A stretch of 64,000 nucleotides of DNA, from contig NZ_CP011382.1 in NCBI RefSeq assembly GCF_000734895.2, positions 3,574,700-3,638,699 of the forward strand. The letters run 5' to 3'. The notes beneath the pieces are model-generated. The model searched no databases and was not told the DNA's origin. It worked only from the letters and a program-made list of their open reading frames with translations. Positions 1 to 64,000 of the stretch are shown here, piece after piece (position 1 is the stretch's first letter; every line of letters begins with the position of its first letter). The translations under genes were made by a program, and so were the position numbers. Source of the DNA: Calothrix sp. 336/3. GTDB lineage: Bacteria; Cyanobacteriota; Cyanobacteriia; Cyanobacteriales; Nostocaceae.

Positions 1-690
1 GGTGAAGCCTTAATGGGCAACATGGGCTATGGAATTGATCCAGAGGTGGTCAAAGAAATAGGACAAGAGGTAGCAGAGGTGGTAGCCACTGGTGTACAGA
101 TTGCTATCGTTGTGGGCGGTGGCAATATTTTTCGTGGTGTCAAAGCGGCATCTGCGGGGATGGACAGGGCAACGGCTGACTACATCGGCATGATTGCCAC
201 GGTAATGAATGCCATGACACTGCAAGACTCCCTCGAACGTATGGGAATACAGACAAGAGTCCAAACGGCGATCGCCATGCAAGAGCTAGCAGAACCCTAT
301 ATTCGTCGTCGCGCCATCCGTCATCTGGAAAAGGGACGGGTGGTTATTTTTGGTGCAGGTTCTGGTAACCCCTTCTTTACTACAGATACGACTGCGGCAC
401 TACGGGCAGCGGAAATTGAAGCAGAGGTAATTTTTAAAGCCACCAAGGTAGATGGTATCTATGATGCCGATCCCCACATTTACCCTGATGCTAAACGTTA
501 CAATACCCTTACCTATAGTCATGTTTTGGCAAAAGACTTGCGAGTAATGGACAGTACCGCGATAGCCTTGTGTAAGGAAAATAATATCCCAATTCTGGTA
601 TTTGACTTAGGTGAGCGGGGTAACATCCGCCGTGCCGTTTTGGGAGAATCTATTGGCACCCTTGTGGGAGGTTCTTGTGAAATTAGCTGA
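1..690 (+). CDS. pyrH: Uridylate kinase (UMP kinase), 5' end cut by window
   Basis: UMP kinase phosphorylates UMP to UDP in cytosolic pyrimidine synthesis. The reading frame is open from base 1, where [14 protein letters not shown] is the end of the N-terminal kinase strand, so about a dozen N-terminal codons lie outside the window. Visible family marks are the glycine loop [10 protein letters not shown], the [13 protein letters not shown] nucleotide-binding segment and the [10 protein letters not shown] motif. These belong to the bacterial amino-acid-kinase-fold PyrH rather than to adenylate-kinase-like UMP kinases. The 3' end overlaps frr by 14 bases, so the two are translationally coupled. 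This is the usual bacterial pyrH-frr pair. Confidence 0.96.
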
Positions 691-1225
691 AGCTGAGAGT
701 ACGATGCAAAAGACCGTTGAAGCAACTCAACGAGCTTTTAATACAATTCGCACTGGTAGAGCCAATGCGAGTTTATTGGATAAGGTAACGGTGGATTATT
801 ATGGTTCACCTACTCCTTTAAAGTCCCTGGCTAATATCAATACGCCAGATGCGACTACACTCTTGATTCAGCCTTACGATCGCAGTACCTTAAGTTTGAT
901 TGAAAAGGCTATTTCCATGTCAGATGTGGGTTTAACCCCCAGTAATGATGGTTCTGTTATTCGTTTGAATATTCCCCCACTGACGAGCGATCGCCGCAAA
1001 GAACTAGTCAAACTCGCTGCAAAATATGCTGAGGAAGGACGTGTAGGTATTCGCAATATCCGTCGTGATACTCAAGATTTCATCCGTAAACAGGAGAAAA
1101 ACTCGGAAATCTCTGAGGATGAATCGCGGGATCAACTGGATAAATTGCAAAAGTTGACCGATAAATATACTGCCAAAATCACAGAAATCCTGGCTGAGAA
1201 AGAAAAAGACATTAGTATTGTCTAA
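677..1225 (+). CDS. frr: Ribosome recycling factor
   Basis: The protein (182 aa, the usual family length) releases ribosomes from mRNA after termination together with EF-G. The GTG start at 677 is chosen because it gives the conserved N-terminus [10 protein letters not shown] and sits 4 bases after GGGAGGT inside pyrH; the frame is open further upstream but lacks homology there. Conserved blocks are [15 protein letters not shown] and the C-terminal [19 protein letters not shown], which form the two ends of the three-helix bundle. The start lies inside the last codons of pyrH, so expression is coupled to it. Confidence 0.96.
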
Positions 1226-1928
1226 ATGTCTACTGCCTCTGGCTGTGTTTTTTACGATTAAGTAGTAATGCTTGAGGATGAAGTTATCTGCCATCATTTA
1301 CCGTGATGTTCTGATAGCTTCATTCTTTGTTATGGGTAATTTTTACGAAAACTTTATAAAAAATGGCAAAACTTTGGTGGAAAATTTCTGAAGTGACGGA
1401 TAGATTCTGCAAAAATTAGATTTTCCTGTGGATGTAAATTATAATTGTCAATTCCTGCTGATAGAAATTATGTTGATGGCAAAATCATACTGATTCCAGA
1501 TGAATTACTGCATCTTTCCATATCCTATTGTTTTCTATAGCAATTATTCAAATATTGTTTTCATAACTTTGGGCTTAACCCTTGCTGTCTATGCTTTCTT
1601 ATCACCATATCTTGGCACTAAATTGACATTTTGACCCGATAGTGTCACAAATTATCCGTCTTTTTCACTACTTGTCAAGTAAAAGTTAATTCCCCCAAGA
1701 GTAATCTTTTGAATGTGACTCAATTTCACTATATTCATGGGAAAATTGGCATTTGTACTTTGAAATTTACGGATTAACTATTTTCTTTGAGAATAACTAT
1801 CTTAGACAAGTCAAACTCTATACAGTGTTTTGTTAACAGTAAAAAATAGGTTACATTTTGGTGAGACTATCATTCAGTAGCTTCACAAAGTCGCAATTAA
1901 ACTGATTCAGGAGCAAAAATTCAGCCTT
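1226..1928. other. Intergenic region, about 700 bases, no gene seen
   Basis: AT-rich spacer between frr and the flavoprotein gene. No open frame with a family signature or good ribosome site was found in either strand. It holds one long imperfect stem-loop close to the frr end (listed separately) and presumably the promoter of the gene at 1929. Confidence 0.6.
1277..1324 (+). terminator. Imperfect stem-loop after frr
   Basis: The arm starting GATGAAGTTATC at 1277 pairs with GATAGCTTCATTC ending near 1324, an imperfect stem of about 18 pairs around a TTTACCG loop. It lies 50 bases past the frr stop and is followed by a short TTTG, not a strong T-run. It could act as a weak terminator or 3'-end stabiliser. 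Confidence 0.4.
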
Positions 1929-3038
1929 ATGTATGACTGTATCATTGTCGGCGCGGGACCAGCAGGTGGTACGGCAGCGTATCATTTAGCCAAACAGGGG
2001 CGCTCAGTACTGGTAATTGAGAAAGAACCCTTACCTAGATACAAAGCCTGTGGAGGTGGTGTATCACCTGCGATCGCCCAATGGTTTGATTTTGATTTTT
2101 CTCCAGCGATTTCTACTAAAGCAGATACAATTCGCTGTACTTGGAAAATGGCGGATCCTGTTGAATCAGCCCTAGGTACTCCAGAACCTGTATGGATGGT
2201 GAAGCGGGATGTTTTTGATCATTTCCTGGTACAACAGGCGCAGAGTAAAGGTGCAGAACTTAAGGATAATACAGAAGTTACAGGTATTGAATTTCAGAGT
2301 GATCATTGGCAAGTCAATACAAAAAATGGAGCCTTTAGCGGTAAATATTTGATTGCTGCTGATGGTGCTAAGGGACCAATGGCAAAATGGCTAGGCTTTA
2401 AAGAGCGTAAGCTGCGATTGGCTGAATCTGTGGAGGTATCAGCTAATACCTCTGGTAATCAGGTGGCGGAATTTGAGTTTGGTTTGGTGAAAAACGGCTA
2501 CCTGTGGAATTTCCCCAAAGCCGATAGCTATTCTATTAGTGTGGGTAGTTTTATTGGCGGGGATCCCCAAGACTATCGCAAACAACTTCAGGAATATTGC
2601 CAAACATTGGGTTTAGATTTCAAAGGTGCTAAAACTTACACCCACGCCATGTGTTTGTGGAATGGTAATCAGACCCTACATACCCAAAACGCAGTCATTG
2701 CTGGGGAAGCTGCTGCTATTGTAGATCCCTTTACTGGTGAGGGTATTCGCCCTTCCATGTTTACTGGAATGTTAGCTGCTGATGCTGTTCACCAATCCTT
2801 GTCTGGCGATCGCGCTGCTCTGGAAAAATACTCAGACGCAGTGAACGAGCAATGGGGAACAGAAATGGCTTGGGCGCAAAAACTAGCAGGTATCTTTTAT
2901 CGTTTTCCTGGTGTTGGCTACAAAGTTGGAGTTAAACGTCCTACTGCTGTCGGTATGATGGGTAAAATTCTCTGTGGGGAATTACGTTATGGAGATGTTG
3001 CTGGTCGGGCAATTAAGCGTTTAACTCCCTTCGGTTAA
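1929..3038 (+). CDS. Geranylgeranyl reductase family FAD-dependent oxidoreductase
   Basis: The 369-aa flavoprotein has an N-terminal Rossmann dinucleotide fold with VGAGPAGGTAAYHLA (residues 7-21) and a C-terminal FAD-binding segment GEGIRPSMFTGMLAAD. Between them is the CGGGVSP motif characteristic of the geranylgeranyl reductase family (TIGR02032 type). Members saturate prenyl chains of lipids and quinones. It is not the chlorophyll ChlP enzyme: ChlP starts differently and is about 35 residues longer. The substrate cannot be told from sequence. Monocistronic, with a 700-base upstream region; convergent with the CPBP protease gene. Confidence 0.85.
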   Translation: MYDCIIVGAGPAGGTAAYHLAKQGRSVLVIEKEPLPRYKACGGGVSPAIAQWFDFDFSPAISTKADTIRCTWKMADPVESALGTPEPVWMVKRDVFDHFLVQQAQSKGAELKDNTEVTGIEFQSDHWQVNTKNGAFSGKYLIAADGAKGPMAKWLGFKERKLRLAESVEVSANTSGNQVAEFEFGLVKNGYLWNFPKADSYSISVGSFIGGDPQDYRKQLQEYCQTLGLDFKGAKTYTHAMCLWNGNQTLHTQNAVIAGEAAAIVDPFTGEGIRPSMFTGMLAADAVHQSLSGDRAALEKYSDAVNEQWGTEMAWAQKLAGIFYRFPGVGYKVGVKRPTAVGMMGKILCGELRYGDVAGRAIKRLTPFG

Positions 3039-3076
3039 GCTCAAATTTCTTCTCAAAATATATTCTCACTATTTCG

Positions 3077-3107
3077 TCACCCCAATTTTTGCTAAAAGTC
3101 GGGGTGA
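3077..3107. terminator. Stem-loop between convergent genes
   Basis: TCACCCC at 3077-3083 pairs perfectly with GGGGTGA at 3101-3107, with additional TTTT/AAAA pairing inside. It lies between the stops of two convergent genes (3038 and 3122). The plus-strand tail has only TTTT after a few bases, so a bidirectional terminator is plausible but not certain. Confidence 0.5.
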
Positions 3108-3121
3108 TGATGTTTTAAATC

Positions 3122-3976
3122 CTAGATACCTTTACCTAATGCCAGAACTATAGCAGTAATTAGCAAACAAGTAATTCCCGTGACTCCTGCTAAGGGCTTT
3201 TGATATTTACCTGTCACCCATTCTGGAACTTTGCCTGTGTAAGTAATTAATCCTGCGGTGTCAATGCAGGCGATCGCCCACACCCAACCTGTATGCAATC
3301 CCCAGGCTAAACCTAAGTTGTCATGATTGACTAATCTTGCCCCCACTAATACTATGCCCATCAGCCACAATCCAGGAATTTGTGGTATTGTTTCTCGTTG
3401 CTCCCAAACAAGGTGTAAAACAGCAAAAATCACACTAGAAGCTATTGCTGCTAACCATATCCCATTCACTTGAGCTAATTCTGTCAGGAGAAATCCTCGA
3501 AATATCAATTCTTCGACAGCACTAATTACTAAAGCAATCAAAAAAATTGAGAAAAGAATTGGTGGTAGCTGGGAAAAATTTTGCTTTTGCAGTTGACACC
3601 ATCCCCACAGCAATTGGCAGCTAAACACCGCAGTTAAAGTGATTACACCCAAGAGACAACCGACCACTAAAGTGAGAATTGTCGATAAATTCAGCCACAA
3701 ACCATAGCTGTTATAGGAAATCTCCCTAAATTGATTCATCAGCCACAAAATAATTGGAGCCAGACTATACAGAGAAATCACTAGGGGTATTTTTTTTTCT
3801 GCTGCTAAATTTTCCTGGGATGTCGATGGCAGGAAAAACAGTATAATTGCCGCAATTGGTAGCCAGAAAACTACCCAAGTCACAAAAAAAACCAGCACTA
3901 TTACTGGGGCTGGAATTGTTTGTAAAAACACACTTATTGAGGATAGGAAATTTATTAATAATTCTTCATTATTCAT
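3122..3976 (-). CDS. CPBP-family intramembrane glutamic protease
   Basis: A 284-aa polytopic membrane protein with about eight hydrophobic segments. The Abi/CPBP active-site motifs are present: the EExxxR block in AVEELIFRGFLL (around residue 155), a histidine in AVLHLVWE and another in the GLAWGLHTGWVW helix. Family members (Rce1-related) cleave peptides within the membrane. The cyanobacterial substrates are unknown. It stands alone, transcribed towards the flavoprotein gene. Confidence 0.85.
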   Translation of the reverse strand: MNNEELLINFLSSISVFLQTIPAPVIVLVFFVTWVVFWLPIAAIILFFLPSTSQENLAAEKKIPLVISLYSLAPIILWLMNQFREISYNSYGLWLNLSTILTLVVGCLLGVITLTAVFSCQLLWGWCQLQKQNFSQLPPILFSIFLIALVISAVEELIFRGFLLTELAQVNGIWLAAIASSVIFAVLHLVWEQRETIPQIPGLWLMGIVLVGARLVNHDNLGLAWGLHTGWVWAIACIDTAGLITYTGKVPEWVTGKYQKPLAGVTGITCLLITAIVLALGKGI

Positions 3977-4394
3977 CTGAGGAGAAATTGCAATTTTTCA
4001 ATTGATTTTCAGTGGAAACCTGGAATTATTGAACTGATGTTAATTCTTGTCACCCAGAAATTACTGGGGATAATTAACTGAAAATATGGTGTATTTTGTG
4101 ACATTTATCTAATTAAACACATAGAGAGGAAAGTTGAGTTTTTTGCCATGAGTTTGTTTCTGAAGGTCACTAGATACTAGTAGCGATCGCCCCCACAAAC
4201 TTTTGACATCTTGGAGTAATAAACTAACTTCCCTCTCTACTGTATTAAAGCTGAAGCGTCATTCTGTTATTTCTACCGCAGGAATGACTGGATAATTATC
4301 AACGAAAAATCGGCAATATCCGAATATTTCCCTTGAAGAAGTGAGAAAAGTTACATAGAAAATTCTTGAAACTCATTCCCATCTTCCGAGAAAT
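3977..4394. other. Intergenic region, about 420 bases
   Basis: Lies between two minus-strand genes, downstream of the AbrB-like regulator and upstream of the CPBP protease. One HIP1 octamer is present near 4183. No gene or convincing RNA structure was found. Confidence 0.5.
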
Positions 4395-4820
4395 TTATTC
4401 TTCTTCTACATCGTCTACTTCGTCATCAATATCTTGCTGACTTCCCTTGCCATCGGAATCAACTTGAATTAAGTGGATATGTTTATATCCGAGCTTAATC
4501 ACAAACTCATCACCAGATTTTAAGCCCATTGCTTTGGTGTAGGTAGCACCAATCACAATTTGACCATTTTGATGAACACTTACACGATAGGTCGGTTCAC
4601 GACCACGACCATCTTTTGGAGTTTCTGGACTCAGAGGAATTCCTCTAGCAGACAACAAAGCATCATAAAAGTCGGTCAGGTTTACTCTTACTTGACCACC
4701 TTTAGTTGTAGTGTAATAGCCACACTGTTTGGCTCTTTCTCGACGCGGCAAACTAGAAAGTTCTTTGACTTTAGCTAGTAGTGCTTTTCCGGTTAAAGGT
4801 GCGATTGCGGTTTCAGTCAT
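4395..4820 (-). CDS. cyAbrB-type transcriptional regulator
   Basis: 141-aa member of the cyanobacterial AbrB family. It has a conserved N-terminal half (GKALLAKVKELS, RRERAKQCGYYT) and a C-terminal swapped-hairpin AbrB-like domain (QNGQIVIGATYTKAMGLKSGDEFVIKLG, residues about 85-115), followed by an acidic tail ending DDEVDDVEEE. cyAbrB proteins are abundant nucleoid-associated regulators of carbon and nitrogen genes, including low-CO2 genes in Synechocystis. A link to the ccm/ndhF4 block 10 kb away is only a thought. Which of the two cyAbrB clades this is cannot be settled here. Confidence 0.88.
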   Translation of the reverse strand: MTETAIAPLTGKALLAKVKELSSLPRRERAKQCGYYTTTKGGQVRVNLTDFYDALLSARGIPLSPETPKDGRGREPTYRVSVHQNGQIVIGATYTKAMGLKSGDEFVIKLGYKHIHLIQVDSDGKGSQQDIDDEVDDVEEE

Positions 4821-6574
4821 TAGGCTCTAGATTTCCTTAATCTCTCCAAACTGTTCAACAATGTCTCATCATGCCATAATTTGGCTTTGTGACATCCGTT
4901 ATGACTTTGGTGTGATTCACCCTCAATGAAAGTGAATTCCTGCTGATCATTTATCCCTAACTTCTCCATGGGAAGCTAGCTATCACAGGCATTTATTTGC
5001 TGACCTTACGGCAATTTTCAGCATTTTCTGCCATCGAAAATGAAAGTGTTTTCTTTTTCTGGCGTTCACAGTGGTGTAATGTTTCAGCCAACTTGACAAA
5101 ATTAGCGGATATGACTACGACACACAAGTATTCAGCTTCAAAAATTGCCACTTTTGATTTACTTTACGAACCTCTTAGCTGTAGAATTAGAGATTTTTCA
5201 TCTAAAGTTCAGTATTCAGGAGTTGTAGTAGTTGCAGCAGGGGTAAACATTTTATCCAATGTACAGACGTTTCAAGCTTAACTTCCTATAGAAGTAAGTA
5301 CTTTGGCATCTCTACTGACTCCTAGACAAGAGTTTTAAACCTAGCCTTTGGTGGGCAAAGCAAAAAATTTTTTCCTTTTTTAAGCTCTATCCATCAACAG
5401 ATAGAGTGACTATCAACTCCTGTAACTGCTATATTCTGAACTCCTTTTATCTCCCTATTCCTTGCCAACAAAGGAAAGTTTCGTATTTCCATCAGGTGGA
5501 AGGGCATACAGCCTATTTTGCCAGTTGAACTGAAAATATATCCACTGGCAATGTCGAAGAAACAAATTTGGTATTCGCCGTTGTTGAACGGCAATAAATA
5601 CTGGTTTTGTGACCTCGTAATTTTATATTAAATAATAGCATGGACTAATAATAGCAAAATATTTGTTTAAGTTTGAATTAAACTTACTGTTACACTTTGA
5701 ACTCAACTATTGACATTTTGAAGACAAAGAAGCGAGAAATATCTAGCTGACATCCATAGATAGCTATTCTGCAAGTAGAGATGATGATTTACTAAAATTT
5801 GTAGATTGTTGCTCAACAGATGTATTTTGGTGATTCTCAGGTAGGAAGCAGAGTTTTGTAAAAATTCATGTAATTTTCAAAAAAACTGTTTGCATAAGTC
5901 TGTAGTCTTTCTTGATTATCTACTGTGGTGACTACCCTTTGGTTGTGGTGAGTGAGGAGGTGGGGAGCTAAAACATCAATATAAATTTATATAGGTTATT
6001 GTTATAGTTACATATCGGCTCACTTGCTCTTGTCTAGCGATCGCCATGACTTTCATTGCTTGTTGAGATCATTCCAGATAAGCGAAAAGGTGAGGATTTG
6101 GGATTAACTAGAGAAATTTCCGTCTAGAGAAGATGACTTCTGCTAACATCAACATACAGTTATAACAGTACTACTTGCCCAATAATCAATCTTTTTTGCT
6201 CTTGCTTTACTTGCAGCAGGAAAAACAATTGACTAGGCAGAACCGACTAAACTCTCTTATGTCAATCTGAATAATGGTTACAGATTTGTCTACCCTCTAG
6301 GAAATTGACTATAGAAGGGGAGAAAACCATGATTAAATCCGCAGCTACTTCGACAACTGAAATTTTCGAGTTTATCCTGAAGATTGAGAAGTTGTTACAC
6401 TCTTGGTGTATTAACAGCAAACAGATACTTGTGAATAGCAGTGTCACCTCAGAGAAGATTTTTCTCCAGGCTGATTCAACAATTTATTTTCTCACTTCAG
6501 GCAACAATATCTTCTAGGACTCTGGGATGGATTTTGCCTGGGGAGTACTATCTTCAGATTTTGGGTTTACAGCA
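4821..6574. other. Long non-coding stretch, about 1.75 kb
   Basis: Unusually long gene-free region between the cyAbrB gene (minus) and the sdhB-like gene (plus), which are divergent. Open frames of 60-94 codons occur (for example 4997-5281 plus and 5394-5594 minus), but they show no motif, no clear ribosome site and no family resemblance. It may hold long 5' regions, a small RNA or decayed genes. One small frame with a good ribosome site is listed at 6329. Confidence 0.5.
6329..6517 (+). CDS. Possible small hypothetical protein (62 aa)
   Basis: A 62-codon frame starting ATG at 6329, six bases after AAGGGGAG, which is a good ribosome site. The product begins MIKSAATSTTEIFEFILKI and has no signature I recognise. 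It ends 57 bases before the start chosen for the sdhB-like gene. It could be a leader peptide or a chance frame; confidence is low. Confidence 0.25.
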   Translation: MIKSAATSTTEIFEFILKIEKLLHSWCINSKQILVNSSVTSEKIFLQADSTIYFLTSGNNIF

Positions 6575-7606
6575 ATGGAAGTCGCTTTCAAAGTTATTCG
6601 ACAAACACAAAATTCTTCGGCGATCGCCAAGGATAGTGTTTCTAGGAGCATCACTCAAACTTATATTTTGCAGGTTGAGCCAGGGAATACTATCCTGGAT
6701 TGCCTCAACCAAATTAAATGGGAGCAGGATGGGACACTAGCTTTTCGGAAAAATTGCCGTAATACGATTTGTGGTAGTTGTGCTATCCGGATTAATGGAC
6801 GTTCTGCCCTTGCTTGTAAGGAAAATGTCGGTGGTGAAATATCCCGCTTACAGGCAATCACACCGGGCGAAAAACAGGAAAATTCCCTACCGGAAATCAC
6901 GATCGCTCCCTTGGGTAATATGCCAGTTATCAAGGATTTAGTCGTAGATATGGATGGTTTCTGGAATGATTTAGAACGAGTTGCTCCCTATGTGAGTACA
7001 GCTGCTAGACAAGTACCAGAGCGAGAATTTTTGCAAACTCCTGCTGAGCGATCGCTTCTAGATCAAACTGGTAACTGTATTATGTGTGGTGCTTGTTACT
7101 CAGAATGTAACGCCAAGGAAGTTAACCCCGATTTTGTCGGACCCCATGCCTTAGCGAAGGCTTACCGGATGGTAGCAGATAACCGTGACAGTAATACTGC
7201 CAATCGTCTAGAAGAATACAATACAAGTACATCTGGTGTTTGGGGTTGTACCCGTTGCTACTACTGCAATGAAGTTTGCCCTATGGAAGTCGCACCTCTA
7301 GAGCAAATCAGTAAAATTAAACAAGAAATCCTGGAACGTAAACAGGCAAGTGATAGTCGCTCCATCCGCCATCGTAAGGTATTGGTAGACCTAGTGAAAT
7401 CTGGTGGTTGGATTGACGAACGGCAATTTGGTTTACAAGTAATGGGTAATTATTTTCGTGATATTAAAGGTTTACTGAGTATTGCTCCCCTGGGTTTACG
7501 TATGCTTACCAAGGGTAAATTTCCCTTGAGTTTTGAAGCTTCTGAGGGAACCGAGCAGGTGCGATCGCTAATTAACGCCGTGCAAAAAGAAGAGAAGAAG
7601 CAATAG
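6575..7606 (+). CDS. sdhB: Succinate dehydrogenase/fumarate reductase iron-sulfur subunit
   Basis: The protein (343 aa) carries electrons from the flavoprotein subunit to quinone in complex II. An N-terminal [2Fe-2S] ferredoxin domain shows NCRNTICGSCAIRINGRSALAC. The C-terminal part has two cysteine clusters: CIMCGACYSEC for [4Fe-4S] and CTRCYYCNEVCP for the other centres. The start at 6575 (MEVAFKVIRQ) is preferred over an ATG 48 bases upstream because the ferredoxin fold begins there. The C-terminus is about 90 residues longer than in proteobacterial SdhB, as is common in cyanobacteria. No sdhA or membrane subunit is nearby, also common in this phylum. Confidence 0.9.
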   Translation: MEVAFKVIRQTQNSSAIAKDSVSRSITQTYILQVEPGNTILDCLNQIKWEQDGTLAFRKNCRNTICGSCAIRINGRSALACKENVGGEISRLQAITPGEKQENSLPEITIAPLGNMPVIKDLVVDMDGFWNDLERVAPYVSTAARQVPEREFLQTPAERSLLDQTGNCIMCGACYSECNAKEVNPDFVGPHALAKAYRMVADNRDSNTANRLEEYNTSTSGVWGCTRCYYCNEVCPMEVAPLEQISKIKQEILERKQASDSRSIRHRKVLVDLVKSGGWIDERQFGLQVMGNYFRDIKGLLSIAPLGLRMLTKGKFPLSFEASEGTEQVRSLINAVQKEEKKQ

Positions 7607-7631
7607 GTAATAGGTAACAAGTAATGGGTAA
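7604..7631 (+). repeat. Heptanucleotide tandem repeat at sdhB stop
   Basis: Four head-to-tail 7-mers of the form TAGGTAA, TAGGTAA, CAAGTAA, TGGGTAA. The first copy includes the sdhB stop codon. This is the short tandemly repeated repetitive (STRR) type known from filamentous cyanobacteria. Confidence 0.6.
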
Positions 7632-7652
7632 TATTGAATATTGCCGATTACT
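7620..7652. terminator. Stem-loop between convergent sdhB and TolB-like gene
   Basis: AGTAATGGGTAATATT (7620-7635) pairs in 14 of 16 positions with AATATTGCCGATTACT (7637-7652), leaving almost no loop when fully paired. It sits exactly between the two converging stops (7606 and 7665), followed by TTCCCCTT. Probably a bidirectional terminator built from repeat units. Confidence 0.45.
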
Positions 7653-7664
7653 TTCCCCTTACCT

Positions 7665-8198
7665 CTAGGGAATACTTATCTGTTGTCCAGAACGGTCATA
7701 CACTAAGATATCCCATTGACCATTCACACTTGACTCAAAAGCCACCCGACTCCCATCAGCACTAATCACTGGATTGCGTACATCTGCCTGTAAATTTGCA
7801 GTCAGGTTGCGAGATTGGCGAGTTTCTCTATCATAAAGAAAAATACCGGAACGTCCTTGACGAGAAGCCTTAAAAACAATGTATCGACCATCTTCCGAGA
7901 CTGAGGGGTGAGAGGCGATCGCGTCAAAGGAATTTAACCCAGGTAAATCAACTAAATTGCGATTCACCATATCAAACATATACACATCCTGAGTTCCTCG
8001 GCGATCGGTCGTCAAAACAATAAATCGACCAGCTATACGCGGTTCTCCCTCGGAAGCAGGACTATTTAACCCTCGTCCACCAGGGTCAAAAGGATAACTT
8101 AAAATTGCTGGGTATCCCGCACAACCACCTAAACTACCCAAGCTTATCCAAGTCAGAATTAGTACGGCGCGTTTACCTATAAATAATGACTTTCCCAC
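7665..8198 (-). CDS. TolB-like beta-propeller lipoprotein (second of a tandem pair)
   Basis: About 177 aa with a lipoprotein signal ending in the lipobox LGGC, then three WD40-like/PD40 propeller repeats with the pattern PSVSEDGRYIVFKA and PVISADGSRVAFES. Such repeats are found in TolB-like envelope proteins, and an anchoring or scaffolding role at the membrane is likely. The GTG start at 8198 gives MGKSLFIGKRAVLILTW and lies about 8 bases after GGGGGAG. A TTG at 8222 abutting the upstream stop is the alternative. It is clearly a duplicate of the gene just upstream. Confidence 0.75.
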   Translation of the reverse strand: MGKSLFIGKRAVLILTWISLGSLGGCAGYPAILSYPFDPGGRGLNSPASEGEPRIAGRFIVLTTDRRGTQDVYMFDMVNRNLVDLPGLNSFDAIASHPSVSEDGRYIVFKASRQGRSGIFLYDRETRQSRNLTANLQADVRNPVISADGSRVAFESSVNGQWDILVYDRSGQQISIP

Positions 8199-8222
8199 TG
8201 CCTTTTCTCCCCCTTCTATCAA

Positions 8223-8786
8223 CTAAAACGGTGGAGGTGATACCGTTGCACCATTGGGAATATCTAACTCAATATTTGGTCCCCGGTCAAGAACTTCAAT
8301 ATCCCACTGACCGCGAATCGTAGTTTCAAAGACTACGTACCGACCATCAGGACTAATCGCAGGATTTTTTACCCATCCTCGGTAGGTAGGTGTGAGTATT
8401 TGTGATTCTTGGGTTGCCCGATCATAGAGTGAAATCACTGGTCTACCTTGGTCACTGGTAATATATGCGATGTAGCGGGCATTGTAGCTGAGGCTAGGAC
8501 TTTCAACAATCGAACCTGAGCGATTGAGGCGCGGTAGTGATGCAAAGCTTTGCTGTTGAATATCATACAACAACAACTGGTGAATACCGTTCCGATTAGA
8601 AACCAATGCTAAATATCGCCCATTACCACTGAGTGATGGTTGTTCTTCAGTGTAGCGGCTATTGAGATTGCCAGAGCCAATGGAAATATTTTCGGGATTA
8701 CAGGATACAAGTAAGTTACCCAAAACAAAAACAAGACTCCAAGGAAATAGTTTTTGGAGCCAAAATCTCGGTGTAGTTTTTTTCAC
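8223..8786 (-). CDS. TolB-like beta-propeller lipoprotein (first of a tandem pair)
   Basis: 187 aa with a signal peptide and lipobox LLVSC (cysteine near residue 29), then three PD40 repeats: SLSGNGRYLALVS, SLSYNARYIAYIT and AISPDGRYVVFET. Repeat spacing matches the downstream neighbour, including the shared QWDIEVLDR/QWDILVYDR ends, so the pair arose by tandem duplication. Three repeats are too few for a closed propeller, so the two products may assemble together. Exact function unknown. Operon with the next gene (no gap or about 24 bases depending on start). Confidence 0.78.
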   Translation of the reverse strand: MKKTTPRFWLQKLFPWSLVFVLGNLLVSCNPENISIGSGNLNSRYTEEQPSLSGNGRYLALVSNRNGIHQLLLYDIQQQSFASLPRLNRSGSIVESPSLSYNARYIAYITSDQGRPVISLYDRATQESQILTPTYRGWVKNPAISPDGRYVVFETTIRGQWDIEVLDRGPNIELDIPNGATVSPPPF

Positions 8787-8834
8787 CTCAACTATCTTTC
8801 TCTAACTTGATGGCGAATTTCACCTCAGCTTGAT

Positions 8835-9755
8835 TTATATATCATCAAAATCTGAAGAATTGTCCGACTCATCATCTTTACGGTCATTGCGGTCTACAGG
8901 TTTGTATTCTACATAGTCCGTGGGAATAACGTCATCATCCTGTGGAATACGTGTTTCTGAGTCATTACTGGGACGACGTTTTCTGGGTTTGGGGTTGTAG
9001 GGTTCTTCGTCACGAATTTCTGGACGAGAGGGACTACTACGTCTAGTTGGTCTTTGTTCCTGATTCCGTTCAGGGTTTTCCCAATCATCGGAAGTTCTAG
9101 AGGAGGATGAACCCCAGTTATCCTGTTCATTTCTCTCGCTGTTGCGACTTCCGGAACGGGAATTACGGCGTTTTGTTGGTTTTTCGGCTTCGCTTTTATC
9201 TGTTAGGGAGCTACGTTCGGAACGACGGGGTGGTTCGTCTTCATAGTAATTATCTCGCGAAGGGCGGCTATCCCGACTACCGCGAATACGTCGAGGTTGG
9301 GGTTCTTCCTCGTAGTAATCATCATCGTAGGGTAAGGGTTCTAGGTCATCCTCTACCTCGGCATTGTAACGTGACCTCGTTTTATATTTGTAATTGTTGC
9401 TAACTGGGCGATCGTCATCCACAATTTTGGTATTGCGTTTTGCCTGCTCCGTGGCAATACCTCGCAAACGGATACTTTCCACTGCGAAGAATACCGTGGA
9501 ACCCACCAGCAGTAATTGCCCAAATTGCAGAATTGGGTCTAAACGCCAACCTTGAAATATTAAGATGAAGCCGCAGAGTAAACCCACCGCAGCAAAAAAT
9601 ATGTCTTGGTCGCGGGAGAGTTCTGGACGTACAGAACGTAAAAAATATAGTGCTGCCCCAGCTACAGCCAAGCAAATTCCAAGAACACTGGCTGAGTTCG
9701 CCCCAAAGTTTACTTGAGCCAGCATACTGGCTGAATTCAGCCCAAAAGTTACCAT
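8835..9755 (-). CDS. ycf66: Ycf66 family protein
   Basis: 306 aa. The first 110 residues are the conserved Ycf66 core, with three hydrophobic segments and the block FLRSVRPELSRDQDIFF followed by FILIFQGWRLDPILQFGQ. The remaining roughly 190 residues are a highly charged, low-complexity tail rich in Arg, Ser, Asp, Glu and Pro (for example RRSERSSLTDKSE), probably disordered. Ycf66 occurs in cyanobacteria and some plastids; its role is not established. An internal ATG ten codons in (MLAQVNFG) is an alternative start, but the upstream MVTFGLNSAS is typical of relatives as well. Confidence 0.9.
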   Translation of the reverse strand: MVTFGLNSASMLAQVNFGANSASVLGICLAVAGAALYFLRSVRPELSRDQDIFFAAVGLLCGFILIFQGWRLDPILQFGQLLLVGSTVFFAVESIRLRGIATEQAKRNTKIVDDDRPVSNNYKYKTRSRYNAEVEDDLEPLPYDDDYYEEEPQPRRIRGSRDSRPSRDNYYEDEPPRRSERSSLTDKSEAEKPTKRRNSRSGSRNSERNEQDNWGSSSSRTSDDWENPERNQEQRPTRRSSPSRPEIRDEEPYNPKPRKRRPSNDSETRIPQDDDVIPTDYVEYKPVDRNDRKDDESDNSSDFDDI

Positions 9756-9833
9756 GGTGATTTTCCTAATATCTAATCTATGTTAGCGAGTCAGTATTTA
9801 AATCTCTACTGTAACTAAACACAATATAATTTT

Positions 9834-9884
9834 AGAGACGCGAAACGACTTCGCTCTGAAATTGACGAAGGTTTGCGCGTCTCT
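9834..9884. repeat. Palindromic stem-loop repeat (AGAGACGCG type)
   Basis: AGAGACGCG at 9834-9842 pairs with CGCGTCTCT at 9876-9884. The stem continues inside through AAAC/GTTT and CTTCG/CGAAG around a 12-base loop. Hairpins with GCGTCTCT arms are a dispersed repeat type in filamentous cyanobacterial genomes. It lies between psbX and ycf66, so it may also end psbX transcription, although no T-run follows on that strand. Confidence 0.6.
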
Positions 9885-9942
9885 AGTCTGGCGATCGCCT
9901 AACAAATAATTAATACCAGAGCCGATTTGACCTGGGTTTATC

Positions 9943-10062
9943 TTAAAAACGCTGGATTTTATCTTTTTGGCTGATAAAAATCAAACCAACGGTGGCTGGG
10001 ATAACAACAATGACTGTACCCCAAACTAGACTCCAAAGGAAATTTGATAAAGAAGCTGTCAT
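9943..10062 (-). CDS. psbX: Photosystem II protein PsbX
   Basis: A 39-aa single-span thylakoid protein read directly from the sequence. It starts [15 protein letters not shown], has one hydrophobic helix ([15 protein letters not shown]) and ends SQKDKIQRF, matching the cyanobacterial PsbX consensus along its whole length. PsbX sits at the edge of the photosystem II core near cytochrome b559 and influences the quinone sites. It is too short for common gene-length cut-offs. Same strand as ycf66, which follows at 9755. Confidence 0.93.
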
Positions 10063-10405
10063 ACAAATCAACCTTTTTTTACACACTTCAAATTAATTCT
10101 AATAGTCTATTACATCCTTGAGAAGCAGGTTGACAGGAAAATATGCTGAGGACTATGCCAGACTGCGAGCAATTCTCTGTTCTGTATTGACCTGAGACTA
10201 TAAATTCTTGACTTGCCCCATAGAGATAAAATGAGAGAAAATACTTCACAAAACTTAAAACTGTGATTTTTAGCTCTTAGACTGACTTAAAAATAGGAAT
10301 AGAGTGAAAGGGAAAAGATTTATAATCCTCTGGCAAAATGTTTCTTCTAACCCTGTCTCCTTTGTCTGCTAGGAGTGTAATTTCTCAAAAAGGCTGTAAT
10401 CACCC
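10063..10405. other. Divergent spacer psbX / yggT
   Basis: About 340 bases between the start of psbX (minus) and the start of the YggT gene (plus). It must contain both promoters. No further gene or clear structured element was seen. Confidence 0.5.
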
Positions 10406-10693
10406 ATGAATAGCATAGATGTCACTGCTTTGATTCTAGGACTCACACTCGGTGTGATGGTGTTCCTATTTATATTCCGGATAATTTTGACCTGGTATCC
10501 CCAAGTTGATTTACAACGGTTTCCTTTCTCTGTGATTGCCATACCCACAGAACCCTTTTTGATTCCATTACGGAAAATAGTTCCACCGATTGGAGGTGTG
10601 GACATTTCCCCGATTATTTGTGTGGGTGTCTTTAGCTTTGTCCGGGAAATTCTCCTGGGTCAACAAGGTCTGTTGACGATGATGACCCATTAA
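10406..10693 (+). CDS. YggT family membrane protein
   Basis: 95 aa with two hydrophobic segments flanking the family motif: FRIILTWYP in the first helix region, then RFPFSVIAIPTEPFLIPLRKIVPPIGGVDISPII. YggT/Ycf19 proteins are small integral membrane proteins. In cyanobacteria and plastids, relatives take part in thylakoid organisation or cytochrome b6f haem assembly (CCB3 type), and in other bacteria in cell division or osmotic tolerance. Which applies here is open. Single gene, convergent with accC. Confidence 0.85.
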   Translation: MNSIDVTALILGLTLGVMVFLFIFRIILTWYPQVDLQRFPFSVIAIPTEPFLIPLRKIVPPIGGVDISPIICVGVFSFVREILLGQQGLLTMMTH

Positions 10694-10799
10694 ACTTATA
10701 CAATGTCAACAAAAAATGACGGGTGTAGTGTGAGCGCTCAGTTGAAGGCTGCCCGCACTACCTCATATGCATCAAAATCAAATTGACAGAGTACCAGAA

Positions 10800-12146
10800 C
10801 TATAAACCTTTCATATCTTGGATAAAGCTGGTATAGACCTGACCCGCTAAAAACTGCTGATTTTCCATAATTTTCTGATGGAAACTGATAGTTGTTGGTA
10901 GACCTGTAATCGCACATTCCCGTAATGCTCGTTTCATACGGTTAATTGCTGTGTTTCTATCCGGACCCCAAACAATTAACTTACCAATAAGAGAGTCATA
11001 GTAGGGTGGGATTTGATAATCAGTATAAACGTGGGAATCAATACGCACACCAGGACCTCCGGGAGGTAAGTAACCACTGATTCTACCGGGTGCAGGACGG
11101 AAGTCATGGTCTGGATCTTCAGCATTAATCCGACATTCAATGGCATGACCTCGTAATACTACCTGTTCTTGGGTCAATCTTAATCTTTCACCCTGGGCAA
11201 CACGGATTTGTTCGCCGACTAAATCAATTCCCGTAATCATTTCCGTAACTGGGTGTTCTACCTGAATCCGAGTATTCATTTCCATAAAGTAGAACTTGCC
11301 GGATTTGTCCAGGAGAAACTCTATAGTTCCAGCACCAGTGTAATTGATGAATTTTGCTGCTTTAACGGCAGCATCTCCCATTTTCTCCCGTAATTCCGGG
11401 TCAAGGGCAGGACTAGGTGCTTCCTCCAGGAGTTTTTGGTTGCGACGTTGAATAGAACAATCCCGTTCTCCCAGGTGAATCACATTGCCGTAATTATCTG
11501 CCAGAATTTGAAACTCTATGTGTCGGGGACGCTCAATAAACTTTTCCAGATAAACTCCAGAGTTGCCAAAAGCTGCACCTGCTTCTCCCTGAGCTTGTTG
11601 GAAAAGTCTAATAAAATCCTCTTCTGCGTGTACTAAACGCATTCCTCGTCCACCACCACCAGCGGTAGCTTTAATCATTACCGGATAGCCAATTTGACTG
11701 GCGATCGCCAAACCCTCTTGTTCCGAAGTTACCAAACCATCACTACCAGGAACCGTAGGAACTCCAGCTCTTTGCATGGTTTCTTTGGCGGTTGATTTAT
11801 CCCCCATCAAACGAATTGCTTCCGGTGAAGGACCAATAAAAGCAATATGGTGGTCAGCACAGATTTCCGCAAACTTGGCATTCTCTGCTAAAAAGCCATA
11901 TCCAGGATGAATAGCCGTAGCATTGCGAGTCAAAGCCGCTGCAATGATATTAGGAATATTCAAATAGCTTTTACCACTAGCCGCATCACCAATACAAACA
12001 GCTTCATCAGCTAATTGTACGTGCAACGCATTCCGATCCACAGTAGAGTGTACAGCAACCGTTGCAATCCCCATTTCTTCACAAGCTCGGAGAATGCGAA
12101 GCGCAATTTCTCCCCGATTAGCAATTAAAACCTTATCAAACTTCAT
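10800..12146 (-). CDS. accC: Acetyl-CoA carboxylase, biotin carboxylase subunit
   Basis: 448 aa, the standard AccC length. It carboxylates the biotin on AccB using ATP and bicarbonate, the first step of fatty acid synthesis. Visible in order: the N-terminal biotin-carboxylase fold ([19 protein letters not shown]), the ATP-grasp glycine loop [10 protein letters not shown] near residue 165, the EFQILAD and ERDCSIQRR blocks, and the catalytic [15 protein letters not shown]. The C-terminal domain is complete. It is a stand-alone gene, as in most cyanobacteria, where the acc subunits are scattered. Confidence 0.96.
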
Positions 12147-12609
12147 CTCTTAGCTTTAAATACTTAATCCAGTCGATTAACATTTTCCCTCGGTTGGCAA
12201 TCATGCCGACACCTGATTGCGAATTCTTGCAGAGGAAGCAGGTTCAAAGTCACAGAAGTGAAATACTTAACAAAACTTGCTAACCTTCTGAACTTTCGGA
12301 TGCCAACCCCTGGATTCTAGTATTTTGCAGATGGTCTGTGTGATTACTCGACCTAGGGTTGTTTTCCATAGCATCCTGCGTCCCATAGTGTAACTGACTT
12401 CCTGAACTGTGTTCTAATTCGCCGCTATTACCTTCACCTTTTTTAATATCACTCCTAGGATGACTTTATTTCTGTCAGTTATATATACTCTCTGAAATTT
12501 TTTTTGTATTTTCTCAAAAAATGGGTGATACTTGACCATTTCCCATTTTCCCATTTACAACATCTCAGATTTACTGTATAATCAATTTTTGTTTGAATAA
12601 ATATAGCTT
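12147..12609. other. Spacer upstream of accC and tRNA-Leu
   Basis: About 460 bases between the divergent accC and tRNA-Leu genes. The tRNA promoter (12554-12582) lies at its right edge. The rest shows no gene. Confidence 0.5.
12554..12582 (+). promoter_or_regulatory. Sigma70-type promoter of tRNA-Leu
   Basis: TTTACA at 12554-12559 and a perfect TATAAT at 12577-12582 are separated by 17 bases, the ideal spacing. The expected start of transcription is about 12589, some 20 bases before the tRNA, giving a short leader for RNase P. Confidence 0.75.
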
Positions 12610-12690
12610 GCGGATGTGGCGGAATTGGTATACGCGCACGTTTGAGGGGCGTGTGGCTTTGCCTTGCGAGTTCGAGTCTCGCCATCCGCA
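12610..12690 (+). tRNA. tRNA-Leu (anticodon GAG)
   Basis: Acceptor arms GCGGATG (5') and CATCCGC (3') pair fully, with A as discriminator. The anticodon arm CACGT / GCGTG closes a seven-base loop TTGAGGG with anticodon GAG, reading CUC and CUU. A long variable arm (TGGCTTTGCC region) marks class II tRNA-Leu, and GCGAG TTCGAGT CTCGC is the T arm. CCA is not encoded. A run of six T follows immediately and probably ends transcription. Confidence 0.97.
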
Positions 12691-12911
12691 TTTTTTAGTT
12701 ACCAGTCTTAATGATTGGCTTACTATATTGCGCTTATTACTATCTCCTTGCTGTCATTCTTCGGTAAAGGGTATTTTTTGCTAGCCAAATCATATCCTAT
12801 TCCCAGGATGTAAAAGGTTATCACCAGAAAAATATCGATTTATCACCTCTACTTACCATTCATGACTTCAGTTATGCTTTTATAGAAGTAGGTGAAGTTT
12901 TGTAAATAACC

Positions 12912-13538
12912 TTGACTGCAACTTTTACGCCAACAAATAACCCAACATTGCCAACTGCATGGCATCGTCTCTCTCCCGATTGGCAAGGGGGGGAAGAAGT
13001 GGTACAGCAGGGTTTATCCCATAAACAGATGGCACCTTCTTGGCAACTGCTACTTTTGGGTGATGGTTCCCCCACAAGGCATTTACAGCTACTGACGGGA
13101 GAGCCGACAGAAGTAGATGTGATTGATATGTCCCTAGTTGGGAAAGATTTGGATGGAGCTCCAGAACTTATAGAAACCATTCCAGGACCAAGATTACGAC
13201 GACAGGTTTGGCTACGTACAGCTTCTGGTCAGCGATTAGCCTATGCAACCTCCTGGTGGGAAGCATCCCATGTAGATGAGTACTTACAAAATCGCTCATT
13301 GCCAATATGGGCAAGTTTGGCTAGATTGCGAACAGAACTATATCGAGATGTACAAGGGGTCTATTTTGGCTATTCAGAAGCTCTTCAGGCTGGCTTCAAT
13401 CAAAAGGGACCTTTTTGGGGAAGGCATTATCTATTTTGGCATCATGGGCAACCTTTAACCCTAATTTATGAAGTTTTTTCACCTTATTTGACTAGGTATC
13501 TTGGTCCAATGCAATTGGATAATGCTGATGCTGGTTAA
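12912..13538 (+). CDS. Chorismate lyase-like protein (DUF98 / UbiC-related)
   Basis: About 208 aa. The fold signature of the cyanobacterial chorismate pyruvate-lyase group is seen: LQLLTGEPTEVDVIDMS, PGPRLRRQVWLRTASGQRLAYATSWW and SLPIWASLARLRTELYRDVQGVYFG. In Synechocystis the homologous enzyme makes 4-hydroxybenzoate, the head group precursor of plastoquinone. There is no ATG in the N-terminal part. The TTG at 12912 follows a stop by 6 bases and has AGGTGAAG about 15 bases before it; another TTG lies 13 codons further in. The true start is therefore uncertain. Confidence 0.82.
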   Translation: MTATFTPTNNPTLPTAWHRLSPDWQGGEEVVQQGLSHKQMAPSWQLLLLGDGSPTRHLQLLTGEPTEVDVIDMSLVGKDLDGAPELIETIPGPRLRRQVWLRTASGQRLAYATSWWEASHVDEYLQNRSLPIWASLARLRTELYRDVQGVYFGYSEALQAGFNQKGPFWGRHYLFWHHGQPLTLIYEVFSPYLTRYLGPMQLDNADAG

Positions 13539-14000
13539 TATGGTGAAATTATGATGTGGATGGAGGTTGAGTGCAAGGGATGGGCAATCCCGGAGTAATG
13601 CCGTAGGAATTATAATCACTATACTAGTTGGCGAAAGCCTGCTAGAGAGAATTCTGGCGTAAATTACAAAATCTCTATGATTTTCAGCCGAGTACTGTCA
13701 ATGAGTTCTGTATTTATCTGTATTCATTTCATCCCTTAAGCTGAGGGGAAAAGAGATTTAGCTTTTGATAACTCAGTGTTGTTATACCTGAACTTGCTTG
13801 TTCAAACAAAGAGCAATATCTTAAATTTCAGGAGAAGGCACTGGTTATCAAACTGATTAACATAGTATTGCTCAAATAAATATTAAATCTATCAGGTAAG
13901 TAAAAATTCAGGCTCATCAGTCTGAATATTGACTTGAATTCAACTCTGATTTGCTCCGTAAAAATAATATCTACTTTAGACTGCTATTTATTGACTCCGG
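13539..14000. other. Spacer between chorismate lyase-like gene and ccmO
   Basis: About 460 bases between convergent genes. No open frame, tRNA or strong terminator was recognised. Confidence 0.5.
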
Positions 14001-14816
14001 CTAGGGTCTGCCTTCATCGTCATTTCCATAATACTCTTCTATGATTTTCTCGGCTAATTGATTTCGCTGAGGTAATTCAACAAACTCCACTTCTTGAATT
14101 GGGGGCAATTGAATTAACTCCATTTCTTTTATGGGTTCTTTAATATCTAGTGGGAATTTGAGTGGTTGACGTTCTTCAATCCAGCAACTGGCGACAGGTA
14201 AAGTTTCTTCCAACTCATCCAAGGGTCGAGGGATAACCATGACAGCATTTAATTCCCCAATCCGTTCTGCCTCATACATTCCTGCTTCTACAGCCACAGC
14301 GACATTTGCTACAGAACCACGAATAATGGCTGTACACAAACCACCGCCAATTTTTTCATAGGCTGCTAATTGAACATCGGCTGCTTTTAACATCGCATCA
14401 GCTGCCCCTACCATGGCTGGGAAGCCCCGTGTTTCTACTAATCCAATGGCTTGATTACTTAAGCGACTATAGCTGCTACCTTCGCTTAATTCAGTGATGC
14501 GGCTGGTTATGGGTAGGACAATATTTAAATTCGGAAAAGGGCGGGGAATTACTAAACTAGAAACGTACTGGTCAAACTGCTTGGCTGTTTGTTCTCCAGA
14601 TTCCACAGCTAGACGTACATCCGCGATTCCACCTCGAACGATCGCCGTGCAATGTCCTCCACCAATTTTTTCGTAGCCGATTAAATGTACGCCTGCGGAC
14701 TTGAGCATCATATCAGCAGTACCAACGATCGCTGGAAAGCTTAGGGTTGAGACCAATCCTAGGGCTGTATCCTGATAGCGATCGCGTTGCCGTGACGCTT
14801 GACTGTATGCTTCCAT
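14001..14816 (-). CDS. ccmO: Carboxysome shell protein CcmO (tandem BMC domains)
   Basis: 271 aa with two BMC domains in a row. The first is at about residues 18-103 (ALGLVSTLSFPAIVGTADMMLKSAG, YEKIGGGHCTAIVRGG). The second is at about 122-207 (AIGLVETRGFPAMVGAADAMLKAAD, YEKIGGGLCTAIIRGS). A C-terminal extension of about 60 charged residues follows. CcmO is a pseudohexameric shell component needed for beta-carboxysome formation. Here it is the last gene of the ccm operon, 195 bases after ccmN. In several filamentous relatives it is encoded elsewhere. Confidence 0.95.
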   Translation of the reverse strand: MEAYSQASRQRDRYQDTALGLVSTLSFPAIVGTADMMLKSAGVHLIGYEKIGGGHCTAIVRGGIADVRLAVESGEQTAKQFDQYVSSLVIPRPFPNLNIVLPITSRITELSEGSSYSRLSNQAIGLVETRGFPAMVGAADAMLKAADVQLAAYEKIGGGLCTAIIRGSVANVAVAVEAGMYEAERIGELNAVMVIPRPLDELEETLPVASCWIEERQPLKFPLDIKEPIKEMELIQLPPIQEVEFVELPQRNQLAEKIIEEYYGNDDEGRP

Positions 14817-15011
14817 GCAAATTCTCCAGGAAGATAAATAAGGTCTGGGGGATTGGGTACTGGAAGTAAATTAATCCAGAATGCTGGTGAGAAAAATTAA
14901 CATAGAAAGATTTGTCGAGAGAAAGTCAGTAAGGAGAAAATTTTCCATACCAAACATTTCAATTCCCACACCCTCAATAGCATAGTTGCCGAATCCCTAT
15001 ACTTAATCTAA

Positions 15012-15737
15012 CTATTCCTCAGAGTTTGGGCTATGGAAAGACTGGCGGTGGGGAAATAATGTCACTAATAATCGCTGAATACTTCCTTGTCCATATATGT
15101 GAGCGCCAAAACTATTTGCTGATTCTGTAGGTGATTCAGAAGTAGTTTCAGGATTAATTGCGGAAGAAACTTCTTCTGAAGTTTCGGGATGATTATCTGA
15201 GTGATTTTCTTCTGGTTGTTGAGTGAGAATGGGGGAGTCAGGATTAGTAGGTACGGAGTTATCTTCACTATCCCAATAATCTTGATTTTCCAGTTCTAAA
15301 CTGATGTGTACCTTTTCTATCTGAGTTCCTGTTAGTAACTGAACTTGCTCTATTAGAGGTGTTGTGTTTTCTGGAAGCATTTCATGGCGACTGTCATCAC
15401 CTAAAACAGAACCAGGAGCGATAATTTTTCCCGACTCCACAGAGCAGTTAAACACGGTTGTTGCTGAACCAATACAAGCATTAGCGCCGATTGTACCTTG
15501 ACCAACCATCAGAAAACCGGCTCCCAGATTAGCTCCTGTTTGTATTTCCAGAGTTCCTTGATCAACAGTGAGGATTGCCCCCATACCGATACAAGCTCCT
15601 GCACCAATAATGATTTTGCTGTTTGGAGCTGCTTGGAGTATCACACCCGGAGCGATCGCCGCACTGGGATGAATAATCACCTCGCCACTGATGTAAGAAT
15701 CAAAGTTATCCCCTAGGCGCAGTGGCGGCACAGACAT
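15012..15737 (-). CDS. ccmN: Carboxysome assembly protein CcmN
   Basis: 241 aa. Residues about 20-130 form left-handed beta-helix hexapeptide repeats (IIHPSAAIAPGVIL, IGAGACIGMGAIL, IGANACIGSATTV). Next comes an acidic, Ser/Pro-rich linker (about 145-210). The end is an amphipathic helix, IYGQGSIQRLLVTLFPHRQ, which is the encapsulation peptide that binds CcmK2 shell hexamers. CcmN bridges the CcmM-Rubisco core to the shell. Here seven or eight residues follow the helix. Preceded by ccmM after 250 bases. Confidence 0.95.
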   Translation of the reverse strand: MSVPPLRLGDNFDSYISGEVIIHPSAAIAPGVILQAAPNSKIIIGAGACIGMGAILTVDQGTLEIQTGANLGAGFLMVGQGTIGANACIGSATTVFNCSVESGKIIAPGSVLGDDSRHEMLPENTTPLIEQVQLLTGTQIEKVHISLELENQDYWDSEDNSVPTNPDSPILTQQPEENHSDNHPETSEEVSSAINPETTSESPTESANSFGAHIYGQGSIQRLLVTLFPHRQSFHSPNSEE

Positions 15738-15988
15738 GAAATTTTAACCTCGGAAGCCGGACAAATAAGTGCTGAGAAATGGGTAATAACCTGCTAGCAG
15801 AATTCAGGAGTAGAGTTTTTAGTCTTTTCCCAGAAGTTTTTCCCTGACCCATCCCAGGCAAAAATCTCTGAATTCTGCAAAATCTATAATTAATACTGAG
15901 CAAGTGAAAAACCTCGCCGCCAAGGCAACCTGTGACGGCAGATTGGGATGTCACACAAGACGCTTTTGGAAATTCCGTCTAGGCTAGA

Positions 15989-17653
15989 CTAGGGGCGTTG
16001 AATAATTGTTTCCAGTACTCGACGCTTGGCTTTGGCATCAATGCCAATCAAACGAACATATTCACCTTGGTATTCAGCTAAAAGGGATTCTAAAGCTGCA
16101 ACTGCTTCTCTGTCGCTTCTAGCTTCAATTTGACCGCAGCTACTCCAGGAACCCATACGGAAACGACGTTCATCTACGTGTTCCGCACTGATTTTATTTC
16201 CACTTGCTAGTAGCTGTCGCAATTGGTCTACAACTTCTGCGCTGAGGCTAGTACTAGTGGTTGTAGCTGTTGCCGAACTTCCATAGGAAGAGGAACTGCT
16301 GCTAGTGAAGGATGACTTCCCACTGCTAGAGGGAGCTACTTGCCCGTTTGGTCTTTGAATAATGCTTTCTAAAACACGGCGCTTGGCTTTGGCATCAATA
16401 CCAATCAAACGCACGTATTCACCTTGATGAGTCACCATGCATTCTTCCAGAGCGCTGATAACTTCTTTGGTGGAACTGGATTCAATTGGTTGGCAGCTTT
16501 GCCAAGAACCTGTACGGAAACGACGCTCGTCTACGTGTTCTGTACCAATTTTGTAGCCACTAGCAAGCAGTTGACGAATTTGCTCGACGGTTTCGGCATT
16601 GAGGCTACCACTACCGTTTCCATTACCATTGCTGCTATAGCTGTTGCCATTGTTGCTAGCTGTCGCGGCTTTAAAGGTTGCGGGTGTACCAACAGTACCA
16701 TCTGGACGCTGAATGATGGTTTCTAGAACCCTACGTCTACCGTTAGGGTCGATACCAAACAGACGGACATACTCGCCGCTATGCTCTACTAGACAATCTT
16801 CTAGAGCTGCGATCGCCTCACCAATACTTCTAGCATCAACAGGTTTACAGCTAGTCCAAGAACCTGTACGGAACCGACGTTGGTCTACGTGTTCTGTACC
16901 AATCTTATACCCTCTATCTAACAGAAAGCGTAGTTGCTCTACTGTATCTGAACCCAAGCGATTGCCTGCCACTTCACTACTCCTTTCCAACTCAATCACA
17001 TCTAACTTTGTATAAGATTTAGCTGCTTCGTTCCGAATCGGTGCGATACACTTACTATCAGCAGCACATAGATAACCAGCTCGCAACGCTTGGTTAATGC
17101 CGACGACGTGTTCAGCAAAATGCTTATCCTGTGCCTGCACATCCGGCAGGCGATCGGCTTGTTGCTGACTGGTAATAATCGCTCCTGATGGTACGTACTT
17201 ACCTGGGGGTATAACCACATCTTGGATTAAAGCGTGCATCATCACGATGCAACCACTACCCACCTTGGCATTAAAGACCGTCGAGCGAAAACCAATAAAA
17301 CAGTTATCACCCACATAGCAAGGACCATGAATCAATGCCATGTGAGTGATGCAGTTATCTTTTCCCACCCATACCGAGTATTCTTGGTTATCATCACCAA
17401 CAACTCGACCTTGCTCCAAGCCGTGGATTACCACCCCATCTTGAATATTGGTATTTTCACCGATATAAAAGGGCGCACCCTCATCTGCCCGAATCGATGT
17501 TCCCGGAGCAATAATCACGTTAGCACCAATTTCCACATCCCCAATAATATGGGAAAAAGAATGGACAAACGCCGTTTTATCTATGTTTGGTTCAGCTAAA
17601 TTTCTTGACCACGGGGTTGGGGGTGCTGCCTCCGCCGTGCTGCGGACTGCCAT
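15989..17653 (-). CDS. ccmM: Carboxysome scaffold CcmM (M58 form): gamma-CA domain plus three RbcS-like repeats
   Basis: 554 aa. Residues 1-205 form a gamma-carbonic-anhydrase domain with candidate zinc ligands H77, H104 and H109, and C196/C202 in YLCAADSKC. These match the disulfide pair (C194/C200) that controls activity in Thermosynechococcus. Three small-subunit-like domains follow, each with the [14 protein letters not shown] and [10 protein letters not shown] pattern, joined by Ser/Gly/Asn-rich linkers. The repeats crosslink Rubisco in the condensate that nucleates carboxysomes. ATG at 17653 follows GAGGAGG with ideal spacing. An internal start gives the short form (separate entry). Confidence 0.97.
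16970..16988 (-). promoter_or_regulatory. ccmM: Internal ribosome site and GTG start for CcmM35
   Basis: On the minus strand AAAGGAG (16986-16980) is followed after seven bases by an in-frame GTG (16972-16970), codon 228 of ccmM. Translation from it gives 327 residues carrying exactly the three RbcS-like domains without the carbonic-anhydrase domain, the size of the known short form M35. The same arrangement, an internal start, is established in Synechococcus. Confidence 0.85.
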
Positions 17654-17753
17654 CGCGAGATTCCTCCTCAGTTGCTCTCAAGTCAACAGCCATCAGTTCA
17701 TAGCCAACAGAGAAAATACTATCGGCTTTTGACCTGAGACTTTTGACTACAAT

Positions 17754-18056
17754 TCATCGATATTGGTCTTTTTTGCTATAAATCAAGCGATTTTCAACGT
17801 TAACTGTATCTATAATCGCTACTACTGCCGCATCTACAGGACGTTGTTCGTTGCCAAGTATTTGACGGACTACACTGCCACGACTGACAAGTACCCACTC
17901 ATCTACTCCTGCACCCACGCTGTCTGCTGCCACTTCATACTCTGGCAAGACACGTCCTTCCTCATCCAATAATTGCAGCAACAGTAGCTTTACACCCCTG
18001 AGACTTGGATCTTTTTGGGTGCTGACTACTGTGCCACGAACTTTAGCAATTTGCAT
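17754..18056 (-). CDS. ccmL: Carboxysome vertex protein CcmL
   Basis: 100 aa, EutN/CcmL family; pentamers cap the shell vertices. Conserved features are the start MQIAKVRGTVVSTQK, the central GAGVDEWVLVSRGSVVRQI and the end AAVVAIIDTVNVENRLIY. It lies six bases after ccmK1, so it is translationally close-coupled, and 100 bases before ccmM. Confidence 0.96.
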   Translation of the reverse strand: MQIAKVRGTVVSTQKDPSLRGVKLLLLQLLDEEGRVLPEYEVAADSVGAGVDEWVLVSRGSVVRQILGNEQRPVDAAVVAIIDTVNVENRLIYSKKDQYR

Positions 18057-18062
18057 TACATT

Positions 18063-18410
18063 TTATGGTCTTCTACCACCAAAGGGACGAATGGCGTTTA
18101 CATTCTCCCGGAATTGTTCTACATCTTCTGTATAACGGATTGGCAGGACATATTCGAGGTTCTCATGGGGACGAGCAATAATGTGTGTTGACAGTACTTG
18201 TCCGCCATTAACTCGTTTTACCGATTCTACTCCAGCACCAACGGATGCTTGCACTTCAGAGACATCCCCACGAACGATAACTGTAACGCGACCGCTACCA
18301 ATTTTCTCATATCCCACTAGGGTGACGCGGGCTGCTTTCACCATTGCATCCGCTGCTTCTACCACAGCTGGAAAACCCAACGTTTCTACCATTCCCACTG
18401 CAATTGACAT
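18063..18410 (-). CDS. ccmK1: Carboxysome shell hexamer protein CcmK1
   Basis: 115 aa, a single BMC domain. [23 protein letters not shown] begins the fold; the pore loop region [14 protein letters not shown] and the [15 protein letters not shown] end are typical. A 14-residue C-terminal extension ending IRPFGGRRP distinguishes CcmK1 from the shorter CcmK2 upstream. It forms facets of the shell with a small central pore thought to pass bicarbonate. Confidence 0.95.
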
Positions 18411-18728
18411 TACTTTATATCCTTAATCCAGCTTCCAACAATAATTTAAACACAAGCAAAGCTAGCTACAAAAGGCAAACCCCGGATGGATTTTGGATTC
18501 TGATGAAAAGTTGACGAATCACTTTCAGGTACGCTGCAAACAGCATAGTTGCTGCTATGCCAGAATTTGGAAACTTCAAACCTTCCGGTTGTCAACTTTT
18601 CAAGGAGAGTTATGGATTAAACTGACTCAAAAGACGAATCTGATATGTGATTATGTGCTATTGCCTGCGATATTTTCACAATCAAGTCGAACTTGAACAG
18701 TTAATCTCAGTATCTCAAATCACCTCTT
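18411..18728 (-). other. ccmK2-ccmK1 spacer
   Basis: A 318-base spacer inside the operon, long compared with the 6 bases between ccmK1 and ccmL. No gene. It contains the structured element at 18504-18602 and is a likely place for processing, attenuation or a second promoter. Confidence 0.6.
18504..18602 (-). other. Candidate structured RNA element in ccmK2-ccmK1 spacer
   Basis: TGAAAAGTTGAC (18504-18515) and GTCAACTTTTCA (18591-18602) are a perfect 12-base inverted repeat closing a 75-base interior. Inside, GCATAG/CTATGC (18543-18560) and AACC/GGTT (near 18579-18590) form additional hairpins. The fold would be a multi-branch junction in the operon transcript between ccmK2 and ccmK1. A role in setting the ratio of the two shell proteins is inference. 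Confidence 0.5.
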
Positions 18729-19037
18729 CTAGGTTCGGAACTGTTCTACCGCTTCGGTGTAACGAATTGGCAACACATATTCCAGGTTCTCATGGGGACG
18801 AGCGATGATATGGGTTGATACAACCTCACCACCGTTAACTCTTCTTGCAGCTTCAATTCCCGCAGCCACAGACGCTTGAACTTCGGAAACGTCTCCCCGA
18901 ACAATCACTGTCACGCGGGCACTACCGATTTTCTCGTAACCCACCAATGTTACACGAGCTGCTTTTACCATCGCGTCAGCAGCTTCTACTACAGCAGGGA
19001 AACCCTTAGTTTCAATCATTCCAACCGCAATTGGCAT
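18729..19037 (-). CDS. ccmK2: Carboxysome shell hexamer protein CcmK2
   Basis: 102 aa, a single BMC domain ending EAVEQFRT, the usual CcmK2 length. The core blocks [29 protein letters not shown] and [13 protein letters not shown] are almost identical to ccmK1, a tandem duplicate. CcmK2 is the major facet protein and the docking site of the CcmN encapsulation peptide. AGGAG lies 8 bases before its ATG. It is the first gene of the ccm operon, divergent from ndhF4. Confidence 0.96.
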
Positions 19038-19671
19038 CGCAGGACTCCTAACAAAATTAATCCAATTAGTAAATCAGTACTGTCTCGTGGAAAATTCCGA
19101 CGGGGATGCTCATCTTGAGCGAAAAACTGTACTCCAATTAAGCATAGGAAACCTTTGTCCCCCTGACAATATAAATTAGTATAATAGTTTATAATAAAAA
19201 AGTTTTAAAAAACTTAATATATTTTTATCTGGGGATTTTGCTCAATTTAAGTTCATGGATTCCTAGAGTATCCACTTCTGCTTTATAATTTTTTTATTAC
19301 ATTTGCTTGCTCAAAGTTCATAAACTGGGAAAATCTGCTCATCGAGGAACGAAAAACTGTGTGAAACACCTCACGTAGTGTCTTTCCTCTGTTTCTGTTG
19401 TCTGTGTAAAAAATACTTAAATATATTATATAAATTTTTATTATAATACATATAAATGGCTATTTTGAGATGAGAAAAACCTGATATGTTGCTAAAACAA
19501 CTTCTGTCGCACAGTCTCTATTAATAATAGCAATTGTATTTTTTTGCAGGTTATAAAAGACAAATGAAATGAAAATATACGATAATAAATTGTCATTAAG
19601 TATCGATAAAAACTTACTTAATTCATAGAGATATGTGAATAGTTGCCAAAGCAAGAACCAGGAAAAATTAG
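19038..19671. other. Divergent regulatory region ccmK2 / ndhF4
   Basis: About 630 very AT-rich bases that must carry the promoters of both the carboxysome operon and the CO2-uptake NDH-1 operon. Several TATAAT-like stretches occur (for example near 19180), but none has a convincing partner at the right distance, so I assign no start sites. Confidence 0.55.
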
Positions 19672-21528
19672 ATGAATCAATTATTGTTTGCAACGAGTTG
19701 GTGGCTGCCTGCATATGGCTTACTGGGGGCGGTTTGCGCTCTGCCTTGGGCAATGGGATTGATTCGCCGCACAGGTCCTAGACCGGCAGCATACTTTAAC
19801 TTGTTGACTACGTTTTTAGCTTTTATCCATAGCTTGTTAGTCTTCAAAGATATTTGGAGCATTGATGTGGAAAATCTTGTGATTACTTGGTTTACTGCGG
19901 GGGATTTTCATCTTTCTTTTGCTTTAGAAATATCACAAGTTAGTATTGGGGCATCAGTTTTAATTACAGGTTTGAGCCTGTTAGCACAAGTATATGCCCT
20001 GGGCTATATGGAAAAAGATTGGGCATTGGCGCGTTTCTTCGCCTTGATGGGATTTTTTGAGGCGGCGTTAAGTGCACTAGCCATCAGTGACTCACTCTTT
20101 CTCAGCTATGCGGTTTTAGAAGTTTTAACCCTCTCAACCTATATGTTGGTAGGGTTTTGGTATGCTCAGCCCTTAGTTGTGACAGCTGCTAGGGATGCGT
20201 TTTTAACTAAGCGGGTAGGTGACTTACTGCTATTGATGGGGGTTGTTGCCCTATCAACGATGGCAGGGAGTTTGAATTTTCCAGATTTATATGAATGGGC
20301 ACAAACTGCTCAGTTAAGTCCTCTGACATCTAACTTGTTGGGTTTAGCTTTAATTGCTGGACCTGCGGGAAAATGTGCCCAGTTCCCCTTACACCTGTGG
20401 TTAGACGAGGCTATGGAAGGTCCGAACCCGGCATCGGTGATGCGAAATTCCATGGTTGTGGCAGGGGGAGCTTATGTATTATTTAAGCTGCAACCGATTT
20501 TAGCTCTATCTCCGATAGCATTAAATGCCTTGGTGATTATGGGTACGGTGACAGCAGTGGGGGCGACTCTGGTTTCCTTGGCTCAGATTGACATTAAGCG
20601 GGCACTATCCCACTCTACTAGTGCCTATATGGGTTTAGTTTTCTTGGCAGTAGGGATGCAACAGGGTGGTGTGGCTTTGATGTTGTTGCTTAGTCATGCG
20701 ATCGCCAAGGCTTTATTATTTATGAGTTCCGGCTCAGTTATTTTTACAACCAGTACCCAAGATTTAACAGAAATGGGTGGTTTATGGTCACGGATGCCAG
20801 CCACAACAACAGCCTATGTTGTCGGAGCCGCAGGAATGGTGACTATTTTGCCCTTGGGTAGTTTTTGGGCGATGTTATCCTGGGCTGATGGCTTTGCCTT
20901 TAGTAGTCCGTGGGTTGTGGGAGTTTTAGTACTAGTCAATGGGTTGACTGTCTTAAATTTAACTAGAGTTTTCCGCCTCATCTTTTGGGGAGAACCCCAG
21001 CAAAAAACTCGCAGAGCGCCGGAAGTTGCTTGGCAAATGGCTGTACCGATGGTGACTTTGACAATCACAACCCTGTTATTACCGATGATGCTACAACAAT
21101 GGTACTTGTTACCTAGTTGGGAGAGTATCAACTGGGTTGTGATGATTAGTCTGATTGCCTCCAGCGTTCTGGGCTTGTTCATTGGTTCTACCATGCATCT
21201 TCACAAAGCGTGGTCACGCTCTCGCATTTTGGCGTGGAGATTCATTCAAGATTTATTAGGTTACGACTTTTACATTGATCGGGTGTACAAGTTGACCGTA
21301 GTTAGTGCAGTGGCTTTACTATCGAAAATTTCCAATTGGAGCGATCGCTATCTGGTAGATGGTTTAGTCAACCTAGTTGGTTTTGCCGCTATTTTTGGTG
21401 GTCAAAGTCTGAAATATAGTATTTCTGGTCAATCTCAAGGATATATGCTCACCATTGTTGTTGGTATTAGTATCCTGGGTTTTCTTATTAGTTGGTCTCT
21501 TGGTTTATTAGATAGCTGGCATTTTTAG
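19672..21528 (+). CDS. ndhF4: NADH dehydrogenase-like subunit NdhF4 (CO2-uptake NDH-1)
   Basis: 618-aa antiporter-like membrane subunit of the ND5 family with about 16 transmembrane helices. The segment LWLDEAMEGPNPASVMRNSMVV differs from the HAATMV version of respiratory NdhF1 and fits the NdhF3/F4 group. With NdhD4 and CupB it forms the distal arm of the constitutive CO2-hydrating complex NDH-1MS', which turns CO2 into bicarbonate in the cytosol using plastoquinone reduction energy. Assigned to F4 rather than F3 because the third gene is CupB-sized. Starts 634 bases from ccmK2. Confidence 0.88.
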   Translation: MNQLLFATSWWLPAYGLLGAVCALPWAMGLIRRTGPRPAAYFNLLTTFLAFIHSLLVFKDIWSIDVENLVITWFTAGDFHLSFALEISQVSIGASVLITGLSLLAQVYALGYMEKDWALARFFALMGFFEAALSALAISDSLFLSYAVLEVLTLSTYMLVGFWYAQPLVVTAARDAFLTKRVGDLLLLMGVVALSTMAGSLNFPDLYEWAQTAQLSPLTSNLLGLALIAGPAGKCAQFPLHLWLDEAMEGPNPASVMRNSMVVAGGAYVLFKLQPILALSPIALNALVIMGTVTAVGATLVSLAQIDIKRALSHSTSAYMGLVFLAVGMQQGGVALMLLLSHAIAKALLFMSSGSVIFTTSTQDLTEMGGLWSRMPATTTAYVVGAAGMVTILPLGSFWAMLSWADGFAFSSPWVVGVLVLVNGLTVLNLTRVFRLIFWGEPQQKTRRAPEVAWQMAVPMVTLTITTLLLPMMLQQWYLLPSWESINWVVMISLIASSVLGLFIGSTMHLHKAWSRSRILAWRFIQDLLGYDFYIDRVYKLTVVSAVALLSKISNWSDRYLVDGLVNLVGFAAIFGGQSLKYSISGQSQGYMLTIVVGISILGFLISWSLGLLDSWHF

Positions 21529-21584
21529 GTGATTGCCTTTCTCCAAAAAAACCTTTCCCTTTACCCCTTCCCCTTCTTTTCACC

Positions 21585-23075
21585 ATGCTCAGTGCTTTAA
21601 TTTTGCTACCACTAATCGGAGCAGCAATCATTTGCGTCTTGCCTGAGAAGATAGCACCTCAAGCTTCTCGAAGTGTTGCTTTGCTTGTGACTATCGTCGC
21701 CTTTATTTTGTCCTTAGTATTAGCCAGTCAGTTCAATACCACAGATATTAAACAACAATTCCAAGAGTTTTTACCTTGGATTGATGCTCTGGGATTAAAC
21801 TACCACCTGGGTGTAGATGGGTTATCTTTGCCATTATTGGTTTTGAACACCATGTTAACAGCGATCGCTGTGTACAGTACCGATGTGAATATTTCGCGAT
21901 CGCGTTTCTATTATGCCTTACTGTTGCTACTCAACGCGGGTGTCACCGGTGCATTCCTTGCCCAGGATTTATTATTATTCTTCCTATTCTATGAACTAGA
22001 ACTGATTCCCCTCTATCTGCTAATTGCTATTTGGGGAGGAGAAAAACGCGGTTATGCTGCTACCAAATTTCTGATTTACACGGCTTTTTCCGGAATCCTG
22101 ATTCTGGCAAGTTTCCTGGGGATGGTGTGGTTGAGTGATGCTCCCAGTTTTGCATTGGCAACCTTGAACAGCCAAACTCTCCCCTTAGTCACCCAAGTTT
22201 GGTTACTCCTAGGTCTTCTGATTGGTTTTGGCATCAAAATGCCTCTAGTCCCCTTTCATACCTGGTTGCCAGATGCCCACGTAGAAGCATCTACCCCGAT
22301 ATCTGTACTTCTAGCAGGGGTTTTGCTGAAATTGGGAACCTATGGATTACTCAGATTTGGGATGAATTTATTACCCGATGCTTGGTCATACTTAGCTCCA
22401 GGACTAGCAATTTGGGCAGTGGTGAGCGTGTTGTATGGTTCTTCCTGCGCGATCGCCCAACGAGATATGAAAAAAATGGTAGCATATAGTTCCGTTGGGC
22501 ATATGGGCTATATATTGCTTGCTGCCGCAGCTGCCACACCCTTGAGTATTTTGGGAGCAGTTCTGCAAATGTTAAGCCACGGATTGATATCTGCGCTTTT
22601 ATTTCTCCTGGTTGGGGTAGTCTATAAGAAGGCAGGCAGTCGTGATTTGGATGTGATTCACGGATTGCTTAACCCGGAACGTGGAATGCCAGTTATTGGT
22701 AGTTTGATGGTTTTGGGTGTGATGGCAAGTGCGGGAATTCCAGGGATGTTTGGCTTTATTACAGAATTTATCCTGTTTCGTGGTAGTTTCCCTATCTTCC
22801 CCCTAGAAACACTTCTTTGTATGATTGGTACAGGGTTGACTGCGGTTTACTTCCTCATTTTGACAAATCGCGCCTTCTTTGGACGTTTATCACCCCAGGT
22901 GGAAAATTTACCTAGAGTCTACTGGAGCGATCGCGTTCCGGCAATTATCCTCGCGGTATTAATAGTTATTTTTGGCATTCAACCTGGTTGGTTAATGCGA
23001 TGGACAGAACCTACAACTTCCGCAATGGTACACCCACAAAGTGTTGTGGCAAACATTCATGTCTCTGTAGAGTGA
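21585..23075 (+). CDS. ndhD4: NADH dehydrogenase-like subunit NdhD4 (CO2-uptake NDH-1)
   Basis: 496-aa ND4-family membrane subunit with the conserved proton-channel blocks LFYELELIPLYLLIAIWGGE and KMPLVPFHTWLPDAHVEASTP, and AYSSVGHMGYI in the second half. It follows ndhF4 after 56 bases and precedes cupB, the standard ndhF4-ndhD4-cupB order seen in other beta-cyanobacteria. It acts in the thylakoid or plasma membrane as part of the CO2-uptake module. Confidence 0.9.
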   Translation: MLSALILLPLIGAAIICVLPEKIAPQASRSVALLVTIVAFILSLVLASQFNTTDIKQQFQEFLPWIDALGLNYHLGVDGLSLPLLVLNTMLTAIAVYSTDVNISRSRFYYALLLLLNAGVTGAFLAQDLLLFFLFYELELIPLYLLIAIWGGEKRGYAATKFLIYTAFSGILILASFLGMVWLSDAPSFALATLNSQTLPLVTQVWLLLGLLIGFGIKMPLVPFHTWLPDAHVEASTPISVLLAGVLLKLGTYGLLRFGMNLLPDAWSYLAPGLAIWAVVSVLYGSSCAIAQRDMKKMVAYSSVGHMGYILLAAAAATPLSILGAVLQMLSHGLISALLFLLVGVVYKKAGSRDLDVIHGLLNPERGMPVIGSLMVLGVMASAGIPGMFGFITEFILFRGSFPIFPLETLLCMIGTGLTAVYFLILTNRAFFGRLSPQVENLPRVYWSDRVPAIILAVLIVIFGIQPGWLMRWTEPTTSAMVHPQSVVANIHVSVE

Positions 23076-23232
23076 TTTTCTGTTCCTCATTTTGAGGAGT
23101 ATCAAGGAATATCTACTTTCTACTCAATTATTACCTCTATTCTGCTTAGCCCTTGGTAACTGGTGATGTTTGAGCAAGATTTTTGCATCATCCACCCTTA
23201 CCTCTTCGCAACCCCAAAGCATAGTAGTTTTG

Positions 23233-23368
23233 TACCAAATTAATATGAAGTTGCATAGAAAAAGAAGAACCCCACCCCATTTTCGCTCCGCTCGAATTTC
23301 CCCTCCCCGATTTCGGAGGAGATTAAGGAGTGGGTTTTAATTTTGTGCAGCTTCACGAAGAATTGGTA
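23233..23368. mobile_element. Miniature inverted-repeat element (MITE-like) between ndhD4 and cupB
   Basis: The ends TACCAAATTAATATGAAG (23233) and the inverse complement of CTTCACGAAGAATTGGTA (ending 23368) match imperfectly. The interior folds on itself (CCCACCCC/GGAGTGGG and CCTCCCC/GGAGGAG). There is no coding capacity. Such 130-140 base hairpin elements with TACCAA ends are common non-autonomous repeats in cyanobacteria. It inflates the ndhD4-cupB gap to 358 bases without breaking a gene. Confidence 0.6.
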
Positions 23369-23433
23369 TTAGAGGAAATAAGATTAATCGATTTCCTCTT
23401 TTTTATCCCCTATTATCCATTTCCAACAACTAT

Positions 23434-24561
23434 ATGGTGAAAAATACATCTACACATAATTCCTTATTTAATGAATATATCCAACGGCTCGAGAGTGGAG
23501 GTGCATTACTCCCAGATAATCCCGAAAATGTTTTAGAAGTCGTGGGTATACTCAAGAGCTATGGCATTGTTATTGATGCTTACTCCCACAATCTAATTTA
23601 TATTGCCAACCATCAATTTCTTAAATTTTTCCCTTTCTTTAAATATTTCAATGGTAAAGTTTCTTTACCCCAACTTTTACGTCACTGGTGGCACGATCGC
23701 ATTAACTTTGAATATGCTGAATATTGCATGAAAGCTATGTTTTGGCACGGTGGTGGGGGTTTAGATAATTATTTAGATACAAAGGATTTTAAGCAAAGAG
23801 CGCAAGCAGTAATTGCGGCAAAATTTAAAAATAATTTCTTTATCCTGGGTATCAATGAATTATTTCCTGACTTTCTGATTGAACAATTGAGAGTATCTGC
23901 TTATTACAGTGGATTAGGTCAATTTTGGCGAGTCATGGCAGATATTTTCCTCAGTCTTTCAGACCTATACGATGTTGGAAAAATTACCACAGTTCCCCAA
24001 ATAGTAGACCATATTAAATCGGGTTTAGTAGAAGCAGCAAGTAAACCAATTACCTACTCTGTAACAATCCAGGAAAAAGTTTATGAATTGTTACCTACTT
24101 CCTTAGGTTTAACTTTTCTTGCTGATACGGCAGTTCCCTATGTGGAAGCAGTTTTCTTTCGAGGAACACCATTCCAAGGTACAGTTTCCTACAATGCCCA
24201 AGCGTACCAAATTTCCCCTGACCAGTCGAGATTCCAGTATGGAGCTTTGTATGCAGATCCACTACCTATTGGGGGTGCAGGTATTCCTCCAACTCTGTTA
24301 ATGCAGGATATGCGTCATTTTCTGCCAGAATATCTTCACAAAATTTACCGTGATAGTCCCAGGGGTGAGGATGACTTACGGGTGCAAATTTGTATGAGTT
24401 TCCAAAAGTCGATGTTTTGTGTTACCACTGCTGCTATTTTGGGATTAATGCCCTATGCAGTAGATACCCAAGATATTCGTGAGCAGCAAGAAAATCGGGT
24501 GTTTTTAGAAAAATGGTTGGAGAGACTGAAAAATTCCCGGTTACAAACTGTTAATAGCTAA
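23434..24561 (+). CDS. cupB: CO2 hydration protein CupB (ChpX type)
   Basis: 375 aa, soluble subunit of the CO2-uptake NDH-1 complex that carries the carbonic-anhydrase-like site. The family block LLRHWWHDRINFEYAEYCMK (H84, H87, R89) and MFWHGGGGLDNYL are present. The length fits CupB rather than the longer CupA. It works with NdhF4/NdhD4 encoded just upstream. The start is the ATG at 23434; a MITE-like repeat separates it from ndhD4. Confidence 0.92.
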   Translation: MVKNTSTHNSLFNEYIQRLESGGALLPDNPENVLEVVGILKSYGIVIDAYSHNLIYIANHQFLKFFPFFKYFNGKVSLPQLLRHWWHDRINFEYAEYCMKAMFWHGGGGLDNYLDTKDFKQRAQAVIAAKFKNNFFILGINELFPDFLIEQLRVSAYYSGLGQFWRVMADIFLSLSDLYDVGKITTVPQIVDHIKSGLVEAASKPITYSVTIQEKVYELLPTSLGLTFLADTAVPYVEAVFFRGTPFQGTVSYNAQAYQISPDQSRFQYGALYADPLPIGGAGIPPTLLMQDMRHFLPEYLHKIYRDSPRGEDDLRVQICMSFQKSMFCVTTAAILGLMPYAVDTQDIREQQENRVFLEKWLERLKNSRLQTVNS

Positions 24562-24742
24562 CATTTGCTCTTCCTGGGATTGAGAAAATTAAATTTTGCC
24601 AGTTTTTAGCCTACTAGATGGTAGACACACAATTTCTGTAATGCAATCTGTGCGGTTTACCGTATCTGTTGCCATATTTGCCAAAGCTGGTGTTAGCTTG
24701 GAAATATCACCGTCTATCTTATGAGATTAATAGGAGGCTAAA

Positions 24743-24901
24743 ATGGATTTTGTGCGAATTGTCTGTGCGATTTTGCTACCACCCTTGGGAGTTTTTCTGC
24801 AAGTGGGTTTTGGTCTGGACTTTTGGATTAATATACTTTTAACTTTGTTTGGTTATATTCCTGGAATCGTCCATGCAGTTTGGATAATTGCCAAGAAATA
24901 A
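24743..24901 (+). CDS. Pmp3/YqaE (UPF0057) small membrane protein
   Basis: A 52-aa protein read directly. It begins MDFVRIVCAILLPPLGVFLQ, continues GFGLDFWINILLTLFGYIPG and ends VHAVWIIAKK, the full Pmp3/YqaE signature with two membrane helices. TAGGAGG stands six bases before the ATG. Relatives are stress- and salt-responsive membrane-potential modulators in fungi, plants and bacteria; its role here is not known. Confidence 0.92.
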   Translation: MDFVRIVCAILLPPLGVFLQVGFGLDFWINILLTLFGYIPGIVHAVWIIAKK

Positions 24902-24907
24902 GCTGAT

Positions 24908-24939
24908 AAAAAAATCCCCTAGGGTATGATACCAGGGGA
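24908..24939 (-). terminator. Rho-independent terminator of map
   Basis: On the minus strand CCCCT/AGGGG (24938-24916) extended by GGTA/TACC forms a hairpin followed directly by seven T (24914-24908). It lies about 40 bases after the map stop. Confidence 0.75.
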
Positions 24940-24977
24940 GTTAGCTATATATTTCGTGATATTTTTTTTTGCAAAGA

Positions 24978-25805
24978 CTATAGCTGAGTTCTATCTGTCA
25001 AAATTTCGTAGCCTGTATCTGTCACCAATACGGTATGCTCAAATTGGGCTGATAGGGATTTATCAACTGTTACGGCAGTCCAACGGTCAGAGAGAATGCG
25101 TGTCACCTTAGAACCTGCATTCAGAATTGGTTCTATGGCTAGTGTCATTCCTGCTCGTAGCTTAACGTTAGGCATTTCTCGAGTTCGGAAGTTAAACACG
25201 GATGGTTCTTCGTGTAGATTACGACCAACACCGTGACCTGTAAAGTCTTCGACTACACTAAACCCATTAGATTTAACATGGTCTTCAATAGCACCAGCAA
25301 TATCCATAAGGTAGTTGCCAGCTTTTACCTGCTCAATACCTTTATATAGGCATTCTTCTGCTACACGAATCAGTTTTGCTGCTTCCGGAGTGACATCTCC
25401 CACGGCAATTGTAATACAGGAGTCACCGTGAAAACCCTGATAAAAGGCTCCGGTATCTACCTTGAGAACATCTCCTGTACGAATAACTTTTTTGTTGTTG
25501 GGAATACCGTGAACAACTTCGTCATTGATGCTGGAGCAGATGGAAGCAGGGAAACCGTGATACCCTTTAAAACTTGGTGTTGCACCCATTTCTCGGATGC
25601 GCTTTTCCGCATGAGCATCTAAGTCAGCAGTTGTCATTCCTGGCTGAACCAACTCAGAAATTTCTTTGAGTACTGTGGCAACAATCTTAGCTGATTGCCG
25701 CATAATTTCGATTTCGCGGGGTGATTTAATTTCAATCCCTCGACGTTGTCTCTTGGGTTGTGTTGGTTGAGTTGGTTGAGAAAGCAGGTTACTGAGAATG
25801 TTCAT
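24978..25805 (-). CDS. map: Methionine aminopeptidase, type I
   Basis: 275 aa. It removes N-terminal methionine from nascent proteins. The pita-bread fold and all metal ligands are visible in order: D in [16 protein letters not shown] (two aspartates), H in [14 protein letters not shown] in LAIEPIL and E in QFEHTV. A basic N-terminal extension of about 22 residues ([15 protein letters not shown]) precedes the catalytic domain; a TTGGGT-like repeat encodes the QPTQPTQP run. Cyanobacteria usually carry several map genes. Confidence 0.95.
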
Positions 25806-26044
25806 GGGGAAAATTATATTTTTTGGAGCCTTGGGATAGTTTTATCTAAGGGATTAGCCACAGAATCCTGTAGATTATGGTGAAAATAATATCTACTAAA
25901 TATTTACTGCTCTATTTCTCATCGTCTAGGGATGAAAGTTTAATTTCTATGGCTGTTAAGCAACAATATCTATATTTAAGTTAACGTATTTTGCCACTGA
26001 CATAAATAGTCAGGAAAGGCAAAGAGGAAGGGTTTGGTTTGCCA

Positions 26045-26500
26045 TTAACTTTTGATCATGATATCCCCTGTCATCCCTGCTTCGCTGTGTCCGGGGATGG
26101 TACAACGTAAATTATAGGTTCCTGGTTTCATGGGAACGAATATCCATTCTGCTGTTGCACCTGGTTTGAGTTCGACATCATGGATTGCTCCTTTGACTTC
26201 GACTTTACCGGCTTCGATTTTTTGTGTCCAGATACCATCGGTAAAGTCTTTGGCTGTAAAGTAGTGTTTGAGACTACTAGGATTATTGAGTTGAAGTGTG
26301 TAACGCTTGCCTGCGGTAAATTCTAAATGATTGGGGAAGAATTTGATGTCGTTGTTGCTATTACCAAGACTAACTTCGATTTTCGTGGGTGGTTGCTGAA
26401 GGATATTATTTGTTGCAGCGATCGCCACTCCTCCATGATTGCAACTGATAGTCAACCACAGCGTCAAAAAAAGACAAATTTTTATTGCGATTTTTATCAT
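26045..26500 (-). CDS. Secreted cupredoxin (plastocyanin/azurin-like copper protein)
   Basis: 151 aa with an N-terminal signal peptide, cleaved near AIAA, or a lipoprotein anchor at C20. The cupredoxin fold has a complete type I copper site: H79 in SLKHYF, then C133, H138 and M143 in CTIPGHSEAGM. It resembles the periplasmic cupredoxin-like group more than the electron carrier PetE, whose sequence around the ligands differs. Probably a periplasmic copper electron carrier or copper-handling protein. Single gene. Confidence 0.85.
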   Translation of the reverse strand: MIKIAIKICLFLTLWLTISCNHGGVAIAATNNILQQPPTKIEVSLGNSNNDIKFFPNHLEFTAGKRYTLQLNNPSSLKHYFTAKDFTDGIWTQKIEAGKVEVKGAIHDVELKPGATAEWIFVPMKPGTYNLRCTIPGHSEAGMTGDIMIKS

Positions 26501-26547
26501 ATATATACTTATCAGTCAATCCGCGTTTATATTTTGTAACCTAAATA

Positions 26548-29394
26548 CTATTGAATTGTTTCAGCAATAATTTGAGGTCCAGCGGTGACTACTATAATTT
26601 TATCTGGATGGAGTAACTCCCGCGCAGCTTGGTTTACTTGTTTGAGGTTGACTGCTTTAATTTTTTGAGTGAAGTGACGTAATTCTTCATTTTTCAAGCC
26701 GTAAATTTCATTGATAGCCATGCGGTAAGCTAATTCCTCGGGGTTAGCCAGAGAAACATTGTAGTTGCTGATCAGGGTATTTTTAGCAGTTTCGACTTCA
26801 TTGCTACTGACACCAAATCGATGAATTTGCCTTAGTAATTTTCTGGTGCTGGCGATCGCCTTGGTAGCATCTTCAGGAGCAGTTTGCATTTCAATCAAAA
26901 ATGTGCCGTTGTTTTTGCCAACCTGGAAAGTGCTGTAAATTCCGTAGGTTAAACCTTGGCGATCGCGCACTTCTACCCCTAAACGACTAGATAGGGTATC
27001 ACCACCGAAAATCTGATTTAAGACCAAGGCTGCATAGTATCGTGGATCTTGACGACTAATTCCTGCACCCCCCATATAGGTAATTGCTTGTGCTTTTCCT
27101 GGTAGTACGGGGTTCATGCGGATAATTTTGCTGGGCAAATTCACGGCAGGATATTTGAGTGTTGGTGGTTTACCCGTTGCTTCCCAAGAGCCAAAAAAAT
27201 CTAAGATTAGCGATCGCACCTGGGTAGAAGAAAAGTCTCCCACAAGGGATAATACTGTAGTGTCAGGACGATAATGTTTTTCGTAGAAAGCCATCACATC
27301 TTGACGACTAATATTTTCTAAACTTTTTTCTGTGGGAAAAGTGTGTAAAGGATGCTTTTTCGGATACACCGACTGAACAAAAATTCTCCTGGCAACAGCA
27401 GAAGGATTATCCAACTCCTGTTTTAATTCAGTTATGGCTTTATGACGACTAATTTCTAATTCTTGTGTTGGAAAAACGGAATTCTGTACGACATCAGCGA
27501 GGGATTGTAAGAGAATCGGTAAATCTCCAGCTAAAGTGCTACCTTGAATTTCCACACCTTCTCGATAGGTATTGAATTTAAGATTTGCTCCCCGCTCTTC
27601 TAAAGTTTTAGTAATTGTGAATGCATCTTGTGTGGTTGTGCCATTCATCAAGTTATCAGTCACTAAGGATGCTAAACCAGATTTTTCTTCGGGGTCAAAC
27701 TCAGTTCCAGCTTTAATATAACCACTAAGTGTCACCGTTGGTGTACTTTTATCTGGTAATAGCAGTACACGAATACCATTCGGTAAATTGAATTGTTGGG
27801 GTAAACTTTGAATCGTAGTGACATTTTTCCTGTCTAAGGGTGGTAAATACCTGAAGACTTCTCTGGGATTTTCCGGAGCCTCACTCGAAAAACTTTCTGC
27901 GATTTGAGTTGTTTTATTCTTATTAATATTTACTTGTTGTGATTGCTGTTGATTTGGCTGGAAATATCCAACTGTGCGAGCGGTAGCTATGAGATACTGT
28001 TGGGCAACACGTTGTACATCCTTTGCTTGCACTTGACGTACCTGTGTCAAATATCTATCACTGTAGCGATAATCCCCTGCTGTGGTTTCGTCAGTACCTA
28101 ATTGCATCGCTTGACTGGTGATATCACGATTATTCAAAATCATGGAAGCTTCTAGCTGTTTTTTCGCTCGTTTGACTTCTTCCTCTGTAACTCCTATTTC
28201 CTGGAAGTTGGCGATCGCTTCCTGTAGTACCTGATCTATTTTGACTAAATCTTCATTTGCAGATGCAGTGAGAGAGATTTCGTACCAACCACCATCCAAC
28301 AAGCTCATCACCGAACCATTCACGCCACTGGCTAAACCAGATTCTACCAAGGCTTGATACAAGCGCGAGTTCCGACCTTCTGTCAAAATATAATTCATGA
28401 CATCTAACAGAGGAATATCAGGATGATTCACATCTGGTACAGGATATACCCCGTGAATCAGCGCACCTGCACCTGGTTCTTTTAAGATGATAGGAGTGTT
28501 GATTTTTGCCGTGCTACTGATTTTTTGTCTAACTTGGCTAATATTTCCACTCTTGGGTATCTTCGCAAAGGTTTTTTCGACTTTTCTTAATAATTGATTC
28601 GTGTCGAAATCGCCAACAACAATTAATACTGCATTATTTGGACTATAGAAATTACGATAATATTTACGTACCTGTGCAACTGGAAACTTTTCCACATCAG
28701 ATTTTGTTCCACCTACAGGTAAACCATAGGGATGGTGGGGAAATGCTGCTTGCATTACCGCGCGACTCAAACGGTACTCTGAACTATTTTCATAACCCTG
28801 AAGCTCGGAAATTACAACTCGCTTCTCACTCACCAGTTGTTGGGCATCTATGAGAGAGTTTTGCATCCTATCTGCTTCTAACAGTAGCAATGCGTCCAAT
28901 TTGTCTCTTTCAGCAGTTCCATAGTATGCCGTTTGGTCATAACTAGTAAAGGCATTAGAATCACTACCCAAAGCACTGAACAAACGTCCAAATTGAATGG
29001 GGCGACTTTTAGTACCTTTAAACAGCATATGCTCTAGCTGGTGAGCAATCCCATTTATCCCTGCTTCCTCGTTACGAGAACCAACTTTATACCATACCTG
29101 AACTGTGACTACTGGTGCAGCATGGACTTCCTTCGTCAATACAGTCAAGCCATTTTTCAATAAAGTTTTTCTGACGTTACCAGTAACAGAAGTATTAGTT
29201 GTACTTTGCGCTACTTCAGACACCAGAGTATTTACCTCTGTCGCATCTGCTCGCAGTTGACTATAAGCCGAACCATCGTGAAGGATGAATACTGCAATTA
29301 ACCAGAGAATTAGCAGGAAAAATGAAACAAAGTATCTACGCAATGTGGAAAACACAGACTTTTGACTAATGATTGAGCCTGTAAATAAAATCAC
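26548..29394 (-). CDS. M16 family zinc metallopeptidase (two-domain)
   Basis: 948 aa: an N-terminal membrane helix or signal (residues 20-45), then two M16 halves. The first (about 75-490) has the inverted zinc motif H118-Q-L-E121-H122 and the downstream glutamate block VISELQGYENS. The second (about 530-945) is the inactive partner half (LPNGIRVLLLPDKSTPTVTL, no HxxEH). Many bacteria encode the halves as separate genes; here they are fused. Probably an envelope peptidase digesting short peptides. A second in-frame Met near the membrane segment could be the real start. Confidence 0.9.
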   Translation of the reverse strand: MILFTGSIISQKSVFSTLRRYFVSFFLLILWLIAVFILHDGSAYSQLRADATEVNTLVSEVAQSTTNTSVTGNVRKTLLKNGLTVLTKEVHAAPVVTVQVWYKVGSRNEEAGINGIAHQLEHMLFKGTKSRPIQFGRLFSALGSDSNAFTSYDQTAYYGTAERDKLDALLLLEADRMQNSLIDAQQLVSEKRVVISELQGYENSSEYRLSRAVMQAAFPHHPYGLPVGGTKSDVEKFPVAQVRKYYRNFYSPNNAVLIVVGDFDTNQLLRKVEKTFAKIPKSGNISQVRQKISSTAKINTPIILKEPGAGALIHGVYPVPDVNHPDIPLLDVMNYILTEGRNSRLYQALVESGLASGVNGSVMSLLDGGWYEISLTASANEDLVKIDQVLQEAIANFQEIGVTEEEVKRAKKQLEASMILNNRDITSQAMQLGTDETTAGDYRYSDRYLTQVRQVQAKDVQRVAQQYLIATARTVGYFQPNQQQSQQVNINKNKTTQIAESFSSEAPENPREVFRYLPPLDRKNVTTIQSLPQQFNLPNGIRVLLLPDKSTPTVTLSGYIKAGTEFDPEEKSGLASLVTDNLMNGTTTQDAFTITKTLEERGANLKFNTYREGVEIQGSTLAGDLPILLQSLADVVQNSVFPTQELEISRHKAITELKQELDNPSAVARRIFVQSVYPKKHPLHTFPTEKSLENISRQDVMAFYEKHYRPDTTVLSLVGDFSSTQVRSLILDFFGSWEATGKPPTLKYPAVNLPSKIIRMNPVLPGKAQAITYMGGAGISRQDPRYYAALVLNQIFGGDTLSSRLGVEVRDRQGLTYGIYSTFQVGKNNGTFLIEMQTAPEDATKAIASTRKLLRQIHRFGVSSNEVETAKNTLISNYNVSLANPEELAYRMAINEIYGLKNEELRHFTQKIKAVNLKQVNQAARELLHPDKIIVVTAGPQIIAETIQ

Positions 29395-29602
29395 AGACGT
29401 TTCGTACGAATATAGTTTAATCCCTTGCTGAATTTTGTTGCCTCGGCAACAGTACAGAAAAAGAATATTCTATAAATGAAGGTAATATAAATCTACCAGT
29501 ATTTTCTAATGATTGCTTGGCGAGATGCCATCAGAAACACTCATTTTATCCCCTATTTTAACCTACTTGTTTAGGTATTTTTGACTATTAATACTAGCAG
29601 TA

Positions 29603-30022
29603 TTAAGTAATTGCACGTATAAATTCTAGGGGTAAGCCATCCGTATCTGCGATAAATGCTACTTCATAGATGCGATCGCCAATTTGTTGTTGACAGGGTT
29701 CTAGAAGTATTTGCAACGGTTGAAGTTGCGTATTTTCAGTGAAACGAATCTTGATAATTTCCAAGTAACTAGGTAAATCTGGGGTAATTTCCGTCAAATC
29801 GAAGGAAAGATGATAGTAACCTACGTAATGCTCATCCGTAAAGGCATCTGGAGCTGGTTTAGGCTGGGGTATCTGAATTAATTCAATTCTCCCCCCTAAA
29901 CCCTCTAGCCAACAAGCCAGGGTATAACCTGTGGTGAAGCGCTCACAGACAGTAAAACCCAACTGCTCGTAGAAGGCGATCGCCCGATGAATATCTGCTG
30001 TACGAATAGAAGCGTGATGCAT
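29603..30022 (-). CDS. VOC-fold (glyoxalase/bleomycin resistance-like) protein
   Basis: 139 aa, one vicinal-oxygen-chelate unit pair: MHHASIRTADIHRAIAFYEQLGF at the start, GYTLACWLEGLGGRIELIQ in the middle and AFIADTDGLPLEFI at the end. Metal-ligand positions (H2 or H3, E in IELIQ, E in LEFI) are plausible. Substrate unknown. The stop codon overlaps a short palindrome (29588-29606). It is 68 bases from the gene upstream on the same strand. Confidence 0.82.
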   Translation of the reverse strand: MHHASIRTADIHRAIAFYEQLGFTVCERFTTGYTLACWLEGLGGRIELIQIPQPKPAPDAFTDEHYVGYYHLSFDLTEITPDLPSYLEIIKIRFTENTQLQPLQILLEPCQQQIGDRIYEVAFIADTDGLPLEFIRAIT

Positions 30023-30090
30023 AGGATATTGGGATACGAGATTTTGCCTTTGATTGTGCTACTGAATCACCCATCCTTCAAAGAACAGAA

Positions 30091-30606
30091 CTATTCAAAC
30101 AAGCGAAAATAAGGATAACGCACTGGCACACCCGGCTCCTTATCCAAATCAAAATTAATCACTTCCCAGCAGGGTTCTTCTTGGGGATCTGGACTAAATT
30201 CCACGGGTAAACCATACAAGCGTGCCGTTGCTACCTCCGATTGTCCCCCGCGCCATGGTGTACTTCTCTCCAAATAACCACTCATCAGTTCCTGATAGCG
30301 CCGAGCGATAATTACCTTGGTTGCGCGGTATCCCTGAGTATACAACTTATCCAGTGCCTCATGGATTTCAAAACGAATGCCATCAGGATGGGTGTGCTGA
30401 CGATACCAATCATGATTCCACCTACGCCAATGTCTTCCAGATTGGAGGTGAATTAATTCCCCCGTATCTGGATTCGCTTCAAAAGCACCGTGACGGGGAC
30501 AAAGATAGGTATCAGTCAGTGTCAATGCCGGAATAACTTGCCGACAATGGGGACAATGGATTTCCGGACCAAATATAGGGTACTGCAAGCTTGCTGGATT
30601 CATCAT
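30091..30606 (-). CDS. TIGR02652-family cyanobacterial protein of unknown function
   Basis: 171 aa. The N-terminus carries a zinc-ribbon-like set (C18, C21, C36, H39 in HCPHC and LCPRHGAF), followed by the very conserved stretch GRHWRRWNHDWYRQHTHPDG and the STPWRGGQSEVATARLYGLP block. The family is restricted to cyanobacteria and I know no function for it. Upstream of the VOC gene on the same strand. Confidence 0.8.
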   Translation of the reverse strand: MMNPASLQYPIFGPEIHCPHCRQVIPALTLTDTYLCPRHGAFEANPDTGELIHLQSGRHWRRWNHDWYRQHTHPDGIRFEIHEALDKLYTQGYRATKVIIARRYQELMSGYLERSTPWRGGQSEVATARLYGLPVEFSPDPQEEPCWEVINFDLDKEPGVPVRYPYFRLFE

Positions 30607-30926
30607 GAAGTGTAAAGAAACATATTATTTTGTTTTCTTGCCCAACGGTTTTGAGTGCTAAATGCTGGGTACGGAGTGCTGTAAATTGCGGCTGCAAAAG
30701 TCTTGAGCAAAATGGTTTGTCAGGATTATAAGCACTCGATTATCATGACTCACCACCACTGAACAGTCGCTTTGGTTTTTTTTAACACTTCTGCTCCACC
30801 TCATCTGGGTATCTACTTATTACTGCCTCGGTGAGCGGACTTAAAGCCGTGATATTCTGGTTTTTGCGACCAGCTGCCGAGTTGCAGTTGTTCCAGTTTA
30901 CCTGGGTACCATATTCCTATTCTACC

Positions 30927-31445
30927 GTGTCTAACCCTTCCTACTGGTCATCTGTTGATATTTCTCAAGCTGCCTTCGTTGCCGATAACGCGATCGTGAT
31001 TGGTAATGTCAAAATTGCTGCTGGAGCTAGTGTTTGGTATACAGCGGTTGTGAGAGGAGATGTAGAACTGATAGACATTGGTAAATATACTAATGTGCAA
31101 GATGGTGCTATTCTCCACGGAGACCCAGGAAAACCGACTATTCTAGAAGATTACGTTACCATTGGTCATCGTGCCGTAGTTCATTCAGCCCATATAGAAA
31201 CAGGCTGTTTAATTGGGATTGGGGCGATTGTATTAGATGGCGTGCGTGTGGGAGCCGGTTCCATTATTGGTGCAGGTGCTGTTGTCACCAAAAATGTGCC
31301 TCCCTTATCCCTGGTGATGGGAGTTCCTGGTAAGGTTGTGCGCCAAGTTTCCACCGCAGAAGCCCAAGAACTCATAGAACACGCTGAACGTTACCAAAAG
31401 TTAGCCCTTGTTCATGCTGGTAAAGGTACAGATAGGGGATTTTAA
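30927..31445 (+). CDS. Gamma-carbonic anhydrase-like hexapeptide protein
   Basis: About 172 aa, a left-handed beta-helix of hexapeptide repeats (AFVADNAIVIGNVKIAAGAS, VRVGAGSIIGAGAVV). The candidate zinc histidines are in DGAILHGD, IGHRAVVHSAHI. This is the YrdA/PaaY type rather than CcmM. The GTG at 30927 (VSNPSYWSS) is chosen because the family homology begins there. The frame is open with another GTG at 30831, whose 32 extra residues look unrelated, and neither has a clear ribosome site. Activity as a carbonic anhydrase is unproven for this group. Confidence 0.8.
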   Translation: MSNPSYWSSVDISQAAFVADNAIVIGNVKIAAGASVWYTAVVRGDVELIDIGKYTNVQDGAILHGDPGKPTILEDYVTIGHRAVVHSAHIETGCLIGIGAIVLDGVRVGAGSIIGAGAVVTKNVPPLSLVMGVPGKVVRQVSTAEAQELIEHAERYQKLALVHAGKGTDRGF

Positions 31446-31451
31446 GTAAAT

Positions 31452-31472
31452 TAATGAGTAATGAGTAATGAG
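31452..31472 (+). repeat. Heptamer tandem repeat TAATGAG x3
   Basis: Three exact head-to-tail copies of TAATGAG just after the stop of the gamma-CA-like gene. STRR-type sequence. Confidence 0.6.
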
Positions 31473-31556
31473 TGGGGAGCAAGGGAAAAATTATAGTTTT
31501 CTTGCCAAGAGGGATTTAAACCCCCAAAATTATCTGTACTCAGAAGCAGAAATACT

Positions 31557-31645
31557 TAATACCATTTCTCTAAACTCCGGCTACAGATAATTCTCACCCT
31601 GCCCTCTGCTGCTATGTATAGCTTTATTTTGGAGAATTAGTATTA
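31557..31645. repeat. Degenerate miniature inverted-repeat element
   Basis: TAATACCATTTCTCTAAA at the left and the inverse complement of TTTTGGAGAATTAGTATTA at the right match imperfectly, about 89 bases in all, with no coding capacity. It is similar in style to other cyanobacterial MITEs with AATACC ends. It lies upstream of psbY and may contribute spacing or structure there. Confidence 0.4.
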
Positions 31646-31838
31646 TTTTCAAGATACGTAGCACAAGAGATAATACGCCCAGCAGTAAAACCCCCAGAGG
31701 CGAGCGAAATCAAGCATTCACCAAATCTGTAAACATTCTTTACAAATTTATTTAAGAAAAATTGCCAACTTCAGCTAAAAATAAAAAATGAGAAGTGTTG
31801 ACAAAACTTTAATTTCTACTTACGAGAGGGGTTGACAA

Positions 31839-31964
31839 ATGGACATTGATATGCGTGTAGCTGTAGTTTTAGCTCCCGTGGCGATCGCGGCTGGTTGGGC
31901 AGTATTCAACATCGGTGCTGCGGCTTTAAGACAAATCCAAAACTTTTTAAACAAAGAAGCATAA
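31839..31964 (+). CDS. psbY: Photosystem II protein PsbY
   Basis: A 41-aa single-helix thylakoid protein read directly: [20 protein letters not shown], then [21 protein letters not shown]. It matches the cyanobacterial PsbY consensus. PsbY lies at the periphery of photosystem II next to cytochrome b559. GAGAGGGG lies 11 bases before the ATG. A terminator-like hairpin follows before folC. Confidence 0.92.
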
Positions 31965-32003
31965 ATATTATTTATCGCTTGATTTTGATTATCAGCTTGT
32001 AAA

Positions 32004-32038
32004 CAACCGGCTGTTTCCCAACAGAAGCAGTCGGTTTT
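32004..32038 (+). terminator. Terminator after psbY
   Basis: AACCGGCTG (32005-32013) pairs with CAGTCGGTT (32028-32036) with one G-T pair. The loop is 14 bases and a TTTGTT tail follows. It lies 40 bases past the psbY stop and directly before folC. Confidence 0.6.
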
Positions 32039-32042
32039 GTTC

Positions 32043-33356
32043 ATGATTGTTACTCTGTTCCTTCATCCTTCCCTATCCGTGAATATCGATTCCCTACTAC
32101 AACCGTTCCAGCGCTTTGGCGTCAACCTAGGATTAGAACGCATTCGCCAATTGTTAGCAAATCTTGGTAATCCCCAGGAGCGAGTTCCTGTGATTCACGT
32201 TGCGGGTAGCAATGGCAAAGGTTCAGTATGTGCCTACCTATCTGCGGTTTTTACTGAGGCAGGTTATCGTACAGGACGCTACACATCACCCCACCTAGTT
32301 GATTGGACGGAAAGAATTTGTATCAACCAGCAGCCCGTATCCTATGATGCCCTGTGTCAATTAATACAAGAAGTACAGACTGCTGTAAATCCAGAGACAG
32401 AATCACCAACACAATTTGAAGTGATTACTGCTGCCGCATGGTTATATTTTGCGCAACAACAAGTAGATATTGCTGTAGTAGAAGTGGGATTAGGGGGACG
32501 TTTAGATGCCACTAACGTTTGTGATAATCCCCTAGTCAGTGTGATTACTTCTATCAGTCGAGAACATTGGCAACAATTAGGAGATACCCTAGGAGAAATT
32601 GCTGGAGAAAAAGCTGGTATTATCAAAGCTGGGTGTCCCGTTGTTATGGGAATATTACCAGAAGAAGCAGAAACCGTGGTGCGATCGCGCTGCATAAATT
32701 TAGCATCTTCCCTGATTCAACCCCAACCTGCTCAAGAAATATCCCCAGGAATTGCCAAGTACAAATCAATTACCTATCCCCTACCATTGCCGGGGCAAAT
32801 TCAACTTTGTAACTCAGCTTTAGCCCTAGCAACTATTGAAATTATCCAAGAAAAAGGATGGCAAATTAGTACAGATGCCATTATCAATGGTATGGGAAAA
32901 ACCCAGTGGCTAGGCAGGATGCAATGGACTACTTGGCAAAATCATCAACTATTAATTGATGGCGCTCATAACCCTGCTGCTGCTAAGGTTTTACGTAATT
33001 ATATAGATAGCTTAGAACTAGAAAAAAAACAATCCTCTGTAGATATTTATTCCTATCCATCTATCACTTGGGTTATGGGAATTTTATCAACAAAAGACCA
33101 CAGTAAAATTTTCCAAGAATTATTAAAACCAGGAGATAGACTTTATTTAACTGCTGTACCTGATCACAGTTCAGCCAAACCGGAAGATTTAGCAAACCTT
33201 GCTCTGAATATTTGCCCAGAATTAGCTGAATGTCAAATCTATTCTGATGTATTTACAGCCCTAGAAGCCGCCTTTGCTGCACCACATAATTTAGTTTGTC
33301 TATGTGGTTCCTTATATCTAATTGGTAAATTTTTAGGTAATGCCAATTCTGTCTAA
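32043..33356 (+). CDS. folC: Bifunctional dihydrofolate/folylpolyglutamate synthase
   Basis: About 437 aa, Mur-ligase-like ATP-dependent enzyme that adds glutamate to dihydropteroate and to folates. The P-loop HVAGSNGKGSV (near residue 55), the VEVGLGGRLDATN block, EKAGIIKAG and the C-terminal ligase domain with LLIDGAHNPAAA are all present. The ATG at 32043 lies right after the psbY terminator. A GTG at 32079 (VNIDSLLQPFQRFG) also fits the family N-terminus, so the start is uncertain by 12 codons. Confidence 0.93.
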   Translation: MIVTLFLHPSLSVNIDSLLQPFQRFGVNLGLERIRQLLANLGNPQERVPVIHVAGSNGKGSVCAYLSAVFTEAGYRTGRYTSPHLVDWTERICINQQPVSYDALCQLIQEVQTAVNPETESPTQFEVITAAAWLYFAQQQVDIAVVEVGLGGRLDATNVCDNPLVSVITSISREHWQQLGDTLGEIAGEKAGIIKAGCPVVMGILPEEAETVVRSRCINLASSLIQPQPAQEISPGIAKYKSITYPLPLPGQIQLCNSALALATIEIIQEKGWQISTDAIINGMGKTQWLGRMQWTTWQNHQLLIDGAHNPAAAKVLRNYIDSLELEKKQSSVDIYSYPSITWVMGILSTKDHSKIFQELLKPGDRLYLTAVPDHSSAKPEDLANLALNICPELAECQIYSDVFTALEAAFAAPHNLVCLCGSLYLIGKFLGNANSV

Positions 33357-33818
33357 TTTGCAGCGAATATACTTGTGAAATTATTCATCCTTCATCTCAG
33401 TCCATCTGATTATCTAATTCTGTAGCTAGATTTTCAATAATTGGTATATGTGTATTTGTTCGACAATAATCTTCATATTCTCTATAACTTTACGCTATGC
33501 CTGTTCATAGGTTAGAAATTGCATAACATCCCTTGATAGACAGGGTTACTACGCGCTCAGACGGAATTACCTAAATTAGACGATTAATCATTTGTCAATA
33601 TTTGCAACATTTGAAAATATTCGTAAGAACTACGTTGACGTAGGCATTTCAATAATTGATCATGGAATTGGGTTGAGTGTTATCTGATACCTAGCTATAT
33701 TTCCTTATGATATCTCTCGCCCCTTTTTGCAGCTATTTCCACCTTTATCAAGACTTTGTAAACTTTTGTTAGGTGGTTAAGTTAAATTCTAAAGAACTAT
33801 TCTCAGGAGAATATAACA
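33357..33818. other. Intergenic region, about 460 bases
   Basis: AT-rich spacer between folC and the YvbH-like gene. No gene, RNA or repeat was recognised beyond presumed promoter sequence for the downstream gene. Confidence 0.5.
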
Positions 33819-34427
33819 ATGTTTAGAGCAATGGCTTCGGAAGCACTGGGATTGAGTGAAATCGGCTCTATAATTCAGCCCCAAGATTTTAATAAGGTTG
33901 ATGCTGATGATTATTTATTTCATGAAGATGGTGAAAAAATATTTTTCTTAATTAAGTCTAAGAAAGACGAGTACTGTTTTACCAACCTTGCATTAATTCA
34001 TGTAGATGGTTTGACAGCTACTTCCTCCAAGCGTTCTATCAAAAGATATGAATATGCTTCGGAGATGATTTCAGGTGTAACCTTAGAAACAGCTGGAACC
34101 ATAGATATGGATATAGAATTGAAGTTTAACATTGGAGCAAATTCGTTCCTTATCAATGTGCGCAAGGACTTTATCGAACAATTAAAGGATATCTATAAAA
34201 CCTTGATTAGCATTAGTAAGCGCCAGCATACTGATAGTATTTGTAGAGAGAATGCACTTAAAACCTTAAATGCCATTGCATCTATGTACAAGATTAGTAG
34301 TGTAGCTTCTGGAGATGCAATCAAAACTCAATTCAATGATATTCTGACAAACCTAAATTCCACGATGTTGGTAAGTTATACAAAACGTGACTTTAGTGAT
34401 GTTTTTGGCAAATATATCCGCTCTTAG
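33819..34427 (+). CDS. YvbH-like bacterial PH-domain protein
   Basis: 202 aa. Residues 1-125 match the bacterial pleckstrin-homology fold of the YvbH type: a start MFRAMASEALGLSEIG, then LFHEDGEKIFFLIKSKKDEYCFTNLALIHVDG and SSKRSIKRYEYASEMISGVTLETAGTIDMDIE. The last 75 residues form the helical YvbH extension (CRENALKTLNAIASMYKIS). The family is best known from Bacillus and other Firmicutes. Molecular role unknown. CAGGAGA lies 10 bases before the ATG. Base composition resembles its neighbours, so any transfer would be old. Confidence 0.82.
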   Translation: MFRAMASEALGLSEIGSIIQPQDFNKVDADDYLFHEDGEKIFFLIKSKKDEYCFTNLALIHVDGLTATSSKRSIKRYEYASEMISGVTLETAGTIDMDIELKFNIGANSFLINVRKDFIEQLKDIYKTLISISKRQHTDSICRENALKTLNAIASMYKISSVASGDAIKTQFNDILTNLNSTMLVSYTKRDFSDVFGKYIRS

Positions 34428-34435
34428 GGAATAGT

Positions 34436-34489
34436 TATTTAGTATTTATATTCACTCTGCGATTTGCTGGGTAACGTAAATACTAAATA
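34436..34489 (+). other. AT-rich stem-loop after YvbH-like gene
   Basis: TATTTAGTATTTA (34436-34448) and TAAATACTAAATA (34477-34489) are a perfect 13-base inverted repeat with a 28-base loop, starting 8 bases after the stop codon. No T-run follows, so it may protect the 3' end rather than terminate. The rest of the 435-base spacer to 34862 shows no gene. Confidence 0.45.
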
Positions 34490-34862
34490 TTCTAAAAACA
34501 GTCACGATTTCAGAAAAAATCAGAGAATTGTGGGCGATCGCCCTGAATTTATTTCACCCCATCACCCCCAAAATACCCAATCTTTCTCCCATAGATGCTT
34601 TGTCTGTATCCATTTTTTGCACCTAGGTGAGTAAATGTTTGGGAATGTCATCGGTGAATTGAATCAGGCGATCGCCCACTCCAGCACTCATCGCGATAAT
34701 CAGCTTCTAGATAATATTCCTACCCCTAGTTGTGTCAGTGAATACAACCACTGCTATCTCCTTGACACCGTTTACTAGGGGAAATTCCTGCACACAACTT
34801 TTGACTGTTGTGACTTGGATAATGTATTTAGGATACTTAAATACTCAAGTTTCCCACTAATG

Positions 34863-36173
34863 TTAGCGATTATTCCATTCACTAGCAGCATCTTCTACCG
34901 CTTTATCTACAGTTTTTTCACCTAACATTGCCGCTTGTAGATTTTCATAAATAGCTTTTTGCAAGATATTAAAATCCTTAAAAGCAGGGATTAAAACTTC
35001 TGCTGTTTTTAGTTCTCCAGCACTCATAACCCTAGCTTTTTCTAATGTAGAAGCATTAGCAGGAACATCCTTAAAATAAGTATCAGCTAAAGCTTTATTT
35101 GTTGATGGTAAAACATTAGCCTTTTTAGCAAAAGCTAGTTGATTCGCATCATTAGTCAGAAATAAAGCAAACTTTAAAGCCGCATCCGGATTTTTACTTT
35201 CCTTCGGAATCACAACATTCATTACCGCCACATTTTTCTTACCAGTTTCCCCAGTGATTTGCGGTGCAGTTGCCGAGACTTCAGCTATTTTTGGTGCATT
35301 CTTGGCGATCGCCTTCAAAAACTCCGCCCCTGAAGCTAAAAATGCCGTATCTCCAGCTTGGTATAAATCTATCGCCCGTCGGTGCCCCTGGGTAGTGACT
35401 TCCTTCGGCAACAAACCCTTTTTATATAAATCTACCCAATACTGAAAAGCAGCTTTTCCTTGGGAAGAATTAAAACCAGCTTTACCCTCCCCATCCACCA
35501 AAGTTACACCCATCTGCACAAAGCTTTCTAGCACCTCCGCAGAATCCTGCGGCACAAAGGTAGCAAAAAAAGCATACTTACCAGTTTTTACTTTGATTTT
35601 CTCAGCTGCCTCTGCTAATTCCGTATAAGTACTGGGTACTTTATTGATACCTGACTGTTTTAATAAATCGGTGTTATAAATGGTTAGCCGGGTGGTGAGA
35701 TACCAGGGAATACCGAAGCTCTTACCATTTAATGTACTGGCTTTCCAGATATTCTCTAAATAGGAGGAACGCACGTCATTCGGAACCTTTGCATCTAAAT
35801 CTAACCAGGCATTGCGTCCTGCTAGTTGAGAAGCAAAACCCGGATTCAAGTTCACAACATCAGGTGGCGTTTTTGCGGAGACAGCTGTTAAAATTTTGTT
35901 CTCCATTTCTGACCAGGGTACATCAACCCAGTTAACTTTTATACCTGGATTCTGTGATTCAAAGTTTACAATCAGGTTTTGAAAGTAGTCAGTAAATTGG
36001 GGCTTGAGTTGCATTGTCCAAAACTCGATTCCACCTGTATTCGAGGTGGTTTGTTTGTTATTGCTGCTCACATTACCTGTGCTGCAACTGACAATCCAAC
36101 TAGTAACTAAACCGGCTACCAGCCAAACAGTCAACTTTTTCCATCTTTGAGCAAATTGTTGTATTGAAACCAT
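34863..36173 (-). CDS. ABC-type sugar-binding lipoprotein (family 1 extracellular solute-binding protein)
   Basis: 436 aa. A lipoprotein signal ends at SWIVSC (C30), and a Ser/Asn/Thr-rich tether follows. The two-lobed binding fold of the maltose/carbohydrate family shows GIEFWTMQLKPQF, FESQNPGIKVNWVDVPW, the family motif TPPDVVNLNP and a DTAFLASGAEF block. Residues near the C-terminus (DFNILQKAIYENLQAAMLGEKT) are typical. It delivers a sugar or polyol to a permease, but no permease or ATPase genes flank it, so partners must be encoded elsewhere. Ligand unknown. Confidence 0.88.
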   Translation of the reverse strand: MVSIQQFAQRWKKLTVWLVAGLVTSWIVSCSTGNVSSNNKQTTSNTGGIEFWTMQLKPQFTDYFQNLIVNFESQNPGIKVNWVDVPWSEMENKILTAVSAKTPPDVVNLNPGFASQLAGRNAWLDLDAKVPNDVRSSYLENIWKASTLNGKSFGIPWYLTTRLTIYNTDLLKQSGINKVPSTYTELAEAAEKIKVKTGKYAFFATFVPQDSAEVLESFVQMGVTLVDGEGKAGFNSSQGKAAFQYWVDLYKKGLLPKEVTTQGHRRAIDLYQAGDTAFLASGAEFLKAIAKNAPKIAEVSATAPQITGETGKKNVAVMNVVIPKESKNPDAALKFALFLTNDANQLAFAKKANVLPSTNKALADTYFKDVPANASTLEKARVMSAGELKTAEVLIPAFKDFNILQKAIYENLQAAMLGEKTVDKAVEDAASEWNNR

Positions 36174-36782
36174 CGTAATTATAGTTTTCAGCTTGATCGG
36201 GGTAAAACGTTTATGCGGAATTTTCGAGATTATAGGCTAGAACAATTATCAAGTATAGGCTGCCTGTTATAAGTGTCCCTAGAAATACTACAGCCCTTAA
36301 GGAATTATTGGTACTGAATACAACATCAGGGATAGAAAAAGATGAAAAAACTCTGTTTATATTCAGTATTCAGCACTCCTGGCTCATAAAAATTACATTT
36401 TCAATTTCTGAAATTTTCTCATTAGTCCGACGAGCAAAACAGTGGTGAAAAGCTTAAATGGTCTGTTTGGTAAAAAAAATACAGGTGTTGGCATCGAACT
36501 TTCGCCGCAGCGCGTCAATATTGCACGATTGCGGAAACAACGCCAAGGTTTAAAAATAGAAACCTTAACATCGATACCAGTCCCCGAAGGTGTATATGTA
36601 GATGGTCAAATTGCTGATCCACCGGCAATGGCACAGATTATCCAGCAAGGTTTAGCAGAAAGTAAGCTGAAGGTGACACGGGTTGCAACGGCAGTTACTG
36701 GACGCGATTCCATTGTACGTTTAATTCCAGTACCCGCAGAATTGGATGAAAAAGAACTGCGAGAAATGGTCTTAATACCAAT

Positions 36783-37378
36783 TCACGAAAAGCCTGATAC
36801 AAATAAAGCATCAAGAATAAAATCCCAACCTGTGATGGAAGCAACAATTGATGTGTTTAATTGTGCCAACCGATTCCAGATAAATTCTCTTAATTCATCT
36901 AAACTTGGGAAGCTTTCCCAAGTTAAATGCCTTTTAACTTCTTCCCACAATCTCTCTATGGGATTAACTTGAGGTGTATGTGGAGGTTGAAATAACAAAA
37001 CTATGTTTTCTGGTACTTTCAGATGCTGGCTTAAATGAAAAGCTCCATTATCTAACTGAAGAATATGAATATCTTGAGCATAAGTCTGTGAGAATTTTTC
37101 TAAAAAAATATTGAAACAGGCTGTATTTAAATGAGAGAATTCCCAGATAAAATACTCTCCAGTTAATGGTTCCACTAATCCATATAAATAAAAATTATCC
37201 CGCTTCCATTGCATAATGCCGATGGGCTTAACTCCTTTTTTAGTAATTAGTCTCCCAGCTTCAGTCTTCAATCCCACACGGCTTTCGTCCCCACACCAAT
37301 ATCTAATTGTTTTTTGTCTATCTACTGGTGCTATGACGTGTTTTTTTATTACTTCTAAGTATTGTGGCAGTTTTTTTT
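36783..37378 (-). CDS. IS630-type transposase, C-terminal DDE part (orfB)
   Basis: Catalytic part of the transposase, read after a -1 shift on the A8 run at 37378-37371. From there 195 residues follow: KLPQYLEVIKKHV, CGDESRVGLKTEAG with the first aspartate, LQLDNGAFHLS with the second aspartate and VNPIERLWEEVKRHL with the glutamate, giving a complete DDE triad. No start codon with a ribosome site precedes it in its own frame near the shift, so it is made as a fusion with orfA (about 357 aa in total). Confidence 0.85.
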
Positions 37379-37855
37379 AAATTCTAATTCTGCTTCGCTA
37401 TCGTATTTTATACCTACTGCTCGCGGCACTTTTAGCTTTGCTTTCATTTGATAGCGCACTGTATCGTGTACTACTTTATATGATGCTTCTATCCCTTCTA
37501 CTGCTTTTAACCATGTTCGTATTTCCTCATAACTTTTGAATCCCTCCGATTCTTGAAGCTCTTTGTCTAGCTGCTCTCTTACTTGTAAGCTAATTATTGC
37601 TGGTCGCCCTGGACTCTTTTTCGTTGTTAATAGACCCTTAATCCCTGACTCTTGATACTCTTTCAACCATCTTTGTACCGTTACCCTTGCCCTTCCTACT
37701 ACCACCGCTACGTCTTGTATTGTTTTCACCTGTCCTATTTTCAGTAAATACAAAGCTTGAATCCGTTCGAGATTTGATGCTGTTTTTTGTTTTCTCAGCA
37801 GTTCATGTAATTCCTCTACTGACTCTGTTATTTCTACTTTGGTGACTCCAGCCAT
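37355..37855 (-). CDS. IS630-type transposase, N-terminal DNA-binding part (orfA)
   Basis: 166 residues if read without shift. It carries helix-turn-helix domains: KTIQDVAVVVGRARVTVQRWLKEYQESGIKGLL, then the linker KKSPGRP and a second winged region. It ends KKNCHNT at a stop shortly after the run of eight A (37378-37371). Slipping back by one base on that run joins it to the DDE part, the classic control of IS630/ISY100-type transposases. Confidence 0.85.
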   Translation of the reverse strand: MAGVTKVEITESVEELHELLRKQKTASNLERIQALYLLKIGQVKTIQDVAVVVGRARVTVQRWLKEYQESGIKGLLTTKKSPGRPAIISLQVREQLDKELQESEGFKSYEEIRTWLKAVEGIEASYKVVHDTVRYQMKAKLKVPRAVGIKYDSEAELEFKKNCHNT

Positions 37856-38693
37856 CTTTGCTTGCTCATATTTATTCCTTATCTATCTGTATCATATTTT
37901 TCGTTAATTGGTATAAACCATGAGGCAAGCTTATATTTACCCTATCCACGGGAAGAGGCTGATGTAGATTACCAAAAACTTGGGTACTTTGTAGATGAAG
38001 ATGGCATTGAAAAAGTCAAAGTCCTTTTGGTTGCCACTCGTAAGGATGTAACAGACACCTACATCAGTACTTTTCAAGAGGCTGGACTACAGGTCGATAT
38101 TTTAGAAATTAATAGCTTTGCTCTGATTCGTACAATTCGTGATCAACTGCGGCAGTATGGACCCCAGGAAGCTGCGGTTTTGGTGAACATTGAGTTTGAT
38201 AGCACAGAAATTGTCATCATTGTCAATGGTGTGCCAGAGTTTTCTCGAACTGTGCCCATTGGCACTTATCAGATGCAAATGGCATTGTCGCGGGCAATGA
38301 ATTTACCAGCTTCCAGGGAAATGGACTTATTGATGGGAGTGACAATTCCCACCAGCCCTATGGAAAACAACCGTACAGGGGTGACTGAAGCTAATCCTGG
38401 TTTAGCTGCTGTCGTCAGAGTCTTAGGAGAGTTAACTGACGAGTTACGGCGTTCCGTTGATTTTTACTTAAATCAAAGCGAGAACTTAGAAGTGGCGCAC
38501 ATATTACTTGCAGGACCAGGAGGTGGACTCAGCCAATTAGATGAATTTTTTACCCAGCGTTTAAGTATACCTACGAGTCAAATTGACCCCCTTGGTGCTT
38601 TGTCTTTGGAAGTAGATGCAGAGAAGTATCCCATCAGTCAGCGTCCTGGTTTGGGAATAGTCCTTGGTTTAGGAATGCGGGAGGTATAGTCGT

Positions 38694-39461
38694 TTGTATA
38701 GTCTAGATATTAACTTTCTCAAAGACCGCCCCACACATCAGGATAAATCTGAAAAGAAAGTCAGGGCGAAACTACCTGCGGGGAGTATGCTACCACTCTA
38801 CATTGGTGTGGCAGTAGGTTTATCTCTACCAGTTTTGTTTGGAGCGGGGTGGTTTATTTTACAGGCTAAAAATTCGGAATTGGAGCAAATCGTTGTCCAA
38901 TTAGAACAGGAAAATCAAAAATTAGATACACAACTGAGCAGTATTAACAAAATTAAGGATGAAGTCAATGCAGTTAAGGCTGAAACCCAGTCCCTAGTAG
39001 CTGTGTTTGACCAGATTCGTCCTTGGTCTGCCATGTTACAAGATTTGCGCGATCGCATTCCTGCAACAGTGCAAATTGAGAATATCAAACAAACACTACC
39101 CTCAGCCCCAGAAGCAGGTAAACCAGAACCCAACCCAGCCGGAGGTGTAGAACTGATAGGATATGCCCGCTCTTTCAATGATGTCAACGACTTCTTGCTA
39201 ATTCTGCAACAATCCAATTTATTAAACGGCAGTGAAGCCAGAATAACTGGTGCGGAATTAGTCGATGCACCAATAAAAAATCCCATAACCACTACGACTG
39301 GTATCAATATCAAACCACCTCAAGTGGTCAGATATACCATCCAATCTAGCCTCAGCAACATTCCCGCATCAGACCTGATGCAAGAATTAGAGCGCAAAGG
39401 CACCGTAGGTCTAGTCAGTCGCATTCGTAGTCTGCAAAAAACAGGAGTTCTACAAAGATGA
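38694..39461 (+). CDS. pilN: Type IV pilus assembly protein PilN
   Basis: 255 aa. A short cytoplasmic start (MYSLDINFLKDRP, the conserved PilM-binding N-terminus in which INFL is typical) precedes one membrane helix (residues about 31-55), a coiled coil and a ferredoxin-like periplasmic domain. PilN links PilM to PilO in the alignment subcomplex. The TTG start at 38694 is supported by GGGAGG eight bases upstream at the very end of pilM. It overlaps pilO by four bases. Confidence 0.92.
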   Translation: MYSLDINFLKDRPTHQDKSEKKVRAKLPAGSMLPLYIGVAVGLSLPVLFGAGWFILQAKNSELEQIVVQLEQENQKLDTQLSSINKIKDEVNAVKAETQSLVAVFDQIRPWSAMLQDLRDRIPATVQIENIKQTLPSAPEAGKPEPNPAGGVELIGYARSFNDVNDFLLILQQSNLLNGSEARITGAELVDAPIKNPITTTTGINIKPPQVVRYTIQSSLSNIPASDLMQELERKGTVGLVSRIRSLQKTGVLQR

Positions 39462-40210
39462 CACTGAGTGAAGACATGAATTTTGTTGAGGGCGGAGAGT
39501 TTGAAGAAGTCTCATCTTCTGCTCCCGTAGCCTTTGGGATTACTTTCACACCAAAAGTAATTGGTATTCTTGTGGGGGCGATCGGTCTTGTTAGTAGTTT
39601 GTACATAGTCTTCAATATGCTGATGCCAGCTTGGGAAGCTTTCCAGCAACAACAAGCTAAACAAAGCGACTTGCAAGGGCAAATTGACCAGAAAAAATCT
39701 AGTCTCAAGCAAATTGACGCAGTTAAACAAGAATTAGCTGATGCAAAACTGCAACAAACTCAAGTAATGTCGCTCTTTTCCAACGAAAAGACCTTAGACA
39801 CTCTCCTACTAGACCTCAATCGTCTGGTTGAGTCTGGAAATGCGCTCTTACCCCTGGGTGTAACTAAAGCCAAACTCAAAAGATTTACCCCCATATCTGC
39901 CAAACCTGAAATTATCACTGATGGGTCTCTCGGCAAAAAAATAGACGGCAAACTCAAGCGCACGATTATCAACGTGGAAATTGTCGGCACCTATGAACAG
40001 ACTCAATCCATACTCCGCAATATTGAACGTTTGCAACCTCTGCTAATAGTTAAGGACTATCAATCGACCCTTGCACCTTCAGAAGTTGCCGACCCGAAAA
40101 AACCTTTGGTACGTATGGGTCCAGAAGCTATTACCACATCCTTCCAGCTACAAGCTTTAATGCCATTGAGTCCAGAAGATATTGTTAAAGCGGCAGAACC
40201 CAAAAAATAG
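39458..40210 (+). CDS. pilO: Type IV pilus assembly protein PilO
   Basis: 250 aa with an N-terminal cytoplasmic stretch, one membrane helix (about 27-50), a long coiled coil (WEAFQQQQAKQSDLQGQIDQ onward) and a periplasmic ferredoxin-like domain. It forms heterodimers with PilN. The ATG is inside the pilN stop (ATGA overlap), showing translational coupling. Cyanobacteria lack pilP, and pilQ follows after 169 bases. Confidence 0.92.
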   Translation: MTLSEDMNFVEGGEFEEVSSSAPVAFGITFTPKVIGILVGAIGLVSSLYIVFNMLMPAWEAFQQQQAKQSDLQGQIDQKKSSLKQIDAVKQELADAKLQQTQVMSLFSNEKTLDTLLLDLNRLVESGNALLPLGVTKAKLKRFTPISAKPEIITDGSLGKKIDGKLKRTIINVEIVGTYEQTQSILRNIERLQPLLIVKDYQSTLAPSEVADPKKPLVRMGPEAITTSFQLQALMPLSPEDIVKAAEPKK

Positions 40211-40295
40211 TACCCATAAACTACTGATATCAGGTTAGTCCAGGATTTTACTCCTGACCTACTGCTAATTCAGTAGATAAGCAGTTGAGAGGCAA

Positions 40296-40330
40296 GTAGT
40301 TGTTATTAGCAATTAGCAATTATCAACTAC
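40296..40330 (+). repeat. Heptamer repeats within a stem-loop in pilO-pilQ spacer
   Basis: TTAGCAA, TTAGCAA and TTATCAA follow head to tail (40306-40326) and are enclosed by GTAGTTG/CAACTAC arms. An STRR-like repeat that can fold in the transcript between pilO and pilQ. Confidence 0.45.
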
Positions 40331-40379
40331 CCAATACCTAGTAATTAACAAAAATAGTTTTTAATGTGAGGAATGAACT

Positions 40380-42488
40380 GTGAAACAACTTCACGGTAGA
40401 AATGTCATATTTGCTGCTACCACAATTGCCATATTTGCCACCCAACCTGTAATGGCACAGGTTTCTCAGGTGACCAATGTACAGATAAAACAGGTAGATG
40501 GTGCTATTAATATTGTTTTGAAAACATCTACTAGCACTCGTCCACAAGTTTTTACTACCCAACGGGGTAAGACTTTAGTTGCAGATTTAATTAATACTCA
40601 ATTACGTCTATCCCAAGGTAATAACTTCCGTGAAGATAATCCGATGCCGGGAATTGCTTCTGTAGAAGTGTCTCAATTGGATGCCAATAGTGTGCGAGTC
40701 ATTGTGACTGGAGAGAAAGGTACTCCTAGCAGTCAACCAGTAGTCCGTAGTGCCGATAAAATTACCCTAGGTTTTGCTCCTGGAGACGGTACTGTGGCTG
40801 CAACACCTACACCAGGGGAAACACCCAGGGAGATGAACCCTGAACCTGCTGCACCTGCTGCACCTAATCCCCAAGTTAATATCAGCAACACACCCGCAGC
40901 ACCGGCTGGAGTCGGACAATCCCAAACCCAAGCACCTCCTTTCTTACCTAGGGCAGTTGCTCCACCAGTGGGTGATATTGCGATTTCTCACATGGATGCT
41001 TCTCCGAGTGTTGTAGATTTAGGTAGCCAAGAACGAGTCCCCCGCTTGGTATTGAGAGATGCTCCAGTGCGGGAAGTATTATCACTACTTGCTCGCGCAG
41101 CCAATTTAAACCTAGCTTATGTCGGTACAGCGAACCCTGCTCAAAGCACTCCTGGGCAGGCTAATTCTGGTAATGATGGTCCAACAATTTCTTTGGATAT
41201 TCAAAATGAGCCAGTACAAGATGTGTTTAACTACGTTTTACGCCTCAGCAACTTAGAAGCTAACCGTAGTGGACGTACGGTATTTGTGGGACCGAAATTA
41301 CCTAACTCTGCTCGTGATGTGGTGATGCGGAATATCCGCTTGAACCAAGTTAAGGTTGATACTGCCTTAAGCTTTTTAGTAGCTCTAGGTGCAGAAAGTG
41401 CCATCACCCGTGAAAAATTAGTGACTAGTGTGAATGCTGTACCTGTTGGTGGTGCTGCAAATACGGCAGTTACCCAAACCCAAACTACTACGGAACTACA
41501 GGTAGATACTCTACGCACTGAGTACCAAGATTCCACTCCATTGTTGCGTGGTTTACAAGCATCTGGTGACCAAAGAACTAACTCTGTCACCTTAGTTGGA
41601 CCACCTCGTTTAATTGAAGTGGCGATGGCACAACTGACTCAGTTAGATATACGTCGCAGACAGGTCGCGATTAACGTGAAAATCATTGATGTCAATTTGC
41701 TCAACATCAAAGATATCAATACAAGTTTCTCCTTTGGCGTTGGCAAGAATTATTTTGTCAATGATTCTGGAACAGCATTTTTAAATTTTGGGAACCGGAC
41801 TCCTATTGGTGATAATAATGGTTCATTAAACATTGGTAATCGCCTAGATACTTTCCCAAAACGTTTTCTGGCGAGTTTGCAGGCACAGATTACTAATGGT
41901 AATGCGAAGGTTTTGACAGACCCCACCATGACTGTACAAGAAGGAGAACAGGCATTAGTGAAGCTGACTTCTCAAGTGTATGCAGGGTTGAAAGAGTCCT
42001 CTTCTAGTACATCTACTCAGTCTTCTACAACGAAAGAACCCATCATTAAAGATGCTGGTTTGTCTTTAAGTGTCAAAGTTGATAGAGTTGATGATAATGG
42101 TTTTGTTTCACTTTCTGTTGCGCCTACAGTTTCGGCTCCCAGTTCCACCGTTTCGGTTCCTGGAAGTGGTGATATTACATTGCTGGCTGAGAGAAGTTTA
42201 ACATCAGGCTTAGTACGTTTGCGTGACGGTCAAACCTTGATACTCAGTGGTATTATCCAAGATACTGATAGAGTAAGTGTATCGAAAGTACCAATTCTCG
42301 GCGATATTCCTTTGCTTGGTTCCCTGTTTAGAAAAACAAATAAGCAAAACCAACGCCAAGAGGTAATTGTTTTACTGACTCCGCAAATTATGGATGATTC
42401 GGAACGTTCATCCTATGGCTACAACTATACACCTAGTCCAGAGGTTCGGGAAATGTTGGAACGTCGAGGGCTAAAGGTTCCAAGATAG
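40380..42488 (+). CDS. pilQ: Type IV pilus secretin PilQ
   Basis: 702-aa outer-membrane channel for the pilus. A signal peptide ends at PVMAQ (about residue 26). An AMIN domain (about 30-125) follows, then a Pro/Ala-rich linker (about 135-200), STN and N1-like domains (VLRDAPVREVLSLLARAANLNL, 225-400) and the secretin core with VKVDRVDDNGFVSLSVAPTVSAP and the VPILGDIPLLGSLFR signature. The start is GTG at 40380 (KQLHGRNVIF), 9 bases after GTGAGGAA. A strong terminator follows. Its operon partner pilM is broken upstream, so polar effects on pilN-O-Q are possible. Confidence 0.95.
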   Translation: MKQLHGRNVIFAATTIAIFATQPVMAQVSQVTNVQIKQVDGAINIVLKTSTSTRPQVFTTQRGKTLVADLINTQLRLSQGNNFREDNPMPGIASVEVSQLDANSVRVIVTGEKGTPSSQPVVRSADKITLGFAPGDGTVAATPTPGETPREMNPEPAAPAAPNPQVNISNTPAAPAGVGQSQTQAPPFLPRAVAPPVGDIAISHMDASPSVVDLGSQERVPRLVLRDAPVREVLSLLARAANLNLAYVGTANPAQSTPGQANSGNDGPTISLDIQNEPVQDVFNYVLRLSNLEANRSGRTVFVGPKLPNSARDVVMRNIRLNQVKVDTALSFLVALGAESAITREKLVTSVNAVPVGGAANTAVTQTQTTTELQVDTLRTEYQDSTPLLRGLQASGDQRTNSVTLVGPPRLIEVAMAQLTQLDIRRRQVAINVKIIDVNLLNIKDINTSFSFGVGKNYFVNDSGTAFLNFGNRTPIGDNNGSLNIGNRLDTFPKRFLASLQAQITNGNAKVLTDPTMTVQEGEQALVKLTSQVYAGLKESSSSTSTQSSTTKEPIIKDAGLSLSVKVDRVDDNGFVSLSVAPTVSAPSSTVSVPGSGDITLLAERSLTSGLVRLRDGQTLILSGIIQDTDRVSVSKVPILGDIPLLGSLFRKTNKQNQRQEVIVLLTPQIMDDSERSSYGYNYTPSPEVREMLERRGLKVPR

Positions 42489-42526
42489 TTTGTGGAATTC
42501 ATAAATTTTGGTAACAGCAATTATCG

Positions 42527-42557
42527 GGCACAAAACTTTTGTTTGTGCCTTTTTTTT
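42527..42557 (+). terminator. Rho-independent terminator of pil operon
   Basis: GGCACAAA (42527-42534) and TTTGTGCC (42542-42549) form a perfect 8-pair stem with a 7-base loop, followed by eight T. It lies 38 bases after the pilQ stop. The remaining spacer up to 42975 is AT-rich and shows no gene. Confidence 0.9.
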
Positions 42558-42975
42558 GACTCATCTGATATTCCCTCGGATGGCAAAGTGAAGTATCAGG
42601 GCGATCGCGTGGGTGGAACATATTGCATCTCAGAGGAAACCGCTATAAACTTTTATCTTTATTTTTAAAGTATTTATCTTTTTTATTTAAACATTACTTC
42701 AAAAAAATTGTCTGATTCTGGCTCGAATATAAAGAATTAACACAACAGCATCTCAGTATTTTTATTTAATTAACTTTGCGGAATCTGTATATCTATTTTG
42801 CGGTCAGTATGACATTATTGAGAAATCAAAATACCTAATATTTTTGTGAGATAAACACTCATTTCCTCAGACTTTTAATTAGCTGTTTATAACATCACAT
42901 AGCGCCATGCCGTGTCTCTTTCTACACAGGTATTGTGCAAAATCTTGCTGTTTTATTATCAATTTATCCAAAAAT

Positions 42976-43251
42976 ATGCGTTATCCCCAACAGAAAAATA
43001 GTGGTATCTGGAATCAAAATAGAATTATCTTCTGTACCTTATCGACGATTCTATTATTTGCTGGTGGTGGATGTACAGTCAGCTTATTTTTCTCTTCTAT
43101 AAATATTAAATCTGTCCAATCTAATTTACAATCTAATTATAGTTTTTCCACATCAATTCCTTGGATTAATAACAAGCATGACTGTGAACATACAGCTAGA
43201 ACTTGGAAAAATGATAAATGCTGGGATGCAGAACATAGTTTGATGTTTTAG
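42976..43251 (+). CDS. Small hypothetical membrane or lipoprotein
   Basis: 91 aa from the ATG at 42976 (MRYPQQKNSGIW); the frame is open 69 bases further upstream with another ATG. There is one hydrophobic segment (IIFCTLSTILLFAGGGC) that may be a membrane anchor or lipobox. The end, HDCEHTARTWKNDKCWDAEHS, with two cysteines and two histidines, looks like a small folded motif also found at the end of other short cyanobacterial proteins. Function unknown. Confidence 0.5.
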   Translation: MRYPQQKNSGIWNQNRIIFCTLSTILLFAGGGCTVSLFFSSINIKSVQSNLQSNYSFSTSIPWINNKHDCEHTARTWKNDKCWDAEHSLMF

Positions 43252-43476
43252 CTACAGCTATTGAAATTCAGGTTATTAAACCTAGAAAATAATGCGAATT
43301 CTGTTGTGTAAATATTTGTGAGATAAATGCTAGTTACTGGAATTTGTAGAGATACCAGAATAAGAAATAATCACTATATTTAATTTTAATTGGTAAGCAC
43401 CCTGTAACTTGATAACTTGGCATAACTTGACGAAGTTAGCTATTGCTTACCACCTGGATATGTAAATTTCCGAAGT

Positions 43477-44901
43477 TTATTTGTAGACAATTTCTGCTTG
43501 TTGCCAATGGGTGGGAGGTTGGAGATAGTCGGGAAGGATGGTAGTGCGATCGCCCCAAGCAAAGTGAATTTGGGTAGGTTGTAAATTTTTGACTCCTGTG
43601 AGATTTGCTCCCGGAAGTTTGGTATCACACAGATGTGTTCCTGTGAGATTTGCTCCCATCAAGTTGGCAGAAATTAAGTTAGCTTCATTCAGAGTTGCTT
43701 TTTGCAGATTTACTCCCATTAAATTGGCTCCTGCCATATCTGCTTCTCGCAAACTGGCTTCTGAAAGATTAGCAAACAATAGTTCAGTTTGATGCAGTTT
43801 CGCTGCGTTTAAATTTGCTTTTGTCAAATTGGCAGCATTCAGATTTGCTCCACTGAGATTTGCACCAATTAAACCTGTTCCTTGTAAATTTGCTTTGCCC
43901 AATTTTGCCTGTTGTAAATTTACTAGGAATAGCTTGGCTGCTTGTAGGTTGGCAACTTTTAGGTTTGCTTGCTGGAGGTTAGCTTTATACAAGTTTGCCT
44001 TACTTAAATTTGCCGCTCGTAAACTTGCACCAGATAGGTTCGCAGAGCGCAAATTTGCTTCACAAATCCAAGCACGATTAAGATTTGCTCCTGTAAGATT
44101 TGCTCCTGATAGGTTGGCAGAACGTAAATTGGCTTCGTATAAAAGAGAACCGGATAATTGTGTCCCTTCTAAATTTGTCTCACATAAATCTGCACATCGC
44201 AAATCGACTTTACTTAAATCTGCACCCCGGAAGTCTAGATGTTGTAGATTAGCTCCTGACAAATCCGCACCTGGGATACAGGTATGACGTAAATCTAGTT
44301 TCTGATGTTGAGAATCCTGTGCGACATTGCGTCTACCAATGACTGTGAGTGCTGTTTGCACATCCATTGGAATTGTGATGTTGGGGGAAATTTCGGGTGT
44401 GAGTTCTCCCAATTTTGGTTTATAGACAGTTTTTTCCCGGAGAAAAGCTGTGAGAATTTCCATGATTGTCCAGTATTCTGAAGGTGAATCCTGGGCAACT
44501 CGTTCTAAACTATATATTGCCCCGATACGAGTGGCTATATTCTCATGCCCTAGTTGGGTAATGGCTGTCATCAAGCGTTCATTTATCAGTCTCTCCTGGG
44601 CTAGCTGAGTATTTTTAATACCTATTTCTAGGTTTTTCTCAGTGGCGATCGCGCTTTTTTCAATTGCTGCGGTACGTCTAGCCCCATAGTAAGCATTTAC
44701 CATTCCTGCAAACCCCAAAAAAAATAACGCCGCAGTGCTTAATGCTTGATTTCTGCTGGCAATTTTCTCTTGTTTTGCATCTGTGCTGGAAAATGCTAAG
44801 AATATCACTACTGGTGATAAAGCAAACATAATTGTTGCTCCTATTAACCAGCCTGTCAATGCGTCTGTCTTTTTGGCAGACATATCAGTAGTATTCCTCA
44901 C
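43477..44901 (-). CDS. Membrane-anchored pentapeptide-repeat protein
   Basis: 474 aa. Two membrane helices lie at the N-terminus (about residues 16-37 and 52-70). A cytoplasmic helical section (QERLINERLMTAITQLGHENIATRIGAIYSLERVAQDS) is shared with many cyanobacterial pentapeptide proteins. Then come about 45 pentapeptide repeats of the A(D/N)LXX type, residues about 205-440 (GADLSGANLQHLDFRGADLS). The repeats form a quadrilateral beta-helix; a role is not known. The codon bias of the repeat produces long false open frames on the opposite strand. Confidence 0.9.
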   Translation of the reverse strand: MRNTTDMSAKKTDALTGWLIGATIMFALSPVVIFLAFSSTDAKQEKIASRNQALSTAALFFLGFAGMVNAYYGARRTAAIEKSAIATEKNLEIGIKNTQLAQERLINERLMTAITQLGHENIATRIGAIYSLERVAQDSPSEYWTIMEILTAFLREKTVYKPKLGELTPEISPNITIPMDVQTALTVIGRRNVAQDSQHQKLDLRHTCIPGADLSGANLQHLDFRGADLSKVDLRCADLCETNLEGTQLSGSLLYEANLRSANLSGANLTGANLNRAWICEANLRSANLSGASLRAANLSKANLYKANLQQANLKVANLQAAKLFLVNLQQAKLGKANLQGTGLIGANLSGANLNAANLTKANLNAAKLHQTELLFANLSEASLREADMAGANLMGVNLQKATLNEANLISANLMGANLTGTHLCDTKLPGANLTGVKNLQPTQIHFAWGDRTTILPDYLQPPTHWQQAEIVYK

Positions 44902-45258
44902 TACACAGAATTTTTACGGACAACTATAGGGAAACAGAGTATAGCATTTATCCCTAAATATCAATATCTACCAAAGGAATCAATTAGGAAAGGGTCTTAA
45001 ATTAATATTTCTTATTGATTAAGTCTGTCATTTATTGTATGTATCTGTCATTTATTATCTGGGTAATTGTTCAGAGATAATAAGTAATAGCTGTGGGAAT
45101 TTTAATAATTATGTAGCTTAGTTTTATGTGTGCGATTAAAAATTAAGTCTGACACAAATATTGTAACTATATCTGTGTCATTTCATGATTAATTAAGATT
45201 AGGAATTAAGCAAAAGTACAACATTGAATAAACAATCTTGATTTATCTTCTGCAATGA
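44902..45258. other. Spacer with direct and inverted repeats upstream of the pentapeptide gene
   Basis: TCTGTCATTTATT occurs twice, at 45024-45036 and 45044-45056, exactly 20 bases apart. TTATTATCT (45052-45060) is inversely repeated at 45075-45083. A related TCTGTGTCATTT stands near 45173. The 20-base phasing, two helical turns, is what a dimeric or cooperative repressor site would show. No gene seen. Confidence 0.45.
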
Positions 45259-46539
45259 CTAATTGCCCATGGAACTCTTAACTTTATTTATCCAACCTTG
45301 ATGGGTTTTTGATATTTGAGAATAGGGAATATCTGTATCTAAGATTAAATCAAACAGAAAGGGTACAAACAAGCGAGGAAATAATTTGTGGAAGAATCTG
45401 CCAAGACTTAATCTGAGGAAAAATTCTGCTACTAATAATTTATTGCGAGGGAATGAATAATCCGATAATTCTCTTAATGCATGGACATCAGGGATTCTTT
45501 TTTGAGAAAAACTAGGCAAAACTTGACTCCAATCATCATCATATTTTTCTAATAATTCTCCCAAGACAAAGACATCTTCTAGGGAAGAATTACAACCCTG
45601 ACCAATAGAAGGAGATACTGCATGGACAGCATCGCCAATGAGAAGAATATTATCTCCTTGGTGGAAGCGATCGCAACGTACAGTTAATACTCTAGCAAAG
45701 GGACGTTGCAGTAATGCGGTGGCTTCCTCTGGAGACATTAAGGGAGCAAAATCGGGGAAATTATCTTGAAAGAATGCGATTACTTCTTCCTGGGTGGACA
45801 AATTTACTAGGGGATTATCCTGACTACCGAAAATAATCACCCCGTTGAGTTGATTATCTAGTTGGGGTACAAGAATAATACGGGTTTTATCTAGATTGGA
45901 GGTATGAATTTTGTTACCTGCAAATTCTATACCTTGGCTCGGATTAGTCCTTTGGAAGAATAGAGACTTGTAAAAATCAGGGATATATTCTTGCTCACAA
46001 TGGAAATTTGCATTTTTTTCTAAGTAGGCTCTGATGTATGAATTTGCACCATCAGCACCGACAAGCAAATCGTAACTGACTGTAAATTGATTACCTGACT
46101 CAGATTGCAGGGTGACAGTATTACCTAGGTGGTTAACTTGAATACATTCACATGCAAAATGAATTTGAATTTGCTCAGAGCTATATCTTTGGGTGAGTTC
46201 TTCTAGGAGAACACCAACTATGCGGTTTCTGTCGATGGAAAGAACGGTATTTTTCCGGGGAATGGAGCGGGGTTTTTTCTGCTTTTGGTAAATGATAGTT
46301 CCCTGACAAAAAACACTTTGGTTGGCGATCGCTGTTTCTAATCCGGGTATATATCTGAGCGCTTTCCTCCCGCGTTCTTGCAGAGAAAGGGGAAAAGAAC
46401 GATTCCCTCGAATATTTTGGAATTGAGATTGGGGACGACGTTCATAGATTTCTACTTGATACTTGCCGCGAAGTAGTAAATAATGGGCAAGTAAGAGTCC
46501 GGCGGGACCTGCCCCGATGATGATGACTTTTTGTGCCAT
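45259..46539 (-). CDS. FAD-dependent monooxygenase (kynurenine 3-monooxygenase-like)
   Basis: 426 aa from the ATG at 46539 (MAQKVIIIGAGPAGLLLAHYLL). An upstream in-frame ATG at 46620 would add 27 unlikely residues overlapping mfd. The class A flavoprotein monooxygenase motifs are the N-terminal GxGxxG, the DG block LLVGADGANSYIRAYL and GDAVHAVSPSIGQGCNSSLED. The last one, together with KRIPDVHALRELSDYSFPRN, resembles the kynurenine 3-monooxygenase branch. The substrate is not known in cyanobacteria. It follows mfd by 37 bases on the same strand. Confidence 0.85.
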   Translation of the reverse strand: MAQKVIIIGAGPAGLLLAHYLLLRGKYQVEIYERRPQSQFQNIRGNRSFPLSLQERGRKALRYIPGLETAIANQSVFCQGTIIYQKQKKPRSIPRKNTVLSIDRNRIVGVLLEELTQRYSSEQIQIHFACECIQVNHLGNTVTLQSESGNQFTVSYDLLVGADGANSYIRAYLEKNANFHCEQEYIPDFYKSLFFQRTNPSQGIEFAGNKIHTSNLDKTRIILVPQLDNQLNGVIIFGSQDNPLVNLSTQEEVIAFFQDNFPDFAPLMSPEEATALLQRPFARVLTVRCDRFHQGDNILLIGDAVHAVSPSIGQGCNSSLEDVFVLGELLEKYDDDWSQVLPSFSQKRIPDVHALRELSDYSFPRNKLLVAEFFLRLSLGRFFHKLFPRLFVPFLFDLILDTDIPYSQISKTHQGWINKVKSSMGN

Positions 46540-46576
46540 GGTTTGGCTCAGATAATATTTTTCTCCAAAAGTTATT

Positions 46577-49500
46577 TTAATTGAGATTGGGAATTTCTCG
46601 TATTTTGGTAAAAGCATCAATTAAAGTATTTAATTGTTGTTCTGCCTTTAACACAGCTAATCCCCGAACTGTCACCTTCCCTGGAGAATAAACAAACCTG
46701 TTACGCAGACTTTCAGGTAAATTTCCTGCCAGAAGACTCCATGCTGGTTCTTCCATGGGTGTTTCCAGGATGATGTGTTGCTTACTTTCCGGTTTGATGC
46801 GACTGAAACCCAGCTTTTTGCCCAGTTGTTTTAATTCCATAACCCGTAATAATTGAGTTGCGGGGGTAGGAATATTGCCATATCTATCTGTCCATTCCGC
46901 AGCAATTTGCTGTAGCTCCTCCTGGGAATTAGCTGCTGCGACTGCACGGTATGCACTCACCTTTTGGTCGATATCGGGAATATAATCGGCAGGGATAAAG
47001 GCTGTCAGATTCAAGTCAATCTGTGTATCATCAACCTGGGGTATTTCTTGCCCTCGGATTTCTCGAATCGCTTCTTCCAACATTTCCATGTATAAATCGA
47101 AACCGATTACATCCATTTGTCCCGACTGCTCTGCTCCCAAGAGGTTGCCGACTCCGCGTATTTCCATATCTCGCATCGCTAATTGATACCCAGAACCCAA
47201 CTGAGTAAATTCTTGAATTGCCCGGAGACGTTGCCTTGCAGCATCAGATAGGGTAGATTGTTTGGGGTAAAATAGCCAAGCGTGAGCCTGAATGCCGGCA
47301 CGTCCTACCCGTCCCCGTAATTGGTAGAGTTGGGATAAACCAAAGCGTTGAGCATCTTCAATCAGAATTGTATTTACCCTGGGAATATCTAATCCAGATT
47401 CAATGATGGTAGTACAAACAAGGATATCTGCTTCCCCATTACTAAAGGTGAGCATGGTAGATTCCAGCTCCGCTTCCTCCATTTGCCCGTGGGCGATCGC
47501 TATTCTTGCTCCTGGAATCATTTCTCGGATTTTTTCGGCTACCTCTTCAATTCCTCCCACCCGTGGAACTACGTAAAATACCTGCCCACCTCGGTCTAAT
47601 TCTTGGCGGATGGCACTGCGAATATTTTCCGGATTCATGGGTGAAAGGTGGGTTTGAATCGGACGACGGGAAGGGGGTGGAGTCGTAATTAAACTCATTT
47701 CCCGAATTCCAGAGAGAGACATATATAAGGTACGGGGAATCGGTGTCGCGGAAAGTGTCAACACATCCAATTGAGTTTTCAGGGTTTTAATCCTTTCCTT
47801 CTGATTCACCCCAAAGCGTTGCTCCTCATCAATTACCAATAATCCTAAATCGCGGAAGTTCACACCCTTACCTAAAAGTTGGTGAGTTCCCACCACCACA
47901 TCTAACTCCCCCGTTGCCAAACGTTTCTGAATCCCACGACGCTCCTCTGCGGTGCGAAAACGATTGAGTAAACCCACATTAATCGGGTAGGGGGCAAAAC
48001 GTTCCTTGAGAGTATGGTAATGTTGCTGGGTTAAAATCGTTGTGGGAGCCAGGAGTGCAACCTGTTTACCTGCGGTGACTGCTTTAAAAATTGCCCGAAT
48101 TGCCACCTCTGTCTTTCCGAAACCCACATCCCCACAGACTAGACGATCCATAGGGCGATCGCTCTCCATATCCCGTTTGACATCCTGGGTTGCTTTCAAT
48201 TGATCTGTCGTTGCTTGATAGGGGAAGGAACCTTCCATTTCCTCTTGCCACGGAGTATCTCCAGGATAGGCAAAACCCGATTGCTGTGAGCGAGCAGCGT
48301 ATAATTTCAACAAGTCCACTGCCAACTTTTTAATGGCTTTGCGAACCTTATTTTTGGTATTTTCCCAAGCTTTCCCCGTCATTTTGTTTAATTCTGGGGG
48401 CTTTTCAGTGGTGGTGCGGAAGCGAGATAAGGCATTCACCTGATCAGCTGCCACCCGCAATAATCCATCAGCATATTGCACCACCAAATACTCACGGATT
48501 TCGTTGTTAATCGTTAGACTTTCCAACTTGAGGAATTTACCGACACCATGGTTGCGATGCACTACAAAGTCGCCGGGACGTAATTTATTGGCATCAACCT
48601 GTTTAGAAGCAGCTTTGCGACGTTTGCGAATATAACTAAAGGTTGCCAGAGAATGCTGCCCGTAAAATTCCCTGTCTGTCACCACCACGACACGGAAAGT
48701 CGGGAGAATAAACCCTTCTAATTCAGCTAAACCGGAATATTTGAGAGCAATGGGGGTATGATTGATGTGTAATTTTTCAATCGCTTGGTAATCGCGGGGG
48801 TTGGGAATAAATTGTGCCGGACAGTCGTGTTCTTGGAGTAGGGATACAGAGCGGGACGGTTGTGCTGAAATTAACCAGATACCAAAGTGGCGATCGCGCT
48901 CCTGTCTTAAAGCTTCTGCCATTTTCGCATAGGCATGGGGTGTCACAGGTACGGGACGACTGGCAAGATTTAATCCGTTGTGACTAGCGGATAAAGATGT
49001 TTCTGCGAGTTCCGAGAGATAAAGTTTTTTAAATCCTGTGGTTGCCTTCAGAGAATCGGCAAAGTAGCGGTGAGTCTTCGGTAATTGCTGAGGTAAATTT
49101 GCCGTCACTAGTTGCCATTGGGACTCAGCATTTTCCGTCCAGCGATCGCTATGGGCAGTACATTGCTCAACCTCATCAATGGCTATGAGGGTATTTTCTG
49201 GTAAATAATCCATTAAGGAAGCGGGTTGCTCAAAAGCTAAACCCAAAAATCTCCGACTTCCTTCTAAAAATTGATTGGCTGCCAGTTGTTCCTGTTCTGT
49301 ATCAGAAATAAAACCTGTAATTGTCTCTAGTTGTTCTCCCTGGAAAGCCTGACTAATTATGGGAGCAAAGCTAGTGGGAGTCAAAATTAACTGCTCAATT
49401 TTATCTAGGGCAGAACGTTGGGTGGCAGGGTCAAACTCCCGTATCTGTTCCACCTCATCTCCAAACCACTCTAACCTGACAGGCAGTTCCGAAGATACTG

Positions 49501-50074
49501 GGAACACATCCACAATATCACCTCGGCGACTCCATTGCCCCTCCGTCTCCACCAAAGGAACCCGCTCATAGCCCAATTGTGCCATTTTCACCCCAAATCC
49601 ATCCAAATCCAATTCCATTCCCTTTCTCAGGGTGATGCAAAAAGGTTTAAATACTCCTGGGGGCGGTAAATGGGTTTGTAATGCTGCATGGGTAGTGACG
49701 ATCGCCAGCTTCACAGACTGCTTTTCCTGGTGATTTTCCTTCACCAAATCTGCCAAAACCTGCATCTGTCCCCATACCATCTCAGTTTCGGGGTCAAAAG
49801 GTTCGTAGGGAGAAGCTTCAGAGGTGGGGTAAAAATAAATACTATTCCACCCCATAGTTTCTAGCTGTGCTGTCCACCGACCAGCTTCCTCTAAAGTTGC
49901 ACATACTAGTAAAATATTCCTCTGGGAGGTTTGAGCGATCGCCGAAGCCACCAAACCTTTGGGAAGACGTGGCGCACCATTTATACATACCTCTCCCTGT
50001 TTATCCAATTTGGAGATTAATTCATGGGTGAGGGAGGATTTACCTAAAGCGCGGACAAGGGAAGAGAAAGCCAT
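46577..50074 (-). CDS. mfd: Transcription-repair coupling factor Mfd
   Basis: 1165 aa. It removes RNA polymerase stalled at lesions and recruits UvrA. Domains in order: a UvrB-like N-terminal module (residues about 40-350), the polymerase-interacting CarD-like domain near 500 ([22 protein letters not shown]), RecG-type helicase motifs with Walker [11 protein letters not shown] near 645 and the DEEQ box [10 protein letters not shown] near 748, helicase C with [10 protein letters not shown], and the TRCF C-terminal regulatory domain. Length is normal for the family. Confidence 0.97.
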
Positions 50075-50433
50075 AGTTTGCTAAACAGGTGTGGAAGCGT
50101 TCTGAACGGCAATCGACAATCATAACGTTTACTCTAACCATTGTGAACTACTCTGGCTTAGTTAAAGATATTCCAGTGGAACGCCTCTACAGGGATTTTT
50201 GTTTTCCGACAAAATGCTAGCAACTATAATTCATTACTACATTCAACAACGCCTAGCATAGATTCAAGGTGATTATCTGATGCAGACATATCTAGTGTGA
50301 AGCTGTCGCACTTCGGAATGTCAATTCCAGAAAGTCCCAAATTCGGGTAGAAAAAATCTCACCCATAACCGATTCATAACCCATCCATATTCCCCAGTCG
50401 ATAGTCTAAACGGACACAAGCATATATGAGGAT
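50075..50433. other. Divergent spacer mfd / metallophosphoesterase
   Basis: About 360 bases containing the promoters of two divergent genes. No further gene recognised. Confidence 0.5.
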
Positions 50434-51567
50434 ATGGTTATGATAAGGCTTGACCAATCAGTGTTTCGCCACTTTCCCACTGCAAACTTCCTGCGTAAAA
50501 TATCTATACTCCTGGTAACTTTACCCCTATTAACGTCCGCAACCAGCAAACTAGTAGTTGCCAGAGAGAGCGCGATCGCACCCTATGAAATTGGATTGTG
50601 GGGTGATTTACCTTACTCCCAGGAACAGGAGGTGGGTGTCACCAGGTTGATTGATGATATGAATGCCCAAAATCTGGCTTTCACCGTTCATAATGGCGAT
50701 CTCAAAGCAGGTTCTAATAGTCTTTGTGATAATGCACTCTACGCCAAAGCCCTAGACTATTTCAACGCCCTAAAAGCACCCGCAGCTTTTACCCCAGGTG
50801 ATAATGATTGGACGGATTGCGATCGCCCCTCCAATGGTGCATACAACTCCCTCGAACGTCTTGACTACGAGCGTCAGGTATTCTTCAACACCAAGTTTAC
50901 CCTGGGGCAGCGTCGCTTAGCCCAGACAGTACAGAATTCACCCCTGTGTCTTGGTGTTAATGGTCCAGTACCCTGTGTCGAAAATCGGCGATGGACAGTA
51001 GGTCGAGTCACCTATGCAACTCTCAATATCCAAGGTTCCTGTAACAATCTATGTGATACTGCACCCAATCCCGAAGAATATACCGCACGCAATATCGCTA
51101 ACATTGCATGGATGAAAGAGACTTTTCAAGTGGCAAAGGAACGTAAATCTGCGGCGGTAATGTTGATTTCCCAAGCTAATCCAGGATGGGATTTGAGCGA
51201 TCCAACCAGAGCGCCTTTGCGTGACCCCAAGACACTGGTGCAAACCGATGGACAACCGGATGGTTTCAAAGACTTTTTATTAGCATTGCGCACCGAGGCG
51301 ATCGCTTTCCGTAAACCTATTGCCTACGTCCATGGTGACTCCCACTACTACCGTATTGACAAACCATTCCTGGATGCTCAAGGTAGACGACTAGAAAACT
51401 TTACTCGTGTTGAGACATTTGGTAATAATCAAGCAAATGGTACCAACGATGTCCAGTGGCTAAAAGTCACCGTTAATTCCCGCAGTCGAGAAGTATTTTC
51501 CTATCAACCCCAGATTGTTCCCAGCAATAGAGTAGCGGTTCCGGCTCCCACACCATACGGCTTCTAA
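50434..51567 (+). CDS. Secreted calcineurin-like metallophosphoesterase
   Basis: 377 aa with a cleavable signal peptide (hydrophobic stretch about 20-40). Metallophosphoesterase motifs can be followed: GLWGDLPYS, then HNGDLKAGS, TPGDNDWTDC and, near the end, YVHGDSHYYRIDKP. Cysteines are frequent (SLCDN, TDCDRP, SPLCLG, VPCVENR, SCNNLC), suggesting disulfides in the periplasm. Substrate unknown; phosphate release from organic esters is a fair guess. Single gene with a strong hairpin downstream. Confidence 0.82.
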   Translation: MVMIRLDQSVFRHFPTANFLRKISILLVTLPLLTSATSKLVVARESAIAPYEIGLWGDLPYSQEQEVGVTRLIDDMNAQNLAFTVHNGDLKAGSNSLCDNALYAKALDYFNALKAPAAFTPGDNDWTDCDRPSNGAYNSLERLDYERQVFFNTKFTLGQRRLAQTVQNSPLCLGVNGPVPCVENRRWTVGRVTYATLNIQGSCNNLCDTAPNPEEYTARNIANIAWMKETFQVAKERKSAAVMLISQANPGWDLSDPTRAPLRDPKTLVQTDGQPDGFKDFLLALRTEAIAFRKPIAYVHGDSHYYRIDKPFLDAQGRRLENFTRVETFGNNQANGTNDVQWLKVTVNSRSREVFSYQPQIVPSNRVAVPAPTPYGF

Positions 51568-51612
51568 TCAGCACCCTGTATTTTTTTACAATCGTTATTT
51601 TCAACGTCGCTC

Positions 51613-51650
51613 GACCTAAAACTCTTGCTTTGTAGTGAGAGTTTTAGGTC
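51613..51650 (+). terminator. Strong stem-loop after the metallophosphoesterase gene
   Basis: GACCTAAAACTCT (51613-51625) pairs perfectly with AGAGTTTTAGGTC (51638-51650) around a 12-base loop, 45 bases past the stop. No T-run follows on this strand, so it is a 3'-end structure or weak terminator. The rest of the spacer to 52205 holds no recognisable gene. Confidence 0.55.
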
Positions 51651-52205
51651 AATAAAATTCACCCTTATCAAGCCAGTAATTTTACGCAATAGCCCATTAA
51701 TCCCAAGGAAAAATCAAGTAATTTCACGGTATTAAAAATTCCCAAAATTAGGAATTAATTGGATAATTGTCTAATTCATCAATTCTATAAACATACTTCT
51801 AAGTATACGTAAAAATCATAGATTCTCTTGCATCATGGTCTAAACAATGTTAACTTGATGGGAGCTTTATATAAATATTCTGTCAGACAATAATATCAAT
51901 CGATAGAAAGTCTTTGTTATTGTTTGACCTGTGATAAGTCTCCTTAATTATCAATTCTGTTAGGTATAGAGTGCGCATGATATTAAGGAGAGGGAAGTGT
52001 CTTCAAGTTATTAGGGTTATTTCAGAATTTAATTGCTAACGAAAACTGGCATTACAAATTTTTAAAAGCATCTCCATTTAATGATTTTGCCTTCACAGTA
52101 ATTAAAATTGATGTGTCAGATGTTTTATTTCGCTTTGGAAAATAATAATAATTATTATCTTTTCTTTTATATAGGAATGAAGAATTTTAAAGATAAAGTG
52201 CATAT

Positions 52206-53363
52206 ATGTTGAAAATTTTGATAATTGATGATGACCCAATTGTAAGAACTGTCTTAAAGAGAACTTTAGAAAATCAAGGTTATCAAGTAACAATTGCCCA
52301 AAACGGAGAAGACGGGATTAAATATGCCAAAGAAATTAAACCGGCACTAATTATTTGTGACTGGATGATGTCTTGTATCGATGGTTTAGAAGTTTGTCGT
52401 CGCATCAAAACAGAACCAGATTTAAAAACTACATTCTTTATCTTATTAACTGCAAAAGGGGCACAAAGGGGAGAGGAAGAAGATAGGGTTCGTGGATTAG
52501 ATGCAGGTGCAGACGAGTTTATTTCTAAACCCATTGAAATGAATGAGTTGAAAGCACGAGTTCGTGCAGGGTTGAGACTATACCAATTACACGAGGATTT
52601 AAAACTTCAAAAACAAACTTTAGAAGTATTAAACCAAAATTTACGAGATGAATTAGCAGAAGCAGCTGACTACGTGCAGTCACTTTTACCCTCCCCTCTC
52701 CTCGGTAAAGTTAGCACCGAAACATTATTTATTCCTTCTGCTCAATTGGGAGGTGATTGTTTTGATTATTACTGGATTGATGATGATAATTTAGTTATTT
52801 ATTTACTCGATGTTTCAGGACATGGTGTAGGTTCCGCTTTGCTTTCTGTCTCAGTACTAAATTTACTGCGATCGCAATCATTACCTAATACGGATTTCCG
52901 TAAACCTGGTGAAGTTTTAAAAGCGCTAAATCAGAATTTTCAAATGAGCGCCCATGGTGATAAATACTTTACTATTTGGTATGGAGTTTACAATTTTTCT
53001 GCGCAACAGCTAATTTATGCTAGTGCGGGACATCCGTCTGGAATTTTGTTATCTCAAAACTCTCAAAATCTGGCAGAAGTAAAACAATTAGACTCTCTTG
53101 ATTTACCAATTGGCTTTATCCCAGATGTCAATTTTGATGAGATGAAACTTGAGGTTTTGAAAAATAGTAGTTTATATATTTTCAGCGATGGAGCTTATGA
53201 AATACCTCAGGCAAATGGCACAATATGGGGCATTGACGCTTTTATTAATTTATTGTTACAATCTCATCGACAGCCTTTAGACGATATTTTAAATAATATC
53301 AAAACAAGTCATGGGTTGACAAATTTTGATGATGATTTATCTGTAATCAGGGTAATTTTCTAG
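52206..53363 (+). CDS. Response regulator with PP2C/SpoIIE-type phosphatase output (RsbU-like)
   Basis: 385 aa. A receiver domain (residues 1-122) shows the acidic pocket IIDDDP, phosphoacceptor D52 in ICDWMM and K108 in ISKPIE. A helical linker (about 125-155) follows, then a PP2C phosphatase domain with AQLGGDCFDYYWID, LLDVSGHGVGSAL, SAGHP and IFSDGAYE. Such proteins dephosphorylate anti-sigma-factor antagonists in partner-switch cascades. No antagonist or anti-sigma gene is adjacent. It stands 473 bases before the polysaccharide locus on the same strand and might control it, but nothing proves that. Confidence 0.92.
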   Translation: MLKILIIDDDPIVRTVLKRTLENQGYQVTIAQNGEDGIKYAKEIKPALIICDWMMSCIDGLEVCRRIKTEPDLKTTFFILLTAKGAQRGEEEDRVRGLDAGADEFISKPIEMNELKARVRAGLRLYQLHEDLKLQKQTLEVLNQNLRDELAEAADYVQSLLPSPLLGKVSTETLFIPSAQLGGDCFDYYWIDDDNLVIYLLDVSGHGVGSALLSVSVLNLLRSQSLPNTDFRKPGEVLKALNQNFQMSAHGDKYFTIWYGVYNFSAQQLIYASAGHPSGILLSQNSQNLAEVKQLDSLDLPIGFIPDVNFDEMKLEVLKNSSLYIFSDGAYEIPQANGTIWGIDAFINLLLQSHRQPLDDILNNIKTSHGLTNFDDDLSVIRVIF

Positions 53364-53836
53364 GCAATCAATAATTATCAAACTTGTAGTGAGTGTTATT
53401 TCTTCATTCTCGATGGGTACAATAAATACGAGTGCGATAGAAATTTAGTTTGATACTTTAAAATCTACACTTTGACGATTTAAATTAGGGTAAAAATCAC
53501 ACGTAAAATCAGGCTAGTGTGAGAGATTTGGAAGTTGAAGTGTATTTTCAACCTAGGGGTAATCTGCCAGAAATATATCTTCAAGCATAGTTGTATGTAT
53601 TGTGCTGAATTAGGTGCTAGGAAGATTTATTGCCTGTGATTACTCAATTACTTGTTCATTAGTTATTCATTGTAGTTCTTGGTGTTGTTCATTTGTGCAA
53701 TAACTAAATAATTGTTATCAGTAGACATCTATTTAGAAATATATCTTTAGCACTGCAAGAACATAGCTAGCAAAGATATATAAATCTCTTTGTCTGAGAT
53801 TTTTAATTCTTCATTTTTTTAGGAGCATAAATATTT
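53364..53836. other. Spacer before the polysaccharide locus
   Basis: About 470 AT-rich bases with TTGTTCATT twice (near 53651 and 53685). It probably contains the promoter of the first DUF3131 gene. No gene recognised. Confidence 0.45.
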
Positions 53837-55279
53837 ATGAATTCAGATTTTGAACCTCCGCCAAAAAATTTGGTGATCATTGCATCCGCAGGAGGAGTTA
53901 TTATGGCGATCGCAGCAATTATAGGGTTGAATTTTTGGTCTAAAAATATTCAAAATAATGCTGTTGCCACACAACCTAATCAAGTTAGTAAACCTGTAGA
54001 TAAATCAGCTATTTCGTCAAATGACCCTGTAGGGATATTAGACACTAAATCCATCTTTAAGCCAGGAAATCCCGTAGCTAGTAGTCAAATTTCAGAGAAA
54101 AGTCTTCCAAAGGCTACTAAACTCAACCCAGATGAAATAGAAGTTGCTCGTCAAGCTTGGTCTTATTTCCAGCGTAATTGGAATGCCAAAACCGGATTAG
54201 TCAATTCCACAGATAATTTTCAGTCAGTAACAATGTGGGACCAAGCAGCAGCGATCGCAGCTTTGGTAAGTGCTAGAGAATTAAATCTTGTCAGCAAGGT
54301 AGAGTTTGAAAGCAAAATGGGGCAGATGCTGAAAACTTTAGCATCATTACCTTTATATAAAGGGGAATTACCCAATAAGGTTTACAACAGTAAAACACTA
54401 CTGCCAGTTAATTATGGAAAAGTAGATCAAAAGGAAGAAATTGGTTGGTCAGCCATTGATTTGGGACGGATGGCTATTTGGTTAAAAATAGTTGGTGCAA
54501 AATATCCTAAATTCCAAGCTCAAACTGAAAAGGTTTGGAAATCTTGGAAAGTTGACCGTCTCACAAAAAATGGCAACATGTATGGTACGAGTGTCATTGA
54601 CAAGAAAGAACAATACAATCAAGAAGGGCGTTTAGGTTACGAAAACTATGCTGCCTATGGTTTAAAATTATGGGGTTTGAATGTTGAAAAAGCCCTAGAT
54701 TATAAATCTAAAGCTGAATTTGTTAACCTTTACGGACAAGGTGTTCCCTACGATCGCCGAGAGTTTCATAATTCTGGTGCTAACAATTATGTTCTGAGTG
54801 AGCCATATATTCTTGATGGCATCGAAACCGGATTTAAATCATTGCCGAAAGTTTATTCAGACAGAATTTTAGCCGCTCAAGAAGCTCGCTATCAACAAAC
54901 AAATCAACTCACTGCGGTGACAGAAGATAATTTAGACCGCGCTCCCTATTTTGTCTATAACAGTTTGTATGTAAATGGGGAACCTTGGGCAACTATTACC
55001 GATACCCGTGAGAAGCATAATAATTTACGTTTTGTCAGTACAAAAGCAGCTATCGGTTGGTATGTTTTGAATGACACAGAATATACTCGCAAACTGTTTA
55101 ACTTTGTGACTAGTAATCTCAAAACAGAAAAAGGTCTATATAACGGCTATTACGAAGTTTTGAAAGAACCGAATCGTGCTTTAACCGCAAATAATAATGG
55201 TGTAATTCTCCAAAGTTTGCTCTACAAAAAAGTTGGACAGCCCCTTGTCAATTGGGCAGGAGTTAAACAACCTAAATAA
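53837..55279 (+). CDS. DUF3131 protein, membrane-anchored
   Basis: 480 aa. One N-terminal membrane helix (residues 11-33) and a Ser/Pro/Gln-rich tether precede a DUF3131 domain (about 95-475). Conserved blocks recur in all four copies of the locus: TMWDQAAA, KGELPNKVYN, IGWSAIDLGRMA, EGRLGYENYAAYG, SEPYILDGIETG, LTAVTEDNLDRAPYFVYN and LTANNNGVILQSLLY. Invariant acidic residues (D of MWD, E of GELPN, E of TEDN) sit where a glycosidase could use them. Family function is unknown to me; helix-rich repeats and GT2 neighbours suggest a role on polysaccharide. TTAGGAGC lies 9 bases before the ATG. Confidence 0.85.
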   Translation: MNSDFEPPPKNLVIIASAGGVIMAIAAIIGLNFWSKNIQNNAVATQPNQVSKPVDKSAISSNDPVGILDTKSIFKPGNPVASSQISEKSLPKATKLNPDEIEVARQAWSYFQRNWNAKTGLVNSTDNFQSVTMWDQAAAIAALVSARELNLVSKVEFESKMGQMLKTLASLPLYKGELPNKVYNSKTLLPVNYGKVDQKEEIGWSAIDLGRMAIWLKIVGAKYPKFQAQTEKVWKSWKVDRLTKNGNMYGTSVIDKKEQYNQEGRLGYENYAAYGLKLWGLNVEKALDYKSKAEFVNLYGQGVPYDRREFHNSGANNYVLSEPYILDGIETGFKSLPKVYSDRILAAQEARYQQTNQLTAVTEDNLDRAPYFVYNSLYVNGEPWATITDTREKHNNLRFVSTKAAIGWYVLNDTEYTRKLFNFVTSNLKTEKGLYNGYYEVLKEPNRALTANNNGVILQSLLYKKVGQPLVNWAGVKQPK

Positions 55280-55305
55280 ATTATCTCATTTAACACAATT
55301 AGAAC

Positions 55306-58281
55306 ATGCTACAGCAAAATCGAAAATATAGGTGGATGCGATCGCTTGCCCTATTTCTTGTGGGGATATGGCTACAATTTCTGCTATGTATTCCCACGGG
55401 AGAACTTGCACAAGCACAAAATCCATCGGATAAAAATAATAGCTGTAGTGTGATTACTGCTCCTTTGACAGCAGAGGAGCAAACCTATGCAAAAGCTGCA
55501 TGGCAGTATTTTGTGAATAACTACCAACAAAATACAGGATTTACCAATTCCACTGGTGGTTATCCTTCGGGGACACTATGGGATATGGGTAATTATCTCA
55601 TGGCTTTAAATGCTGCACGTTGGTTGAATTTAATCCCCCAATCGGAATTTGACCAACGATTTAATAAGTTTTTGACAGGTTTAGGAGCTTTAAAGCTATT
55701 TGAAGATGGCTTGCCAAATAAGGTATACCATGCTGGTAACGGAGCAATGGTTGACTATGGTAATAATCCGATTGAAAAGGGTATTGGTTGGTCAGCTTTA
55801 GATATTGGTAGAATACTTGCTGCATTTGATATTGTCCGTACCTGTCATCCCCAATATGGAGATTGGATTAAAGGTATTTTAGCTAAGTGGCAAATTGCGC
55901 GATCGCTGAAAGATGGACAGCTATATGGTGCAACCATCGCCCCTGATAAGTCAACAATGTTGGTTCAGGAAGGACGTTTAGGTTATGAAGAATATGCTGT
56001 TCGGGGATATGAACTATGGGGGTTTAAAGCACCAAAAGCAGCAGCGTTAGAGCCATTTGAACTTGTTGATGTCAATGGTGTTAAATTACCAGTGGATAAG
56101 CGCGACTATAAAAGTACAAATGCCAATAATTATGTAGTTAGCGAATCCTATATTTTGGATGGTTTGGAATTTGGTTTAGGTGGTTATTTAAAAGAATACA
56201 CAGCCAGGGTATTAGAAGCGCAAAAGCGGAGATTTGAAGCAACTGGACAACTCACCGCAGTTACAGAAGACAACATCGATCGCGAACCATATTTTCTTTA
56301 CAATACCCTGTACTCGAACGGAAAAACCTGGGCAACAATTACAGAAAAAAATGAGGATTATCCTCAGTTCCGTAGTATTAGTACAAAAGCTGCATTTGGG
56401 TGGAAATATTTATACCCTGATAATGCCTACGCACAGAAACTATTTGACGTTGCCAAAGACTTACGTAGTCCTGATGGTGGTGGGTTTTATGCAGGCTTAT
56501 ATGAAGAGACAAAACAACCAAATAAGGTGCTTACGGGTAACACCAATGGCTTAATTATGGAAATTTTGTACTATAAAGCCCGTGGAAATAAACCCTTGAT
56601 TGGTGGCGATCGCGTTGGTTTTGCTCCCTTTCCTAGCAACGATAAGCAAACACAAATAGCCAATAATCCCCCAGCAAATAATCCTCCTCCACCTCCTCCT
56701 AGTTCTCCTGGTAAAAATCCCCCTCCTCCCCCTCCTCCAGCAAATAATCCTCCCCCAGTTAAAAATCCCCCTCCAGCAAATAATCCTCCTCCAGTTAAAA
56801 ATCCCCCTCCAGTAAATAATCCTCCTCCAGTTAAAAATCCCCCTCCAGCAAATAATCCTCCTCCAGTTAAAAATCCCCCTCCAGCAAATAATCCTCCTCC
56901 AGCAAATAATCAATCAAGCAAAATCGAACCAATTCCTCCAGTGGGGGAACCCAAACCATCACTGTGTCCCGTGCCAGAAAAAGGAGCTACTGTAGTTCAG
57001 CTGAGGTATGCTAGAGCCGCTTGGGCATATTTTCAAGCAAATTCCGACCGAGATACGGGACTAATTAGCGATCGCAGTGACCTCAAAGGAGCTACCCTAT
57101 GGGGATTGGGTGATTATCTTGCCGCACTCCATGCTGCACGGACTCTAGATATAATTTCTGCCAAAGATTTTGATCGCCGCACTCGTTATCTACTCGGCGC
57201 GTTGTCAAAAATACAGCTATTTACCGGAGAATTACCCAACCGCAGTTACGATACTCGCACCCTGCAACCAGTAGACTATGGTGGAAATCCAGTTCCTGAA
57301 GGCACAGGATGGTCTAGCCTTGATACTGGACGTGTGATGGCAGCCCTACATATGTTAAAGACTTGTCATCCTGAATACACGGATGCTGTGGATAATATAG
57401 CTTTGGATTGGTCATATCTGCGAGTTGTTCGCGATGGCGTTCTTTCCAGTGCAAATTTAATTAAAGACCAAATTGGACGTTCCGTACCTCGTGTACTTCC
57501 GGAAACCAGATTGGGATACGAAGAATATGCAGCACGAGGGTTTCAACTGTGGGGATTCAATGCAGATCGTTCTGCTGTGGGTGGAGATTACGAAAAAGCA
57601 ACAATTGAAGGGGTGGAAATTCCCATCCAGCGTCGTCGTCAAGATACCAAATTGAAGGTGAACCAATACACCATTAGTAATCCATTTTTACTCTATGGAC
57701 TGGAATTTGGATTTGACCCGCAAATGAAGGAAATTGTCTTGCCAATTATGCAAGCTCAAGCACAACGCTATCGTCGTACAGGTAAACTCACAGCATCCGG
57801 TACAACATTAATCAATCGTGAACCCTATACAATTCACAATTCGATTGTCGGACGGGGTGAACCTTGGGCAACTTTAACCGATGATGGTACCCCCATAACC
57901 GAAAAGCGTTTGGTGAGTACTGCTGTTGCCTATGCCTATCATGCCCTATTTCCCGACGATACCTATGGCAAAGAATTAATGCAGGGAATCACCGATTTAT
58001 ATAATCCCAACATTGGTTATTACGAGGGATTTTATGAATCCGATGGCAAAAGCGCGATTGGTTTTACCAGTAGTACCAACAGCATGATTTTAGAATCTCT
58101 TCTTTATCAGCTTACCCAACATCAACCATTGATTCGTCCCAACGGCAATAGCAATTCCCCTTGGTGGAAAGCTATCGATAAAAGTGATTCTGGGCGGGGA
58201 TTACCTATGGAGTCAGCACCACGGATTAAATATGTCAGTGATCGCAATTCTGCTTACTGGTTAACCACTAGTACAAAATAA
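55306..58281 (+). CDS. Secreted protein with two DUF3131 domains joined by a Pro/Asn repeat
   Basis: 991 aa. A signal peptide (about 1-37, ending ELAQAQ) is followed by DUF3131 domain 1 at about 50-435. Residues about 454-540 are a low-complexity linker of NNPPPVKNPPPA units. Domain 2 lies at about 560-955 and ends HQPLIRPNG. Domain 1 keeps all family motifs (LWDMGNY, DGLPNKVYH, TEDNIDREPYFLYN). Domain 2 is divergent: LWGLGDY, GELPNRSYD, but the TEDN block became SGTTLINREPY, so its catalytic-looking glutamate is missing. One active and one binding-type domain is a reasonable inference. 26 bases after the preceding gene. Confidence 0.87.
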   Translation: MLQQNRKYRWMRSLALFLVGIWLQFLLCIPTGELAQAQNPSDKNNSCSVITAPLTAEEQTYAKAAWQYFVNNYQQNTGFTNSTGGYPSGTLWDMGNYLMALNAARWLNLIPQSEFDQRFNKFLTGLGALKLFEDGLPNKVYHAGNGAMVDYGNNPIEKGIGWSALDIGRILAAFDIVRTCHPQYGDWIKGILAKWQIARSLKDGQLYGATIAPDKSTMLVQEGRLGYEEYAVRGYELWGFKAPKAAALEPFELVDVNGVKLPVDKRDYKSTNANNYVVSESYILDGLEFGLGGYLKEYTARVLEAQKRRFEATGQLTAVTEDNIDREPYFLYNTLYSNGKTWATITEKNEDYPQFRSISTKAAFGWKYLYPDNAYAQKLFDVAKDLRSPDGGGFYAGLYEETKQPNKVLTGNTNGLIMEILYYKARGNKPLIGGDRVGFAPFPSNDKQTQIANNPPANNPPPPPPSSPGKNPPPPPPPANNPPPVKNPPPANNPPPVKNPPPVNNPPPVKNPPPANNPPPVKNPPPANNPPPANNQSSKIEPIPPVGEPKPSLCPVPEKGATVVQLRYARAAWAYFQANSDRDTGLISDRSDLKGATLWGLGDYLAALHAARTLDIISAKDFDRRTRYLLGALSKIQLFTGELPNRSYDTRTLQPVDYGGNPVPEGTGWSSLDTGRVMAALHMLKTCHPEYTDAVDNIALDWSYLRVVRDGVLSSANLIKDQIGRSVPRVLPETRLGYEEYAARGFQLWGFNADRSAVGGDYEKATIEGVEIPIQRRRQDTKLKVNQYTISNPFLLYGLEFGFDPQMKEIVLPIMQAQAQRYRRTGKLTASGTTLINREPYTIHNSIVGRGEPWATLTDDGTPITEKRLVSTAVAYAYHALFPDDTYGKELMQGITDLYNPNIGYYEGFYESDGKSAIGFTSSTNSMILESLLYQLTQHQPLIRPNGNSNSPWWKAIDKSDSGRGLPMESAPRIKYVSDRNSAYWLTTSTK
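56670..56911 (+). repeat. Tandem repeat coding for Pro/Asn-rich linker
   Basis: A 36-base unit coding NNPPPVKNPPPA recurs about four times with variants. It is rich in CCTCCTCCAG and AATAATCC words and lies entirely inside the 991-aa gene. The copies are nearly identical at the DNA level, so the array should vary in length between strains. Confidence 0.85.
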
Positions 58282-58336
58282 GGATTTTGGCTTTGTTTTT
58301 TTGATATATTAGAACGTCAATCATTATCGTAAGTAA

Positions 58337-59902
58337 ATGGTAAAAAAACTGAGTAAATATAGGTTGGTGATAAATGTAGAGAATACCTGTATCTCACGAA
58401 AAATCAGCCTTTCTTCAAGATTTAAAGCAGATAATATATTCGTTAAAATATTTTTTTTATCCTGCACTTGGAGTTTATTGACAACCAATGTTCATGCATT
58501 AGAACTGAACGACAATAACTCACTAAATTTATTTTATAGAGAGAAAAATTTTCAACCCATTCCCTCTATTGAAAATCTGGAAGAAAATCTGGAATTAAAA
58601 CCAGCATCTTACTTAGAAATATCTCCCAATAATTTCCCTAGCTTCAAACAAACAAATGTATCTATATCCGAGGAAGAACATGATAAATTAGATTTTGGGG
58701 AAGAGTCAAAAAAAGGTATAAATTCAGTAACAGATATAGAAGAATATTATCATCAAATCCAGTATACAAATGATACAAAGATAACTGATAATAAGAACAT
58801 AATTGTATCATCAAGAAAAACAGAATCTCAAACATTACAATCCTTAATATTAAGCACTGAACAAGAAAAGCATAGATATCATAAATTCGAGAAAATATTA
58901 ATTTCTGCACCAAATAATTTTAACCCAGGGAAGAAATTACCACCACCTCCACCACCTCCACCACCCAAACCAGTTAAACCTCCAGAAAGTAAAACACCTA
59001 GTAAACCTCCATTAGTTTTAGAAAGTATTCAGACAAATTTTCGCAATGATTTCAACAAATTTAGTCAGCAGAATACATTTTTTGAACCAACCTTTCAATT
59101 TGGGCTAGAAAACGGACAAAAATTCAGTATTAAACCCGGATTTAATACCTTTAAACAACCTAAATTTGAGGACGTCACAAATATTCCCCTCCAGTTTGGC
59201 TGGCAAACAAAAATTGAGAAATTCACCATTCAAACAGCAGGTGGGATTGACATATTTAATCGCCTACCAATAGCTTTGAATTTTAACCTACAAGTCGATC
59301 GACCTATTTTTGTCAATTTAACCCCTGATTACAAACTAGATTCGGCTTTATTTTTGGCAGCAGTAGTCGAACATGGTCCCTATAAAAGTAGCGCTCAAAC
59401 TCTAGAAAAGTTAATTACAGCAACCCGTACTGGATTAAATGCTTATTGGCAAATTAAACCCAATATGAGCTTTTTTACCCTTTATCGCATAGGTTTTTAT
59501 AACGATGGGAATTTCGAGCAACAATCCTTCAGTCGTCTCGAACATAAATTTGGGGAATTTTATCTTGCGGGAAATCTTTTTGCTTGGACATTCAATCGCG
59601 ATCGCCAAGAAGCTGCTGGCTATTTTTCTCCTAAAAATTTTCTCGTATATAATCTCGAAGCTGGTTGGGATAAGAAAATATTTGACTTTCTCAGTTGCCG
59701 ATTAAGTGCTAATTTAGGGCAACAAATACTCAATGGAGAAACAACCAACGGAAGCACCTATCAAGCTCGTTGTAATGCTAACATTTTACCAAATATTAAT
59801 TTAGATTTAGGATATACCTTTAGTAGCTCTCGCGAACTAGATACAGGTAATAGCCCCTATAATAATCGGAATCTTTCTGGTCAGATTCAAATTAAATTTT
59901 AG
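58337..59902 (+). CDS. Outer-membrane beta-barrel protein, BcsC-C-terminus-like, with poly-Pro neck
   Basis: 521 aa. A long positively charged N-terminus and a signal helix (about 36-54, ending NVHA) precede a disordered acidic region (to about 195). A stretch of ten prolines with PKPVKPPESK (about 201-225) follows. A C-terminal region of about 290 residues of alternating strands ends with phenylalanine (QIQIKF), the outer-membrane barrel signature. Blocks such as AAGYFSPKNFLVYNLEAGW and LSANLGQQIL resemble the C-terminal pore domain of cellulose export protein BcsC (PF05420), without its TPR half. A glucan export pore is therefore suggested, not proven. Confidence 0.7.
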   Translation: MVKKLSKYRLVINVENTCISRKISLSSRFKADNIFVKIFFLSCTWSLLTTNVHALELNDNNSLNLFYREKNFQPIPSIENLEENLELKPASYLEISPNNFPSFKQTNVSISEEEHDKLDFGEESKKGINSVTDIEEYYHQIQYTNDTKITDNKNIIVSSRKTESQTLQSLILSTEQEKHRYHKFEKILISAPNNFNPGKKLPPPPPPPPPKPVKPPESKTPSKPPLVLESIQTNFRNDFNKFSQQNTFFEPTFQFGLENGQKFSIKPGFNTFKQPKFEDVTNIPLQFGWQTKIEKFTIQTAGGIDIFNRLPIALNFNLQVDRPIFVNLTPDYKLDSALFLAAVVEHGPYKSSAQTLEKLITATRTGLNAYWQIKPNMSFFTLYRIGFYNDGNFEQQSFSRLEHKFGEFYLAGNLFAWTFNRDRQEAAGYFSPKNFLVYNLEAGWDKKIFDFLSCRLSANLGQQILNGETTNGSTYQARCNANILPNINLDLGYTFSSSRELDTGNSPYNNRNLSGQIQIKF

Positions 59903-60197
59903 TTTTACAGCTAATTTTATAGCTAATGTTATTTGATGCCTTTAGCGCTTGCATAAATAGCATCAATAAAAAGATAATGATTATTAAAATTAATCTGGTT
60001 TTCTCCATAGAATAAACCAGATATCACAATATTAAAACTATTATTTTATCAAGACTTTAAGTATATTTGCGATAGTATTTACTTTATATAAATACTATAA
60101 ATGTATAAAGTGAATATGAACTTAATTGTTATCAGTGATTGTAATCAGCTACCAAAAGTTTAGAGATTGATTTAATGCATTTATTTAAATATTTGTC

Positions 60198-61346
60198 ATG
60201 GATGCAAGCAATGCTATTACTATTAAACAGATTTGGCAGTGGAGATATAATCCTTTAGCTTATGGAAAAAGAGATTTAAGAATTGATTTTCTTCGAGGTA
60301 TTGCAATCATTTTTATGGTTTTTAGCCATTTAGAAAGTCCTTCTTTATTCAGTGCTATCAACCGCAATAACATCTATGCAAGTGCAGCTGAAGGATTTGT
60401 CTTCATCTCCGGTTTAGTTCTGGGAATGGTGACATTGGGACGCATTCGCAAAGTTGGTTTTCAAGAATCGATGAAAAAACTACTTCAGCGTTCCTGGATA
60501 CTATACAAAACTAGCTTCATTCTCATCTCAGGATTAGGGCTATTAAGTATTATTGCCCCTAACTTGACCCGACCTTCCTTTGACATCGCTCCCGGTGCTT
60601 GGTGGGAAATCATTTTTGCTGCTGCGACTTTCCGATTAGCTCCTCCAGTTGTCGATATTCTACAACTATATGTACTCCTATTATTGATTTCGCCAGTGAT
60701 TTTCTGGTTATTGAGAAAACAATACTGGCTGCCTGTTTTGGCATTTTCCTGGTCACTGTGGAGTATACAACAGTTACATCCCTACGCTTTAAGTTTTCAG
60801 ACCATAGATAGAGAGCATACCTATTTTGCCTTGGCTGGTTGGCAGTTGTTATATGTTCATGGTTTACTTGCCGGTTATTATCGCAGGCGACTGCAAGCTT
60901 TATGGGCAAAGATTCCTCAATTGCCCCTTACTATCTTTTTTATTTTAATTGTTATTAGCTCAACTATTGCTGCCTATCATGATATGAGATTAGGATTGTT
61001 CCCTAGTAAAGTTGCAGATAGAATTGCTTGGTTAAATTGGACAGATAGAAGTCAATTGGGTTTTATTCGTTTGATTAACCATATTGGCTTTTTTCCCCTA
61101 CTTTACGTTATTGTAGATAGATTTTGGCAGCCTTTATATAAAACCTTGGGAAAACTATTAATTACCCTGGGGCAAAACTCTTTATATATATACATTCTGC
61201 ATGTTCCCCTAACTTTGATTTGGTTTTCAATTCCTGGTTTGGTGAATGGTCATCCCATCGTTACAACCCTTGCTCAAGGTGTAGCGATCGCGCTGTTATG
61301 GTTCCTTGCCAAAAAAGAAGTGCTGTTTAATATCATTACCCATTAA
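60198..61346 (+). CDS. OpgC-type membrane acyltransferase
   Basis: 382 aa with about ten membrane helices. The N-terminal block RDLRIDFLRGIAIIFMVFSHLE and then AAEGFVFISGLVLGMVTLGR match the OpgC group of acyltransferase-3-like proteins. The end, YIYILHVPLTLIWF, is typical as well. OpgC adds succinyl groups to osmoregulated periplasmic glucans in proteobacteria. Here the natural target would be the product of the neighbouring GT2. A 295-base spacer precedes it; the next gene follows after 12 bases, so they are co-transcribed. Confidence 0.85.
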   Translation: MDASNAITIKQIWQWRYNPLAYGKRDLRIDFLRGIAIIFMVFSHLESPSLFSAINRNNIYASAAEGFVFISGLVLGMVTLGRIRKVGFQESMKKLLQRSWILYKTSFILISGLGLLSIIAPNLTRPSFDIAPGAWWEIIFAAATFRLAPPVVDILQLYVLLLLISPVIFWLLRKQYWLPVLAFSWSLWSIQQLHPYALSFQTIDREHTYFALAGWQLLYVHGLLAGYYRRRLQALWAKIPQLPLTIFFILIVISSTIAAYHDMRLGLFPSKVADRIAWLNWTDRSQLGFIRLINHIGFFPLLYVIVDRFWQPLYKTLGKLLITLGQNSLYIYILHVPLTLIWFSIPGLVNGHPIVTTLAQGVAIALLWFLAKKEVLFNIITH

Positions 61347-61358
61347 CTCCATTACTCT

Positions 61359-62663
61359 ATGACACAACAAATCCACTTCTATTCAAGTCTTGCCCCTCCA
61401 AATATATTTCGACAATTGCTAGTTTGTGGGGCGATCGCTCTCATCACCATTGGCATCCATCAAACTCTCAAATGGCGTGAAAGAAATACCCTTGATACTC
61501 CAGTTGTTATTACTAAGCGCTATCGCTTGCGAGCAGAAGATATGCAACTAGCTCGTACTGCTTGGACATATTTTCAGAAAAATCGCCAATCAACGGGTTT
61601 TGTTTCATCTGCTGCTGACTTTCCTGCCATAACAATGTGGGATGTGGGTAGTCAATTAGCGGGAATGGTGGCAGCACGAGAACTGGGTTTATTATCTCCC
61701 CATGAATTTGACACTTGGATGCAACAAGTTCTCAAGTCTTTAAACGAATTACCTTTGTATCGTGGTGAATTGCCCAACAAAGTTTATGATGCAAAAAATC
61801 TAATTCCCATCAACTACGGAAAACTAGGTAAACCCCAAGAAATCGGTTTCTCTGCACTCGATTTGGCAAGACTAGCTAGGTGGTTAGATATCATTGCCAA
61901 AAAATATCCCCAACATACAGCAGCTAGTCGTTCTGTCATCGCTCGTTGGAAAGTACAGCGACTAGTATCTCCACAAAAGCAACTAATGGGAACTGATGCA
62001 AGTACTGGAAAAGAAACGTGGAACCATGAAGGACGTTTAGGTTACGAACAGTATGCTGCTTATGCTTTAAAAACAATTGGTGTAGTTGCCAGCACATCCC
62101 TTGACTCAAAAGCAGAGGCAAAATTCGTCAACGTCATGGGTACCCTCATACCCGTAGACAAACGTACTACTTACCGGAACCATGTCACCAGCGAACCCTA
62201 TATTTTAGATGGCTTAGAAACTGGATTTCAAGCTTTACCAGCAGATTATGCTGCCAGATTATTACAAGTTCAATTGCGACGCTACCAAGCCACAAATCTT
62301 CTCACAGCTTGGTCGGAAGATAATCTTGATCGTGAACCCTGGTTTGTCTATAACTGCATTTTTGTAGACGGACAACCATGGAAAACAGTTGATATGTCGG
62401 GTAAAGAATTTCCAGATGCCCGTGGTAGTAGTCTCAAAGCCGCCGTAGGCTGGCATATGCTTTTCCGCACGAGATATACAGAAAAATTATACAAGGGTAT
62501 GCGCTGGTTAGGCGATCCGGAACGGGGTGCTTTTGCCGGGTTTTATGAGCAAACTCAAGAACCTAACCGAGCATTAACTTTAAATACCAACGGTATTATT
62601 TTGCAGTCTCTTTTGTATAACTATGTTGGCAAACCTTTGATAGTTTGGGCTGATGAAAATTAA
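61359..62663 (+). CDS. DUF3131 protein, membrane-anchored (third gene)
   Basis: 434 aa. A membrane helix near residues 15-38 and a short tether precede one DUF3131 domain (about 55-430). Its blocks match the 480-aa paralogue closely: TMWDVGSQLA, RGELPNKVYD, IGFSALDLARLA, EGRLGYEQYAAYA, SEPYILDGLETG, LLTAWSEDNLDREPWFVYN, NRALTLNTNGIILQSLLY. All acidic positions are kept. It lies between opgC-like and the glycosyltransferase gene, 107 bases before the latter, so it probably acts with that enzyme at the periplasmic side. Confidence 0.86.
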   Translation: MTQQIHFYSSLAPPNIFRQLLVCGAIALITIGIHQTLKWRERNTLDTPVVITKRYRLRAEDMQLARTAWTYFQKNRQSTGFVSSAADFPAITMWDVGSQLAGMVAARELGLLSPHEFDTWMQQVLKSLNELPLYRGELPNKVYDAKNLIPINYGKLGKPQEIGFSALDLARLARWLDIIAKKYPQHTAASRSVIARWKVQRLVSPQKQLMGTDASTGKETWNHEGRLGYEQYAAYALKTIGVVASTSLDSKAEAKFVNVMGTLIPVDKRTTYRNHVTSEPYILDGLETGFQALPADYAARLLQVQLRRYQATNLLTAWSEDNLDREPWFVYNCIFVDGQPWKTVDMSGKEFPDARGSSLKAAVGWHMLFRTRYTEKLYKGMRWLGDPERGAFAGFYEQTQEPNRALTLNTNGIILQSLLYNYVGKPLIVWADEN

Positions 62664-62769
62664 GAAATTCATCAAGCCAACTAATTTAGTACCTGAAAAA
62701 TATGTAACTTTGTGTCTACGTATTTTACCCACATAAACACCTTTTGATTTTCACAATTGACATCAAAAA

Positions 62770-64000
62770 ATGACTTCATTTTACTTGTCTGAACAAACCA
62801 ATAACTTTTCTGGGAATAGCCGTTCATCCCTGAAAAAAAGAACCCTATTGTTTCGGTTCATAGCTGAAATAAACTTAATTTTTGGCGCATGGTATTTGTA
62901 TTGGCGGGTTCATAACTCTGTTAATACAGATGCATTGTGGCTGTCAATCCCTTTGCTATTTGCAGAAATTTATAGCTACATCGGTGGCGTGATGTTCACT
63001 ATTGGATTATGGCGACCTATCGAGCGCAGAATTAAATCATTACACCAATTAACACCAATTTTCCCCCAAGACAATTATCCCCAAGTTGATATTTTCATTG
63101 CTTGCTATAACGAAGCACCGGAACTAGTAGAACAGACTGCAAGGGCAGCATTAGCAGTTGATTATCCGCCAACAAAACTCCGTGTCTACGTTCTAGACGA
63201 TGGGAATTCTCCTGATATGCGGATGATGACTGAAAAATTATCTCTAGAAGATTTACAGTCCCCACCATTACAAGCAGCAGCAGACAAAATTGACAAAAAA
63301 CATTTCCAACTTGTTTCCAGACTAGAAGAATTAGATAATCTAGCATTAAATAGTCAACATACTGAAACTTGGCTGAATGAATTATCTTCAGGGAAAGCCA
63401 CTACAACGGATGCTCAAGCAACTAGTTTTGTTGAAAATCTTCGACAGCTATTACTATGGTTTCATCCAGAAAGTAAAAATATTCAAGATGCTCTGGCTTC
63501 CGAGCGTCAAAACCTTAAACAGGCAATTCATCAACAAGAACTTGAACTAGTAAATCTAGCTCGATTACACTATATTGCTCGTCCCAAACCAAAGGGAGTT
63601 GCACATCATGCTAAAGCTGGAAATCTCAATTATGCCATCTTTGCTGGTGAAACATCTGGAGAATTTATTCTGACTTTAGATGCAGATCATATTCCTAAGC
63701 CTCAATTTTTGAAACGTGTCTTACCCTATTTCTATAATTACAACCTATTCACGGGTACATACGAGTCAAATAAAATTGCATTCGTTCAGACTCCCCAGGA
63801 TTTCTACAACCTTCCTGAGGACGATCCTTTTGCACATAACGCGCATTTATTCTATGGACCTATCCAGCAAGGGAAAGACGGGATGAATTCCGCTTTCTAC
63901 ACAGGAACAAATGCGATTCTGCGACGGGAAGCATTAGTGAATGTTGGTTTACAGTATTTCTCCGATGAATTTGCCCAAGATGAAAATCGTCTCAGTGAAT
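62770..64000 (+). CDS. Cellulose synthase-like glycosyltransferase family 2 (3' end beyond window)
   Basis: 410 codons are visible and the frame is still open at the window end. Two N-terminal membrane helices (about 26-47 and 57-81) precede a GT2 domain: VDIFIACYNEAPELV, the first aspartates in VYVLDDGNSPD (D143, D144), HHAKAGNLNYAI, the DxD in LTLDADHIPK (D303, D305), FVQTPQDFYN and FYTGTNAILRREAL. This is the BcsA/cellulose synthase pattern. About 120 residues separate the DDG and YIAR blocks, including a predicted helical insert (RLEELDNLALN, EIHQQELELVNL-like); bacterial BcsA has far fewer. Product linkage unknown. The C-terminal QxxRW and any PilZ domain lie outside the window. Confidence 0.9.
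   Translation, partial: MTSFYLSEQTNNFSGNSRSSLKKRTLLFRFIAEINLIFGAWYLYWRVHNSVNTDALWLSIPLLFAEIYSYIGGVMFTIGLWRPIERRIKSLHQLTPIFPQDNYPQVDIFIACYNEAPELVEQTARAALAVDYPPTKLRVYVLDDGNSPDMRMMTEKLSLEDLQSPPLQAAADKIDKKHFQLVSRLEELDNLALNSQHTETWLNELSSGKATTTDAQATSFVENLRQLLLWFHPESKNIQDALASERQNLKQAIHQQELELVNLARLHYIARPKPKGVAHHAKAGNLNYAIFAGETSGEFILTLDADHIPKPQFLKRVLPYFYNYNLFTGTYESNKIAFVQTPQDFYNLPEDDPFAHNAHLFYGPIQQGKDGMNSAFYTGTNAILRREALVNVGLQYFSDEFAQDENRLSE

Follow-up and report, generated by a model that had tools for sequence, protein, structure and literature searches.

At the downstream end of the window (the whole stretch of Calothrix sp. 336/3 DNA analysed, 64,000 nucleotides) there are six co-directional genes on the plus strand. 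They encode four full-length DUF3131 domains in three proteins, an OpgC-type acyltransferase, a 16-strand outer-membrane barrel and a GT2 glycosyltransferase of the cellulose synthase family. Pfam searches placed them at or near the positions given in the first-pass annotation. That list was incomplete, as three regulatory genes also belong to the locus. A response-regulator/PP2C gene is located 5' of the operon, and the operon itself, as had been anticipated, extends beyond position 64000, where the end of the GT2 gene is followed by STAS and then HATPase genes. The features, in window numbering, are:

52206..53363, plus strand, response regulator fused to a SpoIIE/PP2C phosphatase, 385 aa (Pfam Response_reg 9.6e-28, SpoIIE 8.1e-37)
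53837..55279, plus strand, DUFA, N-terminally membrane-anchored DUF3131 protein, 480 aa (PF11329 3.8e-156; TM-like segment 9-35)
55306..58281, plus strand, DUFB, probably secreted, two DUF3131 domains and a proline-rich linker, 991 aa (PF11329 twice, E 0, 1052 bits; N-terminal hydrophobic segment 10-35)
55486..56586, plus strand, DUF3131 domain B1 of DUFB, conserved TED glutamate kept
57004..58116, plus strand, DUF3131 domain B2 of DUFB, TED glutamate replaced by Thr
58337..59902, plus strand, outer-membrane pore protein, first about 200 residues mostly disordered, then a 16-strand barrel at residues 226-520 (model and structural matches)
60198..61346, plus strand, OpgC-type membrane acyltransferase, 382 aa (PF10129, OpgC_C, 2.3e-52; PF01757 1.3e-11)
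61359..62663, plus strand, DUFC, membrane-anchored DUF3131 protein accompanying OpgC, 434 aa (PF11329 1.3e-133; TM-like segment)
62770..64000, continuing to 64761, plus strand, GT2 of the cellulose synthase family, 663 aa at full length (Pfam; motifs)
64987-65316, STAS gene, outside the window
65435-65917, HATPase gene, outside the window

The locus of Calothrix sp. PCC 7103, the nearest relative met, is collinear except that the OpgC-DUFC pair is missing.

Among 292 cyanobacterial genomes, 16 contain full-length DUF3131, 16 contain the GT2 of the locus, and 15 contain both (Fisher p 5e-23, a statistic that ignores kinship). The proposed linkage of DUF3131 to GT2 is thus borne out. In 14 of the 15 shared genomes the two genes are at most 2.2 kb apart. 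Neighbourhoods with STAS, PP2C and HATPase genes were also observed. Similar cassettes were observed on plasmids of Paracoccus, Pantoea, Chimaeribacter, Pseudooceanicola, Rhodobacteraceae SC52 and Vibrio. Distant blastn with the GT2/DUF3131 DNA of Pantoea, which addresses the DNA level only, gave no match among the 20,395 records of the E. coli collection.

The PP2C phosphatase, the STAS antagonist and the HATPase_c_2 kinase form a complete set of the RsbU/V/W type. A close homologue of the response-regulator/PP2C protein is found in 28 of the 51 named loci that span 21 kb or more. In ten relatives the HATPase kinase domain is inserted inside the GT2 (Pfam HATPase_c_2 1.1e-16). Six of these fusions come from the 26 matching genomes among 195, and four from 41 GT2 ORFs longer than 500 aa; no separate kinase gene was found in the surrounding DNA covered for any of the ten. 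The fused and separate forms are divided by a single branch (100/99). The fusions are a new observation of this study, and they suggest the synthase itself as the target of the partner switch; a regulatory kinase probably controls the synthase. A STAS gene is nearby in only three of the six fused cases from the 195 genomes, and in one of the fusions (G411) the kinase residues are kept, yet no STAS gene is present within the 20 kb covered. Neither the regulators nor the fusions had been mentioned in the first-pass annotation. PP2C, STAS and HATPase proteins are likewise linked to polysaccharide genes in SypE/SypA of Vibrio fischeri and HmpUVW of Nostoc punctiforme, which differ from the present case in that here ten relatives have the kinase inside the synthase. 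The target of SypA is given as unknown in the available part of PMC8256260.

The cyanobacterial GT2s retain the motifs DADHIP, TEDMNT, QRMRW and VLDDG. This would agree with ordinary secretion of cellulose or of a beta-1,3 or mixed-linkage glucan, where DUF3131 is a BcsZ-like trimming endoglucanase and the partner switch controls transcription rather than the synthase. The GH16 genes in the cassettes of Paracoccus liaowanqingii, Vibrio and Sphingobium may point to a beta-1,3 or mixed-linkage product, and for the hmp partner switch of N. punctiforme the direct target, or direct action of HmpV, is described as unproven in the part of PMC8256260 available. However, we consider this explanation unlikely. 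The GT2 scores 322 bits against the NCBIfam CelA cut-off of 699, the full-length protein has no PilZ domain in a Pfam scan at 0.01, and the host genome carries a separate CelA above the cut-off. On these grounds a plain cellulose operon is rejected, and the proposed beta-glucan system is most likely separate from the cellulose synthase that the host also has. The fusion of the HATPase into GT2 argues for direct control. Finally, the proteobacterial cassette GT2s have QR[FY]KY in place of QRxRW. The acceptor-stacking Trp of QxxRW, reported as fully conserved in known bacterial beta-glucan synthases (PMC6821405, in the part available), is lost in all eight proteobacterial GT2s compared, and therefore the linkage there may be different. 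In a midpoint-rooted tree that carries a long-branch warning, one branch (100/100) separates the cassette GT2s of cyanobacteria and proteobacteria from BcsA/CelA. The locus resembles BcsABCZ in having a GT2 of the same superfamily, a 16-strand outer-membrane pore and a possible periplasmic glycosidase; it differs in this separate branching of GT2, in the pore, which has no TPR, and in the lack of PilZ, BcsB and BcsZ matches among its genes.

The product of 58337-59902 has no Pfam match at 0.001. BCSC_C matches at E <= 1 were obtained for 18 of the 26 aligned barrel members (best 1.8e-5, window copy 0.13). The modelled barrel has 16 strands, with the broken strand 262-273 counted once, and residues 1-202 are mostly under pLDDT 50. 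The best structural matches are PgaA (Z 27.4), PelB (24.1) and BcsC (23.8), the next being 17.8. The protein had been described as a BcsC-like barrel. It does belong with the exopolysaccharide pores, but it is nearer to PgaA than to BcsC, and neither the Pfam scan nor the model revealed TPR. PgaA and PelB, the closest solved barrels, have TPR where the cyanobacterial pore has a disordered N-terminus, and a TPR-PgaA_barrel protein is present in the P. liaowanqingii cassette. The structural kinship with PgaA, PelB and BcsC suggests that the barrel exports polysaccharide.

The OpgC protein scores 178.6 bits with PF10129 (cut-off 21.4). It occurs in 4 of the 292 cyanobacterial genomes, and in 4 of the 16 with DUF3131. 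OpgC and one DUF3131 protein (DUFC) are an optional two-gene insert in cyanobacteria, and constant linkage of DUF3131 to OpgC, as initially expected, does not hold there. The same applies to the suggested link with osmoregulated periplasmic glucans: there are no matches to OpgG/MdoG (PF04349) in the host genome, whereas the E. coli positive control was matched. The absence of OpgG rules out a classical OpgGH system.

The DUF3131 domain is predicted with high confidence to fold into an (alpha/alpha)6 barrel (DUFA model, pLDDT 96.3). In a structure search the best match was the GH189 cyclisation domain of cyclic glucan synthase, CGS (8wy1_B, Z 37.4, rmsd 2.6 A, 352 aligned residues), followed by GH144-type structures (Z 32.6-34.1) and GH162 (about 26); the next family had 22.5. 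The DUF3131 profile matches the 8wy1 sequence at 1.6e-4, and hhalign gave 3e-9 with CGS and 7e-6 with GH144-like proteins. In the profile comparison the homology with CGS is limited to the N-terminal third (the first ~140 residues of DUF3131), and for the C-terminal halves alone hhalign found nothing (0.2% probability). The idea that DUF3131 is an alpha/alpha-toroid glycosidase or transglycosylase thus gains support from the predicted fold, the GH189/SGL matches and hhalign. The DUF3131 domains appear to be a hitherto unrecognised branch of enzymes that cut or join sugar chains. A single-sequence phmmer search with DUFA against PDB sequences yielded chance matches only, mostly chalcone synthases (best E 0.092).

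Candidate catalytic residues, read from alignments, are D208, E330 and E363 of DUFA. Forced hhalign across full CGS misplaced the second half of DUF3131 because of an insertion in CGS. When the insertion was cut out, a low-confidence alignment placed E269 (model numbering, used below; E363 of DUFA) on the nucleophile E1442 of TiCGS. For the acid/base position (TiCGS E1356) two glutamates compete, E169 and E175, neither of which is present in the Sulfitobacter/Mesorhizobium branch; these Class II domains were included in conservation and tree only. Of 55 DUF3131 sequences, 36 retain the glutamate that aligns with the GH189 nucleophile. The window locus has the TED glutamate in one domain or more, and so does each of the P. 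liaowanqingii, P. seriniphilus and Pantoea cassettes, the three proteobacterial cassettes with more than one DUF3131 domain aligned. Domain B2 is probably altered or non-catalytic, and copies without the key glutamate may serve in binding only. For the conserved residues E239, F286 and Y367 of XcSGL, the candidates in DUF3131 are E169/E175, Y/F230 and Y345. The SGL clan (GH144, GH162, GH192-194) shares with DUF3131 the fold, the conserved Asp, which aligns with the Asp of the GH144 STID motif, and a Tyr-acid motif near the C-terminus. It differs at the position where many DUF3131 copies have glutamate and GH144-like proteins, from motif reading, have alanine. We did not find DUF3131 in the available part of the published SGL clan tree.

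The similarity to GH189 brings up a still less likely explanation, a split cyclic glucan synthase. Here the joint product of GT2 and DUF3131 would be a periplasmic glucan, small and either cyclic or capped, to which OpgC adds succinyl groups; the barrel would act as a glucan porin, and no long polymer would be exported. CGS likewise joins GT2 activity and an (alpha/alpha)6 domain of the GH189 family, in one chain (PMC11842490, in the part available). Together with GH189 as the top match and the 36 conserved glutamates, this favours the explanation, as does the requirement of OpgC for periplasmic glucan succinylation in Dickeya (PMC4726272, in the part available). The locus differs from CGS in that DUF3131 (~370 aa) resides on separate, predicted periplasmic proteins without the long insertion seen in the CGS domain, and in having an outer-membrane pore and a partner switch. 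Against the explanation, the barrel groups with pores for long-chain exopolysaccharides, most cyanobacterial genomes with DUF3131 lack OpgC, Pfam scans of the locus proteins gave no match to GH94, which CGS has, and the host has no OpgG.

It is improbable that DUF3131 is a non-catalytic scaffold holding the glucan chain between synthase and pore: this would fit the membrane anchors of some DUF3131 proteins and the copies without the TED glutamate (Thr in 17 of 55), but Asp114, Arg117, Glu236 and Asn360 are near-invariant (54, 55, 54 and 55 of 55), and each multi-domain proteobacterial cassette aligned, as well as the window, has a glutamate-bearing domain.

Our preferred reading, with a probability of about 0.7, is a synthase-dependent beta-glucan (exo)polysaccharide system with a kinase-switched GT2 and DUF3131 as the trimming or transglycosylating enzyme. 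Given its family and intact motifs, GT2 would build the polymer from UDP-glucose at the inner membrane. The periplasmic DUF3131 proteins, whether anchored or secreted, would cleave, re-join or cyclise this chain by means of an active site of the GH189/SGL type, a role similar to that of BcsZ for cellulose or of the cyclisation domain in CGS. Where the OpgC-DUFC pair is present, acyl groups may be added and the acylated glucan processed, and the barrel would be the export route. The response-regulator/PP2C protein would dephosphorylate STAS, the ratio of STAS-P to STAS setting the state of the RsbW-like kinase, which, by analogy with the fusions, may act directly on GT2. The beta-glucan product, its acylation and its export, as originally suggested, are plausible.

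Several observations count against this reading. No GT2 lies within reach in 19 of the 51 named loci, 14 of these being DUFA alone. The GT2-partner-switch set occurs without DUF3131 on a Sphingobium plasmid and in G131. Finally, GT2 is kin to beta-1,4/1,3 synthases, whereas the SGL-clan activities named in the available parts of the literature are all on beta-1,2-glucan.

A more specific proposal, to which we give even odds, is that an anti-sigma kinase of the RsbW type, docked as a separate subunit here and part of a GT2 loop elsewhere in cyanobacteria, gates GT2 directly and replaces c-di-GMP/PilZ control, and that DUF3131 is a new large family of the SGL clan, a transglycosylase or trimmer. 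Direct gating of the synthase by the kinase would amount to a form of control independent of c-di-GMP, and it would offer a possible answer to the question of what STAS/kinase partner switches act on in polysaccharide control. DUF3131 in turn acquires a concrete candidate enzyme class as a domain adjoining GT2 genes in cyanobacteria and proteobacteria. In the literature searched, most subscription journals being beyond its reach, we found no work on the function of DUF3131 or the cassette, and no description of a machine of synthesis, remodelling and export common to cyanobacteria and proteobacteria.

A similar cassette is block 3b of Klebsiella pneumoniae, with a cellulose synthase, three DUF3131, OpgC, a hybrid kinase, an anti-sigma factor and an antagonist. 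In the available part of PMC12974863 its genes are listed without interpretation, and this accessory block with DUF3131 is tied to population structure.

Six forward-strand genes were confirmed as described in the first-pass annotation. They encode the DUF3131 (PF11329) proteins DUFA, DUFB (two domains, B1 and B2) and DUFC, an OpgC-type acyltransferase paired with DUFC, an outer-membrane barrel, and a GT2 of the cellulose synthase family. Reading beyond position 64000, as proposed there, completed the GT2 gene and added STAS and HATPase_c_2 genes.

52206-53363, upstream of the six genes: response regulator fused to a SpoIIE/PP2C phosphatase
58337-59902, forward strand: outer-membrane barrel
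62770-64761, forward strand: GT2, 663 aa at full length, completed from sequence beyond the window edge
64987-65316, same strand as GT2, beyond the window: STAS gene
65435-65917, same strand as GT2, beyond the window: HATPase_c_2 gene

The response regulator-PP2C, STAS and HATPase_c_2 proteins are parts of an RsbU/V/W-type partner switch. All four DUF3131 matches in the host genome (6.42 Mb) lie in this locus. It is not the cellulose operon of the host, since the genome encodes a further cellulose synthase of the CelA type elsewhere, which passes the NCBIfam cut-off. A 120-aa antisense ORF (56551-56913, reverse strand) corresponds to the opposite strand of the proline-rich repeat linker in DUFB and is unlikely to be a gene.

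DUF3131 had been proposed to be an alpha/alpha-barrel glycosidase or transglycosylase, and structure searches agree. The model, based on 45 aligned domains (window plus named cyanobacteria), has mean pLDDT 96.3 and pTM 0.95. Its best PDB matches in Foldseek are GH144-type proteins and cyclic glucan synthases (CGS). The top rank in VIA-align is held by the GH189 cyclisation domain of CGS, 8wy1 (Z 37.4, 2.6 A, 352 residues), followed by other CGS and SGL-clan (GH144/162/192-194) entries at Z 30-34 and GH162 at 25-26; scores then drop to 22.5, and other glycosidases, glucoamylases and epimerases reach about 20-22. The DUF3131 profile matches positions 1-89 with the 8wy1 sequence (1.6e-4), and hhalign aligns the family with six CGS (3e-9, 96%, 130 columns) and five GH144-like proteins (7e-6, 84%, 112 columns). 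In the accessible literature DUF3131 is named in three papers and PF11329 nowhere, and the SGL-clan paper contains no DUF-named family. CGS-like reading frames of roughly 2,930 aa, matched by the Pfam Glycoamylase model, were observed in four cyanobacterial genomes (L131, L132, L133, L136), and two shorter frames (L129, L130) resemble them.

The catalytic residues are candidates from alignment. Model Asp114 (DUFA D208) aligns in hhalign with the aspartates of CGS SSVD and GH144 STID, and this position may be the general-base candidate discussed in the accessible part of PMC12102758. In a low-confidence hhalign alignment with the CGS insertion cut out, Glu269 (DUFA E363, motif TED) falls on the CGS nucleophile E1442; the C-terminal halves of DUF3131 and CGS did not align once the N-terminal anchor was removed. 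TiCGS numbering was checked on its chain against E1356, E1400 and E1442, as given in the accessible part of PMC10834661. Among 55 sequences, Arg117 and Asn360 are conserved in 55, Asp114 and Glu236 in 54, Glu169 and Glu175 in 48, and Glu269 in 36, with threonine at position 269 in 17. In a midpoint-rooted tree the cyanobacterial domains fall into subfamilies A, B1, B2, B3 and C, all five well supported; B2 and B3 drew a long-branch warning. Glu269 is missing from B2, and thus cassettes probably combine active and inactive DUF3131 copies.

The expected linkage of DUF3131 to GT2 holds across cyanobacteria. PF11329 matches occur in 19 of 292 genomes, 16 after removal of three short fragments (G068, G091, G236; the last lies within a 2925-aa frame also bearing PF10091). 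Orthologues of the window GT2 (E <= 1e-60) also occur in 16 of the 292, and 15 genomes contain both (p 5e-23, relatedness ignored). The exceptions are the fragmented MAG G035, with DUF3131 and OpgC and no GT2 match, and G131, with GT2 and no DUF3131. The domain lies at most 2.2 kb from GT2 in 14 of the 15 shared genomes and far from it in G191. The best 80 of 577 DUFA relatives include 51 named loci of at least 21 kb, where neighbouring genes are DUFB (37), GT2 (32), STAS (30), PP2C (28), barrel (23), HATPase (21) and OpgC (4). GT2 is out of reach in 19 of these 51: 14 have DUFA alone and five have DUFA with other cassette genes. In G125, DUFA is isolated and a DUFB-GT2 cluster lies at another place. 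A gene of 350-390 aa with weak, below-cut-off GH26 similarity (0.0007-0.004) is repeatedly found next to DUF3131 or GT2 in cyanobacteria (L008:15953-17098, L012:8601-9656, L023:11540-12718; none in the window). In one locus (L007:13120-13839) GT2 and STAS are separated by a gene of the PIG-L de-N-acetylase family, and several Nostoc loci have ORFs of similar size at this place.

OpgC, listed earlier as a locus member, is rare in cyanobacteria: OpgC_C occurs in four of 292 genomes, all with DUF3131 (p 6e-6). Among the best 80 of 577 relatives, six loci have OpgC and seven DUFC, which is present in all six OpgC loci. In the locus of Calothrix sp. PCC 7103 (L027) two blocks are collinear with the window, DUFA to barrel (87% identical) and GT2 (86%); it lacks the 2.9 kb OpgC-DUFC pair, with a barrel-GT2 gap of ~145 bp. 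Thus the putative acylation looks like an optional add-on module.

The window GT2 has intact signature motifs (Cellulose_synt 2e-37) and no PilZ in a Pfam scan of the full-length protein; against the CelA model it scores 322 bits, below the cut-off of 699. In the tree, a 100/100 branch separates BcsA/CelA from the cassette GT2s, those of cyanobacteria and of proteobacteria falling together on the same side (midpoint root, long-branch warning). All eight proteobacterial cassette GT2s compared have QR[FY]KY instead of QRxRW. Gene content, gene linkage, predicted folds, phylogeny and fusions are computed results; the product is presumably a glucan, presumably exported. Its linkage is also conjectural: SGL-clan enzymes are known to act on beta-1,2-glucan, whereas the nearest relatives of this GT2 are beta-1,4/1,3-type synthases. 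GH16 genes in the cassettes of Paracoccus liaowanqingii, Vibrio and Sphingobium lean towards a beta-1,3 or mixed linkage.

In the barrel model a mostly disordered N-terminus leads into 16 strands (one broken) spanning residues 226-520. The suggested resemblance to BcsC stands in part: BCSC_C matches 18 of 26 aligned members at E <= 1 (best 1.8e-5) and VIA-align gives BcsC Z 23.8, but PgaA (27.4; 2.1 A, 269 residues) and PelB (24.1) score higher. The next match is the porin CymA (17.8).

In G131 the GT2 is interrupted, between its DDG and DADH motifs, by an HATPase_c_2 domain (residues 212-327, 1.1e-16) that is 34% identical to the window HATPase (blastp 1e-16). End-to-end alignment identified this fused form in six genomes, including G131, of 26 matching among 195 searched; four of 41 named-locus GT2 ORFs >500 aa also have it (Symplocastrum torsivum, Calothrix sp. 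MO_167.B12, Nostocaceae MO_167.B47, Acaryochloris sp. IP29b); the ten sequences are distinct. No separate HATPase gene was observed in the ten fused loci, six of which comprise only about 2.6-4.6 kb 3' of GT2 or reach a contig end. Such a gene is present in all five non-fused loci that extend 6 kb to either side of GT2; the 38 named GT2 loci all have shorter flanks. Five of the six genomes retain the GT2 motifs and five have DUF3131; the G131 GT2 has lost TED and QRxRW. STAS lies near the fused gene in three of these six, G131, G421 and G388. In G454 and G473 the N-box and GRG residues are gone from the inserted domain, and the 20 kb examined contain no STAS; G411 retains these residues, yet also has no STAS within 20 kb. 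One branch (100/99) separates fused from separate forms, which a single fusion or fission event would explain. Since the kinase domain is built into GT2, a Rosetta-stone fusion, the partner switch is read as acting on the synthase, possibly by direct gating. According to the accessible part of PMC8256260, the target of Vibrio fischeri SypA is unknown, direct action of Nostoc punctiforme HmpV is unproven, and a STAS-glycosyltransferase protein occurs in Anabaena.

Similar cassettes occur outside cyanobacteria. DUFA had tblastn matches in 27 of 72,556 plasmid records. Annotated regions contain the cassette in P. liaowanqingii (with a TPR-PgaA_barrel protein, 1.2e-8), Pantoea sp. JZ29, Chimaeribacter arupi, P. 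seriniphilus, Rhodobacteraceae SC52 and Pseudooceanicola algae, and an ORF search found it on a plasmid of Vibrio sp. THAF190c, with no acyltransferase among the ORFs compared. The acyltransferase is OpgC_C in Pantoea and P. liaowanqingii and plain Acyl_transf_3 in P. seriniphilus, SC52 and Pseudooceanicola. A DNA-level comparison of the Pantoea cassette with the E. coli collection (20,395 records) gave no hit. The DUF3131-labelled gene of Brucella is presumably its CGS gene. The accessible parts of three papers contain this Brucella label (PMC6382750), Klebsiella pneumoniae block 3b with the same described content as the cassette (PMC12974863), and DUF3131 enriched in a salt-shock module of Shewanella piezotolerans WP3 (PMC8371737).

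The Sphingobium RAC03 plasmid (L115:9029-15593), absent from the 27 matches, encodes a cassette-type GT2 with STAS, HATPase, SpoIIE, BcsS, GH16 and a separate PilZ gene. In Pantoea and Chimaeribacter, DUF3131 is followed by globin genes (L109:14816-15250, L110:14870-15319), and the Pseudooceanicola cassette has a heme-NO-binding gene nearby (L117:6723-7265); these neighbours could possibly provide oxygen or NO input. Finally, a divergent DUF3131 class adjoins a GT2 on Mesorhizobium and Sulfitobacter plasmids (L111, L112). Polysaccharide-deacetylase-type domains, on the DUF3131 protein in Mesorhizobium (weak) and on the GT2 in Sulfitobacter, suggest an amino-sugar polymer for this class.
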